Shown piece after piece: positions 1 to 64,000 of a stretch of DNA of 64,000 nucleotides (positions are counted from its first letter, which is position 1; every line of letters begins with the position of its first letter). This DNA is from Thermohalobaculum xanthum (GTDB taxonomy: Bacteria > Pseudomonadota > Alphaproteobacteria > Rhodobacterales > Rhodobacteraceae), in assembly GCF_016623495.1 (NCBI RefSeq), contig NZ_JAEHHL010000001.1:1-64000 (forward strand). The letters run 5' to 3'. The translations under genes and the position numbers were made by a program. The notes beneath the pieces were generated by a model. The model worked only from the letters and a program-made list of their open reading frames with translations, did no database searches and had not been told where the DNA came from.

Positions 1-255
1 CCACCCTCCTGCGGGATCGACATCCGGAAAACTCCATTGATGTTCCGCGAACCTGGCGGGAGGTAATGGAGCGGACGTCCGGGGGCAAGGCTTCGAGTGG
101 GTCGCCGCGCCGACACGAAATGTTGATCCGTGTCGCGGCGTGGGCAGCATGCTGCCGCGGAGGCGGGAATTCCCCAAAAAAGAACCCCGGGACGAGCCCG
201 GGGTTTAGGGTAAGGCGCCGGTCGGGGACTTGACGCGGCGCCGCCTGGGAGAGCG
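1..255. other. Left-edge non-coding stretch
   Basis: No credible gene is seen in this stretch. It holds a GC-rich inverted repeat near 108-139 (arms CGACACG and CGTGTCG), a short palindrome GCAGCATGCTGC near 144-155, and the terminator described separately. It may be the promoter side of a gene beyond the left edge. Confidence 0.5.
176..206 (-). terminator. Intrinsic terminator of the aminotransferase gene
   Basis: Perfect 9-bp inverted repeat (183-191 with 197-205, AACCCCGGG and its complement) with a 5-nt loop. Read on the minus strand it is followed by C and six T residues (181-176). It lies 50 bp past the stop codon of the minus-strand aminotransferase and has the classic Rho-independent form. 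Confidence 0.85.
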
Positions 256-1455
256 TTACTCGGCCGCCTGGCGCAGCTGGGCGGCTTCGTGTGACTCGCG
301 GTACCAGCCCTGCGCCGCCGCCACGCCCGAGCCGAGCTCGACCTCGTATCCGGCGTCGCGCAGCGACATCTCGGCCAGCGACAGCGCCGTCAGGCACATG
401 CCCTCGTTCAGGTCGCCGAGATGGCCGATGCGGAAGACCTTGCCCATCACCTTCGACAGGCCGGTGCCGAACGAGATGTTGTAGTTCCGGTAGCCCGCGC
501 TGATCACCTCGCGCGCGTCGATCGACTCGGGGACGACGATGGCGGACACCGTGTCCGAATGCCATTTCGGCTCGGCCGCGCAGAGGCGCAGGCCCCAGGC
601 GCTGACCGCGCGGCGCACGCCCTCTGCCAGCCGGTAATGGCGGGCGAAGACGTTCTCGAGCCCCTCGCGCTCGATCCGGGCCAGCGAGGTCTTGAGGCCG
701 TGGAAGAGCTGCGTCGGCGGCGTGTAGGGGAAATAGCCGTCGTCGTTGACCTTCATCATGTCGACGAAGTCGAAGTAGCAGCGCTTCATCGTCGCGGTCT
801 TCGAGTCTTCGAGCGCGCGTTGCGAGACGCCGAGCATCGACAGGCCCGCGGGCAGCATGAAGCCCTTCTGCGAACCCGCGACTGCGAGGTCCACGCCCCA
901 CTCGTCCATCCGGAAATCGATCGAGCCGATCGACGAGACGCCGTCGACGAACAGCATCGCCGGATGCCCCGCCGCATCAAGCACGCGGCGAACGCCGGCA
1001 ATGTCCGAGGACACGCCCGTCGCGGTCTCGTTCTGGGTGGCAAAGACGGCCTTGATCTTGTGCGCCTTGTCGGCCTCGAGGACCTTCGCATATTCCTCGA
1101 GCGGGACGCCGGTGCCCCATTCGCACTCGATCACGTGGACGTCGAGGCCGAGCCGCTCGGCCATGTCGACCCAGAGGTGGCTGAACTGGCCGAAGCGGCT
1201 CATCAACACCTTGTCGCCCGGGTTGAGCGTGTTGGTGATCGCCGCCTCCCAGGCGCCGGTCCCTGAGGAGGGGTACATGAAGACGCGGCCCGTCTTGGTC
1301 TTGAAGACGCGCTTGAGTCCCGCGAACAGCGGCTTGGTCAGGTCGCCGAAGTCCGGCGCCCGCATGTCCTGCATGGGCACGTTCATCGACTGCCGCACAT
1401 CCTCGGGGATGTTCGTCGGCCCCGGAATGAAGAGATGCGTGAACCCGGTCTTCAT
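256..1455 (-). CDS. sgaA: Serine--glyoxylate aminotransferase family protein
   Basis: A class V PLP-dependent aminotransferase of 399 aa, the usual length for the alanine/serine/aspartate-glyoxylate aminotransferase family. The PLP lysine is K197 in GSQKGFM, preceded by the FVDGVSSIGS block that holds the cofactor Asp; the N-terminal FIPGPTNIP is typical. The enzyme transfers an amino group to glyoxylate to give glycine, probably from serine, yielding hydroxypyruvate for the serine cycle or photorespiration-like salvage. Aspartate (the BhcA reaction of the beta-hydroxyaspartate cycle) is an alternative donor, but no other bhc gene is adjacent. It diverges from a short-chain-acyl-type XRE regulator across a 267-bp gap and ends in its own terminator, so it is probably monocistronic. 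The family's usual HR(S/G)P stretch reads MRAPDF here. Confidence 0.8.
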   Translation of the reverse strand: MKTGFTHLFIPGPTNIPEDVRQSMNVPMQDMRAPDFGDLTKPLFAGLKRVFKTKTGRVFMYPSSGTGAWEAAITNTLNPGDKVLMSRFGQFSHLWVDMAERLGLDVHVIECEWGTGVPLEEYAKVLEADKAHKIKAVFATQNETATGVSSDIAGVRRVLDAAGHPAMLFVDGVSSIGSIDFRMDEWGVDLAVAGSQKGFMLPAGLSMLGVSQRALEDSKTATMKRCYFDFVDMMKVNDDGYFPYTPPTQLFHGLKTSLARIEREGLENVFARHYRLAEGVRRAVSAWGLRLCAAEPKWHSDTVSAIVVPESIDAREVISAGYRNYNISFGTGLSKVMGKVFRIGHLGDLNEGMCLTALSLAEMSLRDAGYEVELGSGVAAAQGWYRESHEAAQLRQAAE

Positions 1456-1576
1456 GGCGTTTCCCCTGGCTTCCCATATCTGTCGTTGATCTTGGCGCCG
1501 CGGTTCTCGACCGCGCTATGCTGGTATCCCAGATAGCAACGCGGGCGCGGTGATCCCAGCGAAACAGGGTTGTTGC

Positions 1577-1610
1577 GTTGCAAATGTTGCTTACAAACTT
1601 GACAAATGTA
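1577..1610. promoter_or_regulatory. AT-rich operator candidate with TTTGCAAA-like half-sites
   Basis: An A/T-rich island in a GC-rich divergent intergenic region. It contains GTTGCAAA (1577-1584), CTTACAAA (1590-1597) and TTGACAAA (1599-1606). These resemble the TTTGCAAA repeats described for PccR-type short-chain-acyl-CoA regulators, the class encoded by the gene at 1723. TTGACA at 1599-1604 could also be a -35 element. Binding is inferred. Confidence 0.45.
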
Positions 1611-1722
1611 AATCTTGTAATGAGGCTTCCACACATTGGAAGAGATCGCCCTTCGAGGGGGCCGTTCCGGCGCGGATTTGCGCCAGCGCGGCCGGAACGG
1701 GCGGATGCGAGCAGGGCAGGCG

Positions 1723-3141
1723 ATGAAGACCCAGAAGAACTTCGTCGGGCCGCGACTCAGGCAACTGAGGCGCGAGCATCGGCAGACCCAGGCCGAGATG
1801 GCACGCGCGCTGGGCTTGAGTTCGGCCTATGTGAACCTGCTCGAGAACAACCAGCGCTCGGTCTCGGTGCGGGTTCTCATGAAGCTCTCCGAGATCTACG
1901 GCGTCGACTGGCGCGACATCGTCAAGGATGACGGGCCGACCCATCTGGCCGACCTGCGCAATGTGGTGCAGGATCCGCTGTTCTCGAAGAGCCGGCCGGA
2001 CATCGAGGAGCTTCGGGCCGCGCTCGATCACGCGCCGCGCCTCGCGCAGTCTCTGATCACGCTCCACAAGAGCTACCGCCAGCTGACCGAGCGGCTGCTG
2101 GCGGTCACCGAGGGCGACAAGGACACTGCGCGCCGACTGCTTGGCGCAAATCCCGAGAGCGTGGTGCACGACCTGTTCCGCCAGCACCGGAACCACTTCG
2201 ACGCGCTCGAGGATGCGGCCGACGCCTTCCGCGAGGGTGACGAAGTCGAGCCGGACGAGATCTACATCCACCTCAAGCGCCGCCTCGACCGTGAGCATGG
2301 CATTACCGCGCAGGTCGTGCCCGTCGCGGCGATGCCCAACGCGCTGCGCTACTACGACGAGACCGAGCGGCGGATCCTGCTCAGCCAGGGCCTCGACTAT
2401 CCCAACAGGGTGTTCCAGCTCACCCACATGCTGGGGCTGATCGAGCATCGCGAGGCGATGGACCGGCTCATCGCCGAGGCGGGGATCGCGGGCGCGCGCG
2501 AGCAGGCGCGCTGCCGGGTCGAGCTTGCGAACTATTTCGCCGCAGCGGTGCTGATGCCCTATGACCGCGTGCTGCGCGAGGCCGAGCGATCGGGCTATGA
2601 CATCGACCAGATCGCGGCGCGGTTCGGTGTCAGTTTCGAGCAGGTCTGCCACCGGCTCACGACGCTGGGCCGCGAGGGCAGGGCGGGCGTGCCCTTCTTC
2701 TTCATGCGCATCGACAAGGCGGGAAATGTCACCAAGCGCTTCAACGCGACCGCGTTCCACCTGGCGCAATACGGGGGCGCGTGTCCGCGCCTCGACATCC
2801 ATGTCTCGTTCAGGACCCCGGGCCGGGTGATCCCGCAATTCGTCGAGATGCCGGACGGCTCGCGCTACTTCACCATAAACCGGACCGTCGACCGGCCGGT
2901 GCTCGCGCGCCAGACGCAGGACAACCGGCTGGCCGTGACGCTGGGCTGTGCGATCGAGCACGCGGCCAAGATCTCCTACGCCTCGTCCTATCAGCTGGGC
3001 GACCCGAACCTCTTCACCCCGATCGGCATCAACTGCCGCCTTTGCCCGCGCCAGCACTGCGCGCAGCGCGCGCACCAGCCCGTGCATTTCGAGTTGCCGA
3101 TCGACGTCCACCGCCGAGGCGAGACGCGCTTCGAGAGCTGA
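1723..3141 (+). CDS. XRE-type short-chain fatty acyl transcriptional regulator (ScfR/PccR/RamB-like)
   Basis: A 472-aa regulator with an N-terminal HTH_3 domain (about residues 8-65, RLRQLRREHRQTQAEMARALG), a helical linker, an IrrE/DUF955-like zone (around 190-270) and the C-terminal domain of short-chain fatty acyl regulators, ending in the cysteine-rich segment NCRLCPRQHC. Proteins of this build (PccR of Rhodobacter, RamB of Corynebacterium) sense acyl-CoA status and control propionyl-CoA, acetate or glyoxylate genes. The start is placed at MKTQKNF because the HTH begins there; an in-frame ATG lies at 1702 and another at 1636. Its neighbours, a glyoxylate aminotransferase (divergent) and methylmalonyl-CoA epimerase (downstream), are plausible targets. 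The exact effector is unknown. Confidence 0.85.
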   Translation: MKTQKNFVGPRLRQLRREHRQTQAEMARALGLSSAYVNLLENNQRSVSVRVLMKLSEIYGVDWRDIVKDDGPTHLADLRNVVQDPLFSKSRPDIEELRAALDHAPRLAQSLITLHKSYRQLTERLLAVTEGDKDTARRLLGANPESVVHDLFRQHRNHFDALEDAADAFREGDEVEPDEIYIHLKRRLDREHGITAQVVPVAAMPNALRYYDETERRILLSQGLDYPNRVFQLTHMLGLIEHREAMDRLIAEAGIAGAREQARCRVELANYFAAAVLMPYDRVLREAERSGYDIDQIAARFGVSFEQVCHRLTTLGREGRAGVPFFFMRIDKAGNVTKRFNATAFHLAQYGGACPRLDIHVSFRTPGRVIPQFVEMPDGSRYFTINRTVDRPVLARQTQDNRLAVTLGCAIEHAAKISYASSYQLGDPNLFTPIGINCRLCPRQHCAQRAHQPVHFELPIDVHRRGETRFES

Positions 3142-3246
3142 CGCCGGCGCGCATCATGGTGTCGCGGCCCGGCATCGAAGCTTGCCTGCCGGGCCGCACC
3201 GCCTTACCTCACGGCGCACGGGTTCCGGATCTGACGGAGAGGCAAG

Positions 3247-3651
3247 ATGATCGGCAGGCTCAACCACGTAGCTATCGCGGTTCCCGACCTCGACGCGGCG
3301 GCGGCGCAGTATCGCGACACCCTGGGCGCGAAGGTGGGGGCGCCGCAGGACGAGCCCGACCACGGTGTGACCGTCGTCTTCATCGAACTGCCCAACACCA
3401 AGATCGAACTGCTCTACCCGCTCGGCGAGAACTCGCCGATCAAGGGCTTTCTCGAGAAGAACCCCTCGGGCGGCATCCATCACATCTGCTACGAGGTCGA
3501 GGATATCCTCGCGGCCCGCGACCGGCTGCAGGCGACGGGCGCGCGCGTGCTGGGATCGGGCGAGCCGAAGATCGGCGCGCATGGCAAGCCGGTGCTGTTC
3601 CTGCACCCCAAGGACTTCACCGGCACCCTGGTCGAGCTCGAGCAGGTCTGA
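3247..3651 (+). CDS. mce: Methylmalonyl-CoA epimerase
   Basis: A 134-aa single glyoxalase/VOC-fold protein that interconverts (R)- and (S)-methylmalonyl-CoA between propionyl-CoA carboxylase and methylmalonyl-CoA mutase. It also serves the ethylmalonyl-CoA route. The start is well marked (GGAGAGGCAAG before the ATG) and the protein opens MIGRLNHVAIAV, with metal ligand H7. GGIHHICYEV supplies the second histidine (H78/H79) and TLVELEQV the C-terminal Glu ligand (E130). It lies 105 bp after the short-chain-acyl regulator and 1 bp before the DUF1467 gene, which suggests one transcript with the latter. Confidence 0.92.
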   Translation: MIGRLNHVAIAVPDLDAAAAQYRDTLGAKVGAPQDEPDHGVTVVFIELPNTKIELLYPLGENSPIKGFLEKNPSGGIHHICYEVEDILAARDRLQATGARVLGSGEPKIGAHGKPVLFLHPKDFTGTLVELEQV

Positions 3652-3652
3652 G

Positions 3653-3925
3653 ATGTCATTCACCTCGGGGCTCGTCTTCTACGCCATCATCTGGGCGCTG
3701 GTCTTCTACATGGTCAATCCGCTGTGGCAGGTCAGCCAGCGCGAGGCCGGCAAAGTCGTCCCCGGCACCCCCGAAAGCGCGCCGGTCGACGCCAAGCTGC
3801 GCAAGAAGGCGATCATCACGACGGTGGTCGCCGCGATCCTGTTTGGGCTGCTCTACTGGGTGATCGAGTACGACGTGATCACGCTGGATGACCTGACCTG
3901 GATGGAGCCGCCGGGACGCTACTGA
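3653..3925 (+). CDS. DUF1467 family small membrane protein
   Basis: A 90-aa protein with two predicted membrane helices (about residues 5-22, SGLVFYAIIWALVFYMV, and 55-72, AIITTVVAAILFGLLYWVI), separated by a charged cytoplasmic or periplasmic loop. It matches the DUF1467 family, which is widespread in Alphaproteobacteria and has no known role. The ATG at 3653 begins one base after the epimerase stop, and the coupling suggests co-transcription with mce. Nothing in the sequence indicates an enzymatic function. Confidence 0.8.
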   Translation: MSFTSGLVFYAIIWALVFYMVNPLWQVSQREAGKVVPGTPESAPVDAKLRKKAIITTVVAAILFGLLYWVIEYDVITLDDLTWMEPPGRY

Positions 3926-3967
3926 GCGCGGCGCGAGCCACGTAGGGCCCGGCTGCGCGCGGGGTCC

Positions 3968-4003
3968 GATCCGTCACCCCGATCCGTCACCCCGATCCGT
4001 CAC
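3968..4003. repeat. 13-bp tandem repeat, about 2.8 copies
   Basis: GATCCGTCACCCC is repeated head-to-tail from 3968, 3981 and 3994, the last copy truncated to GATCCGTCAC. It sits between the convergent DUF1467 and CysZ-like genes and has no coding or hairpin role I can see. It looks like slippage-type expansion in a convergent intergenic spacer. Confidence 0.9.
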
Positions 4004-4033
4004 TCGGCGCTCGGCGTGCCTCCCGCTTCGCGC

Positions 4034-4726
4034 TCAGCCCCGGGCGCGGGCGCGATGCACCTGGTGGGTGAAGGTCGCGACCCCGAGCACCGGAATGATC
4101 AGGTTCAGAACGGGGATCATCAGCGGCACGGTCATCAGCGTCCCCGCGACCCACGCGCTCAACCAGTTGCGGCGCCTGAGCGCCTCGGCCTCGCGCGGCG
4201 CGAGGTGCCGCTCGGCGACCAGCTGGAAATACTCGCGGCCAAGCAGATAGCCGTTCACCGCGATGAAGACGAATGGCGCCAGTGGCCCCGCCAGCAGATA
4301 GACCACAAGCCCCACGAGGTTGACCCCGATCACCACCGCCGTGAACTTCAGCGCCGACAGCATGCTCGCGAGAAGGCCTGTGCCGGGCGTGTCGGCGACC
4401 TCGGGATAATACTTGCGCTCGACCGCGTCGGCGATGCGCTCGAGAAACAGGTTCACGAAGGCTGCGGCCACCGGGACCATCAGGAAGGTCGACCCCAAGA
4501 GCACCGCGCCGACCGCCAGCCCCTGCAGCCCCGCGACCGGCAGGCTGACCTCGCCGGCAAGTGGCAGGTCGATCGTGGCCGGGAGGAAGCCTGCGATCCA
4601 TCCCGCGCCCGCCGCAAAGGCGATGAGGAGCGCAATGGTCAGCGCGAGCGACGTGGCCAGGACGCCGAGAAAACGCCGGTCGCCCATCTGCGCCAGCGCC
4701 TTGAGGAAATCGCTGATCAGAGCCAT
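4034..4726 (-). CDS. EI24/CysZ-type integral membrane protein
   Basis: A 230-aa polytopic inner-membrane protein. It starts MALISDFLKALAQMGDRRF and carries hydrophobic helices around 25-45, 65-85, 130-165 and 195-215, with the C-terminal WVAGTLMTVPLMIPVLNLIIP motif region typical of EI24/CysZ-like proteins. CysZ of enterobacteria carries sulfate; in Alphaproteobacteria the substrate of this family is not established, so sulfate transport is only a possibility. The chosen ATG overlaps the nitroreductase stop by 10 bp, pointing to translational coupling. It is the last gene of the minus-strand GNAT-nitroreductase-CysZ group. Confidence 0.75.
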   Translation of the reverse strand: MALISDFLKALAQMGDRRFLGVLATSLALTIALLIAFAAGAGWIAGFLPATIDLPLAGEVSLPVAGLQGLAVGAVLLGSTFLMVPVAAAFVNLFLERIADAVERKYYPEVADTPGTGLLASMLSALKFTAVVIGVNLVGLVVYLLAGPLAPFVFIAVNGYLLGREYFQLVAERHLAPREAEALRRRNWLSAWVAGTLMTVPLMIPVLNLIIPVLGVATFTHQVHRARARG

Positions 4727-5319
4727 GTGATGATCGCCTCGACATCGGGGCGGGGGCGGTCGGTGGGAACGACGGTTTCGCGCCCGATATGGACGAAGCC
4801 CGCGACCGTCTCGCCCGGCTGCGCGCCCAGAGCGCCCGCGAGGAAGCCGGCATCGCGCGCCAGCGGCCCGGTCAGCCAGTTCGCTCCCCATCCGGCGGCG
4901 AGCGCGGCGTTCACCAGCGACAGGCAGACCGCGCCTGCGGACATCTCCTGCTCCCATCCCGGGATCTTGTCCGAGGGTTTCGGCGAGGCCAGAACCGCCA
5001 CGATCACGGCGCCCTGCGTGAAGGCGGCCGCGGCCTTGTCGACCGTCTGCGGTTCGAGGCCGAGTGCCATACCGCGCTCGCGGGCGGCGTCGGCGACCCG
5101 GCGCCGCGCATCGCCCGAGATCACCACGAAGCGCCAGGGTTCGAGCTTGCCGTGATCGGGACAGCGCGCGGCGGCGCGGAGCAGCGTCGTCAGCTCCTTG
5201 CGGTCCGGGCCCTCGTCGCCCAGCGTCTTCGCCGGGCGCGAGCGCCGGGTCAGAAGGAAGTCCAGCACGTCGGGGCGTGCGTGCAGCGGCGTGGGCTCGG
5301 TCATGGTATCTGCGGTCAT
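4717..5319 (-). CDS. Nitroreductase family protein (FMN-dependent oxidoreductase)
   Basis: A 200-aa protein of the small single-domain nitroreductase fold (YdjA-like). RRSRPAKTLGDEGP near the N-terminus and AARCPDHGKLEPWRF are the FMN-phosphate and flavin contact blocks, and GWGANWLTGP follows at about 145. Such enzymes reduce nitro, quinone or other electrophilic substrates with NAD(P)H; the natural substrate cannot be told. The start at 5319 forms an ATGA overlap with the stop of the acetyltransferase gene; a second in-frame ATG is at 5304. It is translationally coupled on both sides. Confidence 0.85.
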   Translation of the reverse strand: MTADTMTEPTPLHARPDVLDFLLTRRSRPAKTLGDEGPDRKELTTLLRAAARCPDHGKLEPWRFVVISGDARRRVADAARERGMALGLEPQTVDKAAAAFTQGAVIVAVLASPKPSDKIPGWEQEMSAGAVCLSLVNAALAAGWGANWLTGPLARDAGFLAGALGAQPGETVAGFVHIGRETVVPTDRPRPDVEAIITWL

Positions 5320-6017
5320 CCGGTGGCGACGAGGATCGGTCGGGTCAGGTCCGAGAGGCGTTGGCGCTGGCGGCCCTCGGCGTCGAAATTCGCGGGGTCG
5401 AGCCAGGTCTCGAACGCGGCTTTCAGCGCGGGCCACTCGGCGTCGATGGCCGCGTACCACGCGGTGTCGCGGTTGCGCCCCTTGGAGATGGTGGCCTGGC
5501 GGAAGATGCCCTCGTAGGACAGGCCCAGGCGCTGCGCGGCGCGGCGCGAGGGAGCGTTGCGCGAGTCGCATTTCCACTCGTAGCGCCGGTAACCGGCCTC
5601 GAAGGCCCAGCGCATCATCAGGTACATCGTCTCGGTCGCCGCCGGCCGACCCTGGAGGCGGGGCGAGAAATTGATATGCCCCACCTCGATCGAGCCGGAC
5701 GCCGGCGCGATACGCAGGTAGCTGGCGACGCCGACCGGTCCCTCGGACGGGTCGACGATGGCGAAGAACAGGGGGTCGGAATGGCGGCTGACCTCGCTGA
5801 CCCAGTCCTCGTAGGCGGCGAGGCTGGGGTAGGGGCCATAGGGCAGGTAGGCCCAGTTCTCGACCGAGCTGTTGGCCGCGTGAAGCGCCGCCGCGTGGTC
5901 CACCATCAGCGGCTCGATCCGCACCAGGCGTCCGGTCATCGTCTGGCGCCCGGGGGCACGGGGCGGCGTCCAGCCGCTGAGCGGCGCGCTGGTCGTCTGG
6001 GGAGAAGGAGAGGACAT
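5316..6017 (-). CDS. GNAT N-acetyltransferase (RimJ/RimL-like)
   Basis: A 233-aa acetyltransferase with the GNAT fold. It has an N-terminal substrate region (RLVRIEPLMVDHAAALH), central strands (PVGVASYLRI, GSIEVGHINFSPRLQGRPAATE) containing the acetyl-CoA pyrophosphate loop, and YRRYEWKCDSRNAPSRRAAQRLGL, which is diagnostic of the RimJ/RimL branch that acetylates protein N-termini or small molecules. The first gene of a coupled three-gene minus-strand operon. A later start at the MTGRLVRIE methionine (residue 27) is also possible, since the first 26 residues are low-complexity and Pro/Ser-rich. Substrate unknown. Confidence 0.8.
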   Translation of the reverse strand: MSSPSPQTTSAPLSGWTPPRAPGRQTMTGRLVRIEPLMVDHAAALHAANSSVENWAYLPYGPYPSLAAYEDWVSEVSRHSDPLFFAIVDPSEGPVGVASYLRIAPASGSIEVGHINFSPRLQGRPAATETMYLMMRWAFEAGYRRYEWKCDSRNAPSRRAAQRLGLSYEGIFRQATISKGRNRDTAWYAAIDAEWPALKAAFETWLDPANFDAEGRQRQRLSDLTRPILVATG

Positions 6018-6155
6018 CGGGTGGCACCTCTGGATTCGGACCTCGCCACTATGGCGCGATGCCGAGCAAGGTCCAGCCCCGCTGAAGCGGAAACCCCGGC
6101 CGTCGCCCGGGGGACGGAAGAAGCGGGCGCGCCATGGCGCGCGCCGCAGCGCCGG

Positions 6156-7940
6156 TCACTCGCGCGGCATCAGGCGCAGGCCGAGCTCGCGCAGCTGCTG
6201 GGCGGTCACCTCGGAGGGCGCGCCCATCATCAGGTCCTCGGCCCGCTGGTTCATCGGGAACATGATGACCTCGCGGATGTTCTCGGCGTCGGCCAGCAGC
6301 ATGACGATCCGGTCGATGCCCGGCGCGATGCCACCATGCGGGGGCGCGCCGTACTTGAAGGCGTTGATCATGCCGCCGAAATGGCTGTCCACGAACGCCT
6401 TGTCGTGGCCGACGATCTCGAAGGCCTTGTACATGATCTCGGGCTTGTGGTTCCGGATCGCGCCCGAGCTGAGCTCTACGCCGTTGCAGACGATGTCGTA
6501 CTGGTAGCCCCTGACATCGAGGGGATCGAGCTTCTCCAGCGCCTCGAGCCCGCCCTGCGGCATCGAGAAGGGGTTGTGCGAGAAGTCGAGGGTCTTCGTC
6601 TCCTCGTCCCACTCGTACATCGGGAAGTCGACGATCCAGCAGAAGCGGAACTCGTGCTTCCAGTCGTCGTTCGGCTGCGTCTCGGCCCAGATCACGTTCC
6701 GCGCCTTGCCCGCAACATCGATGAACGAGGACGGCTTTCCGGCGAGGAAGAAGGCCGCGTCGCCCGCGCCGAGGCCGAGCTGCGTTCGGATCGCCTCGGT
6801 GCGCTCCTCGCCGATGTTCTTGGCCAGCGGGCCAGCGCCCACGACCGCACCGCCTTCCTCGCGCCAGAAGATGTAGCCCATCCCCGGCAGGCCTTCCTTC
6901 TGCGCCCAGGAGTTCATGCGGTCGCAAAAGGCACGGCTTCCACCCTTGGGCGCCGGGATCGCGCGGACCTCGTTGCCTTCCTTTTCAAGCATCTGCGCGA
7001 AGATCTTGAAGCCCGATCCGGCGAAATGCTCGGAGACGATCTGCATCTCGATCGGGTTGCGCAGGTCGGGCTTGTCCGAGCCGTATTTCAGCATCGCCTC
7101 GGCGTAAGGAATGCGCGGGAACTCCTGCGTGACGGGGCGGCCGCCGCCGAATTCCTCGAAGAGGCCGCGCATCACCGGCTCGATCGCCTGGAAGACGTCC
7201 TCCTGCTCGACGAAGCTCATTTCCATGTCGAGCTGGTAGAACTCGCCGGGGCTGCGGTCGGCACGCGGATCCTCGTCGCGGAAGCACGGCGCGATCTGGA
7301 AGTAGCGGTCGAAGCCCGCGACCATCACCAGCTGCTTGAACTGCTGCGGAGCCTGGGGCAGGGCGTAGAACTTGCCCGGATGCAGGCGCGAGGGCACCAG
7401 GAAGTCGCGCGCGCCCTCGGGGCTCGACGCCGTCAGGATCGGGGTCTGGAACTCGGTGAAGCCCTGCTCGACCATGCGCCGGCGGATCGAGGCGATCACG
7501 CCCGCGCGCAGCATGATGTTCTGGTGAAGCTTCTCGCGCCGCAGGTCGAGGAAGCGGTAGCGCAGCCGCGTCTCCTCGGGGTAGTCGACCTCGCCGAAGA
7601 CCGGCAGCGGCAGTTCCTCGGCGGCGCCCAGGACCTCGATGTCGCGGACGAAGACCTCGATCTCGCCGGTCGGGAGCTTGGGGTTGACCAGCTCGGGGTC
7701 GCGCGCCTTCACCACGCCGTCGATGCGGATGACCCATTCCGAGCGCACCTTCTCGACCTCGGCAAAGGCCGGGCTGTCCGGGTCGGCCAGCACCTGCGTG
7801 ATCCCGTAATGGTCGCGCAGGTCGATGAACAGGATGCCCCCGTGGTCGCGCACCCGGTGCACCCAGCCCGAGAGGCGGACATCCTCACCGACATGCGCCT
7901 TGTTCAGCGCGGCGCAGGTATGGCTGCGATAGGCATGCAT
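6156..7940 (-). CDS. aspS: Aspartyl-tRNA synthetase
   Basis: A 594-aa class IIb synthetase that charges tRNA-Asp, and in many alphaproteobacteria also tRNA-Asn. It has the N-terminal OB anticodon-binding domain ([23 protein letters not shown], about 20-45), motif 2 around [19 protein letters not shown], a bacterial GAD insert domain in the middle, and motif 3 near the C-terminus ([15 protein letters not shown]). The start [13 protein letters not shown] matches the family and places the gene under a well-formed upstream promoter. The length is normal for a bacterial-type AspRS. No asparagine synthetase or gatCAB gene is in the window to settle its tRNA specificity. Confidence 0.95.
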
Positions 7941-7985
7941 TCTGGTCGTCCTCCGGGGTGGCGAGCGGGCAGGGCGTCGGGGCGC

Positions 7986-8015
7986 GATAGACCGCGTTCC
8001 GGGCCTGACTGTCAA
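7986..8015 (-). promoter_or_regulatory. Probable sigma-70 promoter of aspS
   Basis: On the minus strand TTGACA (8015-8010) is followed after 18 bp by TCTATC (7991-7986), about 45 bp before the aspS ATG. The -35 is consensus and the -10 is weak. Confidence 0.45.
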
Positions 8016-8040
8016 GGGGCGCGGGCGGTCGCGCCCGGCC

Positions 8041-8724
8041 TCAGCGCATGATCGCGCCGTGATAGAAGAAGATACCCAGCCCGGTGGTGAAGACGATCTG
8101 CCCCGCGACCGCATGCAGCACGCAGGCGAGCAGGAACGAGCGGTGACGCATATAGGCCCAGGCCATCACCGCCCCGCCCACCGCGGTCATCGAGATCGTG
8201 ACCCAGTTGAGGAAGAAGAGGTGCCCAAGCCCGAAAGCCGCGGCGTTGGCAACGACCGCGGTGCCGACATTGGGAAACAGGCGGCCGTAGCGCCGGAAGA
8301 ACAGCGGCCGGTAGATCAGTTCCTGCGGCACGACCGAGGCGATCGGATAGGCCACCATGATCAAAAGCCACAGCTCGGGGCGCTGGCGCGGCAGTTCGAG
8401 AAAACGCTCGGGCACCAGCACGAGCGCGACGGTCGTGCAGGCAAGCGCGACCATCACCACGAAACCGAGGATCAGGCGCCACTCGTAAAGCACGGGCCCC
8501 TCGATCAGCTCGCGGAACCGGAAGCCCGGCGTCACGGCCAACAGCAGTGCCGACATCGCGGCCAGGGCGAAAAGCAGCGGAAACAGGGGATACTGGCCGA
8601 AGAAGGCGACCATCAGCACGGGCGTGCCGACGAACAGGGCCAGGAACTCGGCCCACAGACGCAGCTTGCGCGCTGGCGTCAGTGGGGCCGCGCCGGCGGC
8701 CGCGGTGGTGATTGCCTCGCTCAT
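8041..8724 (-). CDS. CPBP family intramembrane protease-like protein
   Basis: A 227-aa polytopic membrane protein (about six to eight helices) with the CPBP/Abi (CAAX protease-like) signature. [17 protein letters not shown] corresponds to the EExxxR block, [12 protein letters not shown] supplies the first conserved His, and [11 protein letters not shown] carries the later His. The first Glu of the usual EE pair is Gln here, so metal-protease activity is uncertain. The start is taken at [11 protein letters not shown] because the upstream 12 codons (from 8760) look non-coding. Members act in membrane protein processing or bacteriocin immunity; the role here is unknown. Confidence 0.75.
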
Positions 8725-8828
8725 GGCGCCCGGTATGTCCCGCTCGGCGCGTTGCTTCAAGGCGCATCACGCGCGCCGGGCGGCGGGACCGGTCACTTTG
8801 CGTGTCGTTTGCGCAAGAAGTCCGCGCC

Positions 8829-8860
8829 AAAGAAAACGGGGCACCCGGTGGGCGCCCCGT
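8829..8860 (-). terminator. Intrinsic terminator of the OmpA-family lipoprotein gene
   Basis: An almost perfect stem (ACGGGGC and CCC pairing with GGG and GCCCCGT, 8836-8860) followed on the minus strand by TTTTCTTT. It lies about 22 bp past the stop at 8883. Confidence 0.85.
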
Positions 8861-8882
8861 CGATTGTTGGCTTGAGCGTCCC

Positions 8883-9527
8883 TCAGCCCTGCTGGGTGAC
8901 CGGAACGATCCGGATCTCGACGCGGCGGTTCTGGGCGCGGCCCTCCGGCGTGGCGTTCGAGGCGATCGGCTGGCTCTCGCCGACGCCAAAGGACGTCACG
9001 CGCGTCGGCGTGATCCCGCGCGCGCGCAACTCGGTCGCGACGGTGTTCGCGCGGCGCTCGGAGAGCTGCAGGTTGAAGCTTTCCGAGCCGGTCGAGTCGG
9101 TATGCCCGATCACTTCGACGTAGCTCTGCGGATATTGCTGCAGCGTCTGCGCCACGTCCGAGATGATCGGGTAGAAGCCCGGCTGGAGCACCGCCGAGCC
9201 GGTCTGGAAGGTCACGTTCTCGGGCAGCCGGACATACAGCGCGTCGCCCTGCTGGTAGACGTCGGCGCCGGTCCCGGCGAGCTCGCGCTCGAGGTCGCGC
9301 TGCTGCTGATCCAGGAACTGGCCGACCGCGGCACCGGCGAGCAGGCCGATACCCGCGCCGACCAGCGCGTTCCGGTAGTCATTGCCTCCGACCAGCGTGC
9401 CAAGGGCCGCGCCCGCCAAAGCACCGCCCAGAGCGCCGGTCGCCGTACGCGGGTTCTGCTGAACGGTCTCGGCGCAGCTGGCCAGCATCGTCGTGCAGCA
9501 GGTCAGAACAATCACCGTCTTTCTCAT
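8883..9527 (-). CDS. OmpA-family outer-membrane lipoprotein
   Basis: A 214-aa lipoprotein. It has a signal peptide with lipobox LASC (lipidated Cys at 18), then a glycine-zipper segment (GALGGALAGAALGTLVGG, about 32-50, and GAGIGLLAGAAVGQFLDQ), then a C-terminal OmpA/MotB peptidoglycan-binding domain (VIGHTDSTGSESFNLQLSERRA and GRAQNRRVEIRI). The layout is that of YiaD/PAL-like proteins that tie the outer membrane to peptidoglycan. The start at MRKTVIVL gives a proper signal peptide. It is monocistronic, with a strong terminator, and diverges from rnd across 288 bp. Confidence 0.88.
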   Translation of the reverse strand: MRKTVIVLTCCTTMLASCAETVQQNPRTATGALGGALAGAALGTLVGGNDYRNALVGAGIGLLAGAAVGQFLDQQQRDLERELAGTGADVYQQGDALYVRLPENVTFQTGSAVLQPGFYPIISDVAQTLQQYPQSYVEVIGHTDSTGSESFNLQLSERRANTVATELRARGITPTRVTSFGVGESQPIASNATPEGRAQNRRVEIRIVPVTQQG

Positions 9528-9815
9528 TTTGGGGAAGCTCCCTCTCCAACTGGGGTGCACGCGAGATGACCGCGCCCCCGGCACGGCCACGCTTTGCGGC
9601 GGTATGTTACTCAGGCCCATCGGTGCCTGCCACCAGCGGCAGACCACGCACCTGTAACGTTCTCAACGCGGCGCTCCGTCGCGGGTTCCGGCGGGATCGA
9701 CACCTTGCAATTTGTGACGAAATTGCCCCAAAGGACCTTCGCTGCTGCAGATGACGCTAACCATCGAAAAAGAAACCCGCGACAGCACCAACGCAGGACG
9801 TTAATCATCCCGCCC
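9528..9815. other. Divergent intergenic region between OmpA-lipoprotein gene and rnd
   Basis: No gene is seen here. The stretch must carry the promoters of both flanking genes. A lower-GC patch around 9705-9735 and 9762-9780 is the likeliest promoter area for rnd, but I find no convincing -35/-10 pair and no clear Shine-Dalgarno before the rnd ATG. Confidence 0.4.
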
Positions 9816-10985
9816 ATGCAGCAGATTACAACGACAGACGAGCTTGCCGCGCTCTGCGCCCGCTGCGCGCGCGGCCCATATGTGACCGTCGACACCGAGT
9901 TTATGCGCGAGCGCACCTTCTGGTCGCAGCTCTGCCTGGTGCAGCTTGCCGCCCCCGCCGCCGATGGCGAGCCGGAGGTAGCGGCGATCGTCGATCCGCA
10001 GGCCAATGGCCTCGCGCTCGACCCGCTGTTCGAGCTTCTGGCCGATGAGCGCGTGGTGAAGGTGTTCCACGCGGCGCGCCAGGACGTCGAGATCTTCCAC
10101 CACCTGGGCAGGGTCATCCCCAGGCCGATGTTCGACAGCCAGGTGGCGGCCATGGTGCTGGGCTTCGGCGAGCAGGTTGGCTACGAGACGCTGGTGCGCC
10201 GCGTCGCCAAGGCCGAGCTCGACAAGTCCTCGCGTTTCACCGACTGGTCGCGCCGACCGCTCAGCGAGAAGCAGCTTGCCTACGCGCTGGGTGATGTGAC
10301 GCATCTGCGCACGATCTACGAGTCCCTGTCGCATCGGCTCGATCGTTCGGGCAGGGCGCACTGGGTGGCCGAGGAAATGGCGATCCTCACCGATCCCGAG
10401 ACCTACATCACGCGCCCCGAGGATGCGTGGAAACGCATCAAGGCGCGGTCGAACAGCCCGGCGTTCCTGGCCATCGTGGCTGCGCTCGCAGCCTGGCGCG
10501 AGCGCGAGGCGCAGACCCGCGACGTTCCGCGCCAGCGGCTGATGAAGGACGACGCGCTTCTCGAGATCGCGGTCGCGCGCCCCCGCTCGCCGGAAGATCT
10601 GGGCAAGCTGCGGCTGATCCAGCGCGAGGCCCGCAAGCCAGACTTCGCGGCCGGCATCATCGCCGCCGTGGCCGAGGGGATGTCCTGTCCGCCGGATCAG
10701 CGTCCGACACTGCCGCCGCCGCCTCGGCGGCGCGAAGGGTCGGCCGCGGTTGCGGACCTGCTGCGCGTCTTCCTGAAGGCGCGTGCCGATGCGCTGGGCA
10801 TTGCGGCCAAGCTGATTGCCTCGACCTCGGATCTCGACGCGCTGGCCGGCGAGGACGATCCCGACCTTCCGCTGCTGCGCGGCTGGCGGCGCGAGGTGTT
10901 CGGCGAGGACGCGCTGCGCCTGGTGGCGGGCGAGCTTGGGCTCGTCGCCCGACCGGGTGGCGTTGAGGTGTTCGAGTTCGGCTGA
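9816..10985 (+). CDS. rnd: Ribonuclease D
   Basis: A 389-aa 3'-5' exoribonuclease of the DEDDy class acting in tRNA 3'-end maturation. Exo I is VDTEF (D26, E28), exo II lies in VKVFHAARQDVEIFHHLG, and exo III is YALGDVTHLRTIY, with Tyr and Asp as expected. A C-terminal HRDC-like helical region follows (SPEDLGKLRLIQREARKPDF). Length and order match bacterial RNase D. The ATG at 9816 is chosen because MQQITTTDELAALC matches the usual family start; no strong ribosome site precedes it. It is convergent with a lipoprotein gene. Confidence 0.93.
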   Translation: MQQITTTDELAALCARCARGPYVTVDTEFMRERTFWSQLCLVQLAAPAADGEPEVAAIVDPQANGLALDPLFELLADERVVKVFHAARQDVEIFHHLGRVIPRPMFDSQVAAMVLGFGEQVGYETLVRRVAKAELDKSSRFTDWSRRPLSEKQLAYALGDVTHLRTIYESLSHRLDRSGRAHWVAEEMAILTDPETYITRPEDAWKRIKARSNSPAFLAIVAALAAWREREAQTRDVPRQRLMKDDALLEIAVARPRSPEDLGKLRLIQREARKPDFAAGIIAAVAEGMSCPPDQRPTLPPPPRRREGSAAVADLLRVFLKARADALGIAAKLIASTSDLDALAGEDDPDLPLLRGWRREVFGEDALRLVAGELGLVARPGGVEVFEFG

Positions 10986-10990
10986 GACCG

Positions 10991-11006
10991 GGCGCGGTGC
11001 CGCGCC
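10991..11006. terminator. GC-rich hairpin between convergent rnd and lipoprotein genes
   Basis: GGCGCG pairs with CGCGCC around a four-base loop. It lies between two convergent stop codons and could act from either side, but no T-run follows. Confidence 0.35.
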
Positions 11007-11012
11007 GCCGGA

Positions 11013-11459
11013 TCAGAAGTCGACCTGTCCCGAATTCGACAGCGTGTGCACCCGGAAGCCGGTCACGCCGCGCATCCGCGAAGCGATCAGCTGTGCATCC
11101 GCCCGGATCTCGCGCGCAGTCAGCGTGCCCTGCGGCATGTTGAGCGCCGGATCCGGCGGCACCGCGACGAAATCGAAGTCGATATACCCGTCGGGTCCCG
11201 GCTGCCCGTCGCGGCGCGGGCGAAGGCTTGGCGCGCCATATCCCGTGGTCGGCGCCGTGCCGTATGCCGTGATCGCATACCCGTCGCGCGTCCGCCCGAT
11301 CTCGATCTTGCGCAGGGCCTGCATCGGTTCGGGCTGGCGCGCGGCGATCGCGGCGGCCTCGGCCTCGCTCTCGTCGTCGCCGCCGAACAGGCTGCATCCG
11401 CCAAGCAGCGCGGCCAGGACCAGCGCCGGAAGGATTAACGGGGATCGACGCAGACGCAT
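11013..11459 (-). CDS. Hypothetical lipoprotein
   Basis: A 148-aa small lipoprotein that I do not recognise beyond its export signal. It has an Arg-rich N-terminus, a hydrophobic core (LILPALVLAALLGGC) and a lipobox cysteine at 22. The mature part is acidic just after the Cys (GGDDESEAEAAA), then basic and proline-rich, with no enzyme motif. The start at MRLRRSPLILP gives the signal peptide; an upstream extension in the same frame lacks coding character. Diverges from sufE. Confidence 0.7.
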   Translation of the reverse strand: MRLRRSPLILPALVLAALLGGCSLFGGDDESEAEAAAIAARQPEPMQALRKIEIGRTRDGYAITAYGTAPTTGYGAPSLRPRRDGQPGPDGYIDFDFVAVPPDPALNMPQGTLTAREIRADAQLIASRMRGVTGFRVHTLSNSGQVDF

Positions 11460-11622
11460 TGCGGATCTTGCCTCCAGAGTGAGCACGACATCGCGAAGGA
11501 CCATAAGTGGCGTCGCGGGGAAAGGGAATTCCCGCAACGTCGCATGCCCATCTTTGGCCGGGGCGCACTGGACGCATCGGCATCGCGTCGCTAGATGAAA
11601 GCCTGAGCCACGGAGACGTCCC

Positions 11623-12051
11623 ATGACCGCCCAACCCCGTTTCGAGGAAATTGTCGAGAATTTCGAGCTTTTCGACGATTGGGAGGACAGGTATCGCTAC
11701 GTCATCGAGCTGGGCCGCGAGATGCAGCCACTCGACGACGCGCTGAAGATCCCGGCCCACAAGGTCGAGGGATGCGCGAGCCAGGTGTGGCTCGTTCCCT
11801 CGGTCACCGAGGGCGAGGACGGTGTCGCGCGTCTCGATTTTCGCGGCGATTCGGATGCCATGATCGTGCGCGGGCTGATCGCGGTTCTCCACGCCCTCTA
11901 TTCCGGGCTCCCGCTGCGCGAGGCCGCAAATGTGGATGCGCTGGGCGAACTGTCGCGATTGGGGCTCGAGGCGCATCTTTCGGCGCAGCGTTCGAATGGT
12001 CTCAAGGCGATGGTGCAGCGCATCGGCGACCTGACCCGCGCGGCCGCCTGA
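11623..12051 (+). CDS. SufE family Fe-S cluster assembly sulfur acceptor
   Basis: A 142-aa SufE-fold protein. It takes persulfide sulfur from a cysteine desulfurase (SufS or a CsdA-like enzyme) and passes it on for Fe-S cluster assembly. The acceptor cysteine is C51 in HKVEGCASQVWL, the family signature, and FELFDDWEDRYRYVIELGR is the typical N-terminal helix region. The start has a good ribosome-binding site (GGAG upstream). No other suf gene is next to it, which is common for alphaproteobacterial sufE. Confidence 0.93.
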   Translation: MTAQPRFEEIVENFELFDDWEDRYRYVIELGREMQPLDDALKIPAHKVEGCASQVWLVPSVTEGEDGVARLDFRGDSDAMIVRGLIAVLHALYSGLPLREAANVDALGELSRLGLEAHLSAQRSNGLKAMVQRIGDLTRAAA

Positions 12052-12082
12052 GCGGTCCGGCCCATCGCCCAATCCAAACCTT

Positions 12083-12118
12083 GCCCTTGGGAGAGGGCGG
12101 CGCGACGTTATAGTCGCG
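12083..12118 (+). other. Two small hairpins in the leader of the methyltransferase gene
   Basis: GCCC/GGGC (about 12083-12098) and CGCGAC/GTCGCG with a six-base loop (12101-12118) lie in the 103-bp gap before the gene at 12155. They may end sufE transcription or structure the leader. They do not match a SAM riboswitch I can recognise. Confidence 0.3.
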
Positions 12119-12154
12119 TTCCACCGAATCACGCGCCTGTGAGGCCCGACGACG

Positions 12155-13171
12155 ATGACCAACGCACTTGTCGATCTTCTTGCCCAACGCGACTGGCTGC
12201 TGCTCGACGGCGCCACGGGAACCAACCTCTTCGAGATGGGCCTGATGTCGGGCGATGCGCCCGAGCTTTGGAACGTCGACCAGCCCGAGAAGATCAGGGC
12301 GCTGCACCGGAGCTTTGTCGAGGCGGGCTCGGACGTGATCCTTACCAACTCGTTCGGGGGCTCGCGCTACCGGCTGAAGCTGCACCATGCCGAAGATCGC
12401 GTCTTCGAACTGAACAAGCGTGCCGCAGAACTGGCGCGCGAGGTCGCGGACGAGGCTGGCCGTAAGGTGATCGTGGCGGGCTCGGTCGGGCCGACGGGCG
12501 AGATCCTCGAGCCCGTGGGCTCCCTCAGCCACGCCGACGCGGTCGCCGCTTTCGAGGAGCAGATCGCGGGCCTGATCGCGGGCGGCGCGGATGTCATCTG
12601 GGGCGAGACGATTTCCTCGGAGGAGGAACTCCGCGCGCTTGCCGAGGCAGCGGCGAAGCAGCAGGCGCCGCTGTGTGCGACGCTCAGCTTCGACACTGCC
12701 GGGCGGACCATGATGGGGCTTACCAGTCGGCATTATGCCGAGATCGCGCCGGGTCTCGCGCAGCGCCCGATCGCCATTGGTGCGAACTGCGGCACGGGCG
12801 CGTCGGATCTCTTGCGCACGGTGCTGGGGATCACGGATGCCTCGCCCGATGCCCTGGTGATCGCCAAGGCCAATGCCGGCATTCCGAAATACGTCGACGG
12901 CCACATCCATTACGACGGCACGCCGGAGCTGATGGCGGATTACGCCTGTCTCGCCCGCGACGCCGGTGCACGGCTGATCGGTGGCTGCTGCGGCACGAAG
13001 CCCGAGCATCTGCGCGCCATGCGCGCAGCGCTCGAGGGCCACGCGGCCGGAGCCCGGCCGAGCCTTGACGAGATCCGCGCGAAACTGGGCGATTTCTCCT
13101 CGGCCAGCGACGGGACCGAGGCCGGAGACGAGGCCGGCGGCGAAGGCCGTCGCCGCCGCCGCCGAGGCTGA
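12155..13171 (+). CDS. Betaine--homocysteine / cobalamin-type homocysteine S-methyltransferase
   Basis: A 338-aa protein with the Hcy-binding TIM barrel. The Zn-thiolate ligands are C212 (GANCGTG) and C278/C279 (GGCCGTKPEH), and the barrel opens LLLDGATGTNLFE. It moves a methyl group to or from homocysteine. In Rhodobacterales this gene type stands next to a B12-binding protein and a DUF1638 gene. From memory, mutant-fitness work in Phaeobacter treats such separate proteins as parts of a split methionine synthase; betaine as methyl donor is the database-style alternative. The C-terminus is a short acidic then poly-Arg tail, unusual but in frame. It stands 103 bp after sufE and 186 bp before the corrinoid gene. 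Confidence 0.85.
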   Translation: MTNALVDLLAQRDWLLLDGATGTNLFEMGLMSGDAPELWNVDQPEKIRALHRSFVEAGSDVILTNSFGGSRYRLKLHHAEDRVFELNKRAAELAREVADEAGRKVIVAGSVGPTGEILEPVGSLSHADAVAAFEEQIAGLIAGGADVIWGETISSEEELRALAEAAAKQQAPLCATLSFDTAGRTMMGLTSRHYAEIAPGLAQRPIAIGANCGTGASDLLRTVLGITDASPDALVIAKANAGIPKYVDGHIHYDGTPELMADYACLARDAGARLIGGCCGTKPEHLRAMRAALEGHAAGARPSLDEIRAKLGDFSSASDGTEAGDEAGGEGRRRRRRG

Positions 13172-13357
13172 CGCGGGCCGCCGCCGGCGCGCTTCCGCGG
13201 CCACGGAACTGCGGCCCTTGGGCCACGGTCGTGGCAACTCTGTCGGTTTGTCACCGGCGAATGACGGTTTTCTTTGAGCGACGCGATGACGTTATCGCGC
13301 ATAACCCGACGAGGGGCACGCGCGGGCGTGCGAAAACCATTCCTGGGAGACCGAGCC

Positions 13358-14062
13358 TTGGCCGAGGAAGACGACATCATCCTGAGCGAGTTGGACGACG
13401 AGGAACTTGTCCAGCAGATGCATGACGATCTCTATGACGGCCTCAAGGACGAGATCGTCGAGAGCGTGAACATCCTGCTCGAGCGTGGCTGGGTGCCCTA
13501 CGACGTCCTGACCAAGGCGCTCGTCGAAGGTATGCGCATCGTCGGCATCGACTTCCGCGACGGGATCCTGTTCGTTCCCGAGGTGCTCCTCGCCGCGAAT
13601 GCCATGAAGGCGGGCATGGGCGTTCTGAAGCCCCTGCTGGCCGAGACCGGCGCCCCGCGTCTGGGGACGATGGTGATCGGAACGGTCAAGGGCGACATCC
13701 ACGATATCGGCAAGAACCTCGTGTCGATGATGATGGAAGGCGCCGGTTTCGAGGTCTACGACCTTGGCATCAACAACCCGGTCGAGAACTATCTCGAGGC
13801 GATCGAAACCCACAAGCCCGATATCCTCGGCATGTCGGCGCTGCTGACCACCACGATGCCCTACATGAAGGTCGTGATCGACACGATGAAGGAAAAGGGC
13901 ATCCGCGACGACTACGTCGTGCTGGTGGGTGGTGCGCCGCTGAACGAGGAGTTCGGCAAGGCGATCGGTGCAGACGCCTATTGCCGCGATGCCGCCGTGG
14001 CCGTCGAGACGGCCAAGAGCTTCATGTCGCGCAAGCACAACCAGGCAGCCGCGGCGGGCTGA
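13358..14062 (+). CDS. Corrinoid (B12-binding) protein of a methyltransferase system
   Basis: A 234-aa two-domain cobalamin protein: an N-terminal helical cap (about 1-90, with the FRDGILFVPEVLLAANAM signature) and a Rossmann B12 domain with the base-off motif GDIHDIGKN (D113-x-H115, the axial His), followed by GMSALLTTTMP and VLVGGAPLNEEF. It carries the methyl group between methyltransferases. I place the start at a TTG: a clean GGGAG (13345-13349) lies 8 bases upstream, and LAEEDDIILSEL is where homologues begin. An in-frame ATG at 13274 would add 28 Arg-rich residues of poor quality. It is the only corrinoid carrier in the window. Confidence 0.9.
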   Translation: MAEEDDIILSELDDEELVQQMHDDLYDGLKDEIVESVNILLERGWVPYDVLTKALVEGMRIVGIDFRDGILFVPEVLLAANAMKAGMGVLKPLLAETGAPRLGTMVIGTVKGDIHDIGKNLVSMMMEGAGFEVYDLGINNPVENYLEAIETHKPDILGMSALLTTTMPYMKVVIDTMKEKGIRDDYVVLVGGAPLNEEFGKAIGADAYCRDAAVAVETAKSFMSRKHNQAAAAG

Positions 14063-14137
14063 GGCCGGCCGCGAGCCCCTGTGTCGTCGCCCTCGCCGCG
14101 CGCGAGGGCGTTCTTCCTTGGCAGCGGGGACTGGCCG

Positions 14138-14791
14138 ATGACAAGCTCATTGCCAGACGATGACACCCTGACCGAGACGGGCCTCGAACTGCGGAGCAGG
14201 GGGCGCGTGCTGCTGATTGCCTGCGGTGCGCTGGCGCGCGAGATTCTCGCGCTTACACGCCTCAACGGCTGGTCGCACATCGATCTCGCCTGCCTGCCCG
14301 CGAAGCTGCACAACCGGCCGGCGCTGATTCCCGAGGCCGTCCGTGGCCGGATCCAGCGCGCGCGCAAGCAGGGCTACACCGGCATCCACGTCGTCTACGC
14401 TGACTGCGGCACCGGTGGGTTGCTCGACCGCGTCTGCGAGGAGGAGGGCGTCAGCCGGATCGAGGGGCCGCACTGCTACAGCTTCTTCGATGGCAACGAC
14501 GCCTTTGCCGAACGGTCCGAGGATGAAGTCGGCGCCTTCTACCTGACCGACTTTCTCGCGCGCCAGTTCGACGCGCTGGTGTGGCGTGGCATGGGGCTGG
14601 ACCGCCATCCCGAGCTGCGGGACCTCTACTTCGGAAATTACGACCGCGTGGTTTTCCTGGCGCAGACCGAGGACCCGGCGCTCGAAACCCGCGCCAGGGC
14701 TGCCGCCGATCGGCTCGGCCTCGCATTCGAGAAACGCGTTACCGGGTACGGTGATCTCGCGGGGTTCGTTTCGGCCGCGGCTCAGGGGTGA
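14138..14791 (+). CDS. DUF1638 domain protein
   Basis: A 217-aa protein of the DUF1638 family. It begins MTSSLPDDD after a GGGGA ribosome site and contains LLIACGALAREILAL, HVVYADCGTGGLLD, GPHCYSFFDG and FGNYDRVVFLAQ, with several conserved Cys (for example in IACGAL, YADCGTG and PHCY) that could hold metal. DUF1638 genes regularly accompany homocysteine methyltransferase and corrinoid genes. A role in corrinoid reactivation or metal handling has been suggested, but nothing in the sequence proves it. It lies 75 bp after the corrinoid gene, same strand. Confidence 0.85.
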   Translation: MTSSLPDDDTLTETGLELRSRGRVLLIACGALAREILALTRLNGWSHIDLACLPAKLHNRPALIPEAVRGRIQRARKQGYTGIHVVYADCGTGGLLDRVCEEEGVSRIEGPHCYSFFDGNDAFAERSEDEVGAFYLTDFLARQFDALVWRGMGLDRHPELRDLYFGNYDRVVFLAQTEDPALETRARAAADRLGLAFEKRVTGYGDLAGFVSAAAQG

Positions 14792-14824
14792 GCGCCGCGC
14801 GGTCGCGCGCGGTCTCAGGCGGCA

Positions 14825-15586
14825 TCAGCGGTCCGAGACCAGCCTCAACCGCGGGGGCGGACGGCGCGGTGCATCCGGCGGCAGGTCGTCGTGACGCCCG
14901 CCGGTGATCGCCACCAGGCCGGGCTTGCGCGGCCCGCGGGGGCTCAGGGGCCCGGGGTGATGGAAGCTCGCCGACACGTCGGCAAACCCGCCACCATAGG
15001 CTGTGCTCTCGCAGGCCTCGACCGTCACTTCGACCGGCGTGATTGCCATCGCGTCGATCGTGAACCGCAGCGGCGGATCGCCGACGCGCACCATCGTGTC
15101 CTCGAGGCAGTGAAGCGCGCCAATCACGCGGTCAACCCGGCCGTTGTCGCTGCGGAGCGGCAACAATAGGATTTCCCACGCCTCCTTGCGCCCGTCGGCC
15201 CGGCGCAGGCGGGCATGGCCTACGCCCGGCTCGGCCAGCGTTTCGCGCAGAAGTTCGGTCAGGCTCTGGCGCGCCGCCAGATCCATGATGGAACCAACGG
15301 GCATCCCGCGGAGTTCCATACCGAAAGCATCAGCGAGTGCGGTCCCGGAAATCCGGAAACGCATGTTGCCCATCCCGAGGTCCTCGAGGATGAACAGGTT
15401 GCCGATTTTCGAGGGAATATCCCTCGGATCTACTTCGGCTCGAAATGGACATGCCCGACCTGCCCGGAGATCTTGCCAGTACGCCTCAAGGGCACGGATC
15501 TCTGGATGCAACATCGAGGACATGTTTCGGATCAGATATCCCATGAAACTACGCAACCGCTTTTGGCTGTCCGAAAAACTAATCAC
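14825..15586 (-). CDS. PAS-domain protein (PAS_5 type)
   Basis: A 253-aa cytoplasmic protein with one PAS-like domain (about residues 25-165; PSKIGNLFILEDLGMGNMRFRISGTALADAFG, then LRRADGRKEAWEILLLPLR and VIGALHCLED). A disordered Pro/Arg-rich tail follows (about 200-253). PAS_5-type proteins of this size are common in Rhodobacterales and lack an output domain, so the protein may sense or dock rather than act as an enzyme. The start could be the first Met or one of the methionines at 15, 22 and 25. Convergent with the DUF1638 gene and divergent from gmk. Confidence 0.7.
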   Translation of the reverse strand: MISFSDSQKRLRSFMGYLIRNMSSMLHPEIRALEAYWQDLRAGRACPFRAEVDPRDIPSKIGNLFILEDLGMGNMRFRISGTALADAFGMELRGMPVGSIMDLAARQSLTELLRETLAEPGVGHARLRRADGRKEAWEILLLPLRSDNGRVDRVIGALHCLEDTMVRVGDPPLRFTIDAMAITPVEVTVEACESTAYGGGFADVSASFHHPGPLSPRGPRKPGLVAITGGRHDDLPPDAPRRPPPRLRLVSDR

Positions 15587-15850
15587 ACCACCCTCACGAC
15601 GACTTTACCCTTTCGCAACCACGAGTCCAAGCGGCGCGGTCGTCTCAAAACAAGACAGGTCGATCCCGTTGCAAAGGCCCGATCCGGTCTCAGTTGGAGC
15701 GCTGTGACGGCTTGTGAATCGCGGCCAGCGGCGGGCAGGTGTTGACCCCGGCGCCGCCGCCGCGCAATCTCCGCGCCGCCGCGGATACGGGGGTGCCCCT
15801 CGCCACGCGGCGCCTGCCTGATCCCCGTCCGACAGCGAGCGAGACCTGTG

Positions 15851-16510
15851 ATGCCCCCATCCCCCGAGCCCGAGCGCCAGGGACTCCTGTTCGTTCTTTC
15901 CTCGCCGTCGGGGGCGGGGAAGTCCACGCTCTCGCGCCGGCTGCTGGCCGGGGACGCCGCATTCGTGCTGTCGGTTTCGGCAACGACCCGGCCGATGCGG
16001 CCGGGCGAGGTGGACGGAAAAGATTACCATTTCGTTGACGTTACGCGATTTCGCGAGATGGCCGGTGCGGGCGAGATGCTCGAGCATGCGCGCGTCTTCG
16101 ATCACCACTACGGCACGCCGCGCGCGCCGGTCGAAGCCGCGATCGGGCAGGGGCGCGACGTGCTGTTCGACGTCGACTGGCAAGGCACCCAGCAGCTGCG
16201 CGACTCGGCACTGGGTTTCGCGGTCGTGAGCGTGTTCATCCTCCCGCCCTCCATCGCCGAATTGGAGCGGCGCCTGCGGCATCGCGGTCAGGACGATGAC
16301 GCGGTGATCGCGCGCCGCATGGAAAAGTCGCAGGCCGAGATCAGCCACTGGGCCGAATATGACTATGTTCTGGTCAATGACGACCTCGACGCGTGCTACT
16401 CCCAAGTTGAGACAATCGTTGCTGCCGAGCGCTTGCGGCGCCAGCGTCAGAGGGGCCTCATCGGCCATGTCGAATCGCTCAATCGAGAGTTCGAGGACCT
16501 GTTTGGATGA
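15851..16510 (+). CDS. gmk: Guanylate kinase
   Basis: A 219-aa P-loop NMP kinase that phosphorylates GMP to GDP. The Walker A is [10 protein letters not shown] (about residues 17-26). The GMP-binding segment [19 protein letters not shown] and the lid region [12 protein letters not shown] are present, and [12 protein letters not shown] carries the Walker-B-like Asp. Length is normal. An in-frame GTG directly before the ATG (15848) could also be used. The stop overlaps the next start by an ATGA, so the carbonic anhydrase is translationally coupled. The 264-bp upstream gap shows no other gene. Confidence 0.95.
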
Positions 16511-17034
16511 CCCTTTACTCGCTTGACGGCCACAGCCCGATCCTTCCCGCCTCGGGCGAAGTCTACATCGCGCCGGGGGCCCGACTGATCGGGCAGATCA
16601 CCCTGCACGAAGGATCGAGCGTCTGGTTCAACGCCGTGATGCGCGGCGACAATGAGCCGATCGTGCTGGGCGAGGGATCGAACGTGCAGGACGGCGCGGT
16701 GTGCCACACCGACCCCGGCTTCCCGCTGACCATCGGGGCCGAGGTCACGGTCGGGCACAACGCGATCCTGCATGGCTGCACGGTCGGTGACGGCTCGCTG
16801 GTCGGCATGGGCGCGGTCGTGCTCAACGGGGCGCGGATCGGCCGCGGCTGCCTGATCGGCGCCAACGCGCTGGTGACCGAGGGCAAGGAGATCCCCGACT
16901 ATTCCATGGTTCTCGGGCAGCCGGGCCGGGTGGCGCGAAGCCTCGATGAGGCGGCGGTCCAGGGACTGCGCGAGGCGGCGGCTGTCTATCGCCGGCGAAT
17001 CCAGCGCTATCGCGACGGTTTCGGCACGCTCTGA
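16507..17034 (+). CDS. Gamma-class carbonic anhydrase family protein
   Basis: A 175-aa left-handed beta-helix (hexapeptide repeat) protein. The three metal-binding histidines of gamma carbonic anhydrases are present: H67 (VCHTD), H84 (VGHN) and H89 (LHG). Members may hydrate CO2 with Zn or Fe, though many bacterial homologues (YrdA, PaaY) have weak or other activities such as thioesterase. Coupled to gmk by a 4-bp ATGA overlap. The C-terminal helix ([19 protein letters not shown]) is usual for the family. Confidence 0.88.
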
Positions 17035-17056
17035 CCCCCGCGCCCGGCCGTCGTGG

Positions 17057-17680
17057 TCAGGCGGGCAGCGCCGTCAGGAGAACCGAGCCCGGCGCGCTTC
17101 GGCTGACGAGCCGGGCGCCGGCGGCGGCGAGGGCGCCCGGCAGCAAGGCAAGCTCGACCCGCCGGGGCTCGGGAAGGCGATGGGTCGGCTCGCCCGACAG
17201 CCAGGCCCGCGCGTCCGCATCCAGTGTCGCGCTCTCGCCCTCGGCCGCGAGGCCAGTGGGCCATGCGCCGTCGAAGGCCATCGTCACCGTGATCCGGCCG
17301 CGCATGCCCAGCAGGGACCGACCGCAAAGCGCCATCAGTGCCATGCATCGTGCGGCCGGGAGGCCGACCGCCGGGCCTTCGAGGCCGCTCCAGCGCATTT
17401 CGACATGCCGGCTGCCAAGGCCTTCCATCACCACGTCATGCAATTCGCTCCGCGACATGCCGCCCGTGCCATCGGCGGGCGCCCCGAAAGCGAGGCGCAA
17501 GAGCCGCAGCATCGCCGAGGCACGCGTCGCCGACTGGCGCACGAGTTCGAGTTCCTCGCGCGTGTCGGCGCCCGCGAGTTCGTGCATCAGGTCGGCGGCA
17601 TTCCCGATCGCCCCGACCGGGTTCACAAGGTCGTGACAGATGCGGACCGCGACCAGGCCGGCAAGGTCATCCTGTGTCAT
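17057..17680 (-). CDS. chpT: ChpT-like histidine phosphotransferase
   Basis: A 207-aa protein resembling a dimeric histidine kinase core that has lost ATP binding. The phospho-accepting His is H16 in VAVRICHDLVNPVGAIGNA, followed by the helical hairpin and a degenerate HATPase-like C-terminal half. In Caulobacter, ChpT carries phosphate from CckA to CtrA and CpdR, controlling the cell cycle; in Rhodobacterales the same relay governs motility and gene-transfer-agent genes. The start at MTQDD has a strong GGAGGAACG site directly before it. Convergent with the carbonic anhydrase gene and divergent from the DUF3553 gene. I see no cckA or ctrA here. Confidence 0.85.
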   Translation of the reverse strand: MTQDDLAGLVAVRICHDLVNPVGAIGNAADLMHELAGADTREELELVRQSATRASAMLRLLRLAFGAPADGTGGMSRSELHDVVMEGLGSRHVEMRWSGLEGPAVGLPAARCMALMALCGRSLLGMRGRITVTMAFDGAWPTGLAAEGESATLDADARAWLSGEPTHRLPEPRRVELALLPGALAAAGARLVSRSAPGSVLLTALPA

Positions 17681-17763
17681 CGTTCCTCCGCATCGGCCGG
17701 CGTCTGCGACCACCCTGTCCCGCGCCGTGGCGGATGCCGGCGAGATGGTCTAGATGAGACCGC

Positions 17764-17946
17764 ATGGTGAACCCGTTCATAGAGGTCGGCGCTCTGGTGC
17801 GCCATACCGGCGAGCCCGACTGGGGTATCGGCCAGGTGCAATCGATCATCGGCGAGCGCGTGACCGTCAATTTCGAGAATCAGGGGAAGGTTGTGCTTCA
17901 GGGTGCAGAGCTTCCCCTCGACCTTGTCGAGCCCGACCGCTTCTGA
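17764..17946 (+). CDS. DUF3553 small protein
   Basis: A 60-aa protein, entirely one DUF3553 domain (VGALVRHTGEPDWGIGQVQSIIGERVTVNFENQGKVVL, in pieces). This beta-barrel, Tudor/SH3-like module is related to the C-terminal domain of UvrD/PcrA helicases that contacts RNA polymerase, so a nucleic-acid or polymerase contact role is an inference. Stand-alone copies are found in Alphaproteobacteria. It lies 83 bp upstream-divergent from chpT. Confidence 0.8.
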   Translation: MVNPFIEVGALVRHTGEPDWGIGQVQSIIGERVTVNFENQGKVVLQGAELPLDLVEPDRF

Positions 17947-17964
17947 CCAGCGTCGCCGATAATG

Positions 17965-17994
17965 TGTGAAGGTTTCGTTAAAACGGCTTTCACA
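17965..17994. promoter_or_regulatory. Interrupted dyad upstream of olsB
   Basis: TGTGAA (17965-17970) is mirrored by TTCACA (17989-17994), with inner CGTT and AACG. It lies in the 178-bp gap between DUF3553 and olsB and could be an operator for olsBA or a weak hairpin. It does not match the Pho box. Confidence 0.35.
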
Positions 17995-18124
17995 AGGTGG
18001 TCGTGCGGGTTGCTTGCGTGACGGTTGCGCGGGATCGGCATTGCCCATAGTGTCCGCCAACCGGAAGGCGCTGGTGACAGGCGCCGCCGGCAAGAAGCTC
18101 GGAAGGTCTGGGAGATCACCGCTG

Positions 18125-18931
18125 ATGTATGTCGATGCCGGCCGCTTCGTCGTTCGACTGGCGGACTGCGCCGAGGACGTGGCGGCGGCTCAGCGCCTCA
18201 GATACCGTGTCTTCGTCGAGGAAATGGGCGCGACGGCCTCGCCTGAGGACGCCGCCGAGCGGCGCGAGCGCGACCGTTTCGATCCCTATTTCGATCACCT
18301 CCTGCTCATCGACCGCGAATGCCCGGATGCCGATCTCGAACGCGGCGTTGTCGGGGTCTATCGCGTCATGCGCAGCTCGGTCGCGCGTGCCGGGATCGGC
18401 TTTTACGGCGCGCAGGAATACGAACTGGGCCTTCTGCTGGACTATCCAAGCGAGACGCTCGAACTGGGGCGCTCCTGCGTCGACGCGGGCTATCGCGGCG
18501 GCACGGGGATGCATCTGCTCTGGACCGGGCTCGGGCACTACGTCGCCGAGCATGACGTCTCGATCCTGTTCGGGGTGGCGAGTTTCCATGGCACCGACAC
18601 CTCGGCGATCGCCCAGGCGCTGAGCTACCTGCACCACAACCACCTCGCGCCCGAAGACCTCCGCGTGCGGGCGGTCGCCGACCAGTTCACGTCGATGGAC
18701 ATCCTGCCGGAGGACCAGGTCAACCGGATGGAGGCGCTCAGGCAGATCCCGGCGCTGATCAAGGCCTATATCCGGCTTGGCGGCTTCGTTGGCGAGGGCG
18801 CCTATATCGACTGGGACTTCAACACGATCGACGTCTGCCTGATCATGGATACCGCGCGGATGGTCGAGCGCTATCGCACCTTCTACACGCAGGCGAAGAA
18901 GCCTGACAGCACGGCGACCGCCGCGGACTGA
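18125..18931 (+). CDS. olsB: Ornithine-acyl-ACP N-acyltransferase (GNAT family)
   Basis: A 268-aa GNAT-type acyltransferase that adds a 3-hydroxy fatty acyl chain to ornithine to give lyso-ornithine lipid, the first step of ornithine lipid synthesis. FVVRLADCAEDVAAAQRLRYRVFVEEMG is the typical opening, ELGRSCVDAGYRGGTGMHLLW the core, and FGVASFHGTD the conserved block of OlsB/hemolysin-like acyltransferases. Start ATG at 18125 with GGGAG upstream. It is followed 24 bp later by OlsA, which completes the pathway. Ornithine lipids often replace phospholipids under phosphate limitation, but no Pho box is apparent. Confidence 0.9.
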   Translation: MYVDAGRFVVRLADCAEDVAAAQRLRYRVFVEEMGATASPEDAAERRERDRFDPYFDHLLLIDRECPDADLERGVVGVYRVMRSSVARAGIGFYGAQEYELGLLLDYPSETLELGRSCVDAGYRGGTGMHLLWTGLGHYVAEHDVSILFGVASFHGTDTSAIAQALSYLHHNHLAPEDLRVRAVADQFTSMDILPEDQVNRMEALRQIPALIKAYIRLGGFVGEGAYIDWDFNTIDVCLIMDTARMVERYRTFYTQAKKPDSTATAAD

Positions 18932-18955
18932 GCGGGCGCAGGCCGGAGCGGTCGA

Positions 18956-19804
18956 ATGTCGAGCACCTGGAGGGGAGCAGAGCCCGATCACCTGCCGCCG
19001 CTCGGAACGGCGCAGAAGCTGCGCGGCGCGGTGCGGCTCACGGCTTTCATCCTCACGACGGCGGTGATCCTGGGGATGTTCCTGGTCGGTCGCGCGCTGC
19101 GCGGAGCCTTCGGACGCCGGGTGACCTTCCACTTCCTGCTGGCGCAATGCTGGGCCCGGGCGGGCCTTTGGCTGACGGGGCTTGGCCTGCGGGTCGAGGG
19201 ACGGCCGGTCGGTGCCGGGGCTCTTGTCGCCAACCACTCGTCCTGGATCGACATCCTCGCGCTTCGGGCCGTGACGCTGGTCTATTTCGTGGCGAAGTCC
19301 GAGGTCAGGGACTGGCCCGTCGTGGGCTTCATCACGCGCGTCACCGGAACCGTCTTCATCGAGCGCCGCCGCAGCCATGCCAAGCGGCAGGAAGAGATCC
19401 TGCGCGAGCGCATCGCTGCGAGCCAACTGCTGGCCTTCTTCCCCGAGGGCACCTCGACCGACGGGCTCCGGGTCCTGCCGTTCAAGAGCTCGCTCTTCTC
19501 GGTATTCTTTCTCGACGGCCATGGTGCCGAGCTTTGGGTCCAGCCGGTGACGATCCGCTATTTCCCCGACCCGCGGGATCGCGTGCCGCCAAGCTTCTAT
19601 GGCTGGTGGGGCGACATGAATTTCGAGGCGCATATCTGGCAGGTTCTGGCGCGTTCGCGGCACGGTCTGGTCGAGGTGATCTTCCACGAGCCCGTCCGCC
19701 CGACCGCGTTCGGCGATCGCAAGCTGCTGGCGGATCACGCCGGGCGCGCAGTCGCCGAGGGGCACGCCACGGGGCGGACGGTTCCGGCACCGCCGGGCCA
19801 CTAG
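18956..19804 (+). CDS. olsA: 1-acylglycerol-3-phosphate acyltransferase / lyso-ornithine lipid O-acyltransferase
   Basis: A 282-aa membrane-bound PlsC-family acyltransferase. It has one membrane anchor near 27-48 (LTAFILTTAVILGMFLVG), the HX4D catalytic motif NHSSWID (H94, D99) and the FPEGTS block (about 160). Because it sits directly after OlsB with the same orientation, I take it as the O-acyltransferase that makes ornithine lipid; these enzymes may also make phosphatidic acid. Length and layout match OlsA. The Rhodobacter enzyme is known to do both reactions. Confidence 0.88.
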   Translation: MSSTWRGAEPDHLPPLGTAQKLRGAVRLTAFILTTAVILGMFLVGRALRGAFGRRVTFHFLLAQCWARAGLWLTGLGLRVEGRPVGAGALVANHSSWIDILALRAVTLVYFVAKSEVRDWPVVGFITRVTGTVFIERRRSHAKRQEEILRERIAASQLLAFFPEGTSTDGLRVLPFKSSLFSVFFLDGHGAELWVQPVTIRYFPDPRDRVPPSFYGWWGDMNFEAHIWQVLARSRHGLVEVIFHEPVRPTAFGDRKLLADHAGRAVAEGHATGRTVPAPPGH

Positions 19805-19936
19805 CCATCGCCAGGGCAGGCGGGGTGCTTCGGTGCCGCCCCGGCAGCGTTCAGAGCGGCGCGACGGTGCGGGGTTGCCAGCCTACGGGGGGGCGGTGCT
19901 AAGCTGCCCTAGTTTTCACAACCTGACAGGTTCTCC

Positions 19937-21370
19937 ATGAGCGACAGCTCCTTCTCGTCGCAGCTTCCGCGGCGGGGCCCCACGCACCCCGAGATCAGCC
20001 TCGCGGTGTCCCCCCCCTCCGACATGACCGACCCCGTCGAGCTCGGCGCCTGGCTGCGCAATCACGCAGTCGAGGAGGTCGAGTGCGTGACGCCCGACTT
20101 TGCCGGCATCGGGCGCGGCAAGGTCATGCCCAGCTCGAAATTCATTCGCGACAATCCGACCTTCCTGCCGACCTCGCTTTTCTTCCTGACGATTACTGGC
20201 GGCTATCCGGATATCGCGAACTTCACCGGCTACGACACCGATGCCGACCTGATGCTCAAGCCCGACTACGGCACCATGCGTGCCGTCCCCTGGGCCAATG
20301 ACCGCTCGGTTCAGGTGATCCATGACGTGTCGGACCGCGAGGGGAACCTTGCGGATTTCGCGCCGCGCTCGGTGCTGCGCCGGGTGATCGGCCAATACGA
20401 GGCGCAGGGCTGGCAGCCGATCGTGGCGCCGGAGATCGAGTTCTACCTGACCAAGCCGAACACCGACCCGGACTATCCGCTCGAGCCGCCGCTCGGCCGC
20501 TCGGGGCGCCGGGCGCAGAAGAGCCAGGCCTACTCGATCTCGGCGGTCGACGAGTACGACACCGTGATCGAGCACATCTACGATTACGCCGAGGCGCTGG
20601 GGCTCGAGATCGACACCATCATCCAGGAAGCGGGTGCAGCCCAGCTCGAGGTCAACCTGCGCCACGGCGATCCGCTGGAACTGGCCGACCAGGTGTTCCT
20701 GTTCAAGCGCCTGATCCGCGAGGCGGCGCTACGCTGTGGCTGCTACGCCACCTTCATGGCCAAGCCGATGGAGGAGCAGCCCGGCTCGGCCATGCACATC
20801 CACCAGAGCGTGGTGGTGAAGGCGACGGGCGAGAACCTGTTCTCGACCCCGGAGGGCGCACCCTCGGACGCGTTTCGCCACTTCATCGGCGGGCAGCAGG
20901 CCTACCTCAAGGCGGCCTGCTGCCTGATGGCGCCTTACGTGAACTCGTACCGCCGCCTCGTCCCGGGCATCACCGCGCCGATCAACCTCGACTGGGGGCG
21001 CGACAACCGCACGACGGGCCTGCGGGTTCCGATCTCGCCGCCGGCCGCGCGGCGCGTCGAGAACCGGGTCGTGGGCGCCGACGCGAACCCCTATCTCGCG
21101 ATCGCCGGCACGCTCGCCGCGGGGCTCCTGGGGATGATCCAGGGCGTCGAGCCGCGCGACGAGGTGCGCTCGGACAGCTACGAGCGGCCGCGCGAATTGC
21201 CCTATGGCCTGCTTGATGCGGTCGAGCAGTTCAAGCGCTGCGATCCGCTGCGCGACGCGCTGGGCAAGGGGTTCTCGGACCTCTACGCCGCCGTGAAGGA
21301 GCACGAGTACGAGGAGTTCATGCGGGTGATCAGCCCGTGGGAGCGCGAGCACCTGTTGCTCAACGTCTGA
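19937..21370 (+). CDS. Glutamine synthetase family ligase (possible gamma-glutamylpolyamine synthetase)
   Basis: A 477-aa glutamine-synthetase-fold enzyme. It has an N-terminal beta-grasp part (about 40-130), then the catalytic barrel with APEIEFYL, EAGAAQLEVN, GSAMHIHQS, NSYRRLVPG and RRVENRVVGADANPY, covering the metal-, ATP- and glutamate-binding residues. The adenylylation loop motif of classic GlnA (NLYDLP) is not seen, so this is not the main ammonia-assimilating enzyme. PuuA-like gamma-glutamylputrescine synthetase is the nearest idea, though the substrate amine is unknown. A shorter start at MTDPVELG (residue 30) is possible. No other polyamine genes are adjacent. Confidence 0.8.
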   Translation: MSDSSFSSQLPRRGPTHPEISLAVSPPSDMTDPVELGAWLRNHAVEEVECVTPDFAGIGRGKVMPSSKFIRDNPTFLPTSLFFLTITGGYPDIANFTGYDTDADLMLKPDYGTMRAVPWANDRSVQVIHDVSDREGNLADFAPRSVLRRVIGQYEAQGWQPIVAPEIEFYLTKPNTDPDYPLEPPLGRSGRRAQKSQAYSISAVDEYDTVIEHIYDYAEALGLEIDTIIQEAGAAQLEVNLRHGDPLELADQVFLFKRLIREAALRCGCYATFMAKPMEEQPGSAMHIHQSVVVKATGENLFSTPEGAPSDAFRHFIGGQQAYLKAACCLMAPYVNSYRRLVPGITAPINLDWGRDNRTTGLRVPISPPAARRVENRVVGADANPYLAIAGTLAAGLLGMIQGVEPRDEVRSDSYERPRELPYGLLDAVEQFKRCDPLRDALGKGFSDLYAAVKEHEYEEFMRVISPWEREHLLLNV

Positions 21371-21386
21371 TCCGAACCTGCCGCAA

Positions 21387-21407
21387 GCGGCGGCCAGCGG
21401 CCGCCGC
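21387..21407. terminator. Hairpin between convergent GS-family and ThiE-like genes
   Basis: A perfect 9-bp stem GCGGCGGCC / GGCCGCCGC with a 3-nt loop, in the 56-bp convergent spacer. On the plus strand GTTGTCTT follows, a poor T-run. Probably a bidirectional terminator. Confidence 0.5.
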
Positions 21408-21426
21408 GTTGTCTTGCCGGTTCAGT

Positions 21427-22059
21427 TCAGCGCAGCGCCTCGGCGAAGGCCGACACCGCGGCGGCCGGGTCGGGCTGACCCCAGACCAGCGTGGGGTCGG
21501 GGACGACGAAGTCCGTGATCGCCGCCAGCCGCCGCGCGTCGTCGAGCGTGACGCCGCCCTCGGCGACGACGGGCGTCTCGATCATCTCGGACCACCACTG
21601 GAACAGCGCGTCGTCCGCCGCGGCTCCGTCGCCCAGCGCGCCCTGGACGCGCACCGGTCCCAGCGAGACGTAGTCCGCGCCCGCCTCGGCCAGTGACATC
21701 GCGCGGTGGCGCTCGGCGCCGCCGAAGGCGCCGATGATCGCATCGCGCCCCAGCGTCTTGCGCAGGTCCCGGATCGGCGCCCGGCTGCGGCCGATATGAA
21801 CGCCGTCGAGCCCGAGCGCGCCGACCAGGCGATGATGCTCGGCAATCACCAGCGGCACGTCCGCCTCGTGGCAGGGCGGCAGAAGGTGATTGGCCGCGCG
21901 GATCCACGCGGCCTCGTCCGGCCCTTCGCCGAGATCGAGGCGCAGGCACGCGACGGCGCCGGTCGACAGCATCGCCTGCAGCTCGGCGACATGAGTGTCG
22001 GGGTCGAAGGCGGCGGGGGTGACGATGTAGAGGCGCGCGGCCTCTGGTTCCTGGGTCAT
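21427..22059 (-). CDS. Thiamine phosphate synthase (ThiE/TenI) family protein
   Basis: A 210-aa TIM-barrel protein of the ThiE/TenI family. RLYIVTP near the start, LVIAEHHRLVGALGLDGVHIG (the family's D-GVHLG block), ADYVSLGPV and VVAEGGVT are recognisable. True ThiE couples the thiamine pyrimidine and thiazole phosphates; TenI-like proteins are aromatases with the same fold. The usual VNDR is IAEHHR here and the GPVF(P/S)T loop is altered, so full ThiE activity is uncertain. It is the last gene of a minus-strand run after two tandem unknown genes (29-bp gap). Confidence 0.7.
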   Translation of the reverse strand: MTQEPEAARLYIVTPAAFDPDTHVAELQAMLSTGAVACLRLDLGEGPDEAAWIRAANHLLPPCHEADVPLVIAEHHRLVGALGLDGVHIGRSRAPIRDLRKTLGRDAIIGAFGGAERHRAMSLAEAGADYVSLGPVRVQGALGDGAAADDALFQWWSEMIETPVVAEGGVTLDDARRLAAITDFVVPDPTLVWGQPDPAAAVSAFAEALR

Positions 22060-22088
22060 GGTGTCCTGGTCTTCGGCGCGAGGCTTGG

Positions 22089-22814
22089 TCAGTTGGGACA
22101 GCCGATGCGCTTCGGGACCATTAGACGGGCGGGACGGCGGCGCTCGGCCTCGGCGAACATCGGGCCGACATTCCTGCCGAAGGAACTCACATTGTCAACC
22201 TGTGCGACGTGACGCCTGAGCGCCGGCGTCAGCGCGGCCTCGCTCAGCGCCGGCAGCTTGGCGGGATCGTCGAAGCTGAACATGACATAGGCAAGGTCGT
22301 CGCCGCGGCGGATCACCCAGTCGCGGTCGCGGTCCTGCCACTCCAGCACGGCGTTGAGCGGGCGCGGCCAGCTCTTCAGCGGAAAGCGTCCGCAGACGAT
22401 CGGCCCCGGCCAGTGGCGGTAGTTCTCGCTCAGGAAGGGCGGCATCAGCTGGATCGTGCATTCCTCGTCACAGACGAAGAAGAGGTTGAGCGCGAGCTGC
22501 ACCGCCAGCGTCGTCGCGTCGCGCTGGGCCGAGGGCTTGATCGGCGTGACCAGCGCGCGGAACCCTTCCTCGCTGAGGCTGCTGTCGCGCGGGACGCGGC
22601 CAAGCTGTGGCGGCTGCGCTTTGGGATGCGACAGGCGCAGCCTCAGATCGAAGGGCGCGCGCAGCCGCACCAGCCGGTCCTCAAGCCCCGCCGCCACCAG
22701 TCCCGGCGCGCTTCCTGCGGCCTCCCGGCCCACCGGCTCGGGTGGGAAGAAGGCGAGCGCGGCCTGCGGCGAGGAATTGCGCCAGCCCACGGGGACGCGG
22801 ACGGGATCAGGCAT
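22089..22814 (-). CDS. Unknown protein, tandem paralogue B
   Basis: A 241-aa soluble protein with no signal peptide that I do not recognise. Its middle (FFVCDEECTIQLMPPFLSENYRHWPG, in pieces, then VCGRFPLKSWPRPLNAVLEW) aligns by eye with the same region of the upstream gene at 22807-23598, so the two are paralogues. Conserved pieces are a DE(E/P)CT motif, PPFL, WPG, GR(F/W)PL and an E-W pair. The protein ends with MVPKRIGCPN. Its ATG overlaps the upstream stop by 8 bp, so the two are coupled. The motif spacing faintly recalls DUF6065-type proteins, but this is only an impression. Confidence 0.75.
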   Translation of the reverse strand: MPDPVRVPVGWRNSSPQAALAFFPPEPVGREAAGSAPGLVAAGLEDRLVRLRAPFDLRLRLSHPKAQPPQLGRVPRDSSLSEEGFRALVTPIKPSAQRDATTLAVQLALNLFFVCDEECTIQLMPPFLSENYRHWPGPIVCGRFPLKSWPRPLNAVLEWQDRDRDWVIRRGDDLAYVMFSFDDPAKLPALSEAALTPALRRHVAQVDNVSSFGRNVGPMFAEAERRRPARLMVPKRIGCPN

Positions 22815-23598
22815 TCTCGACCTCGTCGAGCGGGACCAGCAGGCGCTGGGGGCGGCGCATGCGGGCCATCTCCCAGACCTGCTCGATCTTGTCGGTGATG
22901 TGGTGCAGGCCCTGCATCCCCTGTCGGTATTCCTCGAGTTCGGGCGTCAGTGCCGCCTCGATCATCTCGGGTCGCTTCTCGGGCCGGTCGAACTCGAAGA
23001 GGAACAGGCAGAGCGGCTCGCCCTGTTTGATCACGAGTTCCTGCCCCGGGTCCTCCCACTCGAAGGCCCAGCTCAGGTTCTGCGGCCAGAGCGTCAGCGG
23101 CCAGCGACCGGCGACTACGGTGCCTGGCCAGCGCCGGATCGACGGCCCCAGGAAGGGCGGCAGCTGCGACACCGTGCAGGGCTCGTCGGTCACCAGGAAG
23201 AAGGGCAGCCGAAGCTGGATCACCGGCTTGCGCGGATGCCGCCAGCGCGCAGGCGGCTCGACCACCAGCATGTCCTTGAGCTTGTCGGGCTGCACGAAGG
23301 TGCCTTGCTCGACCACCTGGAGCCCGAAGCCGCCCTGCGGGCCCTTGGTCATCTTCAGCCGCAGTCCGATTGGCGCGGGCAGTTCGACCAGCTGGCGCTC
23401 CATGCTGTTCACGGCCGGGCAGTTCTGCACGGCGCGCATGCCAAGCGGCCGGTCTCGGGTCGAAAAGACGGTGCGGGGCGGCGCGAAGGCGAAGCCCCCC
23501 TCTTGGTCGGTCAGGCAGAATCCGATGGGGCAGCGGGTGCTCGGTGCGTACATGGGGGGCTGATCCGGTCCGGCGCTTCTGAAATCCGCGTCGATCAT
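22807..23598 (-). CDS. Unknown protein, tandem paralogue A
   Basis: A 263-aa soluble protein of unknown function, paralogous to the overlapping downstream gene. Shared blocks: PFFLVTDEPCTVSQLPPFLG, RRWPGTVVAGRWPLTLWPQ, FEWEDPGQELVIKQGEPL and EAALTPEL. Internally RLVELPAPIGLRLKM-like and FGLQVVEQGTFV strands suggest a beta-rich fold. The start is taken at MIDADFRSAG; MYAPSTRCPIGF 15 residues later is an alternative, and neither has a strong ribosome site. It lies 56 bp before the cupin gene's stop in the same direction, so the run cupin, A, B, ThiE-like may be one operon. Confidence 0.72.
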   Translation of the reverse strand: MIDADFRSAGPDQPPMYAPSTRCPIGFCLTDQEGGFAFAPPRTVFSTRDRPLGMRAVQNCPAVNSMERQLVELPAPIGLRLKMTKGPQGGFGLQVVEQGTFVQPDKLKDMLVVEPPARWRHPRKPVIQLRLPFFLVTDEPCTVSQLPPFLGPSIRRWPGTVVAGRWPLTLWPQNLSWAFEWEDPGQELVIKQGEPLCLFLFEFDRPEKRPEMIEAALTPELEEYRQGMQGLHHITDKIEQVWEMARMRRPQRLLVPLDEVENA

Positions 23599-23654
23599 AG
23601 GGCCGATCCGAGCACCCCGCATGACCGCCCCGATCACGAGTGCGAGACCCGAGT

Positions 23655-24092
23655 TTACCCCGCCGTGCGCGGTGTCGGGCGCCAGTCGGGCGGCGCCAGC
23701 TCGAAGCCGCCGAACTCGAAGCCGGGTGAGACCGTGCAGCCCACCAGGGTCCAGGCGCCCAGCGAGCAGGCGGTTTGCCACCAACCCTGCGGCACGATGC
23801 GCTGCGGGCGCTGGCCGGTCGCGAATTCGGGCCCGAGGATCGTCGCCTCGGCGTCATGGCCGTTCGCCGACACGGTCAGGGATAGCGGCGCGCCGGCGTA
23901 CCAGTGCCAGATCTCGGCGGCGTCGACGCGATGCCAGTGGCTGACCTCGCCCGCTTCCAGCAGGTAGTAGATCGCCGTGCCGGCGGCGCGCTCGCCCTCG
24001 GCCGCCTCGGCGCGCCAGGTCTCGCGATACCAGCCGCCCTCGGGATGGCGCTGGAGTTCGAGCGTGCGGATGAGGTCCGGGGCGGTCGTCAT
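23655..24092 (-). CDS. Cupin domain protein (DUF985 / cupin_5)
   Basis: A 145-aa single-domain cupin. RHPEGGWYRETWRA is the DUF985 opening, IYYLLEAGEVSHWHRVDAAEIWHWYAG contains the metal-type histidines, and GWWQTACSLGAWTLVGCTVSPGF the closing strands. Members of this RmlC-like family bind small ligands; no reaction is assigned. It is the first gene of the minus-strand run that includes the two tandem unknown genes and the ThiE-like gene, and lies just below the fba terminator. Confidence 0.82.
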   Translation of the reverse strand: MTTAPDLIRTLELQRHPEGGWYRETWRAEAAEGERAAGTAIYYLLEAGEVSHWHRVDAAEIWHWYAGAPLSLTVSANGHDAEATILGPEFATGQRPQRIVPQGWWQTACSLGAWTLVGCTVSPGFEFGGFELAPPDWRPTPRTAG

Positions 24093-24145
24093 GGCGTCAG
24101 CCTAGTCGCGGGCCGATGGCTCGCAAGGGAATTCAGGCCACCGGA

Positions 24146-24176
24146 AGAAAAAGGCCCCGGCGTCGCCGCCGGGGCC
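24146..24176 (-). terminator. Intrinsic terminator of fba
   Basis: A perfect 10-bp stem (24153-24162 with 24167-24176, GGCCCCGGCG and complement), 4-nt loop, followed on the minus strand by TTTTTC. It lies 24 bp past the fba stop. Confidence 0.92.
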
Positions 24177-24199
24177 CTGCGATTGGCCGAGGGCGAGGA

Positions 24200-25129
24200 T
24201 CAGGCCTTGCCCTTGTAGATGTCGATCAGCGTGTTGAGCATCGCGATCGCGTCCTCGCGCGGGCGCTGGAAGGTGTTGCGACCGATGATCGAGCCGTTGC
24301 CCCCGCCGTCGCGGATCGCGCGGGCGTCGTCGTAGACCGAGCTCTCGCCCTTCTTCGCGCCGCCCGAGAAGACGACGATGCGTCGGCCGTTGAAGGCCGC
24401 CTGCATGCAGTGGGCGACGCGCTTGGCCTGCGTCGCGACGTCGATCTTCTCCTTCTCGTAGACCTTCTTGGCCTCGCCAAGCTCGAGATGGTCGGTCGAG
24501 AGCTTGATCTTGATGACATGCGCGCCCAGCAGCGCCGCGATCTGCGCGGCATAGGCGGCGATGTCGATCGCCGTCTCGCCGTCCTTCGAGATCGCCTCGC
24601 CGCGCGGATACGACCAGATCACGGTGGCGATGCCCGCGGCGGCGGCCTCCTCGCGCATTTCGCGGATCTCCTCGAACATGTCGAGCGCCATGTCCGAGCC
24701 GGGATACACCGTGAAGCCGATGGCCGAGCAGCCCAGGCGCAGCGCGTCCGACACCGATGCCGTGACCGCCTGGTTCTTGCCCGCGGTCTCCGACATCAGC
24801 GAGTTGGCCGAGTTGACCTTCAGGATCGTCGGGATCTGGCCGGCGAAGGTGTCCGCCCCCGCCTCGATCATGCCCAGCGGCGCGGCATAGGCGTTCAGCC
24901 CCGCGTCGATCGCCAGCTGGTAGTGGTAATGCGGATCATAGGCCGCCGGGTTCGGCGCGAAGCTGCGCGCCGGGCCGTGCTCGAAGCCCTGGTCGACGGG
25001 CAGGATGATCATCTTTCCGGTGCCGCCCAGCTTGCCGTTCATCAGCATGCGGCACAGGTTCGCCTTCACGCCGGGGTTCTCGCCCTCGTAGTTGGCCAGG
25101 ATCTTCTGAACTGTGCGGGTCGCCTTCAT
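24200..25129 (-). CDS. Fructose-bisphosphate aldolase class I (DhnA/FbaB type)
   Basis: A 309-aa archaeal-type class I aldolase. It cleaves fructose-1,6-bisphosphate to glyceraldehyde-3-phosphate and dihydroxyacetone phosphate through a Schiff base, most likely at a lysine in HVIKIKLS (K207/K209). ILPVDQGFEHGP (about 42-53), IWSYPRGEAI and the phosphate loop VVFSGGAKKGE near 240-255 are typical. A good AGAGGA ribosome site precedes the ATG. It follows pgk on the same strand and closes the block with a strong terminator. Confidence 0.92.
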   Translation of the reverse strand: MKATRTVQKILANYEGENPGVKANLCRMLMNGKLGGTGKMIILPVDQGFEHGPARSFAPNPAAYDPHYHYQLAIDAGLNAYAAPLGMIEAGADTFAGQIPTILKVNSANSLMSETAGKNQAVTASVSDALRLGCSAIGFTVYPGSDMALDMFEEIREMREEAAAAGIATVIWSYPRGEAISKDGETAIDIAAYAAQIAALLGAHVIKIKLSTDHLELGEAKKVYEKEKIDVATQAKRVAHCMQAAFNGRRIVVFSGGAKKGESSVYDDARAIRDGGGNGSIIGRNTFQRPREDAIAMLNTLIDIYKGKA

Positions 25130-25201
25130 GGGGTTCCTCTCTTCGCGATGCGGGCTCTTCCAGCCCTGCGGGATGGGGTGGGCGCGCCTGTGCGCCCGGG
25201 A

Positions 25202-26401
25202 TCAATTCGACAGCGCCGCGACGCCGGGCAGGGTCTTGCCCTCGAGCCATTCAAGGAAAGCCCCTCCGGCGGTCGAGACATAGGAGAATTTCGCAGCGGC
25301 GCCGGAATTGTTGAGCGCGGCGACCGTGTCGCCGCCGCCGGCTACCGACAGGAGCCGGCCCTCCTGCGTCAGCCGCGCCGCCGCCGCCGCCGCCTCGTCG
25401 GTCGCGCGGTTGAAGGGCTCGATCTCGAAAGCGCCGAGCGGGCCGTTCCAGACCACGGTCTTGGCGTTCTCGAACCGGCCGACGATGTCGCGCACCGCCT
25501 CGGGGCCCGCGTCGAGGATCATCGCGTCCTCGGGGCAGGCATCGGCCGGCACGACCTCCGACGGCGCGCCCGCCCGGAACTCGCGTGCCACCACCACGTC
25601 GCGCGGCAGGACGATCTCGCATCCCGCCGCCGACGCCTTCGCCATGATGTCCCGCGCGGTCGTCGCGAGATCATGCTCGCACAATGACTTGCCCACCGGC
25701 TTGCCCTGCGCGGCCAGGAAGGTGTTCGCCATGCCGCCACCGATGACGATCTGGTCGACCCGGGCGATCAGGTTGCCCAGGAGGTCGAGCTTGGTCGAGA
25801 CCTTGGCCCCGCCCACCACCGCGATCACCGGGCGCTCGGGCCTGGAAAGCGCCTTCTCCAGCGCGCGCAGCTCGGCCTCCATCAGCCGCCCGGCGGCCGA
25901 GGGCAGGAGGTGCGCGATCCCCTCGGTCGAGGCATGCGCGCGGTGCGCGGCCGAGAAGGCGTCGTTGACATAGACGTCGCCGACCTGGGCCAGTTGCCGG
26001 GCGAACTCGGGGTCATTGGCTTCCTCGCCGGCGTGGAAGCGGGTGTTCTCGAGCAGCAGCACCTGGTTGGGCTGAAGCCGGTAGGCCGCGTGCTCGGCGG
26101 GCGAGCCGACGCAGTCGGGCGCGAACTTCACCATGGGGCCGTCGCTGCCCAGCGCGGCGGTCAGCGCGTCGATGACATGGCCCAGCGACATCTCGGGCAC
26201 CGGCTTGCCCTTGGGGCGGCCGAAATGTGCCAGGAGGATCGGAAGGCCACCCTTTCTGATGACGTCCTTGATCGTCGGGATCACTGCGCGGATGCGGGTG
26301 TCGTCGGTCACGCGGCCGTTCTGCATCGGCACGTTGATGTCGACGCGGATCAGGACACGCTTGCCCTTGAGGTCGAGGTCGTCGAGGGTGCGAAAGCTCA
26401 T
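25202..26401 (-). CDS. pgk: Phosphoglycerate kinase
   Basis: A 399-aa two-domain kinase that interconverts 1,3-bisphosphoglycerate plus ADP with 3-phosphoglycerate plus [14 protein letters not shown] opens the N-domain, [10 protein letters not shown] and [16 protein letters not shown] follow, and the C-domain carries [12 protein letters not shown] and the nucleotide loop GGGDTVAAL near residue 370. A strong GAAGGAG site lies before the ATG. It starts 13 bp after the CDF stop and probably shares the gap transcript. A single copy in the window. Confidence 0.96.
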
Positions 26402-26414
26402 CCGGTCAGCTCCT

Positions 26415-27305
26415 TCAACAGCAGTGCGGGGCAGGGTGCGCGCCGCCCGCCCGCTCGATCTCGATGGTCGCATGGACGAAGCCATGCGTCTCGGCCAGCC
26501 GTTTCCTGATCGCGTCGCGCACGCGCCCCGAGTCGGCGCCCTCGGCGATCTCGGCATGCAGCGTGATCATCGGCCGGTCCTCGCTGATCGCCCAGGCGTG
26601 CAGGTGATGGATGCGGCTGATCTTCTCGTCGCGGGACAGGTCCTGGGCGATCGCCGCCAGGTCGACCCCCTGCGGCACCGCTTCCAGCAGGATGCGCCCG
26701 CTGTCCCGCACCACCCGCCAGCCGGCGCCCAGGATCAGGCAGGCGACCACCACCGACAGGATCGGGTCGGCCGGTGTCCAGCCGGTGGCGATGATCACGC
26801 CCGCCGCGACGATCGCCCCGACCGAGCCGAGGATGTCGCCCGCAACATGCAGCATCGCGCTGCGGATGTTCAGCCCGCCGCTTCCGCCATGCAGCAGCCG
26901 GAAGGCGATGATATTCACGCCAAGGCCCAGGATCGCGACGATGATCATGGGCACGCCCATGACCGGCACGGGCGCCAGCAGCCGGTCGACCGCCTCCCAC
27001 AGGATGACGCCCGCGATCAAGAAGAGGGCGATGCCGTTGAGAAAGGCTGCAAGGACCGAGAAGCGGTCGAAGCCGAAGGTCAGCTGCCAGTCCGCGGGCC
27101 TACGCGAGACACGCGCTGCCGCCCAGGCAAGCACCAGCGACGCGAAATCGGTGAGCATGTGCCCGGCATCCGCCAAGAGCGCGAGCGAGCCCGAAAGCCA
27201 GCCCGTGACCGCCTCGACCAGCATGAAGCCCCCGGTCAGGCCGGCCGCAAGCGCAAGCCTGCGGCCGTCGCCGTGGTGATCATGCGGGTGGGCGTGGGCA
27301 CCCAT
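26415..27305 (-). CDS. Cation diffusion facilitator family transporter (Zn/Cd efflux, CzcD/ZitB type)
   Basis: A 296-aa inner-membrane protein with a His-rich N-terminus ([11 protein letters not shown]), six predicted helices and the paired metal-site motifs HMLTD (helix 2) and HVAGD (helix 5) of divalent cation exporters. The C-terminal cytoplasmic domain includes [13 protein letters not shown]. It exports Zn2+ (possibly Co, Cd or Fe) in exchange for protons. It is oddly placed between gap (7 bp away) and pgk (13 bp away) in what looks like one glycolytic/Calvin-type operon. The C-terminal HPAPHCC is an added metal-binding-looking tail. Confidence 0.9.
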
Positions 27306-27312
27306 CTCGGCT

Positions 27313-28314
27313 TCAGATCTTGGCGGCCATCGCGACCGCGGTGTCGCTCATCCGGTTCGAGAAGCCCCACTCGTTGTCGTACCAGGTCAGGATGCGGCAC
27401 AGCGTGCCGTCCATGACCTTGGTCTGGTCCATGTGGAAGACCGACGAGTGGCTGTCGTGGTTGAAGTCGATCGAGACGAGCGGCTCGGTCGTGAAGCCGA
27501 GAATGCCTTTCAGCTTCTGCCCGGCAGCGGCCTCGATCGCGGCGTTGATCTCCTCGACCGAGGTCTTCCTCGACGCCACGAACTTGAAGTCGACGACCGA
27601 GACGTTCGGCGTCGGCACGCGGATCGCGACGCCGTCGAGCTTGCCGTTGAGCTCCGGCATGACCAGGCCCACCGCCTTGGCCGCACCGGTCGAGGTCGGG
27701 ATCATCGACATCGCCGCCGCGCGGGCGCGGTAGAGATCCTTGTGCATGGTGTCGAGCGTCGGCTGGTCGCCCGTGTAGCTGTGGATCGTGGTCATGAAGC
27801 CCTTGTCGATGCCGATCGCCTTGTTCAGCACATAGGCGACGGGCGCGAGGCAGTTCGTGGTGCACGACGCGTTCGAGACCACCATGTCCTCGGCAGTCAG
27901 CGCGTCTTGGTTGACGCCGTAGACGATGGTCTTGTCCGCGCCCGAGGCCGGGGCCGAGACCAGCACGCGCTTCGAGCCGTTCTTGAGATGCGCCGAGGCC
28001 TTGGCCTTGTCGGCGAAGATGCCGGTGCACTCCATCGCGATGTCGACGTCGCCCCAGGGCAGTTCCTCGGGGTTGCGGATCGCGGTGACGCGGATCGGGC
28101 CGCGGCCCACGTCGATGGTGTCGCCGTCGACCTTGACCTCGCCGGGGAAGCGGCCATGCACCGAGTCATATCGCATCAGATGCGCGTTGGTCTCGACCGG
28201 ACCGAGATCGTTGATCGCCACCACCTGGATATCGGTGCGGCCCGACTCGACGATCGCGCGCAGCACGTTGCGCCCGATCCGTCCGAAACCGTTGATCGCG
28301 ACCTTGACCGCCAT
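27313..28314 (-). CDS. gap: Glyceraldehyde-3-phosphate dehydrogenase, type I
   Basis: A 333-aa classical [18 protein letters not shown] is the nucleotide fold, the catalytic Cys is C151 in [13 protein letters not shown], and the partner His lies further on in the [11 protein letters not shown] region. Asp36 in VVAINDLG points to NAD rather than NADP preference, an inference from family rules. AGGGGAG precedes the ATG. It is preceded by a promoter and operator-like dyad (see the entry at 28376) and followed without much gap by the CDF gene, pgk and fba. Serves glycolysis, gluconeogenesis or the Calvin cycle. Confidence 0.96.
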
Positions 28315-28375
28315 GTCGTTCTCCCCTGGCTGGAAGCGCGCGAGGAAAAGCGCGCGCGGAAATGATTTCGCCGCG

Positions 28376-28403
28376 CTTATACCTGCCCTGACAGGGGAAT
28401 CAA
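28376..28403 (-). promoter_or_regulatory. Promoter of gap with dyad between -35 and -10
   Basis: On the minus strand TTGATT (28403-28398) and TATAAG (28381-28376) are 16 bp apart. The spacer contains CCCTGACAGGG (28386-28396), a dyad with one central base, placed like a repressor operator. The start codon is 62 bp downstream. Confidence 0.55.
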
Positions 28404-28547
28404 TCTGCGCGCCTGTGCGTGACGCGATATGACGCGCGCCGCGCCTTCGCGGGCCTGACGTTCATCCGGGGTGAGTGCGAGCGAGCGCGCCCGGCGCTCC
28501 GGTCCGCGGCGACGCGCGAGCCGCGCGTCAAAGTCCCGCGAAGGATC

Positions 28548-28577
28548 GGGCGCCGTCACGGTCCAGCGACGGCGCCC
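28548..28577 (-). terminator. Strong hairpin after tkt
   Basis: A 10-bp perfect stem (GGGCGCCGTC with GACGGCGCCC, 28548-28557 and 28568-28577), 9-18 bp beyond the tkt stop. No T-run follows on the minus strand, so it may slow or protect rather than end transcription; gap lies downstream. Confidence 0.45.
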
Positions 28578-28585
28578 GTCAATCA

Positions 28586-30604
28586 TCAAAGAAGAGATTT
28601 AGCCTTTTCAGCAACGGCTTCAGCGGTGATTCCGAAGTGCTGGTAGAGCTTGTCATACGGTGCCGAGGCACCGAAGCTCTCCATCCCGACGAAGGCCGCC
28701 TTGGCATCGCGCCCGCGTTCGCCCGACAGCCAGCGGTCCCAGCCCTGCTGAACCGCGGCCTCGACGCCCACGCGCACGGGGCCCGCGGGCAGCACGCGCT
28801 TGCGGTATGCCTCGGGCTGCGCGGCGAAAAGCTCGAAGCACGGGGCCGAGACGACGCGCGCGCCGATCCCCTCCTGCTCGAGCAGTTCACGCGCCGCCAG
28901 CGCGATCTCGACCTCCGAGCCGGTCGCCATCAGAATCACTTGGCGCCGGTGGTCGGCCTCGGCCAGCACATAGGCGCCCTGCGCGGTCAGGTTCTTGGTG
29001 CTGTGCTTGCCGCGCACCGTGGGCAGGTTCTGCCGCGTAAGTGCGAGCACCGACGGCGCGTCCTGCGTCGTCAGCGCGATCTCCCATGCCTCGGCGGTCT
29101 CGACCGCGTCGGCCGGGCGGAAGACCTGCATGTTGGGGATCGCGCGCAGCGCCGCCAGGTGCTCGACCGGCTGGTGCGTCGGCCCGTCCTCGCCCAGGCC
29201 GATCGAGTCGTGGGTCATGACATAGACCACGCGCTTGCCCATCAGCGCCGAGAGGCGCATCGCCGGACGCGCATAGTCCGAGAAGACAAGGAAGGTGCCG
29301 CCATAGGGCACCACGCCGCCATGCAGCGCCATGCCGTTCATCGCCGCCGCCATGCCGTGCTCGCGGATGCCATAATAGACGTAGCGGCCCTTGCGGTCGG
29401 TCTCGTCGAACATGCCCAGCCCGTCGGTCAGGGTGTTGTTCGAGCCGGTGAGATCGGCCGAGCCGCCGATCGTCTCGGGCATCGCCGGGTTGATCGCGGC
29501 CAGCGCCATCTCGGAGGCCTTGCGCGTGGCGACCTTGGGTGCATCGGCCACGATCTGCTTCTTCAGCGCGTTGATCGTGCGGCCCAGCTTGGCCGGCGCC
29601 TCGCCGCTCATCACGCGGTCGAGTTCCTTCTGCCTCGCCGGGCTCAGCCCGGCGCGGGCGCCTTCCCAGGCGGCGCGGGCCTCGGCGCCGCGCGCGGCGG
29701 CCTGTGCCCAGTCGGCGCGAATCGCTTCCGGAACCTCGAAGGGTCCGTGGCTCCAGCCATAGGCGGCGCGAACGCTCTCGATCTCCTTGGCGCCCAGCGG
29801 CGATCCGTGCGCCTTGGCGCTGTCCTGCTTGGTCGGCGCGCCGAAGCCGATATGCGTGCGGCAGGCGATCAGGGTGGGGCGCTTGTTGCCCTTGGCCCAT
29901 GCCATTGCCGCGTCGATCTGGGCGTAGTCATGCCCGTCGATCGCCTTGACCTCCCAGCCCGAGGCCTTGAACCGCGCCAGCTGGTCGGTGCGGTCCGACA
30001 GGTCCAGCTTGCCGTCGATCGAGATGCCGTTGTCGTCCCACAGCACGATCAGTCGCGAAAGCTGCTGGCGCCCGGCCAGCGAGATCGCCTCCTGGCTGAT
30101 GCCCTCCATCAGGCAGCCATCGCCCGCGATGACCCAGGTGCGGTGGTCGATCACCTTCTTGCCAAACCGCGCGCGCAGCGATTCCTCGGCCATGGCCATG
30201 CCCACAGCGTTGGCAAGCCCCTGTCCAAGCGGGCCAGTCGTGGTCTCGATGCCCGCGGCATGGCCGTATTCCGGGTGCCCGGCGGTCTTCGAGCCCAGCT
30301 GGCGGAAGTTCTTCACCTCGTTGAGCGTCATCCCGGGATAGCCGGTGAGGTGCAGGAGCCCGTAGAGCAGCATCGAGCCATGCCCCGCCGACAGCACGAA
30401 ACGGTCGCGGTCGGCCCAGTCGGGGGCCTTGGGATCGAATCGAAGATGCCGATCGAACAGCACCGTCGCGACGTCGGCCATGCCCATCGGCATGCCCGGA
30501 TGGCCCGAATTCGCGGTCTCGACCGCATCGATGGCCAGGACGCGCAGCGCCGTCGCCATACCAAAGAGCCGCGGCTCGGCCGCCTTCATCGCCTTGATGT
30601 CCAC
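28586..30604 (-). CDS. tkt: Transketolase
   Basis: A 672-aa ThDP enzyme of the pentose phosphate and Calvin cycles, transferring two-carbon units between sugar phosphates. Features in order: substrate and ThDP residues around [14 protein letters not shown], the PP-domain motif ending in [13 protein letters not shown], the Pyr-domain [39 protein letters not shown], and a C-terminal domain. I start it at a GTG (30604; [12 protein letters not shown]) because GAGGA stands a few bases upstream and homologues begin MDI; the in-frame ATG at 30589 is the alternative. Normal length. Upstream of gap, same strand. Confidence 0.95.
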
Positions 30605-30843
30605 GCGTGGTCCTCGTGCAGCTGAGACAGGCCCGGTGCCGGGGCCGTCAGATGTCCTTCGCGCCGCGCCTTGCGCCCGGCGCCCGAATGCGGCGGGACA
30701 ATGCGTATGGCGTGCGGGGCGGTCAAGTGCGCGGATGCCGCCCACCGGGGGGCACGGGCCGTCATGGGTCCGGATCTTGTGTCCCTCAGGTCACGATGCC
30801 AGGGAAGAAGGCGTGCCGAACCGCGCGTGTTCCTTATTCGTTC

Positions 30844-30859
30844 ACACCATGCGTGGTGT
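30844..30859. promoter_or_regulatory. NrdR box-like palindrome 1
   Basis: A 16-bp site ACACCATGCGTGGTGT: perfect 6-bp arms ACACCA/TGGTGT around TGCG. It has the size and outer bases of NrdR boxes (ACAC..GTGT), which repress ribonucleotide reductase genes when dATP is ample. Confidence 0.55.
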
Positions 30860-30957
30860 ATAGTTTTCGTCAACCCACAAAATCTGGGGTTAGGACGAAA
30901 AAACGCGATTGACCCGACTCTGAACCTTCATAAAAGTGGACGTTGTCGGGCGCGGAA

Positions 30958-30973
30958 CCACAACATGTGGTGT
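30958..30973. promoter_or_regulatory. NrdR box-like palindrome 2
   Basis: CCACAACATGTGGTGT, symmetric at 12 of 16 positions, centred 114 bp from the first box and about 150 bp before the nrdJ start. Together they suggest NrdR control of nrdJ; the spacing is larger than the roughly three helical turns usual for NrdR pairs. Confidence 0.5.
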
Positions 30974-31117
30974 TGGGCGCGGCATCCGGGGGCGGCTCAG
31001 CGCAAGCCTCACAAGCAAACTAGTCAGGTGTAGCCGGCGTTCAACGCGATCCGGCAACCGGTGGAGGTCATCCGCCGGACAGAACAAGAGTCGCCGTCGC
31101 AGGCGGGGGAGTGGGAA

Positions 31118-34801
<3,684 letters not shown>

Positions 34802-34803
34802 GT

Positions 34804-34860
34804 TGACGAGGGGCGCGGGCGGGGGCTGGTCCCTCGCCTCCGCCCGCTGCCCCCTCGTCA
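34804..34860 (+). other. Large stem-loop right after nrdJ
   Basis: TGACGAGGGGC (34804-34814) pairs with GCCCCCTCGTCA (34849-34860), and the inner GCGGGCGG pairs with CCGCCCGC. It starts 3 bp after the nrdJ stop and has no T-run, so it is probably an mRNA 3'-end protecting structure ahead of the true terminator. Confidence 0.55.
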
Positions 34861-34936
34861 GTCAAGGAATGGAATCAGGCCGCAGGCGAGAACCGGTCGG
34901 GCAGATAACAAGTACTGACGGACCTGATATCTGACT

Positions 34937-34969
34937 GGGAGGGGTGGCTTGGCCCCTCCCGTTTTCTTT
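34937..34969 (+). terminator. Intrinsic terminator of nrdJ
   Basis: GGGAGGGG (34937-34944) pairs with CCCCTCCC (34953-34960) around an 8-nt loop, followed by GTTTTCTTT. It lies 136 bp past the nrdJ stop and 25 bp before the convergent MFS gene's stop. Confidence 0.88.
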
Positions 34970-34994
34970 GCCGACTGGGCCCGCGCGGGCGGGC

Positions 34995-36236
34995 TCAGTC
35001 CTCGTCCCCCGCCGTGATGGCCGAGGCGGGGATCGCCAGCAGGCACAGAAGGGCCGCGAGCCCCAGCCCGGCCGAGACCGCCAGCACGCCGGTGCCGATC
35101 CGCTCGATCAGCAGCGCGAAGACGAAGGGTGCGGCCGCCTGTGCGAAGCGCGCCGGCACCGTCAGCACGCCTTGCCGGTGCCCGTATCCCGACGGCCCGA
35201 AGATGGCGAGGGGCAACGTGCCCTTGGCGATCGTCAGGATGCCGTTGCCGGCCCCGTGCAGCAGCGCGAAGCCCGCGGCGAAGGGCGCGCCAAGGCTGAT
35301 CAGGCCCAGCGCCGCCAGCGGGTGACCCAGCGTGGCGAGTCGCGCCGATAAGAGTGGGCTGAACCGCTGCAGGACGCCGAACTCCAGCACTCGCCCGGCC
35401 ACCTGTGCCGGGCCCACCAGCGCCGCGGCCGCGATGGCCGCGACCGGGGTTACCCCCGATGCCTGCAGCAGCTGGGGCAGATGCGCCGCCATGGCAGTGC
35501 TGACGAACCAGGTGATGGCAAAGACGAAGCCGAGCAGAAGCATCAGCCTCGGATGTGGTTCGGACCTGGCAACCGGTGCCGGCGCGGGCGCGGGTGCAGG
35601 CGCGCCGGGCCCGGTGCCGGGAACGGCTGCCGCCAGGACCGTCGCATCCGGTGCCGCCGCGGCCGCCTCCGTGGCGCCGCGCGGCAGGCACAGAAGGTTG
35701 AGCGGGAGCCCGACGACAAGCTGCATCGCGGCCCAGACAAAGCAGGCGCCGCGCCAGCCGATCTCTGCCTCCAGCCAGGCCGACACCGGCCAGCAGATCG
35801 TGCTCGCCAAGCCCGCCAGCAGCGTGATCCCGGTGATGGCCCCGCGGGCCTTCCGACCATAGGCCTGGGCAAGCGCGGCAAAGGCGGATTCATACAGTCC
35901 CATCGACATGCCGATGCCCAGGACCAGCCAGCCCACCACCATCACCGCCGGCTGCGGCGCCGCTCCCAGCAGCGCCAATCCTGCCGCGAATACCAGGTTC
36001 GAGGCCGCCAGCACCCCGCGCCCGCCGAAGCGGTCGATCCGCCGCCCGGCCCGCGGCCCAAGCAGTGCCGAGATCACCAGCGCGCCCGAGAAGGCGCCGA
36101 ACACCAGCCCGGTCGACACGCCAAGATCGCGCGCCATCGGCCCGGCAAGGATCGCGGGCAGGTAGAAGGTCGATCCCCAGGCCAGCGTCTGTGCGCTGCC
36201 AAGCGCGAGGACGACGCGGTGACGCTGGCTCAGCAT
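34995..36236 (-). CDS. MFS transporter
   Basis: A 413-aa major facilitator with about 12 predicted helices in two halves. The MFS loop signature is close to GPRAGRRIDRFGGRGV (about 60-75), and an unusual Ala/Pro-rich linker (APAPAPAPAPV) near 213-223 joins the halves. Substrate not deducible; it may export a small metabolite or drug. Convergent with nrdJ and divergent from the Liv-type binding protein across 318 bp. Confidence 0.85.
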   Translation of the reverse strand: MLSQRHRVVLALGSAQTLAWGSTFYLPAILAGPMARDLGVSTGLVFGAFSGALVISALLGPRAGRRIDRFGGRGVLAASNLVFAAGLALLGAAPQPAVMVVGWLVLGIGMSMGLYESAFAALAQAYGRKARGAITGITLLAGLASTICWPVSAWLEAEIGWRGACFVWAAMQLVVGLPLNLLCLPRGATEAAAAAPDATVLAAAVPGTGPGAPAPAPAPAPVARSEPHPRLMLLLGFVFAITWFVSTAMAAHLPQLLQASGVTPVAAIAAAALVGPAQVAGRVLEFGVLQRFSPLLSARLATLGHPLAALGLISLGAPFAAGFALLHGAGNGILTIAKGTLPLAIFGPSGYGHRQGVLTVPARFAQAAAPFVFALLIERIGTGVLAVSAGLGLAALLCLLAIPASAITAGDED

Positions 36237-36554
36237 GAGGGCGCCGCGGAACGGGCGCAGGGCAGGGTCAGGAACATCGGCACAATAAACCCCCGGGGCA
36301 CGGAATGTGCGCCACGCTAGCGCGGCCCGTGGCGTCCTTCACGCCATTTCTGGGACACGCGCGTCCGCCGCCGGGCGACTGGGTGGGGTCGCACGCACGC
36401 CGCGCCGCTCCCACGCGCGCGTTGCCCCGCGGCCTCGCCCCTCGGTGCCGGCCCGCAAAACGGGTGTGGCCGTCCTGCAAATCCCGTGGCATGAAGATCG
36501 GCGACGGGCGCCGCCGAACGGCGCCGGCGTAGTGGAACGGGAGGGCGCACGCAC
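36237..36554. other. Divergent intergenic region between MFS gene and binding-protein gene
   Basis: No gene or RNA is seen in these 318 bp. It is GC-rich, with short inverted repeats such as CGCCACGCTAGCGCGG near 36310. It must carry both promoters; GGGAGG lies 10 bp before the binding-protein ATG. Confidence 0.4.
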
Positions 36555-37691
36555 ATGAAGAAGCTTCTGACGGCCGGGGTCGCGGCCATGGCGCTGATCT
36601 CGGCCTCGGCATCGGCCGAGACCAGGATCGGCATGATCACCACGCTGTCGGGCGGCGGCTCGCATCTCGGCATCGACGTGCGCGACGGCTTCGAGCTGGC
36701 GCTGAAACAGTCGGGTCGCTCGGATGTCGAGCTGATCGTGCGCGACGACGCCAACAAGCCGGATGTCGCCAAGAGCCTGTCCGACGAGCTGATCCAGTCC
36801 GAGAAGGTCGACATCCTGACCGGCATCATCTTCTCGAACCTCGCGATGGCGGTGGTGCCAGGCGCGGTGCGTGACGTGTTCTACATCAGCCCGAATGCCG
36901 GCCCCAGCGCGCTGGCGGGCAAGCTGTGCAATCCCAACTACTTCAACGTCGCCTGGCAGAACGACAACCTGCACGAGGCGATGGGCGGCTACATGAAGCA
37001 GGCCGGCCTGCAGAAGCCTTTCATCCTCGCGCCGAACTACCCGGCCGGGACCGATGCGCTGAACGGCTTCAAGCGTTTCTACGGCGAGGAGGGGCTGGCG
37101 GGCGAGATCTACACCCAGCTTGGCCAGACCGACTACGCCGCCGAGATCGCGCAGATCCGCGCCAGCGGCGCCGATTCCGTGTTCTTCTTCCTGCCGGGCG
37201 GCATGGGCATCGCCTTCATGAAGCAGTACGCCGCCGCCAATGTCGGCATCCCGGTCTTCGGCCCCGCCTTCTCGTTCGACGAGATCATCGTCCAGGCGCT
37301 GGGCGATGCGGCGATCGGGGTCAAGAACACCTCGCAGTGGGCCTATGATCTCGACAACGACGCCAACAAGGCCTTCGTCGAGAGCTTCCGCGCCGAGTTC
37401 GGCCGCACGCCCACGCTCTATGCCAGCCAGGGCTTCGACACGGCGAACCTGATCCTCTCGGCGCTCGACAAGGCCGCGCCCGGCGACAAGGACGCCTTCC
37501 GCGCGGCGCTCGAGGCGGCCGAGTTCACCTCGGTGCGTGGCGATTTCAAGTTCGGCCCCAACCACCACCCGATCCAGGACATCTATGTCCGCGAGGTGGT
37601 GGCGGGTCCCGAGGGCAAGCCGACGAACAAGCTGGTCGGCATCGCGCTCGAGGACCACGCCGATGCCTACGCGGCCGAGTGCAAGATGTAA
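36555..37691 (+). CDS. Branched-chain-amino-acid-type ABC transporter substrate-binding protein
   Basis: A 378-aa periplasmic type I binding protein (LivJ/peripla_BP_6). It has a signal peptide with a cleavage site after ASASA (about residue 21). The mature protein begins ETRIGMITTLSGGGSHLGIDVRDGFELAL, and ILTGIIFSNLAMAVVP and APNYPAGTDALNGFKRFY are typical of family members that bind amino acids, aromatic acids or amides. No cognate permease follows directly; a Liv-type permease/ATPase set starts 3.6 kb later. A strong hairpin (37737-37769) comes after the stop. Confidence 0.88.
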   Translation: MKKLLTAGVAAMALISASASAETRIGMITTLSGGGSHLGIDVRDGFELALKQSGRSDVELIVRDDANKPDVAKSLSDELIQSEKVDILTGIIFSNLAMAVVPGAVRDVFYISPNAGPSALAGKLCNPNYFNVAWQNDNLHEAMGGYMKQAGLQKPFILAPNYPAGTDALNGFKRFYGEEGLAGEIYTQLGQTDYAAEIAQIRASGADSVFFFLPGGMGIAFMKQYAAANVGIPVFGPAFSFDEIIVQALGDAAIGVKNTSQWAYDLDNDANKAFVESFRAEFGRTPTLYASQGFDTANLILSALDKAAPGDKDAFRAALEAAEFTSVRGDFKFGPNHHPIQDIYVREVVAGPEGKPTNKLVGIALEDHADAYAAECKM

Positions 37692-37736
37692 GCGGCCATC
37701 AGGGAACGGGTGCCCGGCCCGATGCGCCGGACACCC

Positions 37737-37769
37737 GCACGGCCGCGTCGCGTGGCGGCGCGGCCGTGC
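37737..37769 (+). other. Long GC hairpin after the binding-protein gene
   Basis: GCACGGCCGCG (37737-37747) pairs with CGCGGCCGTGC (37759-37769) in a perfect 11-bp stem. No T-run follows. Likely stabilises the mRNA end or uncouples the cyclase gene downstream. Confidence 0.55.
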
Positions 37770-37807
37770 GCTACCGGCCGTGACCGCGGGCCGGTATAGT
37801 CTCGCTC

Positions 37808-39565
37808 ATGTCCGAACGTTTCCAGCGTAGCCTCGCCGCCATCGTCGCCGCGGACGTGGTGGGCTATTCGCGCCTTGTCGGGACGGACGAGGAAGGCACG
37901 CTTGCCGCGTTGCGTGCCGTTCGCCGCGACGTGGTCGCGCCGCTTCTGGCCGATCATGGCGGGCGCGTCGCGAACACTGCGGGCGACAGCCTGCTCATCG
38001 AGTTTCCAAGCGGGGTGGGCGCCGTGCGCTTCGCCCTGTGCCTGCAACGTGCCATGGCCGACCGGGTCGCCGCGGGCGGGGCGCTCAGGTTTCGCGTCGG
38101 CGTCAACGTCGGCGACGTGGTGCGCGACGGCGAGGACCTTCTGGGCGATGGCGTGAACATTGCCGCGCGGCTCGAGGCGATCGCCGAGCCGGGGGGCATC
38201 GCGCTGGCAGAGGACGCGCATCGCCTGCTGGGCGAGAACCGCGACATCCGCTGGCGCGATGGCGGGGTGCAGCGGCTCAAGAACATCGCGCGGCCCGTCC
38301 GTGTCTTCAGATGGCTTCCGGACGACGATGCCGGGTCACTCGCTGCGGACGGCGCCGGGCGCGGCCCCGCGATCGGCGCCGACAAGCCCTCGATCGCGGT
38401 GCTGCCCTTCGAGCCGGTCGGTGCCGACCCCGACCAGGCGATCTTCTGCGACGGCCTCACCGAGGACATCATCACCATGCTGTCCAAGCTCGACGGCCTG
38501 CGGGTGGTCGCGCGGGCGTCGAGCTTCGCGCTGCGCGACCGGCAGCTCGATCCGCGCGACGCCGCGCGCGAGCTGGGTGTGCGCCATGTCCTGCATGGCA
38601 GCGTGCGCAAGAGCGGGAACCGCTTGCGCATCTCGGCCCAGCTTGTCGACGCGGCCGACGGCAGCACGCTCTGGGCCGAGCGCTACGACCGGACGATGGA
38701 CGACATCTTCGCGATCCAGGACGAGATCACCCTGGTCGTCGCCACCGAGATGCAGGTGTGCCTGACCGACGGCGAGCAGGCCCGGCTGCGTTATGTCACG
38801 ACCTCGAACGTCGCGGCCTGGACGCTCTGGGCGAAGGGGCTCGCGCACCTGCGCAGCGCCGTGACGCGGGAGGGCATGGGACCGGCGCGAGAGTACTGGG
38901 AGCGTGCGCTCGCGCTCGACCCCGACTCGGCCGCGCTCAACGCGATGCTGGGCTTCATGCACGCGCTCGATGCCCGCTTCGGCTGGTGGGAGGAGCGCCC
39001 CGTCGCCCTCGGCAAGGCGCGGGCCTATGCCGAGCGCGCGCTTGATCTCGACCAGAAGAATGCCGACGCGCACATGGCGCTGTCGCTCGCGGGGCTCTTC
39101 GAGGGGAGGTTCGACGAAGCGGTGACCGCTGCGCGCCGGGCCGTCGCGCTCGCCCCGGGCTCGGCCGACACGGCCGACGTGGCAAGCTTCGTGCTGACGC
39201 CATGCGGCTTTCCCGACGAGGCGATCGCCCTCAGCCGCCGCGCGATGTCGCTCAGCCCGCATCATCCGCCCGTCTATTTCGGCCAGCTTGGCAATGCCTG
39301 CCACCATGCCGGGCGCATCGAGGAGGCGATCGCGGCCTTCGAGCAATACGAGGCCAGGAGCCCGGGTTTCGGCCTCGTCGACCTGGTGATCATCCACCAG
39401 CAGAGCGGGCGGGCCGAGGAGGCCCGCGCCTGCGCGCGGCGGTTACTGGACGCCCGGCCGGGCTTCACCGTCGAGGCCTGGAGCCGGACGCAGTTCCGCC
39501 GCGACCAGGAACGGCTTGCGCGGGATCTCGACGCGCTGCGCGAGGCCGGAGTTCCGTCCGGCTGA
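37808..39565 (+). CDS. Class III adenylate/guanylate cyclase with TolB-like and TPR regions (paralogue 1)
   Basis: A 585-aa cytoplasmic protein with an N-terminal class III cyclase domain (about 1-175). AIVAADVVGYSRLVGTDEEGT carries a metal Asp (D16), TAGDSLLIEF the second metal site, and GVNIAARLEAIAEPGG the transition-state Asn/Arg. A linker leads to a TolB-like region (KPSIAVLPFEPVG, FCDGLTEDIITMLS, about 195-315), then TPR-like repeats (about 330-560). Such proteins make cAMP or cGMP in response to protein partners; none is known here. It is clearly paralogous to the gene at 55371 and stands between a Liv-type binding protein and the acdR/acdS pair. Confidence 0.9.
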   Translation: MSERFQRSLAAIVAADVVGYSRLVGTDEEGTLAALRAVRRDVVAPLLADHGGRVANTAGDSLLIEFPSGVGAVRFALCLQRAMADRVAAGGALRFRVGVNVGDVVRDGEDLLGDGVNIAARLEAIAEPGGIALAEDAHRLLGENRDIRWRDGGVQRLKNIARPVRVFRWLPDDDAGSLAADGAGRGPAIGADKPSIAVLPFEPVGADPDQAIFCDGLTEDIITMLSKLDGLRVVARASSFALRDRQLDPRDAARELGVRHVLHGSVRKSGNRLRISAQLVDAADGSTLWAERYDRTMDDIFAIQDEITLVVATEMQVCLTDGEQARLRYVTTSNVAAWTLWAKGLAHLRSAVTREGMGPAREYWERALALDPDSAALNAMLGFMHALDARFGWWEERPVALGKARAYAERALDLDQKNADAHMALSLAGLFEGRFDEAVTAARRAVALAPGSADTADVASFVLTPCGFPDEAIALSRRAMSLSPHHPPVYFGQLGNACHHAGRIEEAIAAFEQYEARSPGFGLVDLVIIHQQSGRAEEARACARRLLDARPGFTVEAWSRTQFRRDQERLARDLDALREAGVPSG

Positions 39566-39584
39566 GCCCGGCGGGGCGACCCCC

Positions 39585-40061
39585 TCAGAACTGCAGGGGC
39601 GCGTTGTCCACGACTTCCTTCATCACGAAGAAGGTGCGCGTCTGGCGCACGCCGGGCAGGGCGATCAGCTCGGTTCCGTGCAGCCGGTTGAAATCGGCCA
39701 TGTCGCGCACCCTGATCTTCAGGAAGTAGTCGAAGTCACCGGCGACCAGGTGGCAATCGAGGATGAAGCCGAGCCCGGACACCGCCGCCTCGAAGGCCGC
39801 GAAGCTCTCGGGCGTCGAGCGGTCGAGCACCACGCCGACGATCACCAGCGCCGCGCGGTTCACCGGCTCGGGCGCGACGCGGGCATGCACGCCCTCGATC
39901 AGCCCCTCGTCGAACAGGCGCTGCACCCGGCGATGGCAGGTCGCGGGGCTCAGGTTCACCCGCCGCGCGAGATCGGCGTTCGAGAGCCGACCGTCGGCCT
40001 GCAGCAGCCGCAGCAGCCTGAGGTCGATTCGGTCCAACGCTGCTGTGGTGGAATCGTTCAT
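39585..40061 (-). CDS. acdR: Lrp/AsnC family regulator, probable AcdR
   Basis: A 158-aa Lrp-type regulator: N-terminal AsnC HTH (DRIDLRLLRLLQADGRLSNADLARRVNLSPATCHRRVQRL, in pieces; about 10-60) and a C-terminal RAM ligand-binding domain (VVLDRSTPESFAAFEAAV, GDFDYFLKIRV). It diverges directly from ACC deaminase, the known arrangement of acdR and acdS in Rhizobiales, Azospirillum and Burkholderia, where AcdR activates acdS. The ATG at 40061 is preferred over one at 40076. The 156-bp shared spacer is AT-rich compared with its surroundings, as expected for a regulator-controlled promoter. Confidence 0.8.
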   Translation of the reverse strand: MNDSTTAALDRIDLRLLRLLQADGRLSNADLARRVNLSPATCHRRVQRLFDEGLIEGVHARVAPEPVNRAALVIVGVVLDRSTPESFAAFEAAVSGLGFILDCHLVAGDFDYFLKIRVRDMADFNRLHGTELIALPGVRQTRTFFVMKEVVDNAPLQF

Positions 40062-40217
40062 TACAGACCTAATCAACGAGAGAAACAGTCATATACATCG
40101 CATAACTTCACCGATCCATACGCCTATATCCATAAAGTTTCGAAGCACCTATCAGCCCCTCTCCGCTAGCCTCGTCGCCGGAACACAGGCTCCGATCCGC
40201 GCGAGGAGGCGCATCCC
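40062..40217. promoter_or_regulatory. Divergent promoter region acdR / acdS
   Basis: A markedly AT-rich 156-bp spacer (especially 40065-40160, with CATATACATCGCATAA and CTATATCCATAAAG). Lrp-type operators are AT-rich and loosely conserved. GAGGAGG stands before the acdS start. No single consensus box can be assigned by eye. Confidence 0.5.
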
Positions 40218-41234
40218 ATGCTTAAGAAATTCGAGCGATACCCCCTGACTTTCCCTCACCCCACGCCGATCGAACGGCTCGGGCGACTCTCGGAGGCGCT
40301 GGGCGGAAAAGTCGAGATCTACGCCAAGCGCGACGACTGCAACTCGGGCCTCGCGCTTGGCGGTAACAAGCTCAGGAAGCTCGAATACATCGTCCCCGAC
40401 GCGATCGCCCAGGGCGCCGACACGCTGGTCTCGATCGGCGGCGTGCAGTCGAACCACACCCGGATGGTCGCGGCGACCGCCGCCAAGATCGGCATGAAAT
40501 GCGTCGTGGTGCAGGAGGCCTGGGTTCCGCACGAGGACGCCGTCTACGACCGTGTCGGCAACATCCTGCTGACGCGCCTGATGGGGGCCGAGAGCCGCAT
40601 CGTCGAGGACGGCTTCGACATCGGCATCCGCCGCAGTTGGGAGGACGCGATCCAGTCGGTGCGCGACGCGGGCGGCAAGCCCTACGGCATCCCCGCCGGC
40701 GCCTCGGTCCACCCGCTGGGCGGGCTCGGTTATGTCCGCTTCGCCGAGGAGGTCCGCGCGCAGGAGGCCGAGATGGGCCTGCGCTTCGACTACATCATCG
40801 TCTGCGTCGTGACCGGCTCGACCCAGGCGGGGATGATCGTGGGCTTCAAGCCCGACGGGCGGGCGAGCCGCGTGATCGGCATCGATGCCTCGGGCACGCC
40901 CGAGCAGTGCCGCGCGCAGGTCGCTTCGATCGCGCGCAACACCGCCTCGCTGATCGGCCTCAAGGACGCGATCACCGACAACGACATCGTTATCATCCCG
41001 GACTACGCCTATCCCGCCTATGGCGTGCCCAGCCGCGAGACCAACGAGGCCATCCGCCTCGCCGCGCGGACCGAGGCGATGATCACCGACCCGGTCTACG
41101 AGGGCAAATCCATGCAGGGCCTGATCGACCTGGTCGCCAAGGGTACGATCCCGGCGGGCTCGAAGGTGCTCTACGCGCATCTGGGCGGGGCGCCGGCACT
41201 CAACGGCTATGCCTACACCTACCGCAACGGCTGA
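40218..41234 (+). CDS. acdS: 1-aminocyclopropane-1-carboxylate (ACC) deaminase
   Basis: A 338-aa PLP enzyme that opens ACC, the ethylene precursor of plants, to 2-oxobutanoate and ammonia. Diagnostic residues match the Pseudomonas enzyme numbering exactly: PLP lysine K51 ([10 protein letters not shown]), S78, Y294, E295 (DPVYEGKSM) and L322 (AHLGGAP). The Glu and Leu separate true ACC deaminases from D-cysteine desulfhydrases. It is divergent from acdR and 50 bp upstream of a Liv-type permease operon. It suggests contact with plants, algae or their exudates, or use of ACC or D-serine-like compounds as nitrogen source. Confidence 0.93.
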
Positions 41235-41284
41235 ATTCGCCCGCCGCTCTCGACACTTGGTCCGCGCCGCGCTATGCGCGGCGC

Positions 41285-42205
41285 ATGACCCTCGCGCTCT
41301 TCCTCGAACAGCTTCTGAACGGCGTGCAGCTGGGCCTCACGCTGTTCCTGATGGCGGCGGGGCTGACGCTGGTCTTCGGCGTCATGGGCCTGATCAACCT
41401 CGCGCATGGCTCGCTCTACATGACGGGCGCCTTCGTCTGCGCCACCGTTGCGGGCTGGACTGGATCGTTCTGGGCCGGCCTCTTGGCGGGCGCGCTGGCC
41501 GCGGCGGCGGTGGGCGCGCTGGTCGAGGTGTCGGTGATCCGGCGGCTCTATGCGCGCGATCATCTCGACCAGGTGCTGGCGACTTTCGCGCTGATCCTGA
41601 TATTCTCGGAGGGCGCGCGGCTGGTGTTTGGCGACCGGCCGCTCTGGCTCGACATCCCGCCGGCGCTGTCGGGCACGCTCGCCCTGCCGGGCGGTGCCGA
41701 GTATCCGCTCTACCGGCTGGCGATCATCGCCATCGGGCTGGGGCTGGCGGGCGGCCTTTGGTGGCTCATCAACCGCACGCGCATCGGCATGCAGATCCGG
41801 GCGGGCGAGGCCGATCGCGAGATGATCGCGGCGCTGGGCGTGGATATCCGCAGACTCTACACGCTGGTCTTCGCGCTGGGCGCGGGGCTTGCGGGGCTTG
41901 CCGGCGCGCTGGTGGGCGCGCTGCAGTCGGTCCAGGTCGGGATGGGCGAGCCCGTCCTGATCCTCGCCTTCGTCGTGATCGTGATCGGGGGCATCGGCTC
42001 GATCCGCGGGGCACTGGCGGGCGCGGTGCTGGTGGGCGTGATCGACACCATGGGCCGGGTCTTCCTTCCGGCGGGGTTCGGGCTCTTCATGCCGCCGGCC
42101 GAGGCGACGGCGACAGGCTCCGCCCTCGCCTCGATGCTGATCTACCTGGTGATGGCGCTGATCCTCGCGCTCAAGCCCAAGGGCCTGTTCCCCGCCGATG
42201 CGTGA
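41285..42205 (+). CDS. livH: Branched-chain-amino-acid-type ABC transporter permease (LivH)
   Basis: A 306-aa inner-membrane permease with eight predicted helices (for example VQLGLTLFLMAAGLTLVFGVMGLINLAHGSLYM at 15-47 and the Gly/Ala-rich C-terminal part). The family signature GLINLAHGSLYM and GGIGSIRGALAGAVLVG are visible. With LivM, LivG and LivF it forms a complete ABC import set, but the substrate cannot be told from sequence. It overlaps livM by 8 bp and begins 50 bp after acdS, so ACC or a related amino acid is a plausible substrate. Confidence 0.9.
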   Translation: MTLALFLEQLLNGVQLGLTLFLMAAGLTLVFGVMGLINLAHGSLYMTGAFVCATVAGWTGSFWAGLLAGALAAAAVGALVEVSVIRRLYARDHLDQVLATFALILIFSEGARLVFGDRPLWLDIPPALSGTLALPGGAEYPLYRLAIIAIGLGLAGGLWWLINRTRIGMQIRAGEADREMIAALGVDIRRLYTLVFALGAGLAGLAGALVGALQSVQVGMGEPVLILAFVVIVIGGIGSIRGALAGAVLVGVIDTMGRVFLPAGFGLFMPPAEATATGSALASMLIYLVMALILALKPKGLFPADA

Positions 42206-43175
42206 GGGGCTGGTCAATCTCGCGCTGATCGCGCTCCTGCCTCTCGTCGCGCTTGGCGCGCAGGCGGCGGGCGAGACCTATTTCGTCACCCTCGTGACCA
42301 AGGCCACGATCCTCGCGCTCGCCGGGATCGGGCTGAACCTGGCGCTGGGGGTGGGCGGCATGGTCAGCCTGGGCCACGCGGCTTTCTTCGGCATTGGCGG
42401 CTATGCCGCGGGGATCGCGGCGCACCACGTGTTTGCCGGCACGCCGGTCCTCGGCTGGCCGCTGACGGTCGAAGGCACCGACCAGATGCCGCTGATCTGG
42501 CTTGCCGGGATCGCGGCGGCGGGGCTGGCCGCGGCGGCGATCGGCGCGGTGTCGCTGCGCACCCAGGGCGTGCACTTCATCATGATCACGCTCGCCTTCG
42601 CCCAGATGGTCTACTACCTCGGCGTCTCGTGGAAGGCCTATGGCGGCGAGGACGGGCTGCCGATCTACCTGCGCAACCAGTTCCCGGGGCTGGATACCGG
42701 CGACGCGATGCAGTTCTTCGCCCTCGCCTTCGCCTGCCTGCTCGCGGGCGTGGCGCTGGTCTGGCAGGTCTCGCGATCGCGCTTCGGGCAGGCGCTGGCA
42801 ATGGCGCGGATGAACGAGGCGCGGCTTGCCGCCTCGGGCATCTCGCCATACCCGGTGCGGCTTGCGGGGTTCGTGCTCTCGGGCATGATCGTGGCGCTGG
42901 CGGGGGCGCTGTTCGCCGATCTCAACGGCTTTACCGGGCCTTCGATGCTTAGCTGGCACCGCTCGGGCGAGATCATGGTGCTGGTGATCCTGGGCGGCGT
43001 CGGGCGGCTTTGCGGGCCGCTGGCGGGCGCGATGCTGTTCGTGGCGTTCGAGACCTGGCTCGGCGGGCTGACCGACCGCTGGCAGCTGTTCCTCGGGCTC
43101 GTGCTGCTCGGGGTCGTGCTGTTCGCGCGGGGCGGGCTGATCGGCATGCTTGCGGGGAGGGCGCGGCATGGCTGA
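42198..43175 (+). CDS. livM: Branched-chain-amino-acid-type ABC transporter permease (LivM)
   Basis: A 325-aa polytopic permease (about 9-10 helices) with the LivM signature around GIGLNLALGVGGMVSLGHAAFFGIGGYAAG (about 33-62) and GAIGAVSLRTQGVHFIMITLAFAQM. Paired with LivH to form the transmembrane pore of the importer. The start overlaps livH by 8 bp; the end overlaps livG's ATG by about 8 bp (43168 to 43175). Translation of the whole set therefore looks coupled. Confidence 0.9.
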   Translation: MREGLVNLALIALLPLVALGAQAAGETYFVTLVTKATILALAGIGLNLALGVGGMVSLGHAAFFGIGGYAAGIAAHHVFAGTPVLGWPLTVEGTDQMPLIWLAGIAAAGLAAAAIGAVSLRTQGVHFIMITLAFAQMVYYLGVSWKAYGGEDGLPIYLRNQFPGLDTGDAMQFFALAFACLLAGVALVWQVSRSRFGQALAMARMNEARLAASGISPYPVRLAGFVLSGMIVALAGALFADLNGFTGPSMLSWHRSGEIMVLVILGGVGRLCGPLAGAMLFVAFETWLGGLTDRWQLFLGLVLLGVVLFARGGLIGMLAGRARHG

Positions 43176-43916
43176 GCCGATCCTTGCGCTGCGCGGCCTG
43201 TCGAAATCCTTCGGCGCGCTCAAGGCCACCGACGACGTCTCGCTCGATCTCAGGCCGGGCGAGATCCACGCGCTGATCGGACCCAACGGTGCCGGCAAGT
43301 CCACGCTGATCGGCCAGATCGCGGGCAGCGTCGTGCCCGATGCGGGCGAGGTCTGGCTGGGCGGGCGCCAGATCACCGGCCTTTCGGTCGCGGCGCGGGC
43401 GCGGGCGGGGCTTGCCCGCAGCTTCCAGGTCTCGTCGCTGGCGATGGAGGTCTCGGCCCGGGTCAACGTGCGCCTCGCGGCGCAGGGCCGGGCAGGGGGG
43501 ACCTACCGGCTCTGGGGTTCGGCCTCGCGCGATTCCAGGCTGGCGGCGGCCGCCGAAGCCGCGCTTGCCCGCGTGGGGCTCGAGGCGCGCGCCGACATCC
43601 CGGTGGCCGAGCTCAGCCATGGCGAGCGGCGCCTTGCCGAAATGGCCTGCGCGCTCGCGCTCGCGCCGCGCGTCTTTCTGCTCGACGAGCCGATGGCGGG
43701 GCTCGGCGCCGACGGGACGGCGCGGCTGACCGCGCTGCTCGACGGCCTGCGGCACGAGGCGCCGATCCTGCTGGTCGAGCACGACATGGACGCCGTCTTC
43801 CGGCTGGCCGACCGCATCAGTGTGCTGGTCTATGGCCGGGTGATCCTGACCGGCACGCCCGACGAGATCCGCGCCTCGCGCGAGGTGCGCGAAGCCTATC
43901 TGGGCGAGGAGGCGTG

Positions 43917-43917
<1 letters not shown>
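43168..43917 (+). CDS. livG: ABC transporter ATP-binding protein (LivG)
   Basis: A 249-aa ATPase. Walker A is GPNGAGKST (about residues 35-43), the signature motif lies in LSHGERRLAEMACALA, and Walker B is VFLLDEPMAGLG, followed by an H-loop histidine in LLVEHDMDAVF. The length and the LivG-type signature loop identify the larger ATPase of the Liv-type importer. The start with GGGGAGGG upstream is inside the livM end; the stop shares one base with the livF ATG (TGATG), the tightest coupling in the operon. Confidence 0.92.
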
Positions 43918-44597
<680 letters not shown>

Positions 44598-44624
44598 GCA
44601 CGGCGCCGGGGCGCCGCAGCGCTT

Positions 44625-45626
44625 TCAGGTGCTCTCGGCCGTATAGCTGCGGATGCGCTCCAGCACCTCCGCGCCGATGGTGATGCCCTCGGCCTCGGCC
44701 TTCGCCAGCACCGCCTGCCGGCGCTGGCCCGGGATATGCCCGCCCATCGCCTCGACCCGCGCGGCCCACGCATCGAGGCGCTGTGCCATCCCCGCGCCGC
44801 CCGTTGCCTCGGGCGCGATGGCGACGACCAGCAGCCCCGTCATCGGGCTGGCGTTGCCCTCGATGATCGAGGGCGCGTCGAGAGACCAGTTTGCCCCCGT
44901 CAGCCCCGCCGCAAGCAGCTCGACCATCAGCGCCATGTTGCCACCGCGCGCGCCGCCATAGGGCAGCAGCGCCCCGGCCATCGCCGCGACAGGATCTGTG
45001 GTCGGGTTGCCTTCGGCGTCGAGCGCCCAGCCCTCGGGGATCGGCTCGCCCGCCTCGGCGGCGCGGCGGATGTTCACGAAAGCGGTCTGGCTCGACGACT
45101 GGTCGATCAGCAGCGTGCCGTCACCACGCGGCGCCGCCAGCGCGATCGGGTTGGTGCAGAACACCGAGGCCGTGGTGCCCGAGGCCGCCAGCAGCGCGGG
45201 CCCGTTGGTCGCAGCCAGCGCCACCAGCCCCCGCTCGGCCAGGCGATTGGCGAAATAGCCCAGTTGCCCGCAGGTATAGGCCGCCTTCTGCGCGAACACC
45301 GCCACGCCGAACGAGCGCGCGACCTCGATCAGTTCCTCGAAGACGCGGTCGAAGCCCAGATGGGCCACCCCGCCGCCCGCGTCCGAGCGCAGCACGACAG
45401 GCGAGGCGCGGCTGATGTCGGGCTCGGCCTGTCCGTCGATCCGCCCGGCTTCGAGGCTCGAGAGATAATCGAGGAAGTGCGAGACCCCGACCGTCGGCAG
45501 CCCCTCGGCCTCGGCCGCCACCGCTGCGTTGGCGATCGAGCGCGCGACCGTTTCGCGCGCGCCGGCGCCGATCGCCGCGCGGGTCAGCAGCGCGCGTGCC
45601 GCGTCCAGGCTCAGTGTCTCGCTCAT
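44625..45626 (-). CDS. Ldh/DpkA family NAD(P)-dependent dehydrogenase (malate/lactate dehydrogenase superfamily)
   Basis: A 333-aa protein of the Ldh2/Mdh2 family, unrelated to classical Rossmann lactate dehydrogenase. Signatures: VGVSHFLDYLSSLEAG near 45-65 and GARGGNMALMVELLAAGLTGANW near 225-250. Members include ureidoglycolate, sulfolactate and malate dehydrogenases and delta-1-piperideine/pyrroline-2-carboxylate reductase (DpkA), which can also form or oxidise N-methyl amino acids. Beside N-methyl demethylases, the DpkA-like job is attractive but inferred. The start lies 1 bp after the upstream gene's stop, so it is the last gene of the demethylase operon. Confidence 0.82.
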   Translation of the reverse strand: MSETLSLDAARALLTRAAIGAGARETVARSIANAAVAAEAEGLPTVGVSHFLDYLSSLEAGRIDGQAEPDISRASPVVLRSDAGGGVAHLGFDRVFEELIEVARSFGVAVFAQKAAYTCGQLGYFANRLAERGLVALAATNGPALLAASGTTASVFCTNPIALAAPRGDGTLLIDQSSSQTAFVNIRRAAEAGEPIPEGWALDAEGNPTTDPVAAMAGALLPYGGARGGNMALMVELLAAGLTGANWSLDAPSIIEGNASPMTGLLVVAIAPEATGGAGMAQRLDAWAARVEAMGGHIPGQRRQAVLAKAEAEGITIGAEVLERIRSYTAEST

Positions 45627-45627
45627 C

Positions 45628-47610
45628 TCAGATCTCCAATGCCGCTTTGCGCCCGTCATGAATCGCGTAGGGGGCTTGCCGGGGCGCTGCCGCGTCGCCG
45701 ATCAGCCGCAACTCGATGCCGCGCCCGTCGAGCGCGCGGTAGAGCCCGTCCTCGGCCCGGTTCGGCACCGCCATCACCAGGTCGTCCGCCTCGATCAGCT
45801 GCGCCTCGCCGGTCAGGAAGCTCGCGACCCGCGCGCCGGCCGCGGCCCATTCGAGGATGCCGCTTTCGCAGACGAAGCGGACCCCAAGCCTGGCCAGTCG
45901 CTGGCGCAGCGGATAGTCGGCGGCGGTGCGCTGCAGTTCCTTGCCGACCAGCGGGTCGGGGGTGACGATGGTGACCTCGTGCCCGGCCTCGGCCAGGTGC
46001 CAGGCCGTGCCGGCGCCGCGCCAGTTGCCGCCCTCGTCCAGCACGATCACGCGCTTGCCGGGCCGCGCGACCCTGCCCATCACGTCCTCGGCCGACCAGA
46101 CCCGGCCGCGTTCGATCCCCGGCAGGCGGGCGAGATGCGGCATCGCCTTCTGGAAGCCGTCGCCGTCGGGCAGGGCGCCCGTGGCCACGATCACCACATC
46201 GGGTGAAAACCCCTCTATGTCATCGGCCTCGACATAGGTGTTGAGCCGCAGCTCGACCTGCAGCCGGGTGAGCTGGCGCTCATACCACTCGATCAGGTCG
46301 AGGATCTGCGCGCGCCGCGGCTGCAGCCCGGCCAGGCGGAACTGCCCGCCCAGCCGATCGGCGGCCTCGGCCAGAACCACGCGGTGCCCGCGCTCGGCCG
46401 CGACCCGCGTGGCCTCGAGCCCCGCGACACCGCCGCCCACCACCAGCACGCGTCTCGGACGTTCGGCGGGGGTGAACCGGTCGCCGCCCCATTCCCACTC
46501 GCGGCCGACCGAGGGGTTCACCACGCACGAGATCCAGTAGTCGCGCGAGCGCCGGCCCCAGCACATCTGGTTGCACGACAGGCAGCCGCGCACGTCCTCG
46601 GGACGGCCTTCGGCGGCCTTGGTTGCCAGGTGCGGGTCGGCGATCTGCCCGCGCACGATCGAGACGAGATCGGCCTCGTCCGCCCTGAGCACGTCCTCGC
46701 CGTTCTGCGGGGTGCGGATATGGCTCTCGGCGGTGACGAGGGCATGCTTCACCACCCCTTTCAGCGTGGCGGCCAGCGGCGTCCCCAGCTTCTCGCCGTA
46801 AAGGAAGGTCGGCATCAGCTTGTAGAAGTCGAAATAGCTGCCGGTCCCGCAGGTCACGTAGTCCACCATCGCTTCGCGGTCGTGGCGCTCGACGATCTCG
46901 GCGATGCTCTCGCGGCTCAGGGCGACCTCGAAGTCCAGCTCGTCGTTGACGGCCAGGCCGATGACGAAGTTGTCGCCACAGGTTTTTCGAATGCGCTGAA
47001 TGATTTCGCGCGAGAACCTTGTGCGGTTTTCGAGGCTACCGCCCCACTTGTCGTCGCGCCGGTTCGACCAGGGCGTCCAGAACTGGTCGACCAGCCCGTG
47101 ATAAGCCGCCCAGACCTCGACCCCGTCGAAGCCCGCCTCGCGGCAGCGCCGCGCCGCCTGCACGAAGCCGTCGATCGTCTCCTCGATCTCGGCCTCGGTC
47201 ATGGCGTGGCTGCCGTCCGAGTCGTGGTAGGACGGCATCCCCGAGGGCGACCAGTGCGGGTGGTAGGAGTTGTCGGAATCCCCGTGCTGGCCGACGTGGT
47301 AGAGCTGCTGGATCGCGACGGCGCCGTGGTCCTTGATCGCCTCGGTCACGCGGCGGAAATGCGGAACCACCTCGTCCGATGTATGCCGGAAGTTGCCCCG
47401 CGTGAGCACCGCGGCCGGATGCACGGGCATCGGCTCGACCACCACCATCGCTGCGCCGCCGATGGCACGCTCGCGGTAATAGGCGGCGTGGCGCTCGGTC
47501 GGCAGGCCCTCGACCGCCATGTTTGCGGTATGTGCGCCGAAAACGATCCTGTTCCTAAGGGTATGCCCGCGCAGGCTAACGGGCGACATCAGGCGCGGAA
47601 AGGCGGTCAT
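45628..47610 (-). CDS. NADH:flavin oxidoreductase / TMADH-type N-demethylase (second copy)
   Basis: A 660-aa flavin-iron-sulfur oxidoreductase: FMN TIM barrel of the Old Yellow Enzyme type (about 1-340), a [4Fe-4S] site with all four Cys at C343, C346, C350 and C362 (C-x2-C-x3-C-x11-C), and C-terminal FAD/NAD folds (VLVVGGGVAGLEATRVAAERG, about 395; VIVLDEGGNWRG, about 525). Relatives demethylate trimethylamine, dimethylglycine and N-methylproline or reduce dienoyl-CoA. Its ATG follows the upstream homologue's stop directly with zero spacing. An N-methylated amine or amino acid is the likely substrate from context. Confidence 0.85.
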   Translation of the reverse strand: MTAFPRLMSPVSLRGHTLRNRIVFGAHTANMAVEGLPTERHAAYYRERAIGGAAMVVVEPMPVHPAAVLTRGNFRHTSDEVVPHFRRVTEAIKDHGAVAIQQLYHVGQHGDSDNSYHPHWSPSGMPSYHDSDGSHAMTEAEIEETIDGFVQAARRCREAGFDGVEVWAAYHGLVDQFWTPWSNRRDDKWGGSLENRTRFSREIIQRIRKTCGDNFVIGLAVNDELDFEVALSRESIAEIVERHDREAMVDYVTCGTGSYFDFYKLMPTFLYGEKLGTPLAATLKGVVKHALVTAESHIRTPQNGEDVLRADEADLVSIVRGQIADPHLATKAAEGRPEDVRGCLSCNQMCWGRRSRDYWISCVVNPSVGREWEWGGDRFTPAERPRRVLVVGGGVAGLEATRVAAERGHRVVLAEAADRLGGQFRLAGLQPRRAQILDLIEWYERQLTRLQVELRLNTYVEADDIEGFSPDVVIVATGALPDGDGFQKAMPHLARLPGIERGRVWSAEDVMGRVARPGKRVIVLDEGGNWRGAGTAWHLAEAGHEVTIVTPDPLVGKELQRTAADYPLRQRLARLGVRFVCESGILEWAAAGARVASFLTGEAQLIEADDLVMAVPNRAEDGLYRALDGRGIELRLIGDAAAPRQAPYAIHDGRKAALEI

Positions 47611-49647
47611 TCACAGGTCCTTCGCGTATCTCAGCCCGTCATAGATGGCGGCATGGATGTTGCGCGAGGCCACGGCGTCGCCGATCCGGATCAGCCGGAA
47701 GCGCCCGTCCGCATTGGTCGCCAGCGTCTGCGGGCGCCCGGCGATCAGCGCGGCATAGTCGATCGCGCCGCCATTCACCGAATGGGGCTTCAGCGCCTCG
47801 TAAAGCTCGGAGTCCGGCAGGGTGCCGTGCTCGACCACCACCTGGTCCACCAGCCGCGTGTCGGTGGTGTCGGCATAGTCCGACCCCAGCGTCACCTTCA
47901 GCTTGTTGCCCTCGCGCGCGACGCCCTTCACGCGGCTGTTGATGGTCACGCGCACGCCCTTCTCGGCAAAGACGCGCGCATATGGGACGTGGTTGAGGCC
48001 GCCCATCTCGGGCGCAAAGAAACGCTCGGGGCTGACAACCTCGACCGCGGCGCCCGCCCGCGCGGCGATCTCGGCCGCCGACATGCCCGGATGCCCGCCA
48101 TTGTCGTCATAGACCAGGACCTCGGCCCCGGGCTTCGCCTCGCCCGACAGGATGTCCCAGGACGAGGTCACCAGCTCCTCGCCGAACTCGACGCAGGCGG
48201 TGTTGGGCAGGCCCCCGGTTGCCAGGATCACCACGTCCGGCGCCTCGGCCATGATCTCGTCCGCGTCGCCGAAGGTGTTGAAGCGCGTCTCGACGCCCAG
48301 CCGCTCCAGTTCCTCCAGCCGCCAGTCGACGATGCCGATCAGCTCGGAGCGCCGAGGGTTCTTGGCGGCGAGCCGGATCTGTCCGCCGGCCTGCGACGCG
48401 GCCTCGATCAGCGTCACCTTGTGCCCGCGTTCGCCTGCGACGCGCGCGGCCTCCAACCCCGCCGGGCCGGCGCCCACCACGATCACGCGCCGCGAGGCCT
48501 CGGCCTTCGCGATCTCGTGGGGCATCGTCTCCTCGCGGCCGGTTGCGGCGTTGTGGATGCACAGCGCCTCGCCACCCTCGTAGATGCGGTCGAGGCAGTA
48601 GGTCGCTCCGACGCAGGGCCGGATCCGGTGCTCGAGCCCGGCGGCCACCTTGCGCGCGATGTGCGGATCGGCGATGTGCGCCCGTGTCATGCCGACCATG
48701 TCGAGCTTGCCCTCGGCGATGGCGTGGCGCGCGGTGGCCACGTCGGGGATGCGCGCGGCGTGGAAGACCGGGAACTTGACCGCAGCGCGCACCTCGCCCG
48801 CGAAATCGAGATGCGGCGCCGAGCGCATGCCCTGAATCGGGATGACGTTCGACAGCGCCGCGTCGGTCTCGATATGGCCCCGGATCAGGTTGAGGAAATC
48901 GACCCGTCCGGTGGCCACGATGCGCCGGGCGATCTCGACGCCTTCCTCGCGGCTCAGGCCCTTGTCCCAGTCCTCGTCCGCCACCATGCGCACGCCCACC
49001 AGGAAATCGGGCCCGACACGGTCGCGGATGGCCTCGAGCACCCGGTCGGTAAAGCGCAGGCGGTTCGCCAGGCCGCCGCCGTATTCGTCCTCGCGCTGGT
49101 TGGTGGCAGGCGACCAGAAGCCGTCCATCAGGTGGCCATAGGCCTCCAGCTCGATGCCATCGAGCCCGGCTTCCTTCATCCGCTCGGCCGCGTCGGCATA
49201 ATCCGCGACGATGCGGTCGATGTCCCAGTGCTCGGCCTCCTTGGGGAAGGCGCGGTGAGCGGGTTCGCGGACCGGCGAGGGGGCCAGCACCGGCAGCCAG
49301 TCGCCCTTGTTCCAGCCCGTGCGCCGGCCCAGATGCGTGATCTGGATCATCACCGCCGAGCCGTGCGCGTGGCAGTCGTCCGCAAGGCGCTTCAGCCAGC
49401 CCACGATCGCGTCGTCATAGGCGTGCAGGTTGCCGAAGGCCTGCGGGCTGTCGGGCGACACCACGGCCGAGCCCGCGGTCATCGTGAGCGCGATGCCCCC
49501 CTTCGCCTTCTCGACGTGGTAGAGCCGGTATCGGTCCTTCGGCATCCCGTCCTCGGAATAGGCGGGCTCGTGCGCCGTCGACATGATGCGGTTGCGCAGC
49601 GTCAGGTGACGCAGCTGGTAGGGGCTCAGAAGGGGGTCGTCACGCAT
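47611..49647 (-). CDS. NADH:flavin oxidoreductase / N-methylproline-demethylase-like protein (first copy)
   Basis: A 678-aa homologue of the next gene with the same layout: OYE barrel, Fe-S segment, FAD/NAD domains (VIVVGAGPAGLEAARVAGERG, about 388). It resembles N-methylproline demethylases of stachydrine (proline betaine) degradation, with a long barrel-end segment GGEALCIHNAATGRE. Only three of four canonical Fe-S cysteines are present: C345, C351 and C363; position 348, Cys in trimethylamine dehydrogenase, is Ala. The ATG at 49647 is preferred over one 8 codons earlier because MRDDPLLSPYQL matches family starts. It opens a three-gene operon with the second copy and the Ldh-family gene. 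Confidence 0.85.
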   Translation of the reverse strand: MRDDPLLSPYQLRHLTLRNRIMSTAHEPAYSEDGMPKDRYRLYHVEKAKGGIALTMTAGSAVVSPDSPQAFGNLHAYDDAIVGWLKRLADDCHAHGSAVMIQITHLGRRTGWNKGDWLPVLAPSPVREPAHRAFPKEAEHWDIDRIVADYADAAERMKEAGLDGIELEAYGHLMDGFWSPATNQREDEYGGGLANRLRFTDRVLEAIRDRVGPDFLVGVRMVADEDWDKGLSREEGVEIARRIVATGRVDFLNLIRGHIETDAALSNVIPIQGMRSAPHLDFAGEVRAAVKFPVFHAARIPDVATARHAIAEGKLDMVGMTRAHIADPHIARKVAAGLEHRIRPCVGATYCLDRIYEGGEALCIHNAATGREETMPHEIAKAEASRRVIVVGAGPAGLEAARVAGERGHKVTLIEAASQAGGQIRLAAKNPRRSELIGIVDWRLEELERLGVETRFNTFGDADEIMAEAPDVVILATGGLPNTACVEFGEELVTSSWDILSGEAKPGAEVLVYDDNGGHPGMSAAEIAARAGAAVEVVSPERFFAPEMGGLNHVPYARVFAEKGVRVTINSRVKGVAREGNKLKVTLGSDYADTTDTRLVDQVVVEHGTLPDSELYEALKPHSVNGGAIDYAALIAGRPQTLATNADGRFRLIRIGDAVASRNIHAAIYDGLRYAKDL

Positions 49648-49702
49648 CGTGGGTCTGCCTCTTTCGCTCACGCGGCCGGTTGGTCGCGAAACGCGGATGA
49701 CT

Positions 49703-49750
49703 CTGAAAGTTTATCGATTTCAGTATCTTGCGAAGATTTCACGCGTGAAA
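49703..49750. promoter_or_regulatory. Two dyads in the promoter gap of the demethylase operon
   Basis: CTGAAA (49703-49708) is mirrored by TTTCAG (49718-49723), and TTTCACGCGTGAAA (49737-49750) is a perfect 14-bp palindrome. Both use TGAAA/TTTCA half-sites. They lie in the 147-bp gap between the MttB-family gene and the first oxidoreductase, in a lower-GC patch, and probably mark a separate promoter. Confidence 0.55.
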
Positions 49751-49794
49751 GACGGCGCAACGCGGCCGTGGCTGCGCTGTGCATCGCCGTCCGG

Positions 49795-51348
49795 TCAGTA
49801 CCAGGCATCGGGCATTTCCGACTTGCGTCTGGCCACGAAGTCCTCCAGCGCCTCGCGGATCGCCTCGTCCATCGGCGGCGCCTCGTACTCGGCCAGCACC
49901 TGCTTCCAGCGACGGTTCGCGCGGGTCATCGCGTCTTCCGATCCGTTCTCGGACCAGGTCTCCCAGGGTTCGTTGTCGGCGGTCTGGCTGTCCCAGAAGG
50001 CGGTCTGATAGTGGCGCATCGTGTGGTCGCATCCCAGGAAATGCCCGCCGGGCTCGACCTCTTGGAAGGCGTCCATGGCCAGGGTGTCCTCGTTCACCAC
50101 CACGCCGGCCATGTAGCTGTGCAGCGCCCCGCACAAGTCGGCGTCGAGGATGAACTTCTCGTAGGACATCGACAGCAGTCCATCGAGGAAGCCGGCCGAG
50201 TGCAACAGGAAATTCGCACCGCAATGGATGGCCGAGAGCATCGACATCACGCTCTCGCCCATCGCCTGCGCGTCCGGCAGCTTCGAGTTCGAGAAGTTGC
50301 CCGCGCAGCGCAGCGGCAGCCCCGCGCGGCGCGCCAGCTGCCCCACGATCATCGATCCGATGGCGGGCTCGGGCGTCCCGAAGGTCGGCGAGCCCGAGCG
50401 CAGCGACATCGAGGACAGGAAGTTGCCGTAGATCGTCGGCGCACCCGGCCGCTCGAGCTGGGTGAGCGCGCAGCCCACCAGCGTCTCGGCATGGGCTTGG
50501 GCGATCGCGCCGGCCATCGTCACCGGCCCCATCGCGCCGCCCAGGATGAAGGGCACGATCACCGTCCCCTGGTTCGCTCGGGCATAGGCGCGGATCCCGG
50601 TGGTCATGGTCGCGTCCCAGACCAGCGGCGAGTTGACGTTGAAGTTGCCCATCACCACGCAGTTCTGCTCGGCGAACGCCGCGCCGAAGACGATCCGGGC
50701 CATCTCGACCGAGTCCACGACCCGCTCCTCGGCCGTGACCGAGCCGAGGAAGGCGCGGTCCGACAGCGTCAGATGCGCCAGCACCATGTCGAGGTGCCGC
50801 TTGTTCACCGGCACGTCGGTCGGTTCGCAGACCGTGCCGCCGGAGTGGTGCAGCCAGGGCGAAGAATAGGCGAGCTTCACGAAGTTCCGGAAATCCTCGA
50901 TGGTGCCGTAGCGCCGGCCGCGGTCGGCATCCATCACGAACGGCGAGCCATAAGACGGGGCCATCACCGTGTTGCGCCCGCCGATCACCACGGACCGGGC
51001 CGGGTTGCGGGCGTGTTGCGTGAACTCGCGGGGCGCCGTCTTCAGCACCTCGGCGACCAGGCCGCGGGGGAAGCGGATGCGCTCGCCCGAGACCTCGGCG
51101 CCGGCGGCGCGCCAGTGCTCGATCGCGGGGGCGTCGCCGCCCCGGAACTCGATTCCGACCTCCTCGAGGATCCGCGCGGCCGTGTCCTCGATCATCACCA
51201 GCGATTCCTCGGGCGCGACGTCGTAGGTCGGGATCGCGCGGGTGATGTAGGCCGGCCCGGCCGGCCCCGCGGCGCGGCTGTCGCGCCGGCGGGCGCGGGC
51301 CGAGGCGCCGCGGCCAGATCGTTCTGCGGTGTCGGGCGTGGGGGTCAT
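49795..51348 (-). CDS. MttB-family (non-pyrrolysine) trimethylamine/betaine methyltransferase
   Basis: A 517-aa TIM-barrel methyltransferase of the MttB superfamily. SYGSPFVMDADRGRRYGTIEDFRNFVKLAY, HHSGGTVCEPTDVP, MGNFNVNSPLVWD and YGNFLSSMSLRSGSP (in pieces) are typical. It has no in-frame UAG, so it belongs to the pyrrolysine-free MtgB-type branch, whose members demethylate glycine betaine, proline betaine, carnitine or similar compounds onto a corrinoid protein. The first 35 residues are a disordered Arg/Ala-rich tail. It opens the minus-strand run above the two flavin demethylases and is divergent from a LysR gene. No corrinoid protein gene is adjacent; the only one in the window is at 13358. 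Confidence 0.88.
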   Translation of the reverse strand: MTPTPDTAERSGRGASARARRRDSRAAGPAGPAYITRAIPTYDVAPEESLVMIEDTAARILEEVGIEFRGGDAPAIEHWRAAGAEVSGERIRFPRGLVAEVLKTAPREFTQHARNPARSVVIGGRNTVMAPSYGSPFVMDADRGRRYGTIEDFRNFVKLAYSSPWLHHSGGTVCEPTDVPVNKRHLDMVLAHLTLSDRAFLGSVTAEERVVDSVEMARIVFGAAFAEQNCVVMGNFNVNSPLVWDATMTTGIRAYARANQGTVIVPFILGGAMGPVTMAGAIAQAHAETLVGCALTQLERPGAPTIYGNFLSSMSLRSGSPTFGTPEPAIGSMIVGQLARRAGLPLRCAGNFSNSKLPDAQAMGESVMSMLSAIHCGANFLLHSAGFLDGLLSMSYEKFILDADLCGALHSYMAGVVVNEDTLAMDAFQEVEPGGHFLGCDHTMRHYQTAFWDSQTADNEPWETWSENGSEDAMTRANRRWKQVLAEYEAPPMDEAIREALEDFVARRKSEMPDAWY

Positions 51349-51467
51349 CTCTCGGTCTCCGGTCGGGCGCAGTCCTCACGTTGCGGCGTGGGTTCTCCGC
51401 TCCAGTCATCGGGCCAGCCTACGTCGCGTGCGGCCTGCCGTGACGCTGGAAAATTCTCGGACGTCAG

Positions 51468-51482
51468 ATAAGCTCGGCTTAT
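51468..51482. promoter_or_regulatory. LysR-type operator overlapping the lysR start
   Basis: ATAAGC-TCG-GCTTAT: a perfect 6-bp dyad with a 3-bp centre, containing T-N11-A (51469 and 51481), the LysR-family recognition form. It overlaps the ATG at 51481 of the LysR gene and lies 120 bp from the divergent mttB-type start. Confidence 0.6.
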
Positions 51483-52389
51483 GCAACCGCTGCGCCAGAT
51501 CCTGCCTGTCGCGCGCCCGCTCGTCGTCTTCGAGGCGGCGGCGCGGCATCTGAGCTTCACCCGTGCGGCGGCCGAGCTTGGCATGACCCAGGCCGCTGTC
51601 AGCCTTGCGGTGCGCGCCCTCGAGGAACATCACGGCGTGCCGCTCTTCACCCGCCGCCATCGCGCCGTGGCGCTGACCGAGGCCGGGCGGCGGCTGCATG
51701 CGGACGTAGCGCTGGGGCTTGGCCATATCCGCAAGGGGATCGCGGAACTGGCGGCACTCGGCACCGACCGGCATGTGACGCTCTCGGCGTCGACGGCCTT
51801 CGCCAGCTTCTGGATGCTGCCGCGCCTGCCGCGGTTTCGCGAGGCAATGCCGGGCGTCGATCTGCGGATCCAGACCTCGGACCGTGATCTCGACATCCTT
51901 GCCGAGCGCCTGCCGCTGGCACTGCGAGGCGGCCAGCCCGGCGACTGGCCCGGATGCGAGAGCGCGCTGCTGGCCGAGGAGGAGATCGTGGCCATCGCCG
52001 CCCCCGCCTATCTGGACGCGCACGGCACGCCACCCAGCGACGCCGAGATCGCGCGGCACCGGCTGATCCATCTCGAGGAACCCTTCCGCCCGTGCCCGGA
52101 CTGGGACGACTGGTTCCGAGGAATCGGGGTGGCGCCTCCGTCGCGCTCCAGCGGGCTCCTGATCAACGACTACGTGCTGGTGGTGCAGGCGGTGCTTGCG
52201 GGGCAGGGGATCGCGCTGGGCTGGCGCCACCTTGTCGAGCCGATGCTGCGCGCGGGGCTCCTCGTCTGCGTCTCGCGCCATAGCCTGGCGACGGGTGCGG
52301 GCTTTCACGTCGTGTGGCCCGCGCGCTCCGAGGCCGACAGCACCGCTCTGAGGGTTCGCGACTGGATGCTGGGCGCCGGACTCCCGTGA
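51481..52389 (+). CDS. LysR family transcriptional regulator (GcvA-like)
   Basis: A 302-aa LysR-type regulator: N-terminal winged HTH (LVVFEAAARHLSFTRAAAELGMTQAAVSLAVRALEEHHGVPLFTRR, in pieces; residues about 12-65) and a two-lobed effector domain (VTLSASTAFASFWMLPRLPRF onward). It groups with GcvA-like regulators, which often govern glycine or amine metabolism. It diverges from the MttB-family methyltransferase and lies upstream of the XRE gene in the same direction (58-bp gap). The likely target is the methyltransferase-demethylase run; the effector is unknown. Confidence 0.88.
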   Translation: MQPLRQILPVARPLVVFEAAARHLSFTRAAAELGMTQAAVSLAVRALEEHHGVPLFTRRHRAVALTEAGRRLHADVALGLGHIRKGIAELAALGTDRHVTLSASTAFASFWMLPRLPRFREAMPGVDLRIQTSDRDLDILAERLPLALRGGQPGDWPGCESALLAEEEIVAIAAPAYLDAHGTPPSDAEIARHRLIHLEEPFRPCPDWDDWFRGIGVAPPSRSSGLLINDYVLVVQAVLAGQGIALGWRHLVEPMLRAGLLVCVSRHSLATGAGFHVVWPARSEADSTALRVRDWMLGAGLP

Positions 52390-52405
52390 TTGCCTGCGGC
52401 CATTT

Positions 52406-52421
52406 TTCCAATATACTGCAC
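52406..52421 (+). promoter_or_regulatory. Shared 16-bp motif, copy 1 (before the XRE-cupin gene)
   Basis: TTCCAATATACTGCAC at 52406-52421, 27 bp before the XRE start, in an otherwise GC-rich gap. It matches copy 2 (reverse strand at 53051-53066) at 14 of 16 positions. GATATGG follows about 10 bp later. Likely the binding site of the XRE regulator itself. Confidence 0.55.
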
Positions 52422-52447
52422 TTCGTTCGGGATATGGAGGCCGATAG

Positions 52448-53038
52448 ATGCCAAACGACCTTACGCCGCCCCCCGCGCTGGCGGAACTGGTGCGCCGCGC
52501 ACGCAAGCGGCAGGGATTGACGCTCGAGGGGCTTTCCGCGCTTTGCGGCGTGTCGAAGAGCATGCTGAGCCAGATCGAGCGCGGCGCCGTGAACCCGACC
52601 TTCACCACCGTCTGGAACATCACGCGGGCACTGGGGATCGACCTTGCCAGCGTCGAAGGGAGCCGTGCGGTCGAGAGCGCGATCGTGTGCACGCCGGGCT
52701 ATGCGACCCCGAGCATGGGGAGCGCTGACGGAAAATGCCGGTTGCGCGCGCTCAACCCGCTGCATACTGCATTGGCGATCGAGTGGTACGATTTCACCGC
52801 CGAGCCCGGTGGCGCCCAGGTCTCGCAGCCTCACCTCGCGGGCACGGTCGAGCACCTGACCTGCCTGACCGGCTGTCTCGAGGTCGAGGCGGGAGGCGTC
52901 GTCATGCGGGCCGAGACAGGCGACACCTTGCGCTATCGTGCTGACCGACCACACGCGATCCGCAATCCCGGAGACGGCGCGGCGCGCGCCCTTCTAGTCG
53001 TCGACATGAGTGGGCAGAGCGGGTCGGGAATCGGCTAG
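52448..53038 (+). CDS. XRE family regulator with C-terminal cupin domain
   Basis: A 196-aa two-domain regulator: HTH_3 at about 10-65 (LAELVRRARKRQGLTLEGLSALCGVSKSMLSQIERGAVNPTF, in pieces) and a cupin sensor domain at about 110-190 (HLAGTVEHLTCLTGCLEVEAGG). This layout (PuuR/HipB-SinR-cupin type) is common for regulators of amino acid and amine breakdown. It stands 51 bp before kbl-tdh in the same direction and shares a 16-bp motif with the kbl promoter, so it most likely controls threonine degradation and its own expression. Confidence 0.88.
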   Translation: MPNDLTPPPALAELVRRARKRQGLTLEGLSALCGVSKSMLSQIERGAVNPTFTTVWNITRALGIDLASVEGSRAVESAIVCTPGYATPSMGSADGKCRLRALNPLHTALAIEWYDFTAEPGGAQVSQPHLAGTVEHLTCLTGCLEVEAGGVVMRAETGDTLRYRADRPHAIRNPGDGAARALLVVDMSGQSGSGIG

Positions 53039-53050
53039 ACAGCCGCAATT

Positions 53051-53079
53051 GTGCGCTATATTGGAAGTCATACGATATA
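53051..53079. promoter_or_regulatory. Shared 16-bp motif, copy 2, with dyad (before kbl)
   Basis: GTGCGCTATATTGGAA (53051-53066) is the reverse complement of the copy before the XRE gene except at two bases. It also forms CTATAT...ATATAG (53056-53061 with 53074-53079, 12-bp spacer), overlapping what must be the kbl promoter, 11-39 bp before the start. Confidence 0.58.
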
Positions 53080-53089
53080 GGGGAAAGCG

Positions 53090-54277
53090 ATGCCTGATGA
53101 CCTCATAACACACACTTCGGAAGCCCTCGGCCGCATCGAGGCGGAGGGGCTGACAAAGCGCGAGCGCGAGATCGTCTCGGCCCAGTCGTCACATGTGCGC
53201 GTGGGCGATGCCGACTACCTCAATTTCTGCGCCAACAACTATCTCGGGTTGGCCGATCATCCGCGGCTGAAGGCCGCCGCCAAGGCCGCGATCGACAGCC
53301 ACGGTCTGGGCATGGCCTCGGTGCGGTTCATCTGCGGCACCCAGGACCTGCATCACCGGCTCGAGAAACGGCTGGCGGGGTTCCTGGGCACCGAGGACGC
53401 GATCCTGTTCGCGTCGTGCTTCGACGCCAATGCGGGCGTCTTCGAAGCGCTTCTGGGGCCCGAGGACGCGATCATCTCGGACGCGCTCAACCATGCCTCG
53501 ATCATCGATGGCGTGCGGCTGTGCAAGGCGCGCCGCCTGCGCTATGCGAACAATGACATGGCCGAGCTCGAGGCCCGGCTGGTCGAGGCCGCCGATGCGC
53601 GGCACAGGTTGATCGTCACCGATGGCGTGTTCTCGATGGACGGGATCATCGCCAACCTTCCCGCGATCTGCGATCTCGCCGAGAAGCACGGCGCGATGGT
53701 GATGGTCGATGACAGCCACGCCGTGGGCTTCGTCGGCCCCCATGGCGCCGGAACGCCCGATCACTGGGGCGTGCGCGAGCGGGTGCAGCTTCTCTCGGGC
53801 ACCTTCGGCAAGGCGCTGGGCGGCGCCGCGGGGGGCTATATCGCGGGACCGCGCCCGCTGGTCGAGATGCTGCGCCAGAGGGCGCGGCCGTATCTGTTCT
53901 CGAATGCCCTGCCGCCGGCCATCGTCGCCGCGACCCTCGAGGCGCTGACCATGGTCGAGGAGGACGCGACGCTGCGCGAGCGGCTGGCCGTGAATGCCCA
54001 ACGCTTCCGCGCCGGAATGGAAAAGGCGGGCTTCGATCTTATCCCCGGCGAGCATCCCATCATCCCCGTGATGCTGGGGGATGCGCGGCTCGCGCAGGAT
54101 TTCGCGGCCGAGATGATGAAGGAAGGGATCTTCGTCACCGCCTTCTCGTTCCCCGTGGTGCCGCGCGGGCTCGCGCGCATCCGCACGCAGATGTCGGCGG
54201 CCCATAGCGCCGCGGACATCGACCGCGCCATCGCGGGCTTCACGGCCGTCGGCCGCAGGCTGGGAGTGATCGCATGA
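53090..54277 (+). CDS. kbl: Glycine C-acetyltransferase (2-amino-3-ketobutyrate CoA ligase)
   Basis: A 395-aa PLP enzyme of the alpha-oxoamine synthase family. It cleaves 2-amino-3-oxobutanoate with CoA to glycine and acetyl-CoA, the second step of threonine breakdown. The PLP lysine is K241 in [23 protein letters not shown] carries the PLP Asp and [16 protein letters not shown] is the family opening. Start with GGGGAAAG upstream. It overlaps tdh by the 4-bp ATGA (54274-54277), a classic coupled pair. In this locus it would feed glycine into one-carbon metabolism. Confidence 0.96.
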
Positions 54278-55296
54278 AAGCCCTCGTGAAGGCCGAGGAC
54301 GCGCCGGGCCTGGTCCTGCGCGACGTCGAGAAGCCGGTGCCGGGCCCGGGCGACGTGCTGATCCGCGTCAAACGCGCCTCGATCTGCGGCACCGACATGC
54401 ATATCTGGAAATGGGACGACTGGGCGCGCAAGACGGTGCCCGTTCCGATGGTCGTGGGCCACGAATACATGGGCGTCGTCGAGGCGAACGGGCCCGGCGC
54501 GAATGCGACCATCGGCGCGCGGGTGTCGGGCGAGGGACACATCCCCTGCGGCCATTGCCGCAACTGCCTTTCCGGGCGCGCCCATATCTGCGCCCAGACC
54601 AAGGGCATCGGCGTGAACCGGCAGGGCGCATTCGCCGAGTGGGTCGTGATCCCCGAAGCCAACCTGCGCCCGCTGCCCGACAGCATTCCCGACGAGATCG
54701 CGGCGATCCTCGACCCGCTGGGCAACGCGGTGCACACTGCGCTGGCCTTCGATCTGGTGGGCGAGGACGTGCTGATAACCGGTGCCGGGCCGATCGGCTG
54801 CATGGCCGCGGCCGTATGCCGGCATGTCGGCGCGCACCACGTGGTCGTCACCGACATCAACGACGCCCGCCTGCGGCTGGCCGAGCAGATGGGCGCGACC
54901 CGCGGCGTGCGCGCCGACCGCGAGGATCTGCGCGACGTGATGCGTGCGCTTGGCATGCGCGAAGGCTTTGATGTCGGGCTCGAGATGTCGGGCGCCGAGG
55001 CCGCGCTCGACGCGATGATCGGGGCCATGATCACCGGCGGCAAGGTCGCGTTGCTGGGGCTCTTTGCAAAGCGCCCGGCGATCGACCTCAACACCGCGAT
55101 CTTCAAGGGCCTGACCTTCGAGGGCATCTACGGCCGCAAGATGTACGAGACGTGGCACAAGATGCTGGCGATGCTCGAGTCCGGCCTCGACGTGAGCCCG
55201 GTCATCTCGCACCGGCTTGCCTTCGAGGACTTCGCGCAGGGCTTCGAGGCCGTGTCGCGGGGCGAGGCGAACAAGGTCGTGCTCGAGGTGGCCTAA
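54274..55296 (+). CDS. tdh: L-threonine 3-dehydrogenase
   Basis: A 340-aa zinc-containing medium-chain dehydrogenase that oxidises L-threonine to 2-amino-3-oxobutanoate with NAD. The catalytic zinc Cys is C38 in [15 protein letters not shown]. Structural Zn cysteines lie in [16 protein letters not shown], and the NAD Rossmann region is [15 protein letters not shown]. Coupled to kbl. No gene follows directly in this direction except the cyclase after 74 bp, so the kbl-tdh pair is probably the whole threonine operon. Confidence 0.95.
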
Positions 55297-55370
55297 CAAC
55301 GGGCTTTGCGCCACCCGCCGGCCGGACTACCCTGATCCATCGGTCAATTCGCGCCGGGGGCGCTTGACCC

Positions 55371-57164
55371 GTGGAACGCAAGCTCGCCGTGATCCTCGCG
55401 GCCGATGTCGCTGGTTTCAGCCGTCTCGTGTCGCAGGACGAGGAAGGGACGCTTGCGACCCTCGCCACCTGCCGCGCGACGATCGCGGAGCTGGTCGGCG
55501 AGCATAGCGGGCGCATCTTCGGGTCGGCCGGTGACAGCCTTGTCGCCGAGTTCACGAGCGCGGTGCTGGGGGTGCGCGCGGCTGTCGCGATCCAGCGCGC
55601 GATGCACCGGCGCAATGCCGACCTCCCGCGCGAGCGGCGCGTCGAGTTCCGCATCGGGCTCAATCTCGGCGACGTGGTGGTCGATGGCGGCGACCTTCTG
55701 GGCGACGGCGTCAACGTCGCGGCACGATTGCAGGAGATTGCCGAACCCGCGGGCATCTGCATCTCGGCGGCATTGCGCGACCAGGTCGAGGGCAAGCTGA
55801 ATTTTCCACTCGCGCCGGCGGGCGAGCGGCGGCTGAAGAACATCCCCCGCCCGGTGCAGCTCTGCCATGTCGAGTGGCGCCGCGACGACGGGGCGGCTCG
55901 CGCCGGCTCGGATACGCAGCCCGGACTGCCGGACAAGCCCTCGATCGCCGTCTTGCCCTTCGTGAACATGTCGGGCGACCCCGAGCAGGAGTTCTTTGCC
56001 GACGGCCTCACCGAGGACATCATCACCGCGCTGTCGCGCTACCGCTGGTTCTTCGTGATCGCGCGGAATTCGAGCTTCACCTACAAGGGCCGCGCCATCG
56101 ATGTGAAGCAGATCGCCCGCGAACTTGGGGTGCGCTACGTCCTCGAGGGCAGCGTCCGCAAGGCCGGCGGGCGCGTGCGGGTCACGGGCCAGCTGATCGA
56201 GGCCGGCAGCGGCGTGCATCTCTGGGCGCAGCGCCACGACCGCGACTACTCGGACATATTCGCGATTCAGGACGAGCTGACGCAGGCGGTGGTCGCGGCC
56301 ATCGAGCCCGAGATCCTGATGGGCGAGGGCCGCCGTGCCGTGCACCGGCCGACCGAGCGGCTCGACGCCTATGAATGCTGCATGCGCGGGATGTGGCACC
56401 ACTACCAGATCGAGGACGCTCAGATCTCCGAGGGCATCCGCTGGCAGCGCCGCGCGATCGCACTCGATCCGGGGTTCAGCCGGGCGCACATGGCGCTGGC
56501 GCGGGCGCTTGCCTCGCGGATCGCGTTCGGATTCAGCCCCGCGGTCGAGGAGGATGTCGCCGAGTTGACCGCGGCCGCCGAGCGGGCGTTGGTGCTCGAT
56601 GATCGAGACCCCTATTGCCACTACGCCCTGTTCACCGCGCGGTTCGTCGCGCTCAGGTTCGACGAGGCGCTGGCGGCGGCGCAGAAGGCGATCGATCTCA
56701 ACCCGAACTTCGCTTTCGGCCATTTCGGGCTCGGCTGGCTGCGGGTCGCCATGGGCCGGTTCGCCGAGGCGATCGAGCCCCTGCGGACCGGGATGCGGCT
56801 GAGCCCTCACGAACCGCTGACCTTCCACTTCATGGGCCGCATGGCCCTGGCGCATTACGGCCTCGGGCACTATGCCGAGGCCGTCGACTGCGCGCGCGCC
56901 GCACTCGCCAGTCGCCGTGTTCATCCGACCCTCGTGACGCTGCTCGCCTGCCTCGGTCAGGTCGGCGCAGAGGACGAGGCGGCGGCTCTTCTGCCCGAGA
57001 TCGCGGCGACCGCCCCGGCCGATGCCGCGCATTACTGGCCCGTGGTGTTCCCCTATGCCGATCCGCGCCACCGCGCGCATTTCCTGGACGGGCTGCGGAA
57101 GGGCGGCCTGCCGCCCGAGGCCCTGCGCGAGGCCGAGGGTGCCGCATCCGGTGTCGGGAACTGA
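55371..57164 (+). CDS. Class III adenylate/guanylate cyclase with TolB-like and TPR regions (paralogue 2)
   Basis: A 597-aa protein, paralogous to the one at 37808 over its whole length. It has an N-terminal cyclase domain (VILAADVAGFSRLVSQDEEGT with D12, SAGDSLVAEF, GVNVAARLQEIAEPAG), a TolB-like part (KPSIAVLPFVNMSGDPEQEFFADGLTEDIITALSRYRWFFVIARNSSF, in pieces) and TPR repeats to the end. A GTG start (55371) gives the standard MERKLAVILAADVAG opening; no in-frame ATG lies nearby. It probably produces cAMP from ATP; partner and output unknown. It lies 74 bp after tdh, same strand. Confidence 0.9.
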   Translation: MERKLAVILAADVAGFSRLVSQDEEGTLATLATCRATIAELVGEHSGRIFGSAGDSLVAEFTSAVLGVRAAVAIQRAMHRRNADLPRERRVEFRIGLNLGDVVVDGGDLLGDGVNVAARLQEIAEPAGICISAALRDQVEGKLNFPLAPAGERRLKNIPRPVQLCHVEWRRDDGAARAGSDTQPGLPDKPSIAVLPFVNMSGDPEQEFFADGLTEDIITALSRYRWFFVIARNSSFTYKGRAIDVKQIARELGVRYVLEGSVRKAGGRVRVTGQLIEAGSGVHLWAQRHDRDYSDIFAIQDELTQAVVAAIEPEILMGEGRRAVHRPTERLDAYECCMRGMWHHYQIEDAQISEGIRWQRRAIALDPGFSRAHMALARALASRIAFGFSPAVEEDVAELTAAAERALVLDDRDPYCHYALFTARFVALRFDEALAAAQKAIDLNPNFAFGHFGLGWLRVAMGRFAEAIEPLRTGMRLSPHEPLTFHFMGRMALAHYGLGHYAEAVDCARAALASRRVHPTLVTLLACLGQVGAEDEAAALLPEIAATAPADAAHYWPVVFPYADPRHRAHFLDGLRKGGLPPEALREAEGAASGVGN

Positions 57165-57251
57165 ACACGCGGCCGCGCATGAGGGGCGTTGCGCGCGGCG
57201 CTTGTCTGTGATGGTTGTGGCGGTCCCCTTCCTCAGCCGGAATCTGCCGCC

Positions 57252-58448
57252 ATGACCCACGATCCCCGTTCGCTCGTTCGCCGCACCCCGGTGCCGCCCT
57301 CGGTCTCGCGCCCGGTGGTGAGCCCGATCTTCCCGTCCGTGGTCTACCGGTCGGCCGACGCGGATGAGCTTGACGCCCAGTACATGGGGCAGCTCAAGGG
57401 CTACACCTATGCGCGCGAAGGGCACCCGAACGCCACCATCATTGGCCAGAAGATCGACTGGCTCGAGGGCGTGACGCCGGAGATGGGGCAAGGCGTGGTG
57501 ACAGGGTCGGGCATGGGCGCGGTCTCGGCGCTGTTCCTGGGCCTGTGCCGCGCGGGCGACCACATCGTTGCGGGCGACCAGCTATACGGGCGGTCGCTGA
57601 GGCTGCTCACGCAAGACCTGCCGCGTCTCGGCATCGAGGCGACCCTGGCCGATCCCACCGACGCCGCCGCCATCGAGGCGGCGATCCGGCCCGAGACCAG
57701 GCTCATCCTGGTCGAGGTCGTGTCCAACCCGACCCTGCGCGTCGCCGACATGGAGGCGATCGCCGAGATCGCCCGCCGCCGCGGGGTGCTGCTGGCGGTC
57801 GACAACACCTTCACCACGCCGCGCGCCTATCGGCCCTTTGCACACGGGGCCAACGTGGTGATCCACTCGCTGACCAAGCTGCTGGCGGGGCATTCCGACG
57901 TGACGCTGGGCTGGATCGCGGCCGACACGCCCGAGCGCAGCAAGGCCATCTACGATGCGATCGTCACCTGGGGGCTGACGCCCAGCCCGTTCGACTGCTG
58001 GCTGGCCGAGCGCGGCCTCACGACCTTCGACCTGCGCTACGACCGCGCCGAGGCGAACGCTGCGGCACTGGCCGGCGTTCTGGCCGGGCTCGACGGGGTC
58101 GAGGCCGTCCTCTATCCCGGCCGCGCCGATCATCCCGACCACAACCGCGCGCAGGCGGTCCTGGGCGGGCGCGGCGGCAACATGCTGTCGTTCCGGCTGA
58201 AGGGCGGGCGCGCACAGGTCAACGCGTTCCTGCGCGCGGCGGAAAACATCGCCTTCGCGCCGACGCTGGGCGACGTGGGCACGACGCTGTCCCATCCGGC
58301 CAGCTCCTCGCATCGCGGGCTGACGCCCGAGGGGCGCGCGGCGCTTGGCATCACCGAGGGGTTCATCCGCGTCTCGGTCGGGGTCGAGGATATCGGCCTT
58401 CTGACGCGCGAGATCACCGAGGCCGTGGCCGCCGCCGCCCGGGCCTGA
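57252..58448 (+). CDS. metC: Trans-sulfuration enzyme family PLP protein (cystathionine beta-lyase or gamma-lyase-like)
   Basis: A 398-aa Cys/Met metabolism PLP enzyme. The PLP lysine is K209 in VVIHSLTKLLAGHSDV; YTYAREGHPNATIIGQKIDWLEG is the substrate-binding opening, and VDNTFTTPRAYRPF precedes the lysine. The family includes cystathionine beta- and gamma-lyases, methionine gamma-lyase and O-acetylhomoserine sulfhydrylase. I cannot settle which reaction; MetC-type cystathionine cleavage to homocysteine is a fair default. The ATG at 57252 is the likely start. It lies 87 bp after the cyclase gene. Confidence 0.78.
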   Translation: MTHDPRSLVRRTPVPPSVSRPVVSPIFPSVVYRSADADELDAQYMGQLKGYTYAREGHPNATIIGQKIDWLEGVTPEMGQGVVTGSGMGAVSALFLGLCRAGDHIVAGDQLYGRSLRLLTQDLPRLGIEATLADPTDAAAIEAAIRPETRLILVEVVSNPTLRVADMEAIAEIARRRGVLLAVDNTFTTPRAYRPFAHGANVVIHSLTKLLAGHSDVTLGWIAADTPERSKAIYDAIVTWGLTPSPFDCWLAERGLTTFDLRYDRAEANAAALAGVLAGLDGVEAVLYPGRADHPDHNRAQAVLGGRGGNMLSFRLKGGRAQVNAFLRAAENIAFAPTLGDVGTTLSHPASSSHRGLTPEGRAALGITEGFIRVSVGVEDIGLLTREITEAVAAAARA

Positions 58449-58480
58449 GAGCGGGGCGGCGGCACGCGGCGCGGCAGGCC

Positions 58481-60082
58481 CTAGCGCGCGTCGGCCAGCA
58501 CCATCTCGGCGCCCTTCTCGGCGATCATCAGGGCGGGGGCGTTGGTGTTGCCCGAGGTGATCGTCGGCATCACCGAGGCGTCGATGACCCTGAGCCCGGC
58601 AATGCCATGGACCCTCAGGCGGTCGTCGACCACAGCCATCGGGTCGGCGCCCATCTTCGCGGTGCCGACGGGGTGGAAGATGGTGGTCCCGATCTGACCG
58701 GCCGCGCGGGCCAGCGCCTCGTCGTCGTCGCCGTAATCCGGACCGGGCTTGTATTCCTGCGGCTTGTAGCGCGCGAGCGGTGCCTGCGCGGCGATGCGCC
58801 GGGTCAGTCGGATGGCGTTCGCAGCAACCTGCCGGTCGCCCTCGGTCGACAGGTAGCCGGGTGCGATCAGGGGATGCGACGTGGGGACCGGCCCGTCAAG
58901 CCGCACGCTGCCGCGGCTGGTGGGTCGCAGGTTGCACACGCTGGCGGTAAAGGCGGGGAAGGGGTGCAGGTCCTCGCCGAACTTCTCCAGCGACAGCGGC
59001 TGGACGTGATATTCGAGATCGGCGGTCTCGACCGTGTCCGAGGATTTCGCGAAAACGCCAAGCTGCGAGGGCGCCATCGACATCGGCCCCGAGCGTGTCA
59101 GCGCGTATTCCAGCGCGATGCCGGCCTTGCCGATCAGGCTGCGGGCGCGCTGGTTCAGCGTCCGCACTCCCTCGACGCGGAAGATGCAGCGCAGCTGCAG
59201 ATGGTCCTGCAGGTTCTCGCCCACGCCCGGCAATTCGTGCACCACCTCGATTCCGTTATCGCGCAGCACGTCACCCGGCCCGATGCCGGAAAGCTGCATA
59301 AGATGCGGAGAGCCGATGGCGCCTGCGGCCAGAATCACCTCGCCCCTCGCCAGCGCCTCGCGCGCCTCGCCCCCCTTGCGGTAGGCGATGCCGGTGGCGC
59401 GCCCCTCGCCAAGCAGGATCCTCTCGGCCTGCGCTCCGGTCTCGACGTGCAGGTTGGGGCGGTTCTGCGCCGGGCGCAGGAAGCCTCGGGCCGTGTTCCA
59501 GCGCCAGCCCGACTTCTGGTTCACGCGGAAATAACTGACGCCGAGATTGTCGCCGCGGTTGAAGTCGTCGGTGCGCGGGATGCCGGCGGCAACGCAGGCC
59601 TCGGCGAAGGCGTCGAGGATTTCCCAGCGCAGGCGCTGCTTCTCGACCCGCCATTCGCCGCCCGCGCCATGCATCTCGTCGGCGCCGGCGTAATAGTCTT
59701 CGTGCTGCCGGAAGTAGGGCAGCACGTCGTCCCAGCCCCAGCCGGTGTTGCCCAGCTGGCGCCACTGGTCGTAGTCGCGCGCCTGACCACGCATGTAGAT
59801 CATGCCATTGATCGACGAGCATCCGCCCAGCACGCGCCCGCGCGGGTAGAGGATCGATCGTCCGCCCAGCCCCGGCTCGGCCTGGGTCTTGAACCCCCAG
59901 TCGGTGCGCGGGTTGCCGATGCAGTAGAGATAGCCGACGGGAATGTTGACCCAGATGTAGCTGTCATCGCCACCGGCTTCGAGCAGCAGGACCCGGTTGG
60001 CCGGGTCGGCGCTCAGGCGGTTTGCCAGGAGGCAGCCAGCCGTGCCTGCGCCGACGATGACGTAGTCCCACTCCTCGGCCAT
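58481..60082 (-). CDS. GMC family oxidoreductase (choline/alcohol dehydrogenase type)
   Basis: A 533-aa FAD enzyme: Rossmann start DYVIVGAGTAGCLLANRLS (about 6-24), PROSITE signature 1 around PRGRVLGGCSSINGMIYMRG, signature 2 GAIGSPHLMQLSGIGPGDVL, and a C-terminal active-site His/Asn region (IFHPVGTAKMG, TSGNTNAPALMIAEKG). It oxidises primary alcohols to aldehydes; choline (BetA) is one option and would fit the betaine theme, but no betB, betI or betT is adjacent. A GGGGGGA stretch precedes the start. It lies 19 bp after the radical SAM stop on the same strand. Confidence 0.85.
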   Translation of the reverse strand: MAEEWDYVIVGAGTAGCLLANRLSADPANRVLLLEAGGDDSYIWVNIPVGYLYCIGNPRTDWGFKTQAEPGLGGRSILYPRGRVLGGCSSINGMIYMRGQARDYDQWRQLGNTGWGWDDVLPYFRQHEDYYAGADEMHGAGGEWRVEKQRLRWEILDAFAEACVAAGIPRTDDFNRGDNLGVSYFRVNQKSGWRWNTARGFLRPAQNRPNLHVETGAQAERILLGEGRATGIAYRKGGEAREALARGEVILAAGAIGSPHLMQLSGIGPGDVLRDNGIEVVHELPGVGENLQDHLQLRCIFRVEGVRTLNQRARSLIGKAGIALEYALTRSGPMSMAPSQLGVFAKSSDTVETADLEYHVQPLSLEKFGEDLHPFPAFTASVCNLRPTSRGSVRLDGPVPTSHPLIAPGYLSTEGDRQVAANAIRLTRRIAAQAPLARYKPQEYKPGPDYGDDDEALARAAGQIGTTIFHPVGTAKMGADPMAVVDDRLRVHGIAGLRVIDASVMPTITSGNTNAPALMIAEKGAEMVLADAR

Positions 60083-60101
60083 CCGTCCCCCCAAAGCCGG
60101 C

Positions 60102-61145
60102 TTACGCAGACCACAGCGTGTTGCGCTTGTTGCGCAGCATCCTTCCGCACTTGTGGCGGCAGTTCTTGAGGCTGTCTTGCGCCCAGGCCCGGGCATAGAG
60201 GCTCGCGAAGGGCTCGTCGAGCAGGATGTCCTCGAGCGGTCGGTTGCGGATGTTGTAGCGCTCAGGCCCGAGGCCGTGGTCCGCGAAGAAGGCGGCCTCC
60301 TCGTCCGAGCCGGTGACCCAGCAGCAGGCCGAGACCTGGCCATGGGCCGAGATGTAGGGCCGGTTGAAGGCGGCCGACTTGCAGTCGATCCCGTTGACGC
60401 CGAGGCGCGGCCCATCCGTGGCCGCGGCGGGCTTCTCCAGCAGCGCGACGCCGCCGTCGTCCGACGCGCGAAACTGTGCTGCCTTCACGTCCGGTAACTC
60501 CAGCGCGCAACGCTCGCCGGTGGGCATCACGTAGTCGTAGGTCGGCCCGCCCGAGAAGCGGATCGTGTCGATCAGGGTGAACTCGGCGAAGCCCATCTCC
60601 TTCGACAGCCGATTGGCCTCCTCGATCTGGTGCTGGTTGTGCTTGAAGATGATGAAGTGCCACTCGGCCCGCGCGCCGGTCGCGATATAGGCGCGCGCGT
60701 TCTCCATGATCCGTTCCCAGCGCGTGTTGACGCGGTAGAGGTGGTTGGTGTCCGCCAGCCCGTCGAGATGCAGTTCAAGTCGCGAGCCGGTGCGCTTCAT
60801 CGCCTCGCCCAGCCGCGTCCACCATTTCGGCGGGCGCAGGCCGCCATTGGTCGACACCGCGAGCCGCACGCCGCGCTCGGTGAGGTGCTCGACGATCTCC
60901 AGCAGCTGCGAGGCGGCCAGCGGGTCGCCATAGGCGCCGCCGAAGACGATCTCCTCGGTCCGCGCGCAGAATTCGTCGGTAAAATGCGTCCGGAAATCCT
61001 CGAGGCCCAGCTCGACATTGAACACCTTGGTCCGGTCCGGCTTGCAGAAGTTCATCGCATCGGTGCGCGGACACATCGGGCAGCCGGCATTGCACTTGTC
61101 GGTCAGCTCGACGTGGAAGATGTAGGGCCGCTCGGACGTGAACAT
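60102..61145 (-). CDS. Radical SAM protein with C-terminal cysteine-rich (SPASM-like) region
   Basis: A 347-aa radical SAM enzyme. The Fe-S motif is C18-x3-C22-x2-C25 (TDKCNAGCPMCPR), followed by EEIVFGGAYGDPL (GGE-like motif) and LAVSTNGGLRP. Near the C-terminus, further Cys in GIDCKS, SACCWVTG and NCRHKCGRML suggest auxiliary clusters. It resembles the MoaA/PqqE/anSME-like group that modifies peptides, proteins or small molecules. I find no precursor peptide, so RiPP maturation is not supported. It heads a two-gene unit with the GMC oxidoreductase and diverges from a small exported protein. Confidence 0.8.
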   Translation of the reverse strand: MFTSERPYIFHVELTDKCNAGCPMCPRTDAMNFCKPDRTKVFNVELGLEDFRTHFTDEFCARTEEIVFGGAYGDPLAASQLLEIVEHLTERGVRLAVSTNGGLRPPKWWTRLGEAMKRTGSRLELHLDGLADTNHLYRVNTRWERIMENARAYIATGARAEWHFIIFKHNQHQIEEANRLSKEMGFAEFTLIDTIRFSGGPTYDYVMPTGERCALELPDVKAAQFRASDDGGVALLEKPAAATDGPRLGVNGIDCKSAAFNRPYISAHGQVSACCWVTGSDEEAAFFADHGLGPERYNIRNRPLEDILLDEPFASLYARAWAQDSLKNCRHKCGRMLRNKRNTLWSA

Positions 61146-61322
61146 GGCTGCTCCTCGTTTGGTGCCAACCTAAGGCGCAACGCGCCGCGCCGCCAGAGGC
61201 CATGGGCGGATCGATCGCCGAGATTGATCGCCCCGCACCGCGCGGGTATGCAACTAGTGCGGGGCGCGCGCCGCGCAGGACCGGCAGCGGCGCCAGCACG
61301 CAGCGATTGACGGAGGAATTTG

Positions 61323-61892
61323 ATGAAGGGACTGCATTTCGCAGGCGCTTTCTTACTCTGGGGCCTGGCCATGGCGGCACCGGCGGCGGCGGACGAGATC
61401 GAGGACACGCTCAATGCGGCGCTCGAGGCCTACAAGGCCGGCGACGTCGACACCGCGAAGGAGGAAACCGACTACGCCGCGACCCTGCTTGCGCAGCAGA
61501 AGGCCGCGGGGCTCGAGGCCTTCCTGCCCGAGCCGCTCGAGGGCTGGACGCGGGCCGAGGCCAGCTCGAACGCCGGGGCGGCCGGCATGTTCGGCGGCGG
61601 GCTGATGGCGAGCGCCGACTACTCGAACGGCACCCAGTCGGTGTCGGTGCAGCTGATGGCCGAGAACCAGCTCGTGGCCGCGATGGGCGGGATGCTCACC
61701 AATCCCGCGATGATGGCGCAGATGGGCAAGGTCGAGCGCATCAACCGGCAGATGGTGGTCGTCACCAATGATGGCGAGGTGCAGTCGCTGGTCGACAACC
61801 GCGTGCTGGTGCAGATCTCGGGCTCGGCGCCGGCCGAGACCAAGCTCGACTTCTTCCGCGCGATCGATCTCAAGGGCCTCAAAGACTTCTGA
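61323..61892 (+). CDS. Small exported protein of unknown function
   Basis: A 189-aa periplasmic protein: signal peptide (MKGLHFAGAFLLWGLAMAAPAAADEIEDTLN, in pieces, cleavage after about AAAD), an acidic helical region, then a domain with EPLEGWTRAEASSN, FGGGLMASADYSNGTQSVSVQLMAENQLVAAM and VQSLVDNRVLVQISG strands. Similar periplasmic proteins of unknown role exist in Rhodobacterales. ATG chosen after GGAGGAATTTG; an in-frame TTG directly before is unlikely. It sits 2 bp before the CoA-transferase gene, so the two may be one transcript. Confidence 0.75.
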   Translation: MKGLHFAGAFLLWGLAMAAPAAADEIEDTLNAALEAYKAGDVDTAKEETDYAATLLAQQKAAGLEAFLPEPLEGWTRAEASSNAGAAGMFGGGLMASADYSNGTQSVSVQLMAENQLVAAMGGMLTNPAMMAQMGKVERINRQMVVVTNDGEVQSLVDNRVLVQISGSAPAETKLDFFRAIDLKGLKDF

Positions 61893-61894
61893 CC

Positions 61895-63019
61895 ATGACG
61901 CAGCGTCCGCTCGAAGGGGTTCTCGTCGTCTCGCTCGAACAGGCGGTGGCGGCACCCATGGCCTCGCAGCGCCTTGCCGAGGCGGGCGCACGCGTGATCA
62001 AGGTCGAGCGCCCCGAGGGCGACTTCGCGCGCGGCTATGACCGCGCGGCCGGCGGGATATCGAGCTATTTCGCCTGGCTCAACCGGGGCAAAGAGTCGGT
62101 CGCCCTCGACCTCAAGAACCCTGCCGACATGGCCGTGATGCGCGCGATGCTGGCCCGCGCCGATGTCTTCATCCAGAACCTTGCCCATGGCGCGACGGGC
62201 CGCATGGGGCTCGACGCCGCGACGCTGCGCGCCGCGCGGCCCGAGATGGTGGTCTGCGACATGTCGGGCTACGGCCCCGACGGGCCCTATGCCACCGCCA
62301 AGGCCTATGACCTTCTGATCCAGGCAGAATCGGGCATCATCGCGGTGTCGGGCGCGCCGGGGGCCTATGGGCGCATCGGCGTCTCGCTTGCCGACATCGG
62401 CACGGGCATCAACGCGGCCGGGGCCATCGCCACCGCGCTGGTGCGCCGTTTTCGCACCGGCGAGGGGGCTTCGCTCGAGGTGTCGCTCTTCGACTCGATG
62501 GCCGAGTGGATGACCGTGCCGCTGCTGCATCACGACTACCTCGGGCGCGCACCGGGGCAGGCGGGTCTCGCGCATCCATCGATCGCGCCCTATGGGGCCT
62601 TCGCGACCAAGGACGGCGGGACGATCCTGATCTCGATCCAGTCGGATCGCGAGTGGCGCGTCCTCGCGGGCGAGGTTATGGGGAACGCCGCGCTGGCAGC
62701 CGACCCGGCGCTGGCCACCAACAACCAGCGCGTGGCCGAGCGCGCCCGCACCGATGGCGAGGTCGCCGCCTGGTTCGTGACCGTCACGCGCGCCGAAGCC
62801 GAGGCCCGCCTGAGCGCGGCGCGCGTCGCCTTCGGCGCGCTCAACGACGTGCCGGGGCTTTCGCAGCACGCCCAGCTCGACCGCTGGACGGCCACGCACG
62901 AGGCGGGAACGGTGTCGCTCCCGATGCCAGCCGCCCGTGCCGACTGGATCGCCGAGGCGTCCGTGCCCGCCCTCGATCAGCACGGCGCGGCGATCCGTGC
63001 GGAGTTCGCTGGCGACTGA
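61895..63019 (+). CDS. CoA-transferase family III (CaiB/BaiF) protein
   Basis: A 374-aa family III CoA-transferase. GVLVVSLEQAVAAPMASQRLAEAGARVIKVERPEGDFAR (in pieces) is the N-terminal nucleotide-like opening, and KAYDLLIQAESGI carries the catalytic Asp (D139) that forms the acyl-enzyme. Family members move CoA between carboxylic acids (formyl, carnitine, mesaconyl, succinyl). The length and motif suit a mesaconyl-type or similar enzyme, but substrate is not settled. It may serve acyl-CoA metabolism together with the epimerase at 3247. Confidence 0.85.
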   Translation: MTQRPLEGVLVVSLEQAVAAPMASQRLAEAGARVIKVERPEGDFARGYDRAAGGISSYFAWLNRGKESVALDLKNPADMAVMRAMLARADVFIQNLAHGATGRMGLDAATLRAARPEMVVCDMSGYGPDGPYATAKAYDLLIQAESGIIAVSGAPGAYGRIGVSLADIGTGINAAGAIATALVRRFRTGEGASLEVSLFDSMAEWMTVPLLHHDYLGRAPGQAGLAHPSIAPYGAFATKDGGTILISIQSDREWRVLAGEVMGNAALAADPALATNNQRVAERARTDGEVAAWFVTVTRAEAEARLSAARVAFGALNDVPGLSQHAQLDRWTATHEAGTVSLPMPAARADWIAEASVPALDQHGAAIRAEFAGD

Positions 63020-63023
63020 GCGA

Positions 63024-63041
63024 TTCGCAAACCTTTGCAAA
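63024..63041. promoter_or_regulatory. TTTGCAAA-like pair in the gap after the CoA-transferase gene
   Basis: TTCGCAAA (63024-63031) and TTTGCAAA (63034-63041) are separated by two bases in a short AT-richer patch. They resemble the PccR-type site (TTTGCAAA-X4-TTTGCAAA), but with shorter spacing. The site lies 229 bp before the next gene, so its target is not clear. Confidence 0.4.
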
Positions 63042-63269
63042 TCACTCCAACTTGAGCTATCAAGTCTATGGGAGTGGTGCGCTTTCAGCGTTTTGGGTGT
63101 GATCGCCGGCCGCAAGGCCACCGGCGTCGCCATCGATCTGCGGCGGTAATGCGGATCGCGTTTCAACGAGTCGTTCACCATCGGGCCGCAGAGTGCCTGC
63201 GCGCCGGCCACGCGTCGCGTTTCCGCGCGGGGGGCCGTTTTGCGGGCGGGGGAAAGGGACGAGGGGGCA

Positions 63270-64000
63270 ATGCGCGAGCCGACGGCCGAGGAACAGCTGC
63301 TCATCGAGCTGATCAACCGCGCGCGCCTCGACCCGGTCGCCGAGGCGGAGCGCTACGGCATCTCGCTCGATGACGGCCTCGACCCCGGCACGATCAGCCT
63401 GACCCCCAAGGACCCGCTCGCGGTCAGCCTGGCCCTCAACGACGCGGCCTACCAGCACAGCGTCTGGATGCTCGAGGCCGATGTCTTCTCGCATGTCGGC
63501 GAGGGCGGAAGCAGGATCTCGGACCGTGCCGCCGCGGTCGACTACTCGTGGCGGCAGCTCGGTGAGAACCTGTCCTGGATCGGCACCACGGGGCCGCTCG
63601 TGAACTCGGCCGCGCTGATCGAGCAGCACCATCGCAACCTGTTCCTCTCGTCGGGCCACCGCGCCAACATGCTGAACGAAGCCTATGTCGAGCTCGGCGT
63701 CGGACAGGCGCTGGGCAAGTTCACGTTGAACGGGACCGTGTTCAACGCCTCGATGCTGAGCGAGATGTTCGCCTCGCCATCCAGCGGCGCGCGGTTCTTC
63801 ACCGGCGTGGTCATCGACGATCTCGACGGCGACGATTTCTACGACATCGGCGAGGGGCTTGGCGGCGTGACGGTGACCGCCACGGGCGCGGCAGGAAGCT
63901 TCAGCACGCTCACTTTCGCCTCGGGCGGCTATTCTCTTGCGGTTCCGGACGGCAGCTATACCGTCACCTTCTCGGGCGGCGACCTCAGCGGCAGCGTCAC
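63270..64000 (+). CDS. CAP-domain (SCP/PR1-like) protein, truncated at the window end
   Basis: An open frame from the ATG at 63270 (GAGGGGG upstream) that runs past the right edge with 243 codons visible. Residues 1-165 form a CAP domain: LIELINRARLDPVAEAERYG, HVGEGGSRISDRAAAV, LGENLSW and SSGHRANMLNEAYVELGVG (the CAP signature). From about 175 a beta-strand, Asp/Gly-rich region begins (VIDDLDGDDFYDIGEGLGGVTVTA), resembling a carboxypeptidase-regulatory or SdrD B-like domain. There is no N-terminal signal peptide; such Rhodobacterales proteins often leave by a type I system with C-terminal RTX repeats, which would lie beyond the window. Confidence 0.8.
   Translation, partial: MREPTAEEQLLIELINRARLDPVAEAERYGISLDDGLDPGTISLTPKDPLAVSLALNDAAYQHSVWMLEADVFSHVGEGGSRISDRAAAVDYSWRQLGENLSWIGTTGPLVNSAALIEQHHRNLFLSSGHRANMLNEAYVELGVGQALGKFTLNGTVFNASMLSEMFASPSSGARFFTGVVIDDLDGDDFYDIGEGLGGVTVTATGAAGSFSTLTFASGGYSLAVPDGSYTVTFSGGDLSGSV

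Follow-up and report, generated by a model that had tools for sequence, protein, structure and literature searches.

In Escherichia coli the tdh-kbl operon is under the control of Lrp. The layout of an XRE domain plus a cupin domain is found in PuuR, the repressor of putrescine utilisation. In Pseudomonas, XRE-cupin factors including PauR, PsdR, ErfA, and PA0535 are reported to inhibit the genes next to them and to have palindromic motifs; their genes usually adjoin the metabolic genes they control, and some of the factors are self-controlled (Trouillon et al., 2021; PMC7901475). According to that paper, the three consensus sequences determined were quite unlike each other, and many members of the XRE-cupin family are uncharacterised (Trouillon et al., 2021).

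Here we describe a locus of Thermohalobaculum xanthum in which a XRE-cupin gene precedes kbl and tdh. It lies in a stretch of 64,000 nucleotides (NZ_JAEHHL010000001.1, positions 1 to 64,000), referred to as the window. The regulator has the same two domains as the Pseudomonas factors and, like them, adjoins metabolic genes and is accompanied by palindromic sites. In contrast to the system described here, kbl does not occur in the text of the Pseudomonas paper (PMC7901475), and the palindrome consensus of kbl-tdh was derived anew. Lrp of E. coli has the same target operon but is an unrelated global regulator, whereas the window would have a dedicated local one. The putrescine pathway of PuuR differs from threonine breakdown, and the PuuR model NF007408 aligned to residues 15-180 of the regulator but reached just 23.2 bits, far below its cut-off of 211; identity as a PuuR orthologue was therefore rejected. 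The best sequence match among solved structures was PDB 1y9q, a HTH_3-family transcriptional regulator listed without function or DNA site (E 5.4e-32, profile positions 1-166 of 175).

A reading of the DNA made earlier from the sequence alone (the sequence-only reading) had proposed a link between the XRE-cupin regulator and threonine breakdown that it had not seen described. In agreement with this, no description of a XRE-cupin regulator of kbl-tdh was found among the matches listed from the open-licence full-text literature (titles and abstract openings). XRE-cupin proteins are already known as local metabolic repressors, and the predicted operator for kbl-tdh is new within that kind.

Gene Content and Order

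The genes of the locus are:

51481-52389, same direction as the three genes below: LysR-type gene, directly upstream of the XRE-cupin gene
52448-53038, plus: XRE-cupin regulator gene, 196 amino acids, HTH_3 at residues 15-67 and Cupin_2 at residues 117-184 (alignment A1)
53090-54277, plus: kbl, glycine C-acetyltransferase (2-amino-3-ketobutyrate CoA ligase)
54274-55296, plus: tdh, L-threonine 3-dehydrogenase, sharing 4 bases with kbl at the kbl stop

The regulator was found to have the XRE-cupin layout with both Pfam domains above cut-off (HTH_3 52.5 bits, cut-off 23; Cupin_2 38.7 bits, cut-off 27.2). Kbl (NF005394, 631.5 bits, cut-off 460) and Tdh (NF003808, 515.2 bits, cut-off 380) were both above the NCBIfam cut-offs for a kbl-tdh threonine-breakdown operon, while Tdh narrowly missed the second tdh model TIGR00692 (438.3 against 458.35). 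The LysR gene was also kept upstream in Limibaculum sediminis, the congener now named Thermohalobaculum sediminis (locus L034, identical to L135 as the coordinates agree).

The flanks of the locus carry two further genes. A full-length MTTB-family (trimethylamine methyltransferase-like) protein is encoded at 49795-51348 on the minus strand, divergent from the LysR gene; it scored 763 bits with Pfam MTTB and was under the TIGR02369 cut-off (262.6 against 525). Just past tdh, at 55371-57164 on the plus strand, one protein combines an adenylate/guanylate cyclase-like domain with TPR repeats.

Predicted Operators in the Window

The sites considered at the two promoters are:

52390-52417, plus: promoter-like site before the XRE-cupin gene, TTGCCT, 16 nt, TATACT, recognised by consensus match only (9 of 12)
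52406-52421, plus: predicted operator O1 of the XRE-cupin gene, the first copy of the sequence-only reading, TTCCAATATACTGCAC, overlapping the -10 box
52430-52439, plus: GGATATGGAG, the proposed second half at the XRE-cupin gene, overlapping the ribosome-binding-like GGAGG at 52436-52440
53051-53066: predicted operator O2 of kbl-tdh, GTGCGCTATATTGGAA on the plus strand (TTCCAATATAGCGCAC on the minus strand, 53066-53051)
53070-53085: predicted operator O3 of kbl-tdh, ATACGATATAGGGGAA, 19 bp from O2 and extending to the ribosome-binding region

The sequence-only reading had placed two copies of one 16-mer at 52406-52421 (plus) and 53066-53051 (minus), and we confirmed the positions as well as the identity of 14 of 16 bases between TTCCAATATACTGCAC and TTCCAATATAGCGCAC. 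Allowing up to three mismatches, these two matches were the only ones in the window. Shuffled windows had a mean of 0.65 matches at three mismatches and reached two in 14 of 100 cases, so that the 16-mer pair alone is weak evidence. At up to two mismatches in the 4.05-Mb genome, both 16-mers were the sole zero-mismatch matches to TTCCAATATANNGCAC, with one further place at two mismatches. Both copies hold TATA-like -10 boxes, which together with the shuffled windows speaks for AT-rich promoter elements that resemble each other by chance. At the level of sequence comparison, the evidence beyond chance comes from relatives.

In the window's family the element was found to be a 16-bp palindrome, WTCCGnnATnnCGGAW; the plain asymmetric 16-mer was rejected as the motif, since relatives show a palindrome. 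The shuffles run alongside this family-locus motif analysis preserve base composition only. The consensus of the matrix from other families is TTCCAATATATTGGAA. When inverted 4-mers were counted de novo, TTCC-N8-GGAA was the commonest arm pair, present in 34 of 137 upstream regions of 77 named loci among the matches listed. All of these loci save one are outside the window's family or unplaced; the exception, L197, is a Paracoccus of the Paracoccaceae, which is the congener's NCBI family too, and once this sole Paracoccus locus was removed the arm pair was found in 33 of 135 regions. Hoeflea poritis has TTCCAATATACTGGAA before kbl. In L. sediminis, O1 aligned with TTCCTATATATTGGAC at -42 from the XRE-cupin gene, the same distance as in the window, and two kbl sites are located 19 bp apart, like O2 and O3. 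Each window site retains one good arm only and is a copy of the palindrome with the other arm decayed; in TTCCAATATACTGCAC the right arm is the decayed one. The proposed motif is thus a conserved element, although in the form of a palindrome rather than a plain 16-mer, and with two copies at kbl.

Two matrices were used for scoring. The family matrix was built from 203 sites of other genera in the window's family, with the window and its congener L034 left out of training. It ranked positions 53070, 53051, and 52406 as 1st, 5th, and 9th of the 63,985 positions in the window. The other-family matrix, without Paracoccus (76 loci, 135 regions), ranked 52406, 53051, and 53070 as 1st, 2nd, and 3rd, with 17.3, 14.7, and 13.8 bits against 9.0 for the next position. 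With the Paracoccus locus retained the scores were 17.5, 15.1, and 14.0 bits, the next position having 9.1; the three ranks were still the same when 16 loosely named MAG loci were removed in addition (60 loci, 106 regions). The loci L135, L140, and L175 (L034, L005, and L006, respectively) were left out of the second matrix, yet are among the 80 named loci. Of 1000 symmetric permutations of each matrix, 2 for the family matrix and 10 for the other-family matrix ranked no fewer than three spacer positions among the ten best, because the spacers are AT-rich. Chance would thus equal the result at these rates, whereas the ranks 1-3 with the other-family matrix argue against it.

The sequence-only reading had also placed a second AT-rich half near each copy. 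This was borne out at kbl, where O3 lies 19 bp from O2. At the XRE-cupin gene it was not: starts 52422-52432 had a negative best score with both matrices (-1.6 and -5.9), and a second operator was rejected there. GGATATGGAG is more likely a ribosome-binding region than an operator.

Conservation of the Locus

The regulator had matches at E ≤ 1e-15 in 71 of 198 family genomes, 68 of which, including the window's genome, were at E < 1e-28 and are termed the main XRE orthologue. While kbl was present in 110 of the 198 genomes, it was matched in 67 of the 68 genomes with the main orthologue; the kbl start of the 68th (G147) is cut by a contig end. Synteny was conserved: kbl was located within 400 bp of the XRE-cupin gene in 59 of 69 loci (the 68 and the congener), downstream on the same strand in 58 and divergent in L006. 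In the window's genus, kbl was found in five of five genomes and the regulator in two of five. Before loci were counted, L001-L003 were left out as matches of the motif itself, and L016-L017 were replaced by the longer L073-L074; alignment A1 was made without L012.

When named genomes were scanned with the same alignment A1, a sample of at least 80 loci was obtained, including L. sediminis, Maritalea, Hoeflea, Rhizobium, Agrobacterium, Mesorhizobium, Kiloniella, Kordiimonas, and the betaproteobacterial Pandoraea.

The seven Pandoraea loci (L174, L189, L194, L196, L201, L208, and L210) hold close XRE-cupin relatives preceded by palindromes, along with a kbl-like gene (54-55% identity) in divergent orientation; tdh was not found within them. 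Ten ORFs near the XRE-cupin gene in five named loci were scanned against NCBIfam. In Sneathiella sedimenti (L179) this revealed genes in the order tdh-kbl, divergent from the XRE-cupin gene and below the 45% identity threshold, with a glycerate 2-kinase-like gene, under that model's cut-off, on the other side. The scanned ORFs of Kiloniella L155 (a FtrA-like regulator and one unmatched) and Alcaligenaceae L167 (a MlaE-like permease and one unmatched) had no link to threonine by NCBIfam, and those of L174 and L142 had no NCBIfam match at E 1e-40.

Occurrence of the kbl Site Relative to the Regulator

We determined the best family-matrix score in the up to 150 bp before kbl, with a threshold of 10 bits. 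L014, where kbl and tdh precede the XRE-cupin gene and the kbl start is outside the locus, was left out. Where the XRE-cupin gene was within 400 bp, 58 of 59 genomes had a site; 57 of the 59 kbl regions had served in training of the matrix, those of the window and the congener not. Where the gene lay 1.3-1.5 kb off or in another part of the genome, all nine genomes had a site; these nine kbl promoters were outside training, though XRE upstream regions of the same genomes were used. Only one of 43 genomes with kbl but without the main orthologue had a site, and in this sole exception, L108, a divergent XRE gene (34% identity) adjoins kbl. A weaker XRE relative (E about 1e-19) is present in two of these 43 genomes, G086 and G170, neither of which has a kbl site.

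The other-family matrix at 8 bits or more gave 55 of 57 genomes with the XRE-cupin gene adjacent, 9 of 9 with it further off, and 3 of 43 without the main orthologue. With Paracoccus included, 54 of 57 XRE-adjacent genomes had a site, and without Paracoccus and the 16 MAG loci the counts were 56/57, 9/9, and 3/43. The three of 43, as listed for the matrix containing Paracoccus, are L108 and the AT-rich L101 and L110. The kbl paralogues L090 and L091, from the XRE genomes G188 and G186, respectively, had no site before them. Contrary to the proposed link, no kbl site was found in L005, whose XRE (52% identical) is the closest in the family set beyond the genus. Among the congeners lacking the regulator, L259, likewise contrary to the link, has a GC-rich palindrome with 14.2 bits in the family matrix against only 4.5 in the other matrix, the second scorable one had no site, and L261 was left out as its kbl start lies beyond the contig.

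Of the 80 named loci among the matches listed, 63 have kbl with more than 45% identity. With the family matrix, a site precedes kbl in 52 of these 63, and in 62 a site precedes kbl or the XRE-cupin gene; by comparison, 42 of 800 random 162-bp pieces of named loci reach the threshold. This, together with the presence and absence of the site tracking the regulator, leaves chance similarity of promoter elements with a next to negligible probability.

The sequence-only reading had taken absence of the motif before kbl in relatives keeping the XRE-cupin gene as evidence against its proposal. No such general absence was found, and the predicted operator linking the regulator to kbl-tdh was upheld at the sequence level by the motif before kbl tracking the orthologue.

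The sites could belong to another regulator, either the adjacent LysR/GcvA-like protein or Lrp, the XRE-cupin gene being a mere neighbour. The LysR gene directly upstream and its retention in L. sediminis agree with this, as does the control of E. coli tdh-kbl by Lrp. However, the sites follow the XRE-cupin gene even when it is away from kbl (9/9) and are nearly always absent without the main orthologue. The usual box of LysR regulators is T-N11-A, and the 16-bp palindrome of the kbl-tdh kind is unlike it. Another regulator is therefore very unlikely.

A genome-wide regulon was rejected as well. The window's own genome holds 30 places with the loose palindrome, three of them the sites described here, and 28 with its reversed version as control. 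Most genomes have only a few exact family palindromes (0 to 13), which are also seen in genomes without the XRE-cupin gene.

Position and Number of Sites

The sites O2 and O3 are located at -39 and -20 from the kbl start codon. When sites of 9 bits or more were counted, two to four were present in 57 of 66 family kbl promoters, and the step from one kbl site to the next is 15-16 or 19-20 bp in 105 of 132 cases. These regular steps suggest that loading may be cooperative.

Four-copy arrays with steps of about 20, 15-16, and 20 bp were seen at the kbl promoters of L073, L083, L085, and L089.

The -10 hexamer of the promoter-like site of the XRE-cupin gene (52412-52417) falls within O1, and L. 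sediminis was seen by eye to retain TTGCGG, 16 nt, TATATT before the gene. Self-control, which the sequence-only reading had assumed, is likely in the window's genome. It is clade-dependent and not general, because a site of 10 bits or more within -80 to +25 of the start was present in 38 of 67 family XRE genes and lacking in 29, the window and L034 being left out of this count. In 35 loci a site was found at or just before the homology-predicted XRE start, 33 of them with ATG at the palindrome centre, and in 30 of the 35 TTGAC is located 35-37 bases before the central A. From this arrangement a leaderless message would be expected, and in those family loci the operator probably spans the start of a leaderless XRE mRNA. 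The window differs, as O1 is located over the -10 box of TTGCCT-16-TATACT.

Palindromes centred on the XRE start codon, such as TTCCGTCATGACGGAA, were observed in L010, L011, L018, L019, L029, L030, L053, L069, and others.

Alternatively, the XRE-cupin protein might bind the sites and repress itself but activate kbl-tdh, e.g., with threonine. Many family kbl promoters have several sites, some at -75 to -100 from the start codon, which is a feasible position for an activator. Against this stand the window sites at -39 and -20, O1 over the -10 box, and the description of the studied Pseudomonas XRE-cupin factors as inhibitors (PMC7901475). Activation is therefore unlikely, and the operator positions are compatible with repression of the neighbouring genes.

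Proposed Regulation of kbl-tdh

The motif is present and conserved, and it co-occurs with the regulator; predicted palindromic sites are located at the promoter of the target operon. Very probably, the XRE-cupin protein has the motif as its operator and would repress itself and kbl-tdh until a small molecule fills the cupin pocket. By analogy with the Pseudomonas factors (PMC7901475), a dimer would bind the 16-bp palindrome TTCCnnTATAnnGGAA and repress. Occupation of O1 would cover the -10 box of the gene's own promoter, and occupation of O2-O3 the promoter region of kbl-tdh together with its ribosome-binding region; repression of both is most likely from these positions. Binding in the cupin pocket of a ligand that may come from threonine or glycine metabolism would release the repression.

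More tentatively, threonine breakdown in much of the Alphaproteobacteria might have this XRE-cupin protein as its dedicated regulator, inherited together with kbl-tdh. The protein might then silence its own leaderless mRNA through the ATG-centred palindrome in part of the window's family, and form a cooperative switch at kbl on two to five operators phased in steps of 15-16 and 19-20 bp.

Altogether, the regulator beside kbl in many Alphaproteobacteria gains a specific predicted function, operator, and target operon, and the XRE-cupin family a well-supported predicted regulon. The site matrix locates the regulator's target from sequence. These observations suggest a local switch devoted to threonine breakdown, a source of glycine and acetyl-CoA, in these bacteria.
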